Positions 1 through 34,447 are shown, counted from the first letter of the stretch. The stretch is 34,447 nucleotides of DNA from a virus (IMGVR_UViG_3300009183_000213:1-34447), one strand, 5' to 3'. Notes: generated from the sequence alone by a model not told the origin. Made by a program: numbers and translations.

Positions 1-1677
1 ATAATATCTAAAAAGAATAATTTAAATATTAATATTATAAATAAAAAGCCAGATATTAATACCGAGAAGGTAATTTTAAAACTACTTAAACAACCACCGA
101 GAAGAATATCAATTGAAAATAATGAAACTATTATAACAGGAAAAGAAATTGATAAATTATCTGTTATTATAGTATCGGTAAATTATAATGATTACTTATT
201 AGTTTCTTTAAGTAATAATATTAAATATTTTGAAGATATAACAGTAGTAACATCATCAGATGATTTAATGTGTCAAAAAATATGTGACATATTTGGAGTT
301 AAATGTGTCATAACTGATAGAATATATGAAGACGGAGCTTCATTTAATAAAGGAAAAGCTATAAATGATGGTATAAAATCAATTGATAATCCGGATTGGA
401 TACTATTACTAGATGCTGATATTGTACTGACTAAAAAAATAGATATTAATACAGATATTGATATATTATACACATCAGATAGATATATATGTAAAGATTA
501 TAATACTTATAAAGATTGGCAGGGTGGTAAAATAGAAATAGATAAAGTAGGTAAATATGAAACCAATAGAGGATTGGGGTTCTTTCATCTATTTAATATT
601 AATAGTTCAGATATTAACAAGGAATTACCATTTCCGGAATCATCAAATGATGCCTCTTGGAGTGACTTACATTTTAGAGATAAATTTACAAAAAAAAGTA
701 AGATAGATAAATCAGTTATACACTTAGGACCCACATACAAAAACTGGAAAGGAAGAAAAACAGACGCATTTCTATCAGATGATTTATTTCATGATTTATT
801 TAATAATCAATTAAATAAGAATATTTTAGAAGTTTTAAATGATATTCCATTTTTTGGAGAAAAAGTAAAAATGAATATAGATTTTGATATTAAAGATGAT
901 CAACAGTTTATATATCACATAACATCTTTATACAAATCATATGATATTGAAACTAATAGAAGAAGTGAATTTGCACAAAAAAATTGGAAAAAACTATATG
1001 AGAATAAAAAAATTATTCCTTGTTTAAATTATAGCAAAATAAATGATACAGAAATGCCAAAAATAAAAGATTTATTTGAGTCTGGTTATAATATGTGTTT
1101 GAATGATAATGATATAATTATGTACACAAACTCAGATATATGCTTAACCGAAGACTTATATCAAAAAGTTGTTGAATCTTGTAATAAATATGAATGTACA
1201 TTTTCATTCAGAAAAGACTTTACGATATTAAATGAGCCTATGGATAAAAATATGATTGAGAATGCAAAATATTCAAATGGAAGTATAAAACCAAAAGGTG
1301 CTGATTTATTTGCTGTTACTAAATCTTGGTGGGAAAAATGGAGAGATTATCTACCAGATGACCAAGTAATAGGTAGACCTACTTGGGATTGGATATTTAG
1401 AATAGCTATGGGTAAGAGTATAGAAGGTGATATTGTTTTCTCTCAGTCATTTGAAGAACAAGGAACAATATGTGAAACACCGAATATATCATATCATGAG
1501 ATACATGATTCATATTGGGAAAAACCTGAAAATCTATTTGAGGAAAACAGTATAAAAAATACAAAAATTGCTTACAATTGGATGAAAGAAAAATCACCAA
1601 TTATTATTTTTACTGGAAGGGATTGGATGGAAAAAACATATGGCGAATATATAATTTTCAATAAAATTAATCTTTAA
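1..1677 (+). CDS. Two-domain GT-A glycosyltransferase, 5' end outside window
   Basis: The reading frame is open from base 1, so the gene begins upstream of the window; the first ATG at 268 is internal. In-frame sequence before it encodes a typical GT2 opening beta strand (LSVIIVSVNYNDY, about residues 55-67 of the visible part). An LLLDADIVL strand carries the metal-binding DxD motif near residue 138. A second GT-like half follows after about residue 330, with a TNSDICL strand as its degenerate DxD, a WWEKW segment and WDWIFR. It probably transfers sugar from a nucleotide-sugar donor in the infected cell; donor and acceptor are unknown. It is the first visible gene of a plus-strand operon and ends 3 bases before the next ATG. 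The tandem two-domain layout resembles polysaccharide-type glycosyltransferases. Fold call fairly sure, specificity unknown. Confidence 0.72.
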   Translation: MISKKNNLNINIINKKPDINTEKVILKLLKQPPRRISIENNETIITGKEIDKLSVIIVSVNYNDYLLVSLSNNIKYFEDITVVTSSDDLMCQKICDIFGVKCVITDRIYEDGASFNKGKAINDGIKSIDNPDWILLLDADIVLTKKIDINTDIDILYTSDRYICKDYNTYKDWQGGKIEIDKVGKYETNRGLGFFHLFNINSSDINKELPFPESSNDASWSDLHFRDKFTKKSKIDKSVIHLGPTYKNWKGRKTDAFLSDDLFHDLFNNQLNKNILEVLNDIPFFGEKVKMNIDFDIKDDQQFIYHITSLYKSYDIETNRRSEFAQKNWKKLYENKKIIPCLNYSKINDTEMPKIKDLFESGYNMCLNDNDIIMYTNSDICLTEDLYQKVVESCNKYECTFSFRKDFTILNEPMDKNMIENAKYSNGSIKPKGADLFAVTKSWWEKWRDYLPDDQVIGRPTWDWIFRIAMGKSIEGDIVFSQSFEEQGTICETPNISYHEIHDSYWEKPENLFEENSIKNTKIAYNWMKEKSPIIIFTGRDWMEKTYGEYIIFNKINL

Positions 1678-1680
1678 AAT

Positions 1681-2373
1681 ATGAATTTACTACTTGCTAT
1701 ACAATCTTATCCAGGTGCCAATGATGCCGTAAATAGACAGTGGTCTTTTTACTTAAATGCAGGAGCTGATGAGATTCATGGAATTGGAACTATAGATAAT
1801 GGTTGTGTTTGGCCAGATGGTATTAAAAGTGTGCTTATTGGAAGTAATAAGTATATTGACGGCAAGCATTTACCAAATAGACTACTTGATACTATAGAAT
1901 ATTGTTTAAGTACAGAATTTTCACACTTCTGTATATCTGAATATGATTCTATTTTTTTTAATAAAATACCAGAATGGACGGGAATTGCAGCACACTTAGC
2001 TGGTGGTAAAACTTGTGAGGACGAATCTAGATACTGTGGATTATCCAACTCAACTTTTATACATAATCCTTGGTTTATTGATAGACCAACCGCTGAGATA
2101 TTACTACATATTGGTCGTGAGATTCTTCAAAGACCTGAATTATCTTTTGAATGGTGGTATGGTTCACCTGAGAGTTCACCAGACGTATTTTTAGCTTGGG
2201 TCTGTCAAGAGGCTAATATAAAAGTAAAATATGATTTAATGAAAGAATTTAGTCGCAATAGATTAGATGTACAAGGTGATTTAGAGTTAGCTAGAGAATT
2301 TCGTATAAATGGTGTTGAAATAATACACGGATTAAAAACTGAACATGAATTAGACTTTATAACAAAAGATTAA
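1681..2373 (+). CDS. Putative glycosyltransferase-like protein
   Basis: This 230-residue protein begins with a short hydrophobic strand (MNLLLAIQSY), as in GT-A enzymes. It has an ISEYDSIFF strand near residues 85-93, where EYD sits in the position of the DxD metal motif. A later segment with paired tryptophans (FEWWYGSPESSPDVF) could form the acceptor side. It starts 3 bases after the previous gene within a run of glycosyltransferases, which supports the role. The DxD is not canonical (E-Y-D-S), so activity is uncertain; it could be an accessory or inactive paralogue. Gene reality is certain from its tight spacing and full-length open frame. Confidence 0.6.
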   Translation: MNLLLAIQSYPGANDAVNRQWSFYLNAGADEIHGIGTIDNGCVWPDGIKSVLIGSNKYIDGKHLPNRLLDTIEYCLSTEFSHFCISEYDSIFFNKIPEWTGIAAHLAGGKTCEDESRYCGLSNSTFIHNPWFIDRPTAEILLHIGREILQRPELSFEWWYGSPESSPDVFLAWVCQEANIKVKYDLMKEFSRNRLDVQGDLELAREFRINGVEIIHGLKTEHELDFITKD

Positions 2374-2390
2374 AAAATAAAAATAAAAAT

Positions 2391-3140
2391 ATGACTATTC
2401 GTCTTGCTTCCGGAATTAGCCCAAATTATGTATCTAGGGCTGAACAATTTATTAAATCATTAACAGAACATTGTAATGTAGATACAACTATTTTTGGAGT
2501 TAATTTTCCATTAGATACAACTGAAATAAATGGTGTCAAATGTATACCTTTAGATTACTCTAAGGCACCTGTTCAGTTTCCAAAAGTTATGCTACAAAGT
2601 GGAATGTTTGTTTTATATACTCCGAGTGATTGGCAAGAGGATGATATAATTATCTTTACTGATGCTGATGCTTATTTTCAAAGAGGATTTAATGAGTCTG
2701 AAATTTCAACTTTCTCATCTATACCAGATGGTACTATGATGGTTGGTTATAATAAACCTAATGAATACCAATCATTACTATCCGAGTCTTATGATCTTTT
2801 TCCAAAAAAGCCAATAGATGAAATAAAAATTGATTTTCCAAATATGGAAAATATGGTTTGTAGAAACTTTGGTATGGTTATAGCAAGACTTTCTACTTGG
2901 CGCGAACTTAACAATAGAACATTAAATCTTTGGTCCGCTTGTGATTCATGTTTTGATAATCCAGCTCGTGTTCAACTTGTATCTTTATATGCTTGTCAAT
3001 TACCGGGCATGAATATAGTAGATTTATCACCAGACTGTCACGCACACGGTCATCACGGTATGAAAATTGGATTAGAAAGAGGCTCTGATGGTCTTTGGAG
3101 ACAAGATGGTAATATTGTTGCTTTTGCACACGCTCTTTAA
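2391..3140 (+). CDS. GT-A family glycosyltransferase
   Basis: This 249-residue protein has a IIIFTDADAYF strand giving a clean DxD (residues 91-93), the metal and nucleotide-sugar binding motif of GT-A enzymes. The C-terminal region is rich in histidine (CHAHGHHGMK), which may include the second metal ligand seen in GT8-like enzymes. The start follows a run of A and T (TTAAAAAATAAAAATAAAAAT) with no Shine-Dalgarno sequence. The gene lies 17 bases after its neighbour in the sugar-transfer operon. Substrate is unknown. The sequence is unlike its neighbours, so it is not a recent duplicate of them. Confidence 0.7.
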   Translation: MTIRLASGISPNYVSRAEQFIKSLTEHCNVDTTIFGVNFPLDTTEINGVKCIPLDYSKAPVQFPKVMLQSGMFVLYTPSDWQEDDIIIFTDADAYFQRGFNESEISTFSSIPDGTMMVGYNKPNEYQSLLSESYDLFPKKPIDEIKIDFPNMENMVCRNFGMVIARLSTWRELNNRTLNLWSACDSCFDNPARVQLVSLYACQLPGMNIVDLSPDCHAHGHHGMKIGLERGSDGLWRQDGNIVAFAHAL

Positions 3141-3156
3141 AAAATTAAAAATAAAA

Positions 3157-3843
3157 ATGATAGACATATTTTACAAATCATACGCAAAAGATTTTGAGTG
3201 GTTATACTACTCATTAAAATCAATAAAAAAATATTTAACTGGTTATAATAAAATAGTAATAGTTATACCCGAACAAGATAAAGATTTATTAAACTATGAG
3301 TTAATAAATGAATTAAATTGCGAGATTCATTTTGTAAATGAATATGGTGATGGTTATATCTATCAGCAATTTATAAAAATGACAGCTCATAAATATTGTA
3401 ATTCAAAGTTTATATTATATTCAGACTCTGATTTAATCTTTAACACAAATATTGATTTACAAAATTTTATAATTGATGAAAAACCTGAAATACTATACAC
3501 AGACTATTCAAAAGTTGGTGATGCTATATGTTGGAAAGAAGTTACTGAAAAATTCATGGGTAGGGAATTAAATTACGAATTTATGAGAAGATTGCCTTTA
3601 ATTTATCACAGAAGTACAATTGTAGAAATCAATGAAAGATATAACATAGAAGATATTGTTATGAGTAGCAGTACCTTTTCAGAATTTAATGCTATTGGAG
3701 CTTGGGTTTTTTATAATCACTCCGATAAATATAAACTTACAAATACAGATAATTGGTCTTATGTACCACCAATAGGCAAACAATACTGGTCACATGGTGG
3801 ATTAACAAACGAAATTAAAAGTGAAATACAAGAATGGATATAA
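3157..3843 (+). CDS. GT-A family glycosyltransferase
   Basis: The frame is open from 3088, but the ATG at 3157 is the better start. It follows the A-rich leader AAAATTAAAAATAAAA seen before other genes here and avoids a 53-base overlap. The resulting 228-residue protein starts MIDIFYKSYA and carries FILYSDSDLIF with a DSD metal motif at about residues 90-92. Downstream features are LIYHRST and a C-terminal GAWVFYNH plus YWSHGG, where histidine or tryptophan may line the active site. The arrangement is similar to the DUF6492-type glycosyltransferase group. It overlaps the following sulfotransferase gene by 10 bases, implying coupled translation. Confidence 0.68.
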   Translation: MIDIFYKSYAKDFEWLYYSLKSIKKYLTGYNKIVIVIPEQDKDLLNYELINELNCEIHFVNEYGDGYIYQQFIKMTAHKYCNSKFILYSDSDLIFNTNIDLQNFIIDEKPEILYTDYSKVGDAICWKEVTEKFMGRELNYEFMRRLPLIYHRSTIVEINERYNIEDIVMSSSTFSEFNAIGAWVFYNHSDKYKLTNTDNWSYVPPIGKQYWSHGGLTNEIKSEIQEWI

Positions 3844-4475
3844 TTGTTTCTTTTCCAAGAAGTGGTCAACACTTAGTTGAGAAAATATTAAAATATTGTT
3901 GTAGTGAACACAATGTAGAATTTACATATTGTGAGTTCTATACCTGTTGCAACTCCACACCTTGCTCAAAAGGTAAAGAAATTTCAAAAAATCATGATTT
4001 TGAATTAGACTTAGAAGTAAATAGTCATATTAAATATGTAAGCTTATACAGAGAAGATATAATTCTTCAATTAGAAGCGTACTATAGATATTGGATTAAA
4101 TACAATAATGAGAAATATAAGTATAAAGATTTATTAAAGTTTATAAAAGATAAAACTGAATACTATAATGGCTTTATGAATAAATGGATTAATAATAAAA
4201 ATAAAAATATACTTAAAGTAGAATATTATGAAATATTAGATAATCCTGAAAAAATATCAAAAAAGATATTCAAACATTTTTTTCCTGATGTTAAAATAAA
4301 AAATAGTGTATTTAAAGAATTAGTTAATATAGAGTTAGAAACACCTATAATAGCACCTCATCGTGACCAAAATATAAAAAATGGAATGAATGGTTTATTC
4401 AAACACAAAATAGCACTAATTAATAAGATTGATGATAAGATTTATAAAAGGCTTAAAAAAGATTTGAATTTGTAA
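3834..4475 (+). CDS. Sulfotransferase-like protein (PAPS-dependent)
   Basis: The N-terminus reads MDIIVSFPRSGQHLVEKIL. FPRSGQH at residues 7-13 matches the 5'-phosphosulfate-binding loop of PAPS-dependent sulfotransferases. A second feature, VSLYREDIILQLEAYYRY (Arg73), fits the 3'-phosphate-binding segment. The tail has KVEYYEILDNPEKI, also common in the family. Length (213 residues) is short but within range for bacterial members. It would transfer a sulfo group to a sugar or tyrosine. Its place inside a glycosyltransferase operon, overlapping genes on both sides (10 bases and 1 base), suggests it decorates the glycan made by its neighbours (inference). Confidence 0.72.
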   Translation: MDIIVSFPRSGQHLVEKILKYCCSEHNVEFTYCEFYTCCNSTPCSKGKEISKNHDFELDLEVNSHIKYVSLYREDIILQLEAYYRYWIKYNNEKYKYKDLLKFIKDKTEYYNGFMNKWINNKNKNILKVEYYEILDNPEKISKKIFKHFFPDVKIKNSVFKELVNIELETPIIAPHRDQNIKNGMNGLFKHKIALINKIDDKIYKRLKKDLNL

Positions 4476-5206
4476 TGAAGATATTTACTACAATAAACCC
4501 GAATGATAATTTTGAAACTCAATCAAAAGCTATTTCTTCCTGGTCAAATAAATACCAAGTTTATTCTGTTAATACAAAAGAAGAAATAGAAAAGATAAAC
4601 AACTTATATCCTAATGTTATATTTATTGAAACAGAAGATACTTTTGCGTATAAAAACAAAAAGTTAATTAAATTAAATTCTATATTATCTGCTATAGATA
4701 TAACTTGTAAATCAGAAACAGTTGCTATAGTAAACTCAGATATTATATTAAATGAGAATTTACAACTTAACATAAATCAAAGATATCTAATAAATGGCTT
4801 ATTTATAGGAACAAGATATGAATTAGATGGTGATAAAAAATATCCCTTCATATACGGCTATGATGTTTTTATATTTAATTCAAAATACACAGATATATTT
4901 AAGAATGATAAATATGTAATCGGTATGCCTTGGTGGGATTATTGGGTTCCTTTAGTTTGTATAAAAAATGGATTAAATTTATATCATATAAAAGATGAAT
5001 TAATATATCACATAACCCACAAAACAAACTATGACTATAATATTTGGCTTAAATTTGGAGAATTCTTATACAATGATATAGTTGTAGACTTACTTAAATA
5101 TGATAATATACTACCATTGTCTAACTTTTATAATGCTGAAAAGAGTGGAAAATTAGATGTGAAAAAGTTTATAGAATCAAAACAAATCAATATATCCATA
5201 GTATAA
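4475..5206 (+). CDS. Putative glycosyltransferase
   Basis: A 243-residue protein starting MKIFTTINPNDNFETQ, which resembles GT2-like proteins that begin with a strand and a QxxAI/W helix. The strand VAIVNSDIIL places NSD at residues 87-89 as a degenerate DxD; the equivalent NSDI also occurs in the second half of the first gene in the window. A GMPWWDYWVPL segment and a histidine-bearing IYHITH segment follow, as in phage glycosyltransferases with a metal-binding His. The start codon overlaps the stop of the sulfotransferase gene. Fold assignment is moderately sure; donor and acceptor unknown. Confidence 0.6.
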   Translation: MKIFTTINPNDNFETQSKAISSWSNKYQVYSVNTKEEIEKINNLYPNVIFIETEDTFAYKNKKLIKLNSILSAIDITCKSETVAIVNSDIILNENLQLNINQRYLINGLFIGTRYELDGDKKYPFIYGYDVFIFNSKYTDIFKNDKYVIGMPWWDYWVPLVCIKNGLNLYHIKDELIYHITHKTNYDYNIWLKFGEFLYNDIVVDLLKYDNILPLSNFYNAEKSGKLDVKKFIESKQINISIV

Positions 5207-5226
5207 TTAAAAAATAATATTCATTA

Positions 5227-5994
5227 ATGAATTATACACATACTTTTACCTATGTAATAGGTTACAGACACTCACCAGATAGATTACAAAATCTAAGAAA
5301 AACTTTAGACTGGATAAATGGATTTGTCGGATGTGAAGTTATTATAGTTGAACAAGATAAACACTCAAAAATATCACACTTAAATCTTAAAGCTAAACAT
5401 ATATTTCTAAAATCAACATTACCTTATAATAAGTCTTGGGGATTTAATGTAGCTACTAAATATTCAAATTCTAATATCATAGTTTTTGCTGATTCTGATT
5501 TAGTAATGGATCCTAATCAATTTATAGAATCTCTTAAAGCAATAGAACAATATGAAATGATAAATCCATACAAATCAGTTATTGATTTAGATCAAAATGA
5601 ATCTGGATTAAGATTTGAACAAATTTTACAAATTAATAGAGCCGGTAGAGGAGAACTAGACCATCAAAAAGTTCCTCTTTGTGGAGGTATTTGTATTTTT
5701 AGAAAAGATGCTATTATGAGAATTGGTGGTTGGAACGAATCCTTTGTTGGATGGGGAGCAGAAGATGATTTTGTATCTCTAAAAGTTAAACACTTCTTAA
5801 ATTGGACCGAAATTCCTAACAAATGCTATCACTTATACCATCCAAGAACTGCACCTGATATGAAATACTATCAAAGAAATCTAGAGTTATTACAAAAAAC
5901 ATCAGCAATGAGTAAAGATGAAATAACTAAGATGTCTAATGCACAATCTCAAAAAAATGGACTGAATAATAAGTATGATAGTTACTCTATATGA
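5227..5994 (+). CDS. GT2/GT7-like galactosyltransferase-type glycosyltransferase
   Basis: This is the clearest sugar transferase of the operon. After VIGYRHSPDRL there is an IIVFADSDLVM strand with DSD at residues 89-91. A CGGICIFRKDAIMRIGGWN stretch is then followed by FVGWGAEDDF (about 173-182). The GGW..F.GWG.EDDD pattern is the signature of the GT7 C-terminal domain shared by beta-1,4-galactosyltransferases and chondroitin-polymerase-type enzymes. The acidic EDD is the likely catalytic base. Length of 255 residues suits a single catalytic domain. The downstream gene begins 20 bases before this one ends, so translation is probably coupled. Confidence 0.82.
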   Translation: MNYTHTFTYVIGYRHSPDRLQNLRKTLDWINGFVGCEVIIVEQDKHSKISHLNLKAKHIFLKSTLPYNKSWGFNVATKYSNSNIIVFADSDLVMDPNQFIESLKAIEQYEMINPYKSVIDLDQNESGLRFEQILQINRAGRGELDHQKVPLCGGICIFRKDAIMRIGGWNESFVGWGAEDDFVSLKVKHFLNWTEIPNKCYHLYHPRTAPDMKYYQRNLELLQKTSAMSKDEITKMSNAQSQKNGLNNKYDSYSI

Positions 5995-6763
5995 TTTAGA
6001 AAAAATTTGTAACTATTCAGAAAATTCAAAACCATCACTACCTAATGGTATAATAAATTACTTAGAATTTATTGAATCTGATACTGAAGAGTATAAAAAT
6101 TTAGTAAAAAGTAAAAGAAGAGATTTAACTATTGATGCTATTTTAGAAGATAAAATAGATGAGTGGACAGATTCTGAAACTTGGGGAATTGATTTAGACC
6201 AAGAAGGTTATACAAGATCTATTTCACCTCAGATGAAAAGTTTAACGGTTAAATCACAAAAGTTTATAGACAATCAAACTCTTTATTATGATATAGTAAA
6301 AAAGTTAGAATCATTGACTAATCAACCAATGACTAATCATAATATTAATAATAATATGAATGTTATTATTAAAAATAATCCTAATTTATCAAGTTATGAT
6401 AATGATAATTCTAATTTCAGAAAAATAATATCTAAAGTAATGATGTTGAACAGTTTAATTGGAATGGAAAGTAGAGTTGGTCCAGCAAATTCAATGTTAG
6501 TTGGTTTAGATGTTTATATGTATCTACTGAGAAGTAATACATTCACAATTCAAAACAATGGAACAACGGTAACTGGTAATATATCAGGAATTGACATCAT
6601 ACCATCTCATTTAATTAATACAAAAAAAGTTATACTAATGAGAAATTCAAATAAACCAGGAATAGGTTTAAATGTTATTAATAATGTAAATGATTCAACT
6701 TATTTTATGGCAGAAACACCAGTAGTTTGGGAGAAGTGTATAAAATGGTTTGAAATTATTTAG
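5975..6763 (+). CDS. Putative virion protein with HK97-capsid-like C-terminal half
   Basis: The 262-residue product has an acidic N-terminal half with an Asn-rich middle (residues about 115-145). The C-terminal half looks like the back half of T4 gp23/HK97-type capsid proteins. MESRVGPANSMLVGLDVYMYL resembles the conserved A-domain strand (R.G.ANWVVVSP.VA in capsid proteins). Next come a short turn, NISGIDIIPSHLI (like G.ikVyvdP) and KVILMRNSNKPGIGL. It is shorter than a real major capsid protein, so a vertex, decoration or capsid-like accessory protein is more likely. It overlaps the last glycosyltransferase gene by 20 bases and ends tail-to-tail with the next minus-strand gene (8-base overlap). 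Family call is tentative. Confidence 0.4.
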   Translation: MIVTLYDLEKICNYSENSKPSLPNGIINYLEFIESDTEEYKNLVKSKRRDLTIDAILEDKIDEWTDSETWGIDLDQEGYTRSISPQMKSLTVKSQKFIDNQTLYYDIVKKLESLTNQPMTNHNINNNMNVIIKNNPNLSSYDNDNSNFRKIISKVMMLNSLIGMESRVGPANSMLVGLDVYMYLLRSNTFTIQNNGTTVTGNISGIDIIPSHLINTKKVILMRNSNKPGIGLNVINNVNDSTYFMAETPVVWEKCIKWFEII

Positions 6764-7292
6764 AAGCTACTCTAACTTTATTATACTTTATAAGTAATTT
6801 ATAAATTTTTTCATATTCTTGAGAAGGATTCTCAACTAATCTCTCACACCACTTATCTTTATTAAAGTATTCAACTATCATACCTACTCTGAAGTCTTCT
6901 TTCTTAGTAGGCTTCCAGTATCTAACTTGTTCTACAAATGAAAATGAATGTCCATTATATAAATAAGAAATATTCTCAGCATCAGTGTTATACATTACAA
7001 CACCAAGTTTTTTTTCAGAACCATCTTTAAAAATCTTCATCACAGATGTTTCACCTAAATACTTAATGATTGCACATTCTTGGTGAAAGTGATTTAATAA
7101 AAATAAAACATCCTTTCTTAAATTATCATTATCTACTCTACCAAATGCAATAACGGAATCTTCATATTGTCCTCTATAATAACCTTTAATAGGAATTATT
7201 TGATATTCTTTGGCATAAAGAATAGAAATCATATCATCTAATTTATCAGATGATAAAATAACATATGACATATTTTGTTCTTGAAGATTCAT
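6756..7292 (-). CDS. Hypothetical phage protein, two-part
   Basis: Up to 178 residues. The ATG at 7292 lies only 3 bases after a TTAATATATAC promoter-like element, so the in-frame ATG at 7271 (MSYVILSSDKLDDMI) may be the true start. The N-terminal part has a YVILSS strand and alternating strands and helices. The C-terminal part has FRVGMIVEYFNKDKWCERLVENPSQEYEKIY, which looks like a small beta-rich nucleic-acid or protein binding module followed by a helix. No catalytic motif is visible and function is not recognised. It converges on the capsid-like gene with an 8-base overlap. Confidence 0.7.
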   Translation of the reverse strand: MNLQEQNMSYVILSSDKLDDMISILYAKEYQIIPIKGYYRGQYEDSVIAFGRVDNDNLRKDVLFLLNHFHQECAIIKYLGETSVMKIFKDGSEKKLGVVMYNTDAENISYLYNGHSFSFVEQVRYWKPTKKEDFRVGMIVEYFNKDKWCERLVENPSQEYEKIYKLLIKYNKVRVASK

Positions 7293-7295
7293 AAT

Positions 7296-7306
7296 GTATA
7301 TATTAA
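7296..7306 (-). promoter_or_regulatory. Putative late promoter, TTAATATATAC
   Basis: Minus-strand TTAATATATAC, matching the element upstream of other genes here. It lies between the 49-codon gene and the gene ending at 6756. It favours the ATG at 7271 over that at 7292, which would be too close. Confidence 0.4.
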
Positions 7307-7310
7307 AAGT

Positions 7311-7460
7311 CTAATGTTGTTCCGTGACAATATAGATTTTTAGCAAATTATGTATAGATAGTTTTTTTATCTTACTGAAATAGGAAATAGCTTCTTTTAA
7401 ATTATGAGCGTCTATTATATTTATAGTTTCATGTTTATATCTAAGATAAAACCTCTTCAC
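7311..7460 (-). CDS. Small 49-residue hypothetical protein
   Basis: On the minus strand a GTG at 7460 opens a 49-codon frame ending in TAG at 7311, between two clear minus-strand genes. The product starts VKRFYLRYKHETINII and continues through DAHNLKEAISYFSKI and KKLSIHNLLKIYIV. This beta-strand, AxxxxEAIxxFSxI helix, LL.I..V pattern is coherent for a small folded phage protein and unlike random AT-rich translation. An AAATATATACC box lies immediately upstream. The frame fills most of an otherwise empty 190-base gap. Function unknown; the weak point is the non-ATG start. Confidence 0.55.
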   Translation of the reverse strand: MKRFYLRYKHETINIIDAHNLKEAISYFSKIKKLSIHNLLKIYIVTEQH

Positions 7461-7483
7461 AAGGTATATATTTATTTAAAAAA

Positions 7484-8440
7484 CTATAAAGACTTATTTC
7501 GCATATCTTTTGTATATAAAATTGCTTCTACATATTTAAAAGATGCCATATCTTTTCTTACAAAAGAAAGGTCAGATTCAAATGGATTTTTATTAATAAA
7601 CTCTCCTTTATAAAATAAACCACCACTAGATGTTGTTACTCCAGCATTATGAAATATTTTACATGATTCATAATCAGAAATTGGTGATGTTCCCCAACTA
7701 AAATTCAACTCTTTAGATATTTGAACTTTATTTCCTCTTTTCAAAGACATCCACAAAACAGCCCACATATCAGCACACCATTTCTGAATAGGATTATAAT
7801 TTTTTAACTCATCAGTTGTTAAAGACTTTCTTTCAATAGTTTCTCTATTAGACATATATTTATATAAATCTAAAGCTTTTTCCTTAACTTCTTTCCAATA
7901 ATCGGAATCAACACCTTTCATTAAATATTGAGCACCACCAGAGTTCATATTATTTGATTCTACCAATTGAGGATCTATACCGGCTATGTCACACATTTCT
8001 TTGAATAGAATGTCTGATTTAGACTTTATATAGTCCGCGCATATATAAGATATAGTATCACTTAAATACCATATATCATCATTATTCATAGAATTAAAAT
8101 CTGGAAGTTCTCTGAATATAATATCGGAGTCATGATAAAAAATTGTTTCAGTAGATAAGTCTGGATAACATTTAAAATGTTGTTCTATGATATCTGGTCT
8201 GAGTATAGGTATATATCCACCGTTATCTAATATAGTTCTCTTATAAAAGAAAAATCTAACATAAGGATATTTACCAACCAATTCTCTACCCTCATTAGAT
8301 GGAGATGAATCATATGAGAATAAAATCTCAATATTATTGGGATTAATACCAACCTTCATAAAGTTATTGATCATAACTTCAACTTGCCAATGAAAATAAG
8401 CAACATCTGGTTGAGCACATAAAAATACAATTCTTTTCAT
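7484..8440 (-). CDS. Glycosyltransferase-like protein
   Basis: The 318-residue protein begins MKRIVFLCAQPDVAYFHWQVEV. It carries TIFYHDSDIIFRELP with a DSD metal motif at residues 104-106. NNMNSGGAQYLMKGVDSDYWKEV and QKWCADMWAVLW follow; an N-x-G-G acceptor loop followed by a W-rich helix is reminiscent of arabinosyl/galactosyltransferase-like proteins of the hydroxyproline type. It sits on the opposite strand from the main sugar operon, one base from the polymerase-like gene upstream. It is a seventh transferase in the first 8.5 kb. Specificity unknown. Confidence 0.65.
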   Translation of the reverse strand: MKRIVFLCAQPDVAYFHWQVEVMINNFMKVGINPNNIEILFSYDSSPSNEGRELVGKYPYVRFFFYKRTILDNGGYIPILRPDIIEQHFKCYPDLSTETIFYHDSDIIFRELPDFNSMNNDDIWYLSDTISYICADYIKSKSDILFKEMCDIAGIDPQLVESNNMNSGGAQYLMKGVDSDYWKEVKEKALDLYKYMSNRETIERKSLTTDELKNYNPIQKWCADMWAVLWMSLKRGNKVQISKELNFSWGTSPISDYESCKIFHNAGVTTSSGGLFYKGEFINKNPFESDLSFVRKDMASFKYVEAILYTKDMRNKSL

Positions 8441-8441
8441 A

Positions 8442-9677
8442 TTATATTAATCCAAATTCTTCATAAAGTTTAGTATGAAAAACAGCAAAAACTTCTTCTT
8501 TATTTTTTATAGACACAATTATACTATCATGTACAGTAACAATCTTAATATCTGGATATAGATTCATAACTTGTCTAATTATCTTATTGAATACCAAACT
8601 AGACTCGGCTTTTTGTAAATCATATGATAATATCTTATAATCTTTATGTTCTATTTTATATAACTTAATAAATTGATGTATTGTAGGAAATAAACTAATA
8701 AAAATCTTATCAGCTTTACTTGTAGCACCATTTCTACCAAAAAGAACTTTATATGTTAGCTCTTTAACCATTCCTCTATCTTTTGTTTTTATATTATCCA
8801 TAATATATTGATAGAAATTACCATTTATAGTTAAACTCTTAAATAATTCAAATTCTGATTCATCAACCCATTTAGTATTACTATCTTGTATTAATTTTGT
8901 TAAGAAAAGTGGTTGACTATTTTTAATATCCATCTCACATGTTTCTTCACCATCAATTAATAAACAATTCTTTCTAATAAAAGATTTAAGAATAGTGAAG
9001 TTAGTGTGCATTCTACCGTAATTATCAAAGTGATAGAATATGTGACCTTCTTTAACACATTCTACTGAGTATTTATTTCTATTATAAATATCCATGTCTT
9101 CGTTTTTAAGACTATCTAAGTAAAAAATTGATCTATCAAATTCTATTTTAATACCAAATAAATCATTAACTAGTTTTCTTTTAATATCAACATCTATTAA
9201 AGAACTTTCTATATCATTTTCTTCTATTTGAGATACTTTAGATTTATATTTCTTTAAAAGAACTTTATCTTTATTACTATATCTTGTGATTCTACCACGA
9301 AGAACTGACTCATTTATTGAATAGACTCTTGAACTTTTACCTTTTTGGTGTTTTGAAAGAAGTAATATGATATTTCTCTCAATCAAATAATTAACATAAT
9401 AGTTATAAAGGTAACCATACTTTTCTTTTAGAATAGTGGCTAGTAAATGAAACTTATTTTCCTTCTTAAAGTAATATTTTAAGATAAGGTTATGAACAAT
9501 ATCAATTGCATAAGCTGATTTTAGTTTTTGGCCTTTATAGGTAAAAATTTTATCTTTAGATAAATTGTCTAAAACTTGAGGTAGAAATTGTAAACTATTG
9601 TTTTTATTTTCTAATTTAGACTTAATTGAGTTATTGGGATTTATTTCGGAGTATTTGACAACACTTGTTACATTCAT
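8442..9677 (-). CDS. Divergent family-A DNA-polymerase-like protein
   Basis: The C-terminal half of this 411-residue protein shows the three palm/finger motifs of family A polymerases. Motif A is preceded by GRMHTNFTILKSFIR and reads EMDIKNSQPLFL (Asp250, Gln255). Motif B-like is KELTYKVLFGRNG (Lys305/Lys310, Phe313-Gly314). Motif C is VTVHDSIIV (His383-Asp384). Both catalytic aspartates are present. There is no room for a 3'-5' exonuclease domain; the N-terminal 180 residues are basic and look like a DNA-binding or winged-helix region (KYGYLYNYYVNYLIERNIILLL). It may synthesise DNA in repair or replication, or belong to an understudied polymerase-like lineage. The start at 9677 follows GATATAAATAC directly, so a slightly later start is possible. 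Confidence 0.55.
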   Translation of the reverse strand: MNVTSVVKYSEINPNNSIKSKLENKNNSLQFLPQVLDNLSKDKIFTYKGQKLKSAYAIDIVHNLILKYYFKKENKFHLLATILKEKYGYLYNYYVNYLIERNIILLLSKHQKGKSSRVYSINESVLRGRITRYSNKDKVLLKKYKSKVSQIEENDIESSLIDVDIKRKLVNDLFGIKIEFDRSIFYLDSLKNEDMDIYNRNKYSVECVKEGHIFYHFDNYGRMHTNFTILKSFIRKNCLLIDGEETCEMDIKNSQPLFLTKLIQDSNTKWVDESEFELFKSLTINGNFYQYIMDNIKTKDRGMVKELTYKVLFGRNGATSKADKIFISLFPTIHQFIKLYKIEHKDYKILSYDLQKAESSLVFNKIIRQVMNLYPDIKIVTVHDSIIVSIKNKEEVFAVFHTKLYEEFGLI

Positions 9678-9694
9678 AGTATTTATATCTAAAT

Positions 9695-9946
9695 TTACTG
9701 TGATGTTTTTTGTAATTTGAAAATTTTATCAATAGATTTTTTTCTTTTATTACATCTTTCTTTTGATAATTCTTTTTTCAAAATTTGAGATAGTTCATCT
9801 TCAAAACTCAGTTGATTATAATGCCTTCCTGTCAAGGAATTATACATATTCAAATCTTCAATCATCTCTCTTGTCCAAGAAGCTCTAACAACTCCTGATT
9901 TAGGATCAACTTGTGCGAATTTCATATTAAGATCAATTGAATTCAT
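9695..9946 (-). CDS. Small hypothetical protein
   Basis: About 83 residues from the ATG at 9946 (MNSIDLNMKFAQVDPKSG), or 76 residues if the ATG at 9925 (MKFAQVDPKSGVV) is used. The longer frame back to a GTG at 9979 runs into the stem of a terminator and is not a credible start. The middle has WTREMIEDLNMYNSLTGRHY and the C-terminus is strongly basic (KERCNKRKKSIDKIFKLQK), suggesting nucleic-acid binding. It is the first gene after a terminator and a promoter-like ATTATATATAC box, and precedes the polymerase-like gene by 17 bases. No family recognised. Confidence 0.6.
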   Translation of the reverse strand: MNSIDLNMKFAQVDPKSGVVRASWTREMIEDLNMYNSLTGRHYNQLSFEDELSQILKKELSKERCNKRKKSIDKIFKLQKTSQ

Positions 9947-9951
9947 TATTG

Positions 9952-9962
9952 GTATATATAAT
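9952..9962 (-). promoter_or_regulatory. Putative promoter, ATTATATATAC
   Basis: A variant of the shared element on the minus strand, just after the terminator of the preceding unit and before the small gene starting at 9946 or 9925. Position between a terminator and a gene start is good support. Confidence 0.4.
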
Positions 9963-9990
9963 AAAAGTGGTATTTTCACACCACTTTTAT
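9961..9990 (-). terminator. Hairpin terminator after the tape measure unit
   Basis: Stem ATAAAAGTGGT (9961-9971) pairs with ACCACTTTTAT (9980-9990), with an 8-base loop. It lies 24 bases beyond the stop of the gene ending at 10014 and just before the next promoter-like box. T-rich flanks on both strands mean it could work in either direction. Confidence 0.65.
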
Positions 9991-10013
9991 TATTTTTAAT
10001 TTTTAATTAAAGA

Positions 10014-10661
10014 TTAAACGGTAGTTGCTTCAACAGTTTCCACTTTACCTTCAATTGTAACACCATCTTCAAGTGAAGTAATCCAATCTTGGATTTCAGT
10101 TGAAAGACTCTTAACAGTTGTATCATAATAGTTAAAAACTTTACTGATAGAACCGATTCTTTTAAGAATCTGTGCAAATGTGTAAGAATCTTTTGTTAGA
10201 CCTTTTACATTATGTTTTGAAATCAAGTGATAGATATAAGTGATTTCTGTTGCATTAACTGGGAAAGCAATTAAGTCTTTATCATTTGAATACTTAACAT
10301 CTTTCATATATCCTAACATATCGGTTAGTTCTATTGCGAAAAATACTGTATTAACATCATATTCTAATTTAACTAAAATCAAATCAGTTAAAAATTTCCA
10401 TTGTGGTCTGTTAAGGTGGAAATTATATTTTGTATCTCTTAAACAAATAGCTAAATCATGCCATAATTGTTGAGAACTTTTATAAAGTCCGTCTTTTTCA
10501 GTTTCAGATTTTCCTTTACCACCGTTATTTTTCATATAGTTTTCAATTTCTTGAATTTTAGAATCAAGAGGTGATTCAAACTCAGCAGTAATGATTAAAT
10601 TTTCAATATCATTTTCAAGAAATTTAATTTCAGGTTTAATTACATTAGTTTCTATTTTCAT
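10014..10661 (-). CDS. Hypothetical protein of the tail cluster
   Basis: The 215-residue product starts MKIETNVIKPEIKFL after an A-rich leader (AAATAAAAATAAATAAT). It looks soluble and mostly helical, with a Lys/Gly-rich loop near residue 45 (NNGGKGKSETEKDG), a conserved-looking SQQLWHDLAICLRDTKYNFHLNR stretch, then WKFLTDLILVKLEYDVNT. It has no signal peptide, membrane segment or known catalytic motif. It is the last gene of the minus-strand unit that begins with the probable tape measure and is followed by a terminator. A tail-assembly or virion role is inferred from position only. Confidence 0.6.
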   Translation of the reverse strand: MKIETNVIKPEIKFLENDIENLIITAEFESPLDSKIQEIENYMKNNGGKGKSETEKDGLYKSSQQLWHDLAICLRDTKYNFHLNRPQWKFLTDLILVKLEYDVNTVFFAIELTDMLGYMKDVKYSNDKDLIAFPVNATEITYIYHLISKHNVKGLTKDSYTFAQILKRIGSISKVFNYYDTTVKSLSTEIQDWITSLEDGVTIEGKVETVEATTV

Positions 10662-10682
10662 ATTATTTATTTTTATTTTTTA

Positions 10683-11114
10683 TTATGCTATAAATTCCTC
10701 ATCTTGAGCAGCATCTTTTTGTTGTTCTTTATAAAGTTCTTCAACTTTATTAGCTCTTGCTACTTTTTCAACACCGTATTTATTTACAAGTGATGAGAAT
10801 GTGTTTAGATCTGTTTTAACAAGTTTAATTTTACCTGTTTCAATATTCATATTGATTTTATCAATTTCTTGTTCAAGTAAAATAGTTACTGATTCATCAT
10901 CAAATACATTTAGAATATCCTCATTAATTGATATTAGTATGTCTTTTCCAATTATAAATTGAAATTTTGGCGGAACTACTGATATTTTAATAAGTTCTTT
11001 TTGTTTTTCGTCTCCTTCAAATTGAAATTTGATAGAAACAGGGAAAGTTTTTTTATTAAAAACTTCAAAAAATTTAGATATTGTGTCTTCCGACAATTCA
11101 TAAAAATTATCCAT
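10683..11114 (-). CDS. Hypothetical protein resembling a degenerate phage metallopeptidase domain
   Basis: 143 residues. Around residues 76-87 the sequence SVTILLEQEIDKI occupies the place of an HExxH-type zinc helix. At 101-114, TDLNTFSSLVNKYG resembles the HD.eeF..LL.KYG segment of the phage-associated putative metallopeptidase family (PF18894). The zinc-binding histidines are absent, so any such domain would be catalytically dead and may act structurally. The C-terminus is a charged tail (EELYKEQQKDAAQDEEF). The start follows an A-rich leader with no Shine-Dalgarno. It lies 21 bases upstream of the next gene in the same unit. The homology is a pattern impression, not a search result. Confidence 0.5.
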   Translation of the reverse strand: MDNFYELSEDTISKFFEVFNKKTFPVSIKFQFEGDEKQKELIKISVVPPKFQFIIGKDILISINEDILNVFDDESVTILLEQEIDKINMNIETGKIKLVKTDLNTFSSLVNKYGVEKVARANKVEELYKEQQKDAAQDEEFIA

Positions 11115-11167
11115 ATTTATTTTTGTTTTGTTTTGTTTTTATAATTTAAAGTAATAGAAAAGTTTAG

Positions 11168-11599
11168 TTATAGTAGTAAAATAAGTGATAAAATAATAGA
11201 TAATATTATACCAGCGGGTATTACTCTATAATATAATCCATCATAATATTTATTACTTTTGAATAAAGAAAATCCAACAACAATTAAGTAAGAATATTTA
11301 TCAACTTTTCTGATTTCATATATTTCATAAAGTTCTTTTAAATCCAGTGAGTCTAAAAACTTAGAAACACCAATAGTAAATTCTTTAGTGAAATTTTCTG
11401 ATATCTTATCAATATCAGATTTTTTAAGACTGTAAGCCTCACCAATTAATTCTTCAGGTATATTTAATACAGTATAAATTCTATAAGAATTATCAACTCT
11501 TATATTGAAAGACCTTTCTAATTCGGCTTTGTTATTTTTAATCTTTTGCTTAAACTCCTTAAAAAGTTTAAATTTTTTGAATAAAGATATTTTCTTCAT
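11168..11599 (-). CDS. Small C-terminally membrane-anchored protein
   Basis: 143 residues with three regions. A very basic N-terminus (MKKISLFKKFKLFKEFKQK) comes first. A soluble alpha/beta middle follows with RIYTVLNIPEELIGE, KKSDIDKIS and KVDKYSYLIVVGFSLF. The C-terminal hydrophobic segment (PAGIILSIILSLILLL, residues about 128-143) ends the protein, as in tail-anchored membrane proteins. The gene lies directly downstream of the probable tape measure and 53 bases upstream of the next gene. It may associate with the inner membrane during assembly or infection; function is not known. Confidence 0.6.
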   Translation of the reverse strand: MKKISLFKKFKLFKEFKQKIKNNKAELERSFNIRVDNSYRIYTVLNIPEELIGEAYSLKKSDIDKISENFTKEFTIGVSKFLDSLDLKELYEIYEIRKVDKYSYLIVVGFSLFKSNKYYDGLYYRVIPAGIILSIILSLILLL

Positions 11600-11632
11600 A
11601 TCAATTATATAAAATAAGTATTATTTTGTTTA

Positions 11633-14600
11633 TTATTTTTTTACTTTAACACCTGAAGATGTTCTTAACTCATTTGTGTAATCAGCTAATGTACCTGAGT
11701 TTTTAGCAATAGTTCCTAATTTAGCATCCATTGCGGTTAATAGTTGAATCATTCTTTGTTGATTTGGATCTGGGGCTGCTTTTGTTGCCTTGCTAGCATT
11801 AACACCCTTTCCCTTTGGATTTTTAGGATCTTCTTTTTCAGCATCTATCTCATTTATAGCTTCAACAAAAACACCAGCTTTATCCTCTAATCTATCTAAC
11901 ATATCCTCAAACATATCAGCATCCATTAAAGACATTAAAATCACATTTGAGGTGAATGATTTAATAGCTGATAATTTTTCAGCATCAATAGCATTAATTG
12001 AATTACCAAAGTTTTTTATAGATTGACTTAATTTAGCATAAGCGTTTCCTAACTTAATCATTCCACTCACTACCCTATCCATTGGATCACCTGTTGATTC
12101 TGCACCAAATATCATACCTTGTACAGCTCCTACCAATCCACCTTTTTGTCCTGGGTAATTACCAGCCACATATTTAGCCAATTCAACATATGATGTTACG
12201 TTTGCGGCTATTGATTTCATAAAACCAGGATTAATACTAGAATTGAATACAGCAATATTAGCCTTTATCTTAGAGGCCATTAAAACCATAATATCTGCCA
12301 CACCAAGCACATCTTCATTAACTTCCAAATCACTACTCATTATCATACTCATTGACATCAAAGAAGCACCCACACCATCTACCCATTGTTTAGATGGATA
12401 TGTTTTAAAATCACCAGTTTTAATAATAGTATCAACTGATACTATTGATTGAGCTACATCAGTTAAACCTCCTCCAAAGAAATCAGCTATTGCCCCACCT
12501 GCTACAGATCCAAATGAAATACTATCCATTAGACCGGTCCACTTTATTATTGTTTCAGAAACACCATCTATCCATTGTTTAGATGGATATGATTTAAATT
12601 CACCACTTCTGAAAATATCATCAACTTTTTTTATACTCCAAGCAGCTATTAATACTGAAAAAGCTCCAAAAATAATTAAAGGAAGTAAGAAAGCCAAATC
12701 AACTGATATCATTGCTATTTCAAGTATTGATTTAGTAGTACCCTTCATCCATTTATCTGATGGAAATAATTTAAATTTACCTTCTGAGAAAACTTTGTCA
12801 ATTAACAGAATAGTTAAAGCTGTCACCATCATTGAAATAGATCCTAAAATAATTAAAGGAAGTAAAAAAGCCATTCCAACTGCTATCATAGCTATTTCAA
12901 GTATTGATTTAGTAGTGCCCTTCATCCATTTATTCGATGGAAATAATTTAAATTTACCTTGAGAGAAAACTTTATCAATTAACATAATAGTTAGAGCGGT
13001 CACCATCATTGAAATAGATCCTAAAATAATTAAAGGAAGTAAGAAAGCCATTCCAACGGCCACCATTGCTATTTCAAGTATTGATTTAGTAGCACCCTTC
13101 ATCCATTTATCTGATGGATATGACTTAAATTTACCTTCTGAAAAAACTTTATCAACCAACATAATAGTTAGAGCGGTTACCATTATTGCTATTGAACCTA
13201 ATATAATAAGAGGTGATAAGAATGCTATGCCGACAGCAACTAAAGACATAGTTAATATAACTCCTGTTGCTCCTAACATCCATTCAACTGATGGAAATTT
13301 ACCTACATCAAATTTACCCTGAGCAAATATTAATGATGTTGCTACTATTGTAGCAGCAACAACTAGTATAACTCCTAACCCCATATAAAAGAATGGATTA
13401 AATACTTGAAATCCTAATAAAACCGCTGCTATTCCAAACGCAGCTATACTTCCACCAACTCCAAGTGCCCAAGATAAACTTGGATAAGCACCATCATCAT
13501 AACTACCCAAAGCGAATATAGCAGAGGCTGCTACTATTGTACCAGCTACCAAAAGTGTTACTCCCAGACCAGCATAAAAGAATGGATTAAGTGCTTGAGT
13601 TCCCAATAAAACAGCAGCTATTCCAAATATTGATATTGAAAGACCAACACTAAGTGACCATTCCCATTTTGGATAACCACCTTCCTCATATGTACCATAT
13701 GATAATATCAAAGAGGATGCCATAATAGTTGCTGCTATTATTATAACTGCTATACCACCTTTTATATAATCACCTATTCCTCCTAATTTATTTAGTATTA
13801 TCGCCGCTAATCCCATAACAACGGCAGAAATGGCTACTGTTATTGCCAATCCAAGAATACTAAGTAATTTCATAAATGGTATCTCTTGAGTCTGTGCCAA
13901 AAGGTATGAAGATACCATTATAGCAAGTGACATAGCAGTAAATAGAATAGGCATTATTATAGATGCTGCTATTAACTTAGATGTACTTATTCCGCTAATT
14001 GCTTTGAATATAAGAGCGGCTGCAAAAGATAAAACAACAAATACAATAGATATAGCAATAGATGTTAAAGCTTGTGCGAATGTTATAGGAACAACCATTG
14101 CTAATAACCAAGATGATGCGGCTATTGCAAATGAAAGACCTATAAATATAAATGGAATTGCGATAATTGCCTCAGCAATTGAGTCAACCGAAATACCTTC
14201 AAATGATTTCATTATATTTTTCAATCCATAAGATATTACAGCAAATACAGCAGCGATTAAAATAGCAGTTATTGCTTGACCAAGTCCAATTGGCATAACT
14301 AATGCTAAAACATATGATGATAGAGCTATTGCAAGTGATAATGATAAGAATATCATAGGTATAAACTCAGCAACTGAGAATATATCAACTATATTAACAC
14401 CCTTAAATGCTGTCATTATATTTTTAAGACCATATGATATTACAGCAAACACAGCCGCGATTAAAATCGCAGTAAGTGCTTTTCCAAAGCTAAGCGGCAT
14501 AACCAATGCTAACACATAAGATGATAAAGCAATTGCGGTTGATAGGGCAAAGAATATAAATGGTAAATATTCCATAGTTGTCATTAAAGCAAATATATTA

Positions 14601-15244
14601 ACACCCTTTAGAGCTGTTATTATATTCTTCATACCATATGATAAAATAGTAAATACTCCAGCAATTAATATAGCAGTTATCGCCTTACTAAAACTAAGAG
14701 GAATGACTAGAGCTAATATCCAAGACGATATCGCTATAACACCAGCTATCATAACTAATACTATTGAAGTAGTAAATGCTTCTTTTAATGATATTTTTAA
14801 TTTAGCAATTTTTTCAAACGCTATTGATATTAAAGTTATTGCTAAAGCCAACCCAATAACTGATAGAAAATCAACTTTACCAACTAATTTAAAAGCCATA
14901 CCAATAGCTAATACAGCAACTGCTATAAGAAGTATAGTACCAACACCTTTTTTAATATTACTTTCTTTTTTCTTATCTACTGATCCGTCTTCTGCTCCAA
15001 CTTTTTTATCAGAATTCTTATTCTTAGACATATTCATAATGGTATTCTGATTCTTAAGAATTTTTTGATTATCTGATAGTAACTTTTTAATACCGTTATT
15101 TATCTCTTTTAATTGACCTCCAAAGTTTCCGCTTTCCATGGCTTTACCAGTAGATGACTTTGAGTCTTTCTTATTTAAGGTCTCAGATATCTTCTCTAAT
15201 GCAACAGATAGGTTGTCAAGAGCTTGTAGTAGTTGCTTATCCAT
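11633..15244 (-). CDS. Probable tail tape measure protein
   Basis: This 1203-residue protein has a polar helical N-terminus (LDNLSVALEKISETL, then KNQNTIMNMSKN), a basic linker, and a very long hydrophobic body of alternating helices from about residue 105 to 970. Within the body are two tandem-repeat families: 68-residue units (LVMPLSFGKALTAILIAAVF type) near residues 180-380 and 59-residue units (WMKGTTKSILEIAM type) near 660-895. The C-terminus is helical and ends LRTSSGVKVKK. Length, repetition, hydrophobicity and the tail gene context fit a tape measure, which sets tail length inside the tube and leaves during DNA injection. By the usual rule of about 0.15 nm per residue the tail would be roughly 180 nm (inference). 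An alternative is a multi-spanning membrane protein. Confidence 0.62.
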   Translation of the reverse strand: MDKQLLQALDNLSVALEKISETLNKKDSKSSTGKAMESGNFGGQLKEINNGIKKLLSDNQKILKNQNTIMNMSKNKNSDKKVGAEDGSVDKKKESNIKKGVGTILLIAVAVLAIGMAFKLVGKVDFLSVIGLALAITLISIAFEKIAKLKISLKEAFTTSIVLVMIAGVIAISSWILALVIPLSFSKAITAILIAGVFTILSYGMKNIITALKGVNIFALMTTMEYLPFIFFALSTAIALSSYVLALVMPLSFGKALTAILIAAVFAVISYGLKNIMTAFKGVNIVDIFSVAEFIPMIFLSLSLAIALSSYVLALVMPIGLGQAITAILIAAVFAVISYGLKNIMKSFEGISVDSIAEAIIAIPFIFIGLSFAIAASSWLLAMVVPITFAQALTSIAISIVFVVLSFAAALIFKAISGISTSKLIAASIIMPILFTAMSLAIMVSSYLLAQTQEIPFMKLLSILGLAITVAISAVVMGLAAIILNKLGGIGDYIKGGIAVIIIAATIMASSLILSYGTYEEGGYPKWEWSLSVGLSISIFGIAAVLLGTQALNPFFYAGLGVTLLVAGTIVAASAIFALGSYDDGAYPSLSWALGVGGSIAAFGIAAVLLGFQVFNPFFYMGLGVILVVAATIVATSLIFAQGKFDVGKFPSVEWMLGATGVILTMSLVAVGIAFLSPLIILGSIAIMVTALTIMLVDKVFSEGKFKSYPSDKWMKGATKSILEIAMVAVGMAFLLPLIILGSISMMVTALTIMLIDKVFSQGKFKLFPSNKWMKGTTKSILEIAMIAVGMAFLLPLIILGSISMMVTALTILLIDKVFSEGKFKLFPSDKWMKGTTKSILEIAMISVDLAFLLPLIIFGAFSVLIAAWSIKKVDDIFRSGEFKSYPSKQWIDGVSETIIKWTGLMDSISFGSVAGGAIADFFGGGLTDVAQSIVSVDTIIKTGDFKTYPSKQWVDGVGASLMSMSMIMSSDLEVNEDVLGVADIMVLMASKIKANIAVFNSSINPGFMKSIAANVTSYVELAKYVAGNYPGQKGGLVGAVQGMIFGAESTGDPMDRVVSGMIKLGNAYAKLSQSIKNFGNSINAIDAEKLSAIKSFTSNVILMSLMDADMFEDMLDRLEDKAGVFVEAINEIDAEKEDPKNPKGKGVNASKATKAAPDPNQQRMIQLLTAMDAKLGTIAKNSGTLADYTNELRTSSGVKVKK
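12564..13271 (-). repeat. Four tandem 177-base (59-residue) repeats in the tape measure gene
   Basis: Units begin near 12564, 12741, 12918 and 13095, spaced 177 bases apart, and are very similar at DNA level (same CCCTTCATCCATTTAT-like start on the plus strand). They encode WMKGTTKSILEIAM-type helices. High DNA identity means recent duplication; the copy number could vary between related phages. Confidence 0.85.
14097..14708 (-). repeat. Three tandem 204-base (68-residue) repeats in the tape measure gene
   Basis: Matching points recur at 14097, 14301, 14505 and 14709, exactly 204 bases apart. Each unit encodes a hydrophobic helical block with LVMP..F.KA and VISYGLKNIM elements. They are unrelated in sequence to the 177-base family and have diverged more. 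Confidence 0.75.
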
Positions 15245-15264
15245 TTAAAAATTAATTTTACATA

Positions 15265-15275
15265 GTATATATAAA
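15265..15275 (-). promoter_or_regulatory. Putative promoter for the tape measure unit, TTTATATATAC
   Basis: Minus-strand TTTATATATAC sits 20 bases upstream of the tape measure start, in the divergent gap shared with the plus-strand element at 15293. The two could be bound from either side. Confidence 0.45.
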
Positions 15276-15292
15276 AAAACATATATCCTTAA

Positions 15293-15303
15293 TTAATATA
15301 TAA
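15293..15303 (+). promoter_or_regulatory. Putative late promoter, TTAATATATAA
   Basis: Exact TTAATATATAA 24 bases before the ATG at 15328, in the divergent intergenic region with the tape measure gene. Confidence 0.5.
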
Positions 15304-15327
15304 CTTAAGTAATAAACTTTTTATAAT

Positions 15328-15789
15328 ATGAAAATTAAAAAAATATTTAAATATTATTTATTTGGTGAATCTGTTAAAGAAATAGAAATGAATAGAATAT
15401 TGGATAAAGTTTCAGGTAAATATAAATTATCTGATAGAGAAAAAAGATTTTTAGATTTATATCAGAATAATAAAGAAAATGAAGAAATGAAAGATTTTTT
15501 ATATCTGTCAAAGAATACTACTTTTAATAAAATCTCTACTCTTTTAGAGAAGGGCAAAAAAGTAATATGTGATTTACATGATAGAAATGGTAAGATAGGA
15601 CTACCTATAATTGGACTCACCAATTCTTTTGAGGATGAGTCTTGTACAGTTATTATGAAAGGTGATATTAAACACAATCTACATGATAAGTTTCTTTATA
15701 ATATAATCTATAATACTAATAAAGATGAGTATTACTTAGAGGAACAAGATGAATATTTTGAAAAAATAACAAAAAAAAATGAAGATTAA
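15328..15789 (+). CDS. Hypothetical protein with possible capsid-targeting N-terminus
   Basis: 153 residues starting MKIKKIFKYYLFGESVKEIE. The basic/aromatic N-terminus ending in F-G-E resembles the tagged proteins encoded at 24783-27284 and T4 internal proteins, where the prohead protease cuts after [LI]-x-E. After a charged helical part (LSDREKRFLDLYQNNKENEE) there is a beta-rich C-terminal part (CDLHDRNGKIGLPIIGL, ESCTVIMKGDI). Function unknown. The gene is divergent from the tape measure, has a TTAATATATAA element 24 bases upstream, and overlaps the next gene by 11 bases. Confidence 0.65.
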   Translation: MKIKKIFKYYLFGESVKEIEMNRILDKVSGKYKLSDREKRFLDLYQNNKENEEMKDFLYLSKNTTFNKISTLLEKGKKVICDLHDRNGKIGLPIIGLTNSFEDESCTVIMKGDIKHNLHDKFLYNIIYNTNKDEYYLEEQDEYFEKITKKNED

Positions 15790-16096
15790 GAAATTTAATG
15801 ATTTTGTAAATGAAGAAGTATCTGGTACCGAATTAGTAGGTCATAGTATGGGTGTGGCATATGGTGAAACTGGATTACAAAATAAAACAATCAGTCAAAC
15901 GGATACATCATTAGTGAATGTTAAAGGTGGTGAAAATAGTAGTTCTAAGAATGATTTAACAAAAGACTTATTCTTTGAAGATGATTATATTAAATTACAT
16001 AATGATTATCTAAAGGATGGTGGGTTGGAAAGTAATCTAACTGGTAATTATGATGAGGATTTAGTAATAATTATGGATTTTTTAAGTAATAAGTAA
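15779..16096 (+). CDS. Small protein with probable capsid-targeting N-terminus
   Basis: 105 residues starting MKIKKFNDFVNEEVSG, almost the consensus MKxxKxFNxF.xE shared with several genes near 25 kb. The rest is polar and low in hydrophobic residues (GHSMGVAYGETGLQNKT, then an acidic C-terminus with DDYIKLHNDYLKDGG), as expected of a packaged internal protein rather than an enzyme. It overlaps the previous gene by 11 bases, starting inside an A-run, so the two are probably translationally coupled. No family recognised. Confidence 0.65.
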   Translation: MKIKKFNDFVNEEVSGTELVGHSMGVAYGETGLQNKTISQTDTSLVNVKGGENSSSKNDLTKDLFFEDDYIKLHNDYLKDGGLESNLTGNYDEDLVIIMDFLSNK

Positions 16097-16099
16097 TTA

Positions 16100-16110
16100 T
16101 TAATATATAA
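16100..16110 (+). promoter_or_regulatory. Putative late promoter, TTAATATATAA
   Basis: Exact copy of the element in the 53-base gap upstream of the RNA-ligase-like gene, with a 39-base leader to the ATG at 16150. It gives the gene and the downstream fibre pair their own start. Confidence 0.5.
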
Positions 16111-16149
16111 TTTGATAAAAACTAAAATCAAAAACAAAGTATAAAAATT

Positions 16150-17478
16150 ATGAGTAAATTAGTAACACTGAATGGGTCAAATGACGAAAATTTAATAAAT
16201 AATCTATTTGATTCTGAAATAACAGTATTTGAAGATATACAAGGTAGTAAAATTTGGGTAAATTGGGATGGTAATGAATTTACTATCAAACCAAAATCAA
16301 TTGGTAATGAACCAATTAATCTAATTGATTTAGCTATGCAGAATTACTACAATCCTGCTATTAATTATTTCAACTCTTTAGATCAAAGAGTTAAATCTTT
16401 ACTAAATAAAAAATGGTCTTTCTGTTTTGAATATTTTCCAGATAATCAACCAGGTAATATTGAATACTCTAAAGTTCCTAAAAATAATTTAGTTATAGCC
16501 GCTATTAATAAAAGTGGTAAATATGAATTTTCAGTAGATGAGTTAGATGAATACGCTAGATTATTCAATGTTGATATGATTCCTATTTTATTCCAAGGTA
16601 AATTAACAGAAAGAATGAAAGAAGCTATTAAGTATTTCATCAATACTAGTGATGATGACTTAGAATATATCTTTGGTGAAAAATCATTTGCTTTTTTCTT
16701 CTATAAAATACTAAATCCTAGTTCTACTGGTTCATTTTTAATGGAAGAAGACTTTCAAAAAAACTTAGAAAAGTTAATTATCAGAAGTGATAATAAAGAT
16801 ATTTCATTTGAGTTATTAAATCCACTTTACAAAAGAATTAGTGATAATAACTCAACTGACTTTGTTGAAATATACACTCTTATATTAATTAATTTCTTAA
16901 ATTTCTGTCAATCAATAAATATAGAAGATATTAAATTAAAAGATGAAAAAAGAGATGAAGTTTATATTTATTTAATTTCTAAATTATTTAATATTTATGT
17001 TTCTGAAGTTAAACAAGATCTTATTGAATTTGATTTTGTAGTTCCTGAATTTTTTGATAAAGAAAAGTTCAAAATTAATACAGAACTTATTAATAATAAA
17101 TTAACTAAAGAGTATATTAAAGAAGATTCTAAACTGGAGTATATTTTTAAAGTTATACTTGGATCTTTTAATAAGAAAAGAAAAAAACCTATTGGTTTAT
17201 TTACCGATAACACAGTTATTCTATTCAATAAATTTGTCAATGATATAAATATTTACATTGAGAAATATCTAAACAAAGCACAAGAAGTTGAACTCACAAG
17301 AGCTGGCTTACTTGATTTTGGTGACTTCTTTGAGATAAAGTATGACCAAGATGCTGAAGGAGAAGTTTATCCAGATGTTTATTCCGAGTTTGAAAAGGGA
17401 GTTCCTGAAGAAAAGAAGAAAAAAGGTGGTAAAGGTGGTGGTAAAATGCCTCTTCCAGAAGAAACACCTACTAAATAA
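16150..17478 (+). CDS. RNA-ligase/nucleotidyltransferase-like protein, probably inactive
   Basis: The first 200 residues of this 442-residue protein follow the order of covalent nucleotidyltransferases. A motif I-like strand KIWVNWDGNEFTIKPKS (about 34-50) comes first; FCFEYFPDNQPGNIEYSK (91-108) then stands where motif III ([FW]-x-G/F-E) lies in RNA ligases. The lysine that should carry AMP in KxDG is replaced (V-N-W-D-G), so ligation is unlikely. The rest is helical (DDLEYIFGEKSFAFFFYKIL) and ends in a Lys/Gly-rich tail (KKKKGGKGGGKMPLPEE) that could bind nucleic acid or act as a flexible tether. It has its own TTAATATATAA element 39 bases upstream and is followed 9 bases later by the adhesin gene. 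It may be a structural protein built on a ligase fold. Confidence 0.45.
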   Translation: MSKLVTLNGSNDENLINNLFDSEITVFEDIQGSKIWVNWDGNEFTIKPKSIGNEPINLIDLAMQNYYNPAINYFNSLDQRVKSLLNKKWSFCFEYFPDNQPGNIEYSKVPKNNLVIAAINKSGKYEFSVDELDEYARLFNVDMIPILFQGKLTERMKEAIKYFINTSDDDLEYIFGEKSFAFFFYKILNPSSTGSFLMEEDFQKNLEKLIIRSDNKDISFELLNPLYKRISDNNSTDFVEIYTLILINFLNFCQSINIEDIKLKDEKRDEVYIYLISKLFNIYVSEVKQDLIEFDFVVPEFFDKEKFKINTELINNKLTKEYIKEDSKLEYIFKVILGSFNKKRKKPIGLFTDNTVILFNKFVNDINIYIEKYLNKAQEVELTRAGLLDFGDFFEIKYDQDAEGEVYPDVYSEFEKGVPEEKKKKGGKGGGKMPLPEETPTK

Positions 17479-17487
17479 TATTAGTTA

Positions 17488-18462
17488 ATGAAAATAAATG
17501 GAGTAAATACAACAAGCATTACTAAGATAAATGGTACATTACTATCCACTATATCATCATTTATGGGTACAACATTGCCTACAACAACTACTACCACAAC
17601 TGCTGCTCCAACAACAACTACTACTACTACAATAAACCCTTACGTTGCAGCGACTGGAGGAACAGTAACAACAGTTGGTAATTTTAAAATACACACATTT
17701 ACAACAGCAGGAAGCACTGACTTTGTAGTTAGTAATGCAGGTCAATATCCATATAACACTATAAGGGTATTAATAGTTGCTGGTGGAGGAGGAGCTCCAG
17801 GACAATATGTAGGGGCAGGTGGTGGCGGTGGCGGTGTTAAAGAAAATCTAAACTATACTTTATCAAGTGGTGCATCAACATATCCTGTAGTAGTTGGTTC
17901 AGGAGGAAATGGAAGTTCTGAATATCAAACAGCAGCTACTAATGGTGTTAATTCATCTTTTGATGATCTGACAGCAATTGGTGGTGGAGCAGGTGGTGGT
18001 CATGGAACAAATCCTCAAGTTGGTGGTTCAGGTGGAGGTGGAACAGGTGTAGCTGTAAATGGTAGTATAACAACAATAGGTGCTTCAGGAACAGCAGGTC
18101 AAGGATTTGCAGGAGGAAATGGAGCAAATTCTGGACCATTTTATGGTTCAGGTGGTGGAGGTGGTGCAGGTAATAAAGGTGGATCAGGAAATGGATATAA
18201 TGGAGGTTATGGTGGACCAGGTATTCAATCAGCGATAGATGGTAATTACTATGGAGGAGGAGGTGGTGGATCTGTATATACACCATATGGTACTCCAGGA
18301 AATGGTGGAATCGGTGGAGGTGGTGCAGGTGGTGCAGGTGGATCAGGAACTGATGGAACTGAGAATACAGGCGGAGGAGGCGGAGGAGCTGAAAGAGATT
18401 ATCCTGGAACAGGAGGTAATGGTGGTTCAGGTATAGTAATAATAAAATATAAATTTCAATAA
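17488..18462 (+). CDS. Glycine-rich tail-fibre tip adhesin with poly-Thr linker
   Basis: 324 residues in three parts. An N-terminal attachment segment (MKINGVNTTSITKINGTLLS) has the repeated K-[IV]-N-G motif seen at phage fibre N-termini. A Thr/Ala/Pro linker follows (residues about 31-50). The body, from about residue 52, is a Gly-rich domain opening with HTFTTAGSTDFVVSN and VLIVAGGGGAPG, and closing with GGSGIVIIKYKF. This organisation is typical of Gly-rich fibre domains, whose glycine runs may pack as polyglycine-II sheets, as in the receptor-binding tips of T4-type adhesins (T2 gp38, S16). It would bind the host surface. It overlaps the next gene by one base (TAATG). Confidence 0.75.
   Translation: MKINGVNTTSITKINGTLLSTISSFMGTTLPTTTTTTTAAPTTTTTTTINPYVAATGGTVTTVGNFKIHTFTTAGSTDFVVSNAGQYPYNTIRVLIVAGGGGAPGQYVGAGGGGGGVKENLNYTLSSGASTYPVVVGSGGNGSSEYQTAATNGVNSSFDDLTAIGGGAGGGHGTNPQVGGSGGGGTGVAVNGSITTIGASGTAGQGFAGGNGANSGPFYGSGGGGGAGNKGGSGNGYNGGYGGPGIQSAIDGNYYGGGGGGSVYTPYGTPGNGGIGGGGAGGAGGSGTDGTENTGGGGGGAERDYPGTGGNGGSGIVIIKYKFQ
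17578..17636 (+). repeat. ACN-codon repeat encoding a Thr linker
   Basis: A run of ACA/ACT/ACC codons interrupted by GCT-GCT-CCA encodes a Thr-rich stretch with one Ala-Ala-Pro. It joins the fibre N-terminus to the Gly-rich domain. A flexible, possibly O-glycosylated linker is likely; slippage of the repeat could vary its length. Confidence 0.8.
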
Positions 18463-18830
18463 TGGCGCATTTTGCATTAATAAAACAAAACATAGTAATA
18501 GCTGTAATAGTTATTGATAATGAAAAATTACTCTCTAATGGAGTTGAGGTTGAACAATTAGGTATTGACTTAATTGACTTGTTAAATATTAAAGGAATTT
18601 ATGATTATGATACCATAAGACAAACATCTTATAATTCTAATTTTAGAAATAAATATGCAGGAATTGGTGACACCTGGAATGAAATTAATAATGTTTTTAT
18701 TTCGCCTAAACCTTTTCCAAGTTGGGTATTAGATGATACTTTTAAATGGAAATCACAAGTTTCTTATCCAAGTAGTGGTAACTATACCTGGAATGAAACT
18801 AGTTCTGAATGGGTACCATTATCCTTTTAA
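18462..18830 (+). CDS. MAHFA-type phage tail-fibre associated protein
   Basis: 122 residues starting MAHFALIKQNIVIAVIVIDN. The sequence matches a widespread marine-phage protein type: an MAHFA start followed by V.VIDNE, NGVEVEQLGIDL, then QTSYNSNFR.KYAGIGDTW, PKPFPSWVLDD..KW and SGNYTWNE. In cyanophages and related phages such proteins lie beside fibre or structural genes. Role may be a fibre chaperone or decoration subunit (inference). Its start overlaps the stop of the adhesin gene, so the pair is co-translated, and a strong terminator follows 2 bases after the stop. Confidence 0.75.
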   Translation: MAHFALIKQNIVIAVIVIDNEKLLSNGVEVEQLGIDLIDLLNIKGIYDYDTIRQTSYNSNFRNKYAGIGDTWNEINNVFISPKPFPSWVLDDTFKWKSQVSYPSSGNYTWNETSSEWVPLSF

Positions 18831-18832
18831 TT

Positions 18833-18863
18833 AAAAAACCTCTGATTTAATCAGAGGTTTTTT
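18833..18863. terminator. Bidirectional terminator between convergent genes
   Basis: AAAAAACCTCTGA pairs with TCAGAGGTTTTTT across a 5-base TTTAA loop. It sits between the stop of the MAHFA-type gene (18830) and the stop of the giant tail gene (18865). The A and T runs give a U-tract on both strands, so it ends transcription from both sides. Confidence 0.9.
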
Positions 18864-18864
18864 A

Positions 18865-21800
18865 TTAAGGTAAAGTTGTTATTTGATTGATTGGAATAAA
18901 TGGACCAATTGGATCATAAGTAACTGGACTATTTCTTATATCAAGTAGTCCTCTTATTTCATAATTCTTTTTATCTCTATATGTTTGACCATATCCATTA
19001 TCAGATGTTATCTCAATAACTAAGAAAGGATCAATATTTGAATCTATAGTGAAATTATAAGGATATAAGTTATCAATTACTCTAAATTCTGAAAATTGTT
19101 GAACAGGCATAAAATCCATTTGTCTCCATTCAGTGACATTTAACCAATTACTACTATCTTTATTTGGAGTAATTGTTGAATATGTTGATGAAGTAGCAGA
19201 AGAAACACCTATTCCACTATAAACATAATAATCTCTATCATACTTATAAACTTGGCCAACACTAAAACTATATGTACCAGTCGGAGAAGACCAATCAACC
19301 GAAGCATCATATTTTCTAGGATTTTTAACTCTATTATTATCTACAACAGATTGATATAACTTATCATAATAAATAACATTATCACCAGTTTGATAAGTAA
19401 CAAACGGATTCCATTCTGGGTATGTTTTATAAGTTCTTATAGAGATATTATAAAAATCCGGAATAGAAGCAGTAGAAGCGCTTGGATATGTAGATAAACC
19501 ACTTGAATATGTAGATGATGATAATAAATTAAAATCTAATACACAAGTATATTGAGTAGAACCGCTATTAATCGGCATCAAATAAGCCTCATTTAATTTA
19601 AATGACACTGGTGACATATTTTGTTTAATATTAAATTGTTGTATATCAAACGAACGGTGTTCTATAGTATTCACACCAACAAAGTCAGCTCTTCCGGTAA
19701 TATCTAATATCTTATGAGTTAGGGGAATAATATTTTTTTGTAACCAATATTTTAATCCTTGTAACTTAATTTGAACCTCTTCTAAACTATAAAGTAAAAC
19801 ATTATTACCTTCTTTATCAGTTATTCTATAAGTTAAATTAAATAAATTTGTAGTTTCATAACTGGCATTTGGGAAGGTATGTTTAATAAAGTCATTCTCA
19901 GTCCAACCTTCAACAGTATTATCAAATATATCAGGAATTTCTACTTTAAATAACTTATCAAAATTATCAGAAGCTTCATTTATATTTCTATAATATTCAT
20001 TTAACTCTAAGTCATTATAACCAAAGAAGTTAATAGCATTTATAATTGATTTATAAGAACCAATATATGGGTATATAAGATGTTTTTGCATCAACATCTC
20101 TTTTCTCTTTTTATTTAAGTAAGTCCAATCAATACCACCTTCATAAATATCATATTCTTTGAAAATAAATATCTCATCAGACCCTATATTTTTACCTACA
20201 TTACCTAGCTCTACTTTAAATCTAATATCTTCATCTTCGGTTTGACCAAGTACATTAAATCTACCAATTTCTCTATCTAAAGCAGTAAATGTCACACCTA
20301 AGTATGTTGTTTTTCCAGTTGTTGGATAATTACTTACAATAGTAGATTCGAATATCATCGAGTCTGCGGATCTAATAAAATCAACAACTATAGTTCTATT
20401 ATAAACATTTTTAATTTTGAATATTCTTCCGCTATTTCGAGAAATATATTGTTTTTTAGTATTAGTTCTATCTTTAATATCAATTCTCAGAAACTGATCA
20501 GGTTTAAGACCTCTCTTATTACCAATACTATCATATACAAAGTATTCACTTGATGCTATATTTAATTTAATCTCACCTCTACTAACACCATCTATATCAA
20601 CAAAAGTTTTAAATGTTATAATATCATTGTTGGTAGATGTGGTATTAATAGTAAATGTGGCATTTTCTCTTTTTAATAGTTGTAATATAGATCTTATAGC
20701 TCCTTCTTGTGGTGAATTGAAACCAATAAATGTTTCTACCGGAGTTGGATCTAAATAAATGTTAGTAGTTTCTTCATCAATATGATCTAAACTATAATAA
20801 ACTCTATCAAATATTGTTTGTTGAGCTTTTGATAAAGAAACATTATTTAGATTTCTATTAGGAACTTTATTAAGTGCAACTTCAGTAAGTGGTTTAGCAC
20901 CAACATAAGCATATGATCCAGTTATTGGTAATTGATCACCAGAAAAATCATATAAGAAAATTTCCGGAACATTATCAGTCAACCATTTATAATAATATGT
21001 TACTCTTGGCTCACCTAAGAAATTTTCTCTAGGTGCTCTAATATATTCTCTTGTTTTTAACCAAAGATTATCTTTTTGAACATAGTTAGGATCTAAAGTA
21101 CCATATTGATTCTCATCAATATTACTAGTAGGTATAACATAAGTAGAAACAAAACTACTTAAATCAACAACTATCTCTATTATAGAGTTTGTATTAGGCT
21201 GAATAGCCCAAACACTCTTTCTATCAGGATTATAAATGATTTTTGTAGTTTGATCTGTTAAAGCAGCAGTGTATATTACACTACCATTTATCGGATTCAT
21301 TACCTTAATAGTGTTTGTAGTAAGAGATGATAAATAAATATCACTATCATATTGATTAAGAGCTAAATAACCATATGTAGAAGGACCCGTATTAAATAAA
21401 GTAGAATTTGTATTAATATCTAATGATTGAAATGATAATGATGAATCAGAAATATACATCTGACCAGTTAAATTACTAAATAATATATCATTAAATCCTT
21501 GAGTTGTTACATTTGTTATAGAAACTACAGAACTATTATCTATTTTATATAAACTAGCACTTCCCCAAACATAAACAGATTCATTAACTGGCTCATAATA
21601 AATATTATAAGCCGAAGATAACATACTAGATAATCCAGGAATACCATAAACGGTTTGAAGTGTTCTAGTAGTACCATCTATTCTAAGAACTACATCATTA
21701 GAATCATCAGTAATAATATACATATCTTTTTCATATTCATTGAAAGTCATATTATAAGTTTTACCAGACACCCAAGATGATCCAGATGTTAAAGTAGTTA

Positions 21801-24711
21801 CAAGAACATTTAGATAGTTATAAATATCAATTCTATTTGTATTTTGATATGATATGTAAATATCACCGTTATAAGTATTTATTTCAATATCAAAAGCATC
21901 ATTTGTTAAAGTAATAGTAGATACAACAGTGTTTAGTAATGGATCTATTACATATAACATATTCTTAGATAATGAATAAAGGTAGTTATTAATACTATTA
22001 AAATTCAAATGTAAACTTTGAGTATTACCAGATAATGAAATAGTAGTTAAATAGTCAGCAAAGTAAGAGTCCATTACTGTAATATCATCACCTAAAGCAT
22101 AAATAGAATTAGACAATTGAACATAAGTAATATCAATCATATTAGAAGTACCTTGATATGAGCTTAAATTATAAGTATTAATCACATAACTATTAGGATT
22201 GTAAGAAATACTAAACATTAAATTACTGAATTGATATTGACTAAATGGACCACCTTGATTACCAGCAGTTGGACCAACAGGAGTCGGACAACCAGTAGCG
22301 CCAAATCCAAGATTATAAGCAATATTAACAAAAGGAGAAACACTACAGATGTCATTTGCTAATCCCCAAAAAGGACCTTCATAACTTAAATCTATCTTGT
22401 CAGGATCTAGACCTAAAACAACAAACTCTTGATTATTATATGGATAAATTGTATTATTAATAGCAACAACCATACCGGTTGCAAATCCGGCTTCTTCTAA
22501 AGAATATGTATTACCAGGAAGTTGAATTTGATTTGATGTTATTAACAATCCAACATTACCCTTCATCTTTCTAATTACAGAGTAGCCTGGAATACCAGGT
22601 AAAGTGCTCTTACCAATTAAAAAAGTATATTCTAATCTTTGGTCCTGTTCTTTAACATCAAACTTTATCATATTATTGATAATAGTTGTGTAGATTCCAA
22701 AATCTTGTAGAACATCAGCATATTCATCACTCCACAATTGTAATGTTCCTGGAATATCAACAGTAGTTGGATAAGTAGAATAAGTAACACCTATACTATA
22801 ATCTCTATTATTTATCTTAACTCCTAGATAACTACCCATTTCATTAAATAAAACTCTAGAGTGTTCTATATAAAAGTCAGCGGTTGTTCCAACTTCAACA
22901 ATAAAATCAATAGGAACATTTGGATATTCAGTAGTTAATTTAATTGAGTTAAAGAAAATTGAATAACCCGATCCAATATATTGTAAAGTAGCAAATATAC
23001 CTAATGTTACTAATCTTGGATGACTTTTAGTTAACCAATTTCTAAGAGTTCTATCTATAGTTCTAGGCATATCAGGTGCTATACCAGAATAAACCCAGTC
23101 TATCTCTTCTTGATAAACCATTTTATTAATCTTAATGATTAATCCAAACTCATCTAAGTCGGTAAAAACTATATTATAATCAAAGTTTTCAGAAACATCA
23201 TAATTTAATTCTGTAACTAATTCTTGTTCAACTCTAACAACTCTTTCATAGTTTGTAATAAATCCACTTCCAATAGAATATGTTAATCCAACTTGTGTAT
23301 GATAGTAATTAACATCTACATATCTAGTAGGATACATTAAATCAGCTTTTAATTTATTAACTGAGTAATATAAATCAATATTAAATAATTTAAATTGATC
23401 TAAATAATTATCAGCTGCTGATGCAAGTGTTATCGCTTGACTCTGTGTAAATGCTTGAGTAAAATATAACTTATTACTATTAAGATAAATCTGAGAAGAT
23501 AATAAAGTCTCAGATACCAATGTCTCAGATACTGGTATATATGTTGCTAATTTCCAATATACTGCATTATCAGGTGTTACCTCATAACCAGTTGATAATC
23601 CAACTTTACTTGTAAAATACTCACTAGTGCCAGGCGAAACACCACTTTGAGTATAAGCTTGTATACACTCATAAATCCTATTATCATAAGTAACTAATGA
23701 TTGTGTATCATAATAAACAACTTGGTTATTAGAAGTAAAATTAATTATTGAATCAACAGTATAAAATGATGTATTATTAACTGATCCATTAATTTTAAAA
23801 ACTATACCTGTCTTTAATATTATAGGAACAATAGATGTTCCAAATGAAATAGAATTTGTTGATATTGATAATGGACCATTATAAATTAAAGGCAAATCTG
23901 TTTTAGAAACAAGCTCAATAACTAAATCTTTATTTGTTGGAAGAGATACACTAGGTAAATCATATTCAAAATAAACAGTATCAGTTAGATTATCATCAAC
24001 AACAGTTACAACTTTTTGAATGAATCTATTATCTGCATTTTTATTCTTAGTAGAGTTTACTATATTTAATCTCCTACCTATAGTATACTTATCATAGAAG
24101 TTAGGCTCATTCCAAATAGACAAATTATTATTGTAAAAAGAATCTATGTAGTTATAAACACCAATTAAATTTAAACCTGAGATATAGATATTACCATATT
24201 GTGTTGGATCACTATATGTTGTGTAAAATGTTGTTTCAAATGTTTGATTATCCGTCAAACTTATAACCATAATAGCACCCTTCTTTGAAGCAACAACTAT
24301 ATAAGTTTGTTGAGAGTTAGTAAAATCTAAAAAAGGAGTATCAAAAACTATATGAGTTCCAATAGGAAACTTTGATTCAAAATTAACACCATATATCCAC
24401 TTAGAAAAGAAGTCAGGATCATTATTAACAGGTTCTATTAATGTAACAGATTGGGTAGAATACTTAGAACCATGAATATCCATACCATATTCATTAAATA
24501 GTTGAAATTTAGCCAATGTTAAAACATCAGGAACTTCATATTCAAAAGCTGATATCTTTTCAAACATATACAAACCATATGTTTTAAATGTATCTGTTGA
24601 ATTTTCATGAAAGAGAATATTACCCTCAAATCTATCGGTTGTATCATTATAACGGAAATTTAAATAGTCACCCTCTTTGTTAAAAAATATAAGCTTTTTG
24701 TGATTTGACAT
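18865..24711 (-). CDS. Giant tail/baseplate protein with beta-propeller and carbohydrate-binding-like segments
   Basis: 1948 residues, by far the largest gene. Beta-rich N-terminal modules include a segment near residues 345-405 (YDNRIYECIQAYTQ, AVYWKLATY) that looks like a chitin/carbohydrate-binding module. From about 825 to 1195 there are eight degenerate repeats of about 40 residues of the type NTYNGDIYIS..TNRIDIYN, resembling YVTN/SMP-30-like beta-propeller blades. A further region near 1530-1565 (KEMLMQKHLIYPYIGSYKS then NAINFFGYND) is typical of large phage baseplate or tail proteins. A second CBM5/12-like element near 1760 reads WNPFVTYQTGDNVIYYDKLY. It likely forms a baseplate arm, fibre or connector that binds host sugars. 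A TTAATATATAA element lies 21 bases upstream, and a bidirectional terminator follows the gene. Confidence 0.65.
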   Translation of the reverse strand: MSNHKKLIFFNKEGDYLNFRYNDTTDRFEGNILFHENSTDTFKTYGLYMFEKISAFEYEVPDVLTLAKFQLFNEYGMDIHGSKYSTQSVTLIEPVNNDPDFFSKWIYGVNFESKFPIGTHIVFDTPFLDFTNSQQTYIVVASKKGAIMVISLTDNQTFETTFYTTYSDPTQYGNIYISGLNLIGVYNYIDSFYNNNLSIWNEPNFYDKYTIGRRLNIVNSTKNKNADNRFIQKVVTVVDDNLTDTVYFEYDLPSVSLPTNKDLVIELVSKTDLPLIYNGPLSISTNSISFGTSIVPIILKTGIVFKINGSVNNTSFYTVDSIINFTSNNQVVYYDTQSLVTYDNRIYECIQAYTQSGVSPGTSEYFTSKVGLSTGYEVTPDNAVYWKLATYIPVSETLVSETLLSSQIYLNSNKLYFTQAFTQSQAITLASAADNYLDQFKLFNIDLYYSVNKLKADLMYPTRYVDVNYYHTQVGLTYSIGSGFITNYERVVRVEQELVTELNYDVSENFDYNIVFTDLDEFGLIIKINKMVYQEEIDWVYSGIAPDMPRTIDRTLRNWLTKSHPRLVTLGIFATLQYIGSGYSIFFNSIKLTTEYPNVPIDFIVEVGTTADFYIEHSRVLFNEMGSYLGVKINNRDYSIGVTYSTYPTTVDIPGTLQLWSDEYADVLQDFGIYTTIINNMIKFDVKEQDQRLEYTFLIGKSTLPGIPGYSVIRKMKGNVGLLITSNQIQLPGNTYSLEEAGFATGMVVAINNTIYPYNNQEFVVLGLDPDKIDLSYEGPFWGLANDICSVSPFVNIAYNLGFGATGCPTPVGPTAGNQGGPFSQYQFSNLMFSISYNPNSYVINTYNLSSYQGTSNMIDITYVQLSNSIYALGDDITVMDSYFADYLTTISLSGNTQSLHLNFNSINNYLYSLSKNMLYVIDPLLNTVVSTITLTNDAFDIEINTYNGDIYISYQNTNRIDIYNYLNVLVTTLTSGSSWVSGKTYNMTFNEYEKDMYIITDDSNDVVLRIDGTTRTLQTVYGIPGLSSMLSSAYNIYYEPVNESVYVWGSASLYKIDNSSVVSITNVTTQGFNDILFSNLTGQMYISDSSLSFQSLDINTNSTLFNTGPSTYGYLALNQYDSDIYLSSLTTNTIKVMNPINGSVIYTAALTDQTTKIIYNPDRKSVWAIQPNTNSIIEIVVDLSSFVSTYVIPTSNIDENQYGTLDPNYVQKDNLWLKTREYIRAPRENFLGEPRVTYYYKWLTDNVPEIFLYDFSGDQLPITGSYAYVGAKPLTEVALNKVPNRNLNNVSLSKAQQTIFDRVYYSLDHIDEETTNIYLDPTPVETFIGFNSPQEGAIRSILQLLKRENATFTINTTSTNNDIITFKTFVDIDGVSRGEIKLNIASSEYFVYDSIGNKRGLKPDQFLRIDIKDRTNTKKQYISRNSGRIFKIKNVYNRTIVVDFIRSADSMIFESTIVSNYPTTGKTTYLGVTFTALDREIGRFNVLGQTEDEDIRFKVELGNVGKNIGSDEIFIFKEYDIYEGGIDWTYLNKKRKEMLMQKHLIYPYIGSYKSIINAINFFGYNDLELNEYYRNINEASDNFDKLFKVEIPDIFDNTVEGWTENDFIKHTFPNASYETTNLFNLTYRITDKEGNNVLLYSLEEVQIKLQGLKYWLQKNIIPLTHKILDITGRADFVGVNTIEHRSFDIQQFNIKQNMSPVSFKLNEAYLMPINSGSTQYTCVLDFNLLSSSTYSSGLSTYPSASTASIPDFYNISIRTYKTYPEWNPFVTYQTGDNVIYYDKLYQSVVDNNRVKNPRKYDASVDWSSPTGTYSFSVGQVYKYDRDYYVYSGIGVSSATSSTYSTITPNKDSSNWLNVTEWRQMDFMPVQQFSEFRVIDNLYPYNFTIDSNIDPFLVIEITSDNGYGQTYRDKKNYEIRGLLDIRNSPVTYDPIGPFIPINQITTLP

Positions 24712-24731
24712 CTATTGTTTAATAGTTTTCA

Positions 24732-24742
24732 TTATATATTAA
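24732..24742 (-). promoter_or_regulatory. Putative late promoter, TTAATATATAA
   Basis: Minus-strand exact copy 21 bases upstream of the giant tail protein start at 24711. A partial plus-strand relative (ATAATATATAA, 24768-24778) lies in the same gap but only 4 bases before the 24783 start. Confidence 0.5.
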
Positions 24743-24782
24743 TTTTATCATTTCTCAATAGTTAAAAATAATATATAAGGTA

Positions 24783-25109
24783 GTGAATAAAATAAATAAT
24801 TATAATCAATTTTTAGTTGAATCTACTATAGATAGAATAACCTCTTGTACGGATGGTATCATTTACTTTCTAAAAGACAATGGTGTAAATGATTGGAATG
24901 AATTTGATAAAATATCTCAATTTAAAAAAGATGTCATTAATAAAATGATAGATAATGGAGTAAAAGATATGAGTGAGTTAGGAGAAGTTAGATTTAATCT
25001 AAGATTAGAACTATATAATAAAGAACAACTAAGAGAATATCTTAAAGAGTTAGAAGAAAATGAAGAATATGAAAAGTGCGCTAAAGTGCTTAAAAAAATT
25101 AGTAAATAA
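24783..25109 (+). CDS. Small protein with probable capsid-targeting N-terminus and UVR-like helix pair
   Basis: 108 residues from a GTG start at 24783 (VNKINNYNQFLVES). No in-frame ATG offers a sensible alternative, and an AAGG lies just upstream. The N-terminus fits the shared tag ending L-V-E, a possible gp21-type cleavage site. The C-terminus (EQLREYLKELEENEEYEKC then AKVLKKI) resembles the UVR motif of UvrB/McsA-like proteins, a short helical hairpin. The middle contains KDNGVNDWNEFDKISQFKK. It is the first gene of the plus-strand run to 27284 and ends 2 bases before the next ATG. Function unknown. Confidence 0.6.
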   Translation: MNKINNYNQFLVESTIDRITSCTDGIIYFLKDNGVNDWNEFDKISQFKKDVINKMIDNGVKDMSELGEVRFNLRLELYNKEQLREYLKELEENEEYEKCAKVLKKISK

Positions 25110-25111
25110 AA

Positions 25112-25306
25112 ATGACACACATTAAAAGATTTAACGAAACTAAAGAAGAAAAGGTCAAAGACCAAGAAATGGAATTCAATGCCCATTCTTTAGAAATAGA
25201 AAAGGATTTAAATCCTAATATAAAAACTGAACCAGTTGAAAATGATGAAAAAGAACTTCAAAAAATTAAAAATAATAAAATTGAAAAGTTCAACGAATTA
25301 AAATAA
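25112..25306 (+). CDS. Small charged protein with degenerate N-terminal tag
   Basis: 64 residues, starting MTHIKRFNETKEEK. The RFN-E element (F-N-E) is a weaker form of the tag on the neighbouring genes. The remainder is dominated by Glu, Lys and Asn with no hydrophobic core (EMEFNAHSLEIEKDL, DEKELQKIKNNKIEKF) and may be disordered or coiled. The start follows AAATAAAA. It lies 2 bases after the previous gene and 9 bases before the next. It could be a packaged internal protein or an assembly scaffold fragment. Confidence 0.6.
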   Translation: MTHIKRFNETKEEKVKDQEMEFNAHSLEIEKDLNPNIKTEPVENDEKELQKIKNNKIEKFNELK

Positions 25307-25315
25307 TAATCAACT

Positions 25316-25891
25316 ATGAAAATTAGAAAATTCACAGATAATAATATATCAGAATCTCTTAAATACCATTTAGATAATAATAAACCTATTACTGAAAATA
25401 TATTCAGACCAGGTTCTGAGGCTTTCTATGAAGTAATCAAAGAATCTAGAGAACTATTTGACTTAGGTAGAGTTAATCTATGTGATGTAGATAAAGAATT
25501 ATACGAATCAACTGATATTGGTAAGTTTGGAATGTTCAATGGTGAATTGGTTCCTTTAGATTTGCCAATGGAAAATATAGAAGAGATAAGAGAGGAAGCC
25601 GAATATCATGGTAAAGAAGTTAAGTTAAACTATCCTATGAGAGGTGGTGCTACTAAAAAGTATCAAGTTTATGTTAAGAATCCAAAAACTGGTAAAGTTA
25701 AAAAGATTGCCTTTGGTGATGTTCATGGTGGATTAACTGCTAAAGTTAGTGATCCTAAATCTAGAAAGTCATTTGCTGCTAGACATCAGTGTCATTTGAA
25801 GAAAGATAAGACTAAAGCTGGATACTGGGCATGCAGGATTAACAAATACGGTCACTTGTGGAGCGGAAAAACTTATCCGGGATTCTGGTAA
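25316..25891 (+). CDS. Tagged virion-associated protein with conserved KKYQVYVKNPKTG / ARHQC domain
   Basis: 191 residues starting MKIRKFTDNNISESL; I-S-E fits the cleavage pattern. Next come NIFRPGSEAFYEVIKESREL and IGKFGMFNGELVPLDLP. The C-terminal domain contains KKYQVYVKNPKTGKVKKIAFG, then KVSDPKSRKSFAARHQCH and AGYWACRINKYG, and ends in KTYPGFW. This strongly basic domain, with its Cys/His pattern, recurs in marine T4-like phages (DUF5872-like) and is known only as a likely structural or DNA-associated domain. It could bind packaged DNA (inference). The start ATG follows CAACT without an SD sequence; the next gene begins 2 bases after the stop. Confidence 0.65.
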   Translation: MKIRKFTDNNISESLKYHLDNNKPITENIFRPGSEAFYEVIKESRELFDLGRVNLCDVDKELYESTDIGKFGMFNGELVPLDLPMENIEEIREEAEYHGKEVKLNYPMRGGATKKYQVYVKNPKTGKVKKIAFGDVHGGLTAKVSDPKSRKSFAARHQCHLKKDKTKAGYWACRINKYGHLWSGKTYPGFW

Positions 25892-25893
25892 TT

Positions 25894-26286
25894 ATGAAAC
25901 ATTTAAAAACATATCAAATATTTGAATCTGCTAACAGAAAATTTATTAATGATTTTATGATTGAATTTGGTATGTTAATAACAATGGGATTCGCACATAT
26001 AACTCAAAGAGCTATTGACCAAAAAGCAACTAATGAATTAACTGATATGATGAAAAGACTCAATAAACCCCTTATAAATGGTAAAAAGTATTCCGAAATT
26101 ATAGATGATATTAACTTTTTATATAAAAACCCTAAGATGTTATCAGCCTTTATAGGACAAATAAGAGAACTTTTATTATATATTGAACCAAGAGTTAAAA
26201 ACTATGTGAAAGATTGTGATGTGAAAGATAATTGGTTAGGTAAAATTGATAAATTCAAAGAAAGATATAAACAAATAGTAAGTTAA
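25894..26286 (+). CDS. Small protein with probable capsid-targeting N-terminus
   Basis: 130 residues starting at the ATG at 25894 (MKHLKTYQIFESANRKF). A longer frame from 25858 would overlap the upstream gene and hide the tag, so it is rejected. I-F-E precedes the predicted cut. The remaining sequence is helical (FMIEFGMLITMGFAHITQ, ELTDMMKRLNKP, FIGQIRELLLYIEP) with some hydrophobic helices but no catalytic motif. It abuts the next gene (TAA immediately followed by ATG). Function unknown. Confidence 0.62.
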   Translation: MKHLKTYQIFESANRKFINDFMIEFGMLITMGFAHITQRAIDQKATNELTDMMKRLNKPLINGKKYSEIIDDINFLYKNPKMLSAFIGQIRELLLYIEPRVKNYVKDCDVKDNWLGKIDKFKERYKQIVS

Positions 26287-26547
26287 ATGTTACCATTTCA
26301 AGAAACTAAATTAAACAATAATGAATTTATCAGAGAGTTCAAACAAGATACTGATTCTGGAGATTTTACTTGGCACCGTGATAGAGAAGATAGAATTATT
26401 GAATCTATAGGTGAAACAGATTGGATGATTCAAATAGATAATGAATTGCCTAAACAAATAAGGGGAGAAGTTTTTATACCAATGGGTATTTATCATCGAG
26501 TTATAAAAGGAACTGGTGATTTGAAAATTAAATTAAAAAAATTATGA
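26287..26547 (+). CDS. Small cupin-like phage protein
   Basis: 86 residues with a compact beta-rich pattern: FTWHRDREDRIIESIGETDW, then IQIDNELPKQIRGEVFIP and IYHRVIKGTGDLKIKL. H-R-D at the first strand and YHRV near the end are spaced like metal ligands of a small cupin, although the full signature is not certain. It lacks the tag of its neighbours. The start follows directly on the previous stop (TAAATG), and the stop overlaps the next start (ATGA), so it is strongly coupled in the unit. Role unknown. Confidence 0.55.
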   Translation: MLPFQETKLNNNEFIREFKQDTDSGDFTWHRDREDRIIESIGETDWMIQIDNELPKQIRGEVFIPMGIYHRVIKGTGDLKIKLKKL

Positions 26548-27284
26548 AATACTTAAAAAAATACAAACTCTTTGAAAAGAAAGAAGAGAAGTACACTGGT
26601 TCCAATAGAATTATTCTATTAGGTCCTCCTACGGTTGGTAAATCAACTATTTCTAAAGCATTAGGTGAAAAACTTGACTTAGAAGTTATTTCTTTAGATA
26701 TGAATCAAATGAAGTTTGGTGGATTTGGAGAAGAAGAAGAAGTCGAATGTGTAAAATGGGCTCTTTCTAATAAAGTAAATAAACCAAGCATATTGGATTT
26801 TGGAGGTGGACATATCTACCAAGGAAATGCTAAAGATTTAATCAAAGGATATAATAACATATTTGTTTTAATACCATCAGAAGACTATGAATTAAGTGAT
26901 GAGATATTAAGAAAGAATTCAAGAAATAACGATATGAGAAAAATGATAGATCATATCTTAAAATCAATTGAAAGTCCAAATTGTAAATTCTCAGATGCTA
27001 AGAAAGAAAAAGTTATTAAGATTGTAAAGAAGATACACTCTGGTGGAAAAGGAGAATTGAAAATTAGTGAAATACCTAAGGCAAGTTTAGATAAATTTGG
27101 AGATAGTCTGAAAGGTGGATTTGATTCTGCTCCTAATTGGGATAAGTATTCTTCTTTCTACACAAAAAAACATGATAAGATTAATCGAAGTATAACAGAT
27201 AATCTAATCGAAGTCTTTACTGAAGGCGGAAACAGAAGGTCAGTATCCTCTATTGTAAATGAAATAATAAGGAAGTGTAAATAA
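26544..27284 (+). CDS. Tagged P-loop kinase-like protein
   Basis: 246 residues. The N-terminus MKYLKKYKLFEKKEEK carries the shared tag with L-F-E. A canonical Walker A follows (RIILLGPPTVGKSTISKAL, GPPTVGKST at residues 27-35). VISLDM comes next, then SILDFGGGHIY (about 83-92), which resembles the shikimate kinase GGG loop. The middle has LIPSEDYELSDEILRKNS and the C-terminus is polar. The fold is a small-molecule or NMP-type kinase; substrate unknown. Being tagged, it may be carried in the capsid and act on entering the host (inference). It overlaps the previous gene by 4 bases (ATGA) and converges on the gp47-like gene. Confidence 0.65.
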   Translation: MKYLKKYKLFEKKEEKYTGSNRIILLGPPTVGKSTISKALGEKLDLEVISLDMNQMKFGGFGEEEEVECVKWALSNKVNKPSILDFGGGHIYQGNAKDLIKGYNNIFVLIPSEDYELSDEILRKNSRNNDMRKMIDHILKSIESPNCKFSDAKKEKVIKIVKKIHSGGKGELKISEIPKASLDKFGDSLKGGFDSAPNWDKYSSFYTKKHDKINRSITDNLIEVFTEGGNRRSVSSIVNEIIRKCK

Positions 27285-27304
27285 AAGTTTCAGTCGGATT
27301 TTTT

Positions 27305-28432
27305 TTAGTCAGCTTTGACTTTATAATTCTCATTGTATATCTTAATAACTTCATCAAATTCAGAAATAACTCCAGATTTGAATTTATCATTATCATATTT
27401 CTGTTTTAAGATATATTCTTTAATATAATCCTCATATTCCAATTGAACAGATATCTCCATTCCATTCTCATCTAACTCAACAGACTCATTCGCTTCTTCA
27501 CCGTCAACTAACTCTTTTGTGATATCATCAATATAGTCAACAGAAGCAAAATTACCCTTCTCTAACATCACTTCTAGCTTTCTGCGAAGCTTTCTATTAC
27601 TAATTAGGAGATTGTTTGATATAGACAAATCTACATAATCTTTAGTGTCTTTTAATTCATCTAATCTATCAATATCATCTTCATTAGAAACACTAAACTT
27701 TTTAAAAACTGGAGAGTATGTGTTTGGGAAAAATTGCTCAGATCCATCATTTGTATCTATTACAAAAATACCTTTTTGATCACCAATATCATTTCTATCC
27801 ATTTGAAAAATTGATCCAACAAATGTAAACTGATTATTAGATTGGACTAAATGTATATGGCCCGATCTAACCTTTGAGAATATATTAAAATCTTCTATAT
27901 CTATTTTATCAGCATTTTTGTGAGCAACCGATGTAAGATGCATTTTACATCCATTTAAATCAGAATGACAGAATAAATAATCACAATTACTATTATCATT
28001 TATTAGTTTAATTTGCTCTAACCTATTTTCTATATACGGCATCATAAGTATTTTTATACCATTATATACCAATAAATCTGTTGAGTCATAAACAGTAACA
28101 TTTGGAATATATCTGAAAGGTCTAACTGAGTTAATACTTGATGCGCTCTTAGACCAAAGATCATGATTACCAACTATAATATGTAATGGAGCTATCTTTG
28201 ATATTTCCTCAACTATATCCATCCCATAATTAAGTAAATTTATTGGTATAATATTTCTATTGTCAAATAAATCACCAAGATGAACTATTATATCACCGGG
28301 CTTAACTTCTCTTATAAGAAGAGGAATTAAAAAGTTACTAAAGTATTCTTTGTGTATTTTAAACCATTTATCAACACTATTTGGATAACCAAGACCTATA
28401 TGTGTGTCTCCTATTAGAAAAATTTTACTCAT
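27305..28432 (-). CDS. 47: gp47-like recombination endonuclease subunit (Mre11/SbcD family)
   Basis: 375 residues carrying the calcineurin-like phosphoesterase motifs of Mre11/SbcD in order: IGDTHIG (Asp9, His11), HLGDLFDNR (Asp54), VGNHD (89-91), FCHSDLNG (His156) and SGHIH (His192, His194). These form a two-metal site. In T4 the equivalent gp47 pairs with gp46 (ATPase) in end resection for recombination-dependent replication. No gp46 is visible here; it would be expected outside the window. Length is slightly above the 339 residues of T4 gp47. The acidic C-terminus (VDGEEANESVELDENG) may be a partner-binding region. The region upstream holds an AT-rich element shared with the homing endonuclease promoter. 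Confidence 0.88.
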   Translation of the reverse strand: MSKIFLIGDTHIGLGYPNSVDKWFKIHKEYFSNFLIPLLIREVKPGDIIVHLGDLFDNRNIIPINLLNYGMDIVEEISKIAPLHIIVGNHDLWSKSASSINSVRPFRYIPNVTVYDSTDLLVYNGIKILMMPYIENRLEQIKLINDNSNCDYLFCHSDLNGCKMHLTSVAHKNADKIDIEDFNIFSKVRSGHIHLVQSNNQFTFVGSIFQMDRNDIGDQKGIFVIDTNDGSEQFFPNTYSPVFKKFSVSNEDDIDRLDELKDTKDYVDLSISNNLLISNRKLRRKLEVMLEKGNFASVDYIDDITKELVDGEEANESVELDENGMEISVQLEYEDYIKEYILKQKYDNDKFKSGVISEFDEVIKIYNENYKVKAD

Positions 28433-28455
28433 ATGAAAAAGGACGGAATTATTTT

Positions 28456-28466
28456 TTAATATATAA
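28456..28466 (+). promoter_or_regulatory. Putative late promoter, TTAATATATAA
   Basis: Exact copy 28 bases upstream of the LAGLIDADG gene start at 28495, in the divergent gap with the gp47-like gene. A mobile gene carrying the local promoter type implies it is expressed late, or that the element predates the insertion. Confidence 0.45.
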
Positions 28467-28494
28467 TTATTATACTCAAAAAATAAAATAAGTT

Positions 28495-29487
28495 ATGATA
28501 AAATATGATAAAAATTTCACCTATTTACTTGGATATCTTTGGTCAGATGGACACATCGAAAGATATCGATCAGTACTTGAAATAATTGAGGAGGACGCTT
28601 TGTGTATAATTGATGATATTAAAAAAATTAGTTTTCTTAAAATATGCACAATGAAAAGACAGAGAAAAGGAAGAAAACCACAAATGTCTATATATTTCTG
28701 TGACTCTAAGTTTCACGATTCATATATGTCTAGGTATTTTATAAACAAAAGCATATCTGCTCCAATTAGTCTATTAGATGACATACCAGAAGATTTAAGA
28801 AGATATTTCTATCTTGGTTTAATAGATGGTGATGGGTGTTTTTATTTCAAAAATAAGACAAGACAATTTGTGGTATCCTCGTCATATGATCAAGATTGGA
28901 CACATGTTGAGAATTTATTTAAATACCTAAATATTAAACAATATGAGATTAGACGCACTGTTAATAAAAATGAAAGTAAAAATTCGATAATAAGAGTTAA
29001 AAAACAAAATGAAATAGAATCTATATATAACTATCTATACCCAAATGGATATGAAATAGGTCTAAAAAGAAAGTTCAATAAGTGCAAAGAGATAGTTGAT
29101 AATAAACCAAAGAATTCATCAAATAAATCAAAGATAGATATAGATGATTTAAGAAAAAATATAGAATCTGGACTACCTATTATTGAATTATCCAAGATAT
29201 ATGAATGTAATTGGAGAAAAATATTCAATTGTTGTAAGATTAATAACATAAAATATGGTAAAGGTTTCTTCTTAGGTATCTATGATAGAAAATCAAAAGT
29301 GATAAATACTAATAAATTTTTATCATTTGAAGATGCTAGATCATATGTCAATAATTTAAAATTAAAAAGTCAAAAAGAGTGGAATATATACTCTAAACTA
29401 CATAGACCTATTAATATACCATCCAATCCAAGTAATATTTACAAAAATATTGGTTGGTTATCTTGGGGTAATTGGCTTGGATATTAA
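28495..29487 (+). CDS. LAGLIDADG-type homing endonuclease
   Basis: 330 residues with two LAGLIDADG-type helices: TYLLGYLWSDGH (residues about 9-20) and YLGLIDGDGCFYF (106-118). The acidic residues of both (Asp18 and Asp114) are present, as required for metal-dependent cleavage, so the protein is probably active. The C-terminal part has KIDIDDLRKNIESGLP and a basic WRKIFNCCK, plausibly for DNA binding. It sits divergently beside the gp47-like gene with its own TTAATATATAA element 28 bases upstream, and shows no link to tail or recombination function. It is therefore a free-standing mobile gene. Confidence 0.82.
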   Translation: MIKYDKNFTYLLGYLWSDGHIERYRSVLEIIEEDALCIIDDIKKISFLKICTMKRQRKGRKPQMSIYFCDSKFHDSYMSRYFINKSISAPISLLDDIPEDLRRYFYLGLIDGDGCFYFKNKTRQFVVSSSYDQDWTHVENLFKYLNIKQYEIRRTVNKNESKNSIIRVKKQNEIESIYNYLYPNGYEIGLKRKFNKCKEIVDNKPKNSSNKSKIDIDDLRKNIESGLPIIELSKIYECNWRKIFNCCKINNIKYGKGFFLGIYDRKSKVINTNKFLSFEDARSYVNNLKLKSQKEWNIYSKLHRPINIPSNPSNIYKNIGWLSWGNWLGY

Positions 29488-29499
29488 AAATTAGGATTA

Positions 29500-29844
29500 T
29501 TATAGTATTGTTTCTTTTCTTCTAGCTTCTCTAGCACATTTTTCACAACCGCTACCAGAGTATAAATGAGCATTTGGTGTTTGCTCAAATTCTCCGTGTA
29601 TTGGACACACTATTTTAACTTTACTTCTACAATTTTCATAAAGTGTTAGCTCATAATTGTATTTATAATTGTGTTTAATATTTGATTTTTCAACAAAATC
29701 TTTGTTTCTCCTATTTCTTCTCCTAAGTGACTTTAATTCTTTTATTATGGCATTTTCCCTTGACTTGCAATTTTTATTACAAAACCTTCTATCAGGTCTA
29801 CCCCATTTAATATCTTTATTACAAAATCTATAGTTACAATTCAT
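29500..29844 (-). CDS. Small zinc-finger, homing-endonuclease-associated protein
   Basis: 114 residues. The N-terminus has zinc-ribbon-like CNYRFCNKD and RRFCNKNCKSREN elements (four to five cysteines), then a basic helix (LKSLRRRNRRNKDF). The C-terminus reads KIVCPIHGEFEQTPNAHL then CEKCAREARR, the CP.HGeF.Q.P..H...GC..C zinc module often attached to phage homing endonucleases (DUF723-like). No nuclease catalytic residues are visible, so it may be a remnant or a DNA-binding companion. It converges on the LAGLIDADG gene 12 bases away, and together they occupy the gap between gp47-like and tail tube genes. Confidence 0.55.
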   Translation of the reverse strand: MNCNYRFCNKDIKWGRPDRRFCNKNCKSRENAIIKELKSLRRRNRRNKDFVEKSNIKHNYKYNYELTLYENCRSKVKIVCPIHGEFEQTPNAHLYSGSGCEKCAREARRKETIL

Positions 29845-29921
29845 AATCTATTTATTAAAAGGTGGAAATGGCATTTTTCACAACATAATTATAATAAATG
29901 GACATAAAGACAATGTGAGTA

Positions 29922-29932
29922 ATAATATATAA
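29922..29932 (+). promoter_or_regulatory. Putative late promoter, ATAATATATAA
   Basis: Near-exact copy 25 bases upstream of the tail tube start at 29958. A strong single promoter suits a high-copy structural gene. Confidence 0.5.
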
Positions 29933-29957
29933 TTTATAAAAAATAATTAAAAAAGAT

Positions 29958-30575
29958 ATGCCATTACCACATTTTACGAATATCTCAAACGTAGGTTCAC
30001 CAGGTGGACCAGGTACGTCACCAGAGGAACCAGTATATACTAATTTGTTTGAAATAACATTTGTATTACCGACTCTATTACAAGCACAAGGTAGAAATAC
30101 TTTATTGCTATTAGAAAACGCAACATCGATTGATGTAAACTTAACAGAAGCAATTGAAACTAAAGAACAAAGATTCAAGTATTCAACTAGAGCTTTTATG
30201 GCTGCTGGTCCTGCTAAGACAACTGTTGAATTCAAAATTAACTTTCAAGTTAATGTTAATCAAGGAGGTTCAATGGAAAACTGGAACTCATTAAAATCAT
30301 GGTATGATTTAGTTTGGAATTCTCAAACTGGTTACTTACATTATAAAAGTGATATTATTGGAACTATTATTGTGAATCAACATGATAAAAAAGGATTTGT
30401 TCTTAGAAGGGTAACTTTCCAAAACTGTCAAATTAAATCAGTAGCTGGTATTTCTCTTAAATGGGAAGGAAATGATATCTGGTCATGTGATGCTGACTTC
30501 ATAGCAGATTACTGGATTGATGAATACATTGATAATAACTTCTCTATTAATCCTCCACTTATTTCTGGATACTAA
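29958..30575 (+). CDS. Tail tube protein, gp19-like
   Basis: 205 residues. A Pro/Gly-rich N-terminus (GSPGGPGTSPEEPVYTN) is followed by NLFEITFVLPTLL, EQRFKYSTRAFMAAGPAKTT and several strands. Near the C-terminus, VTFQNCQIKSVAGISLKWEG leads into DIWSCDADFIADYW. The NC..ksV.gisL....ND...ff..DYW pattern and overall beta-barrel strand content resemble the T4 gp19 tube family (PF06841). It would form the inner tube inside the sheath, whose gene ends at 33651 on the opposite strand. A candidate promoter (ATAATATATAA) lies 25 bases upstream and a shared terminator follows. A gp54/gp48-like tube cap is an alternative. Confidence 0.68.
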   Translation: MPLPHFTNISNVGSPGGPGTSPEEPVYTNLFEITFVLPTLLQAQGRNTLLLLENATSIDVNLTEAIETKEQRFKYSTRAFMAAGPAKTTVEFKINFQVNVNQGGSMENWNSLKSWYDLVWNSQTGYLHYKSDIIGTIIVNQHDKKGFVLRRVTFQNCQIKSVAGISLKWEGNDIWSCDADFIADYWIDEYIDNNFSINPPLISGY

Positions 30576-30591
30576 TAGTAAATATTTAAAT

Positions 30592-30623
30592 AAAAAAAGA
30601 GAGACAAATGTCTCTCTTTTTTT
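30592..30623. terminator. Bidirectional terminator between tail tube and gp51-like gene
   Basis: AAAAAAAGAGAGACA pairs with TGTCTCTCTTTTTTT in a nearly perfect hairpin between converging genes. The U-tract on each strand suits termination of both transcripts. Confidence 0.9.
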
Positions 30624-30873
30624 ATTTTTTCATACCACTCATCATACTTGAAGCGTTTTTCATCATTGATCCAGGATTAAAGTTAGGCATTCCTGCTTGT
30701 TGTTTATCTTCATCCTTTTTCTTTTGTTTTTCTTCTTCGTCTATGATTTCATTAACTATTTTAATATTTTCTTCTAATAACCAATAAGGCCATTCATCCA
30801 TTGAAACTTCTTGAGTATTAAAGTGTTTCTGTAAAAGTAACTTATTCTTTAATATATGCTTCAAAGGCATCAT
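30622..30873 (-). CDS. Small baseplate hub assembly partner, gp51-like (tentative)
   Basis: About 83 residues from the ATG at 30873 (a TTG start at 30879 is also possible), starting inside the 3' end of the upstream gene (32-base overlap). It contains VSMDEWPYWLLEENIKIVN, an acidic/Lys-rich helix (EIIDEEEKQKKKDEDKQ), and a Met-rich C-terminus (MMKNASSMMSGMKK). A short helical partner overlapping a gp26-like gene suggests the T4 gp26/gp51 hub-assembly pair, or a tail-chaperone pair. It lies in the +1/-2 frame relative to the upstream gene, with no obvious slippery site in the overlap. A shared terminator follows. Confidence 0.5.
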   Translation of the reverse strand: MMPLKHILKNKLLLQKHFNTQEVSMDEWPYWLLEENIKIVNEIIDEEEKQKKKDEDKQQAGMPNFNPGSMMKNASSMMSGMKK

Positions 30874-31780
30874 GAACAACGAAAATACCTGACGCTCCGT
30901 TGGGAAATGTCATTTCGCTGCGGACCTCCAAACCACAGCTACAAGTTTTCTTCAATTCTTTTAACCCAAATGTCATTTTACCAACAGCTGCGTTAAGAAA
31001 TTGAAAAGAAATATCATCTATTCTTTCAAAATCTTGAAGTTTTGCTTTAATACCATCAATTGTGATAGAGGATCTACCATTCAACATAAATGGAATAATT
31101 TTTAAGAAAGCCAAATTAGGAGTTCTTTTTTCATTATTTTCTTTAATGATATAATCAGTAAATGATTTTTGAATACCAATACAAGGTGGTGAAATTTCAT
31201 AATCTTTACCATTTTGAACTTTGAATTTAAATGATTTTGTTGATAAATCAAAAAATCTTTCTAATTTCTCATCAAATTCATGAAATACAAAATTATCTCT
31301 CTTCATTTCAATCTGCATATCATTACCACAAGAACATCTAGCATTAACAGCTAATGAATTACCTTGTTGAAATGTTAATTCTCTAATCATAAAGATTAGA
31401 AATAAACGGTCTTGGTCTTTAATTTCTAAAAATGAAGTAACCTTACCATCAGGATATTTTAGTCTAACACAAGATTGTAACATATCATTCATTTTTTCTA
31501 CAATATCATAAAAGTTATTATCATCAACCATTGAGTATGATTGAATTTCTTTTACTTGTGCCGGTCTAACCATAACAACAGTACCAGTTGGATAATATTT
31601 ACCACAAGGCATTTCTTTTATATCAAAGTTAAAGTAGTGTAGGTCAGCAGATTTAGCTGTCTCTACAGTAGGTTTAACAAATGGTGTATCTGAATTAGAT
31701 TGTTGTTGATTATCAACGCTTTCTAAATGTTTTTTTAGATATTCTTCTTCTGACATATCTTTTTTATTATTATCACTCAT
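30842..31780 (-). CDS. gp26-like baseplate hub assembly protein (PF12322-like)
   Basis: 312 residues with an acidic N-terminus (MSEEEYLKKHLES), then MPCGKYYPTGTVVMVRPAQV, a RELTFQQGNSLAV segment and a four-cysteine zinc-type pair: CSCG at 149-152 and CSCG at 280-283. T4-like gp26/PF12322 baseplate proteins share the PCGR/KxYP opening and CxC pairs. It should help assemble the baseplate hub and act before tail tube polymerisation. A TTAATATATAA element sits 19 bases upstream. It precedes the small overlapping partner, with an inserted endonuclease gene between it and the sheath gene. Confidence 0.65.
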   Translation of the reverse strand: MSDNNKKDMSEEEYLKKHLESVDNQQQSNSDTPFVKPTVETAKSADLHYFNFDIKEMPCGKYYPTGTVVMVRPAQVKEIQSYSMVDDNNFYDIVEKMNDMLQSCVRLKYPDGKVTSFLEIKDQDRLFLIFMIRELTFQQGNSLAVNARCSCGNDMQIEMKRDNFVFHEFDEKLERFFDLSTKSFKFKVQNGKDYEISPPCIGIQKSFTDYIIKENNEKRTPNLAFLKIIPFMLNGRSSITIDGIKAKLQDFERIDDISFQFLNAAVGKMTFGLKELKKTCSCGLEVRSEMTFPNGASGIFVVHDAFEAYIKE

Positions 31781-31799
31781 AAAAATTATTATATTTTTT

Positions 31800-31810
31800 T
31801 TATATATTAA
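31800..31810 (-). promoter_or_regulatory. Putative late promoter, TTAATATATAA
   Basis: Minus-strand exact copy 19 bases upstream of the gp26-like gene, in the short gap after the EDxHD endonuclease gene. Confidence 0.5.
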
Positions 31811-31851
31811 GCGATCTGCTCTCTCTCTTATAGTATAATATTAGTAAAAGT

Positions 31852-33555
31852 TTAAACTTTATAAATCCACTTTTTATTACCAGCATTATATATTCTATAG
31901 TGTCCCAACTCCGACATTATCTCCTCTTCAGTTTTATTAACATCATATCCCATTTTTATCAATTTTTGCTTTCTCCAATTGAATCTATGTTCTCTTATGC
32001 CATCAATTACATACCAATATCCTGGTTTTGATGTATGTGAATATTCAAATCCTAATGTTTCATATAGATCACCATTTGAAATTAAATTATCTGAATATGT
32101 TTCCACTTGAATAGGATTATATTTAGTAATAAAATATTTCATCAGCTTAGAAGCCCCTCCAACAACACTAGTATTTATTTTATTACAAAATCTAGTTAAT
32201 TCATAATGTTTATCTTTATTTCTATTCTTTTCATGTCTTTGTAAAGGCAGGCGTAGTTTAGAAAATGTCATCAGACTAATCAATTCATTATTGTTAAATA
32301 GTCCAATTCTTATAGATGACTTACAATCTCCTTGTAAATGATTACTGTCTAAAAATTCTTTTGAATCATTATAAGATATTTCTTTTATTTCACATTTTCT
32401 GGCATATATTCTATTTGAAGTTTTTCGTAACTTATTTAAAACAAATGACTCACATATCTCTCTATTTGTTACCCAGTCATCTTCCCAGATTGTTATTAGA
32501 CTCACATTATTCAAATTTGATAATTCATATTTCTTCAAATGATAATTTTCATTTTTAAATTTCTCAGAATGCCACCAAACACCATTAAACTCAAATCCTA
32601 TTTTTAATTCTGGTAAATAAATATCTATTTCATGTGGATTAATTATATTTTTACAATCTAATAAAACTTCACCACTATAGTTATTAGTAATGAAATTATA
32701 TAATTCTATTTGTGAAATAGACGCATTTTCGGATATAGGGAAACAATTTGTACATATATTTACTCCACTATTTGTTCTATAATAAAACTGATATGTTAAT
32801 ATATCAAACTCATTAGAACATTCAAAACAATTAAATACCAAACTAGTTGATATTCCTTTTTTAAATCCTATAAATTTAAATTTTGTAATATCAATTTTAC
32901 TTACTATTCTACTTCTATAAGAAGCATAGAAAAAATCTATTGTTTTTTTATGTACATCTTTATTCATCCATGGATGTTCAACACCATATTTCTCCAATGA
33001 TGTATTTCTATATGTCTCTTTGTAGTTACTTAGTTTAAACGATTCTATTCTTTTCTCCAAGAGTTCTTTTGATTCACTTGGATTACTAACTCCGTAATTT
33101 TTTAATAAAGTATTCTTAGATTTATTCTGTGTTTCTATAAGACACATAGCAGAGTTGTGTCCATATTTTTCTTGATTAGTTTTACTAGACTTGTCCTTAA
33201 CCACTTTAGATTGAGCGGGTGATTTTGTTCCAAACTTTTTCAAAGATTTTTCCTCTTTCGTCTTAATCATATTTGGATCAGATGATACACATCTTCTACT
33301 ACAATAATCAAGATATCCAATTGTTGAATTTTTAAAATTTACACTGTTTTTACAATTTATATTTTTACAAACAGGTATACTTTCTAAATTATTTAGAGTT
33401 AAATAAACTTTTTCTTTAAATGATATGTTTAATAAATTATTATCATCACAATAATCCACTATATAATCATATTCCTCTTTATAGTTTTTAAGAATAAATG
33501 ATTCCTTTGACATACGCCCGGAAGAATCTGGTATATTAAATACTTCTAAATTCAT
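31852..33555 (-). CDS. EDxHD/Vsr-like homing endonuclease with N-terminal repeat region
   Basis: 567 residues. The N-terminal half has cysteine pairs (CKNINCKN, CSRRC) and several K..YGV..P repeats (KKFGTKSPAQSKVVKDK, KNYGVSNPSESKELLEKR, EKYGVEHPWMNKDVHKK), a substrate-binding layout seen in large phage homing endonucleases. After a CF.CS...C..CF zinc-finger-like region, the nuclease core reads ISQIELYNFI, then HEIDIYLPELKIGFEFNG and VWWHSE. This matches the EDxHD/Vsr-like fold (I-Bth0305I type). A further domain follows with HYELTRFCNK and GYWYVIDGIREHRFNWRKQK. It sits between sheath and gp26-like genes with its own TTAATATATAT element 17 bases upstream. Confidence 0.75.
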   Translation of the reverse strand: MNLEVFNIPDSSGRMSKESFILKNYKEEYDYIVDYCDDNNLLNISFKEKVYLTLNNLESIPVCKNINCKNSVNFKNSTIGYLDYCSRRCVSSDPNMIKTKEEKSLKKFGTKSPAQSKVVKDKSSKTNQEKYGHNSAMCLIETQNKSKNTLLKNYGVSNPSESKELLEKRIESFKLSNYKETYRNTSLEKYGVEHPWMNKDVHKKTIDFFYASYRSRIVSKIDITKFKFIGFKKGISTSLVFNCFECSNEFDILTYQFYYRTNSGVNICTNCFPISENASISQIELYNFITNNYSGEVLLDCKNIINPHEIDIYLPELKIGFEFNGVWWHSEKFKNENYHLKKYELSNLNNVSLITIWEDDWVTNREICESFVLNKLRKTSNRIYARKCEIKEISYNDSKEFLDSNHLQGDCKSSIRIGLFNNNELISLMTFSKLRLPLQRHEKNRNKDKHYELTRFCNKINTSVVGGASKLMKYFITKYNPIQVETYSDNLISNGDLYETLGFEYSHTSKPGYWYVIDGIREHRFNWRKQKLIKMGYDVNKTEEEIMSELGHYRIYNAGNKKWIYKV

Positions 33556-33572
33556 ATTACATATTGTTTAAC

Positions 33573-33583
33573 ATATATATTAA
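33573..33583 (-). promoter_or_regulatory. Putative late promoter, TTAATATATAT
   Basis: Minus-strand copy differing in the last base, 17 bases upstream of the EDxHD endonuclease start at 33555 and beyond the sheath terminator. It gives the inserted gene its own transcription start. Confidence 0.45.
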
Positions 33584-33605
33584 ATACACCTATCTTTGTT
33601 TAACA

Positions 33606-33637
33606 AAAAAACCCAGATATTTCTATCTGGGTTTTTT
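33606..33637 (-). terminator. Terminator after the tail sheath gene
   Basis: AAAAAACCCAGATA pairs with TATCTGGGTTTTTT across a TTTC loop, 14 bases beyond the sheath stop on the minus strand. It separates the sheath transcript from that of the inserted endonuclease gene. Confidence 0.9.
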
Positions 33638-33650
33638 AAGTATTTAATTA

Positions 33651-34447
33651 TTATCCGTTAATGAATCCACCTGCACTGATTGCTCCAGTTCTAAGTATTG
33701 TAATGTTATTTACAATGATACCCATACCCTTAATTGGTTCAACATAAGTGTCAAGAACACCAATTTGATTATCAATAACATCAGGAGTGTTGTTTTCTTC
33801 ATCAATTTTATTGAAGTAGTTGTATAAACCATTTCTACTTACATAAGTTTCACAGATAACATCTGCTCTAAGTTTAATTTCTGCTCTAATATCAGCTGTA
33901 TTAAATTTCCATTGGAAGTCTAATAACATTCTTGATAATTCTCTTTCAAGTTCAATTAACACCTCTCTAACATGAATGTAAGAAAGAGCTGATTTATAAA
34001 GTGTTTGAGCTGTATTTTCAGTCTCAATAACATAACCTCTATTTCTCTTGAACACAATTGGATTCATTTGAGCTTGATTTATAAATTCAATATCAGATGG
34101 TGTGAAATCCATTTCAAGACCAGCGATATTAGTGATTCTACCATTAGTAACACCAGCAGCAATAGTCCAAGGAGTTATTGCTGAACTATTAGATAGTTTT
34201 TTTCTCATATAAGTTGTAGCAGCGAACATAGCTGGTGGAACTTCAACTGGTCTACCATTATCATTATTAATCACATAAGGCATAAAGTAACCTACACAAG
34301 TTGTACCAAGACCATCACCAAATGTGTAAAGAAAAGCTGGACTTGATTCAGGATCACCACCTTTAGAAACATATTCTAACTGAAGGACTCCTTCTGTATT
34401 AACAAATGTTGGAGAAGTTGAATTTTTGAATGATCTCATTGAAGGCA
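33651..34447 (-). CDS. Tail sheath protein C-terminal part, 5' end outside window
   Basis: The minus-strand frame is open to the right edge; the ATG at 34439 is internal, and residues P-S precede it in frame. The visible 265 or so residues include ITPWTIAAGVTNGRITNIAG, then MNPIVFKRNRGYVIETENTA, LYKSALSYIHVREVLIELER and FQWKFNTADIRAEIKLRADV. The last part has LDTYVEPIKGMGIIVNNITI. This pattern (IaGvtrGri, NPIv.., R.l..iE..l, dy.w.fN....r..i) is the conserved C-terminal core of phage tail sheath proteins such as T4 gp18. Sheath subunits contract to drive the tube through the envelope. A hairpin terminator lies 14 bases downstream. Confidence 0.85.
   Translation of the reverse strand, partial: PSMRSFKNSTSPTFVNTEGVLQLEYVSKGGDPESSPAFLYTFGDGLGTTCVGYFMPYVINNDNGRPVEVPPAMFAATTYMRKKLSNSSAITPWTIAAGVTNGRITNIAGLEMDFTPSDIEFINQAQMNPIVFKRNRGYVIETENTAQTLYKSALSYIHVREVLIELERELSRMLLDFQWKFNTADIRAEIKLRADVICETYVSRNGLYNYFNKIDEENNTPDVIDNQIGVLDTYVEPIKGMGIIVNNITILRTGAISAGGFING

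Follow-up and report, generated by a model that had tools for sequence, protein, structure and literature searches.

Genes of a huge bacteriophage share a short N-terminal tag, and we consider it likely that these shared N-termini are T4-type capsid-targeting propeptides which have been hugely expanded in number. The tag is repeated on unrelated bodies and exchanged on a single body, its protease and capsid partners are encoded in relatives, and a common promoter-like element accompanies it. The capsid-targeting reading was proposed in the initial annotation of this DNA, and it is supported by the excess of tagged genes, by tag positions 4 and 7, by the protease in relatives, and by the tagged 'internal capsid protein' genes of Sphingomonas phage PAU.

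The record analysed is a fragment of 34,447 bases (hereafter the window) from a Mahaphage-type genome of a huge, lake-type bacteriophage. The nearest complete relatives found are LR745206 (W01, 634,780 bases) and LR756502 (W02, 642,428 bases), and most of the window genes tested have counterparts of ~82-89% identity on an IMG/VR contig of 385 kb (G001). The Mahaphage clade takes in all the largest genomes of the huge-phage study, with Bacteroidetes as predicted hosts (PMC7162821).

Tagged Genes in the Window

All seven open reading frames to which the initial annotation had assigned the N-termini are present, at the positions and with the N-termini given there, and are listed here with a slash marking the predicted cut.

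15328-15789, plus strand: tag-like N-terminus MKIKKIFKYYLFGE/S, with [LI][FL]GE/S kept in three relatives
15779-16096, plus strand: tagged gene, MKIKKFNDFVNE/E, the same body bearing other tags in relatives
24783-25109, plus strand: tagged gene, tag at residues 1-13 (VNKINNYNQFLVE/S), indel-rich linker in relatives, conserved body
25112-25306, plus strand: short acidic gene, tag MTHIKRFNE/T, a weaker case
25316-25891, plus strand: phrog_7595 gene (E=1.9e-13), degenerate tag MKIRKFTDNNISE/S, second conserved site KPITE/N
25894-26286, plus strand: tagged gene with its start at 25894, MKHLKTYQIFE/S, helical body
26544-27284, plus strand: tagged P-loop NTPase, MKYLKKYKLFE/K (Pfam AAA E=2.3e-4, above the curated cut-off)

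Membership of the proposed family proved to be uneven. Genes 25894, 24783 and 15779 are strong members, their tag being kept in homologues, and 26544 is strong by its sequence; 15328 is plausible, and 25112 and 25316 are weaker. Among 10 homologues of 25894, Y7, F10, E11 and S12 are invariant and K2, L4 and K5 nearly so, and its AlphaFold2 model (pLDDT 84) combines a well-folded helical body with values below 50 for tag residues 1-8; a Foldseek search with this model gave weak helical-bundle matches only (E >= 0.5). In the 24783 family (11 homologues aligned), M1, I4, F10 and E13 are invariant and Y7 nearly so, and an indel-rich linker of 0-16 residues separates the tag glutamate from the conserved body. 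The start codon of 24783 is GTG, a start supported by the TAATATATA element lying 14 nt upstream. The body of 15779 appears in relatives behind MKIKKFNDFINE/E, MIKKFYQFINE/I and MAIKSFKSFNE/E. In 26544, the tag of which can be compared with only one, near-identical homologue, the P-loop starts at about residue 21, directly after the tag. The three relatives of 15328 conserve LFGE, LLGE or ILGE before serine.

For the weaker members, F(x)E is kept in 14 of 21 distinct homologues of 25112, the rest having FND or FD, and homologues of 25112 and 25316 are fused in frame in some relatives (L038, L033, L035, L026 and others), which leaves the 25316 tag in the interior of the fused protein there. An 18-sequence alignment of 25316 has E13, E27 and N28 nearly invariant and SE conserved, and its product is probably an inner-head or structural protein and not variable cargo; its AlphaFold2 model was too poor for a structure search (pTM 0.38). 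Gene 26287, inside the tagged operon, has no tag. The tag-like N-terminus MKKISLFKKFKLFKEF of 11168-11599 (minus strand) was rejected as a tag, its glutamate not being conserved.

Elsewhere in the window, 5975-6763 weakly matches (E=1e-3) the C-terminal part of phrog_28442, a family also matched by the Mahaphage major capsid protein (MCP), and its product is perhaps a capsid-related or vertex protein. The segments 31852-33555 and 33651-34439 hold a tail-sheath-like gene and, directly downstream of it, a homing endonuclease; the sheath-like gene has its start close to the end of the contig, and of the sheath profiles it matches the C-terminal part alone.

Excess and Spread of the Tag

When the search for the tag was run genome-wide in W01 and W02, the proposed family was found to be far larger. 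A core pattern blind to the glutamate, M[KRN][HYN][LI]xx[FYH], fits 161 of 1387 genes against ~10 expected on the assumption of independent positions; such tag counts are approximate because the gene caller placed some starts wrongly, as happened for 24783 and for the W01 homologue of 15328. Glutamate occurs within residues 6-24 in every one of the 161 core-fit genes compared with 72.5% of the other genes, and this excess vanishes at residues 41-59. An unbiased discovery of N-terminal triplets, made without a prior motif, left 212 triplets in W01, 181 in W02 and 35 in G001 above the largest shuffled value.

Each genome of the Mahaphage lineage has about 40-110 tagged genes, which form runs along the genome. 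The claim that the shared N-terminus precedes unrelated bodies was upheld, as 466 tagged genes from the loci examined fall into 206 body clusters by sequence and include unrelated known domains. The strict pattern MK[HY]LKx[FY]K.FE was found on 110 IMG/VR stretches with 52 body clusters, and in cellular genomes there was one match among 84,980. This sole match lies on JAIOYD010000005.1 (L335), a huge-phage contig in a 'Rickettsiaceae' MAG with genes syntenic with the window, and the contig was probably mis-binned into the MAG. A literature search, conducted mostly without subscription journals, found no paper describing such a tag expansion.

Tag Anatomy and Predicted Cleavage Site

The tag of Mahaphage-type phages is about 9-16 residues long. 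L/I4 and F/Y7 are among its most strongly enriched positions, are invariant or near-invariant in homologue alignments, and coincide with the residues on which IPIII targeting in T4 mainly depends (4 and 7), processing depending on residues 8 and 10 (PMC9026906). In the T4 record, IPII and IPIII both start with MKTYQEFIAEA, and the T4 protease gp21 cuts after L/I-X-E (PMC9026906).

The initial annotation had described the tag as ending in [LIVF]-x-E and had compared it with gp21 cutting after [LI]-x-E; two tag classes differ in how well they fit the T4 rule. Of the 61 genes whose tag has [FY]E at residues 10-11, 50 carry I or L at P3 and 36 have serine at P1'. Another 59 core-tag genes make up the [FY]NE/S class, where P3 is aromatic (F or Y) and departs from the T4 rule in its strict form.

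Protease, Scaffold-Like Region and Capsid Partners

A gp21-type prohead protease had been named as the cutting enzyme, and its absence as grounds for rejecting the inference; this check did not refute it. A direct protease search in the window gave no match, which we attribute to the record being a 34 kb fragment, and all complete or long Mahaphage-type relatives examined, G001 included, encode one, with a gp23-type capsid gene adjoining it where looked at. In W02, the gene at 225272-227371 (L128:5272-7371) has an N-terminal head-maturation protease domain (phrog_207 E=8e-29; Pfam S80 E=1e-6, above the curated cut-off). Because the Pfam S77 match (E=5e-5) alone falls below its curated cut-off, we also drew on PHROGs, the neighbouring genes and the MCP site. 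Directly following the protease gene is gp23 (Pfam E=4e-28), the portal gp20 is nearby, and INE/N is invariant in 52 of 52 distinct MCP N-termini. S77 matches were also obtained in G001, Mahaphage LR756501, LR756504, Lak-A2, PTm1, PAU and MA9V-2.

The protease domain is fused to a long scaffold-like region of ~13-residue repeats (YSEYLAENLDKNI), each with an [LI]AE site, as read directly in the W02 gene and found at 198546-200669 in W01. A protease-scaffold fusion is also annotated in Tenacibaculum phage PTm1.

Cultured Relatives and Control Phages

In phage PAU, MK[TS][LI]xxL[YF]E occurs on 18 genes, with the consensus MK[TS][LI]xxLYE/[AS], and these cluster by head genes. Of the five genes that the record labels 'internal capsid protein' (gp70, 142, 154, 199, 270), four carry the PAU tag (hypergeometric P ~5e-5); the record gives no basis for these notes, and in-house names for capsid parts such as 'mango' and 'banana' suggest a virion analysis behind them. 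The PAU MCP of 585 residues has 520 in its mature form by N-terminal sequencing (PMC5646251), and a cut at LME64/N65 would give 521, within one residue of the mapped N-terminus. MA9V-2 has MKxFFxFINE/[AS], and the gene that immediately precedes its protease bears a related tag. The PAU and MA9V-2 tags together imply that the tag varies by lineage and that the [LI]xE ending is kept.

Bacillus phage G (NC_023719, L416-L440) was chosen as a protease-free negative control, and the S77 protease was not detected in it; it nonetheless has a repeat of its own (MKRLIKK), the N-terminus MKRL[IV]KK[AS] being found on ~14 genes with different bodies, several of them with an HGT(S) motif. Repeated N-termini are thus not unique to S77 phages, and the phage G repeat is possibly an independent tag system. 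In T4 itself (NC_000866), the product of gene 61.1 (18966-19130, minus strand) starts MKTFKEFIKEDMVA, close to the T4 capsid-targeting sequence, and may be an unrecognised packaged protein.

Cargo Bodies and Alternative Readings

Most tagged bodies are orphans. The domains recognised among tagged genes are SET (2e-11), NFACT-R (5e-16), NUDIX, methyltransferase, M15 peptidase, HNH and P-loop. Motifs resembling those of ADP-ribosyltransferases (YHG/FRG), spotted by eye in a number of bodies, had no Pfam or PDB support, and a kinase-like body reached E=0.1 only; both assignments were rejected.

In T4, the proteins Ip1-3 are injected and inhibit type IV restriction enzymes, and they have the N-terminal leader alone in common (PMC12373910), and by analogy the tagged cargo may follow the same logic of injected anti-host proteins. 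The inference of the initial annotation that the tagged proteins are packaged with the DNA is supported, and on these sequence data we judge packaging to be probable; for injection we lean only slightly in favour. The proteins may instead be processed core or scaffold fillers that are not injected or are inert in the host, an idea compatible with packaging that departs from the full reading at the last step only. Genes 25112 and 25316, conserved in many relatives and structural in appearance, fit this idea, as does the tag on PAU gp152, annotated 'scaffolding'. However, enzyme-like bodies and a very high diversity of cargo speak more for accessory proteins directed at the host, like T4 Ip1-3 (PMC12373910), and we regard a filler role for the set as rather unlikely. 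Virion proteomics for the Mahaphage-type clade was searched for and none was found.

Could the tagged genes be one paralogous family in which only the N-terminus of a single ancestor was conserved, with no role in packaging? A motif DIxxELxDxGF follows shortly after the tag in ~18% of tagged bodies compared with 3% of untagged ones (W01, W02, G001), which implies that some of these genes may be diverged paralogues and suggests a fast-diverging cargo family; the occurrence of tagged genes in runs points the same way. Common descent of the whole set is nevertheless highly improbable given the unrelated domains (SET, NFACT-R, NUDIX, methyltransferase, P-loop), the analogous yet different tags of other lineages, and the exchange of tags on one body. 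Homologues of 25894 begin with MKHLKTYKIFES or, in one relative (L230), with MKSYKEFLFES, which is nearly the T4 IPIII signal, and one NFACT-R protein has MIKKYKLFKE/G in one version and MKHISNFKLYLE/S in the other.

We give no more credit to the tag being a protein address for something else, such as the tail, the membrane or a replication compartment. A primase-like protein among 150 tagged representatives is an odd cargo for the head and would suit such an address, but the tag ends in a gp21-type site and co-occurs with a gp21-type protease, and in PAU it marks 'internal capsid protein' genes and lies by the head genes.

A Promoter-Like Element Upstream of Tagged Genes

Genome-wide in W01, W02 and G001, a TTAATATATA element is sharply placed either 13-14 nt or ~28-31 nt before start codons, and it precedes the portal, gp15 and gp25 homologues and a baseplate-hub gene. 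A near-start element stands before 31% of the genes with a tag, compared with 6% of those lacking one (P=1.4e-25). The element occurs on 5 of 17 T4 late homologues versus 2 of 25 early ones, a trend only. The window has nine TAATATATA copies (7297-7305, 15294-15302, 16101-16109, 24733-24741, 24769-24777, 28457-28465, 29923-29931, 31801-31809 and 33574-33582), each placed 13-49 nt ahead of a start codon and on the matching strand; the number is not unusual, 5.3 being expected. Four of them are detailed below.

15294-15302, plus strand: TAATATATA, 34 nt before the tagged gene at 15328
24733-24741, minus strand: TAATATATA, divergent, facing the tagged operon, 30 nt before the 1948-aa gene 18865-24711
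24769-24777, plus strand: TAATATATA of the near-start class, before the GTG of the tagged operon, with a positional rule in relatives
29923-29931, plus strand: TAATATATA, 35 nt before the tail-tube-like gene 29958-30575

The natural reading is that TTAATATATA would be a late promoter with partly leaderless transcripts, the near class of the element suggesting leaderless late transcripts. A T4-style TATAAATA promoter does not account for the tagged set, and neither does net charge.

Least probable of all is a constraint on the nucleic acid, with first codons selected for translating leaderless late mRNAs, because although 62 of 180 genes with TAATATATA 10-17 nt before the start are core-tagged compared with 130 of 1688 without it, 130 of 207 core-tagged genes lack the near-start element, homing-endonuclease-like genes have it without the tag, synonymous codons vary at Leu/Ile4, His/Tyr3 and Lys5, and the conserved glutamate, I/L at P3 and serine at P1' are a protein-level signature.

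Proposed Mechanism and Its Meaning

Under the capsid-targeting reading, tagged proteins would be made late in infection alongside head proteins, and [LI] at residue 4 with the aromatic at residue 7 would dock them on the prohead core. The S77 (gp21-type) protease would then cut after the tag-terminal glutamate, usually at [IL]-[FYNK]-E or F-N-E before Ser, Ala or Asn, and the body would stay in the head with the DNA and could exit with it at infection. We infer docking, cleavage and packaging, and more weakly injection and action in the host. A wider proposal is that Mahaphage-type phages possess a general protein-delivery system, in which about a hundred tagged cargoes per genome would be expressed from late, partly leaderless transcripts, would dock and be cleaved, and would be injected together as a mixed payload, each lineage having its own tag-protease pairing; we advance it tentatively, as a possibility held with less than even confidence.

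Most genes of huge phages have no known function, and in the Mahaphage genomes examined the N-terminal rule would place about 10-13% of them in the payload of the virion. For every mature protein the rule predicts exactly where its N-terminus lies, and for each virus particle it predicts about a hundred different proteins carried, maybe injected. Injected anti-host proteins, with three examples in T4, may turn out to make up a major class of genes in the largest phages. Candidate packaging tags are indicated in cultured relatives such as PAU.

Comparison with Known Systems

The closest parallel is T4 IPI-IPIII (MKTYQEFIAE), small proteins with unrelated bodies behind a short N-terminal tag. 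Its key residues are likewise 4 and 7, and it ends, as do most tags of the [FY]E class, in [LI]xE followed by a small residue. However, T4 has three tagged proteins compared with about 40-110 per genome in the Mahaphage lineage, where the set has several tag sub-classes (FNE/YNE included) and many enzyme-like bodies, in phages predicted to infect Bacteroidetes. The protease domain is homologous to T4 gp21 (peptidase S77) and likewise stands beside gp20 and gp23 homologues, and the scaffold-like region resembles gp22 in being rich in [LI]xE; unlike T4, the Mahaphage relatives fuse the two, with LAE/IAE repeats of ~13 residues. The jumbo phages phiKZ and SPN3US also package many proteins (ejection proteins) processed by a gp21-like protease, but SPN3US propeptides are mostly long (>100 residues) and phiKZ is cut at S/A-x-E (PMC5694885, PMC9026906), in contrast to the short Mahaphage-type tag. 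Finally, the MK[TS][LI]xxLYE proteins of PAU, four of them annotated 'internal capsid protein', present another lineage-specific tag, which differs in its consensus, in its smaller number of genes, and in keeping the protease and scaffold genes separate.
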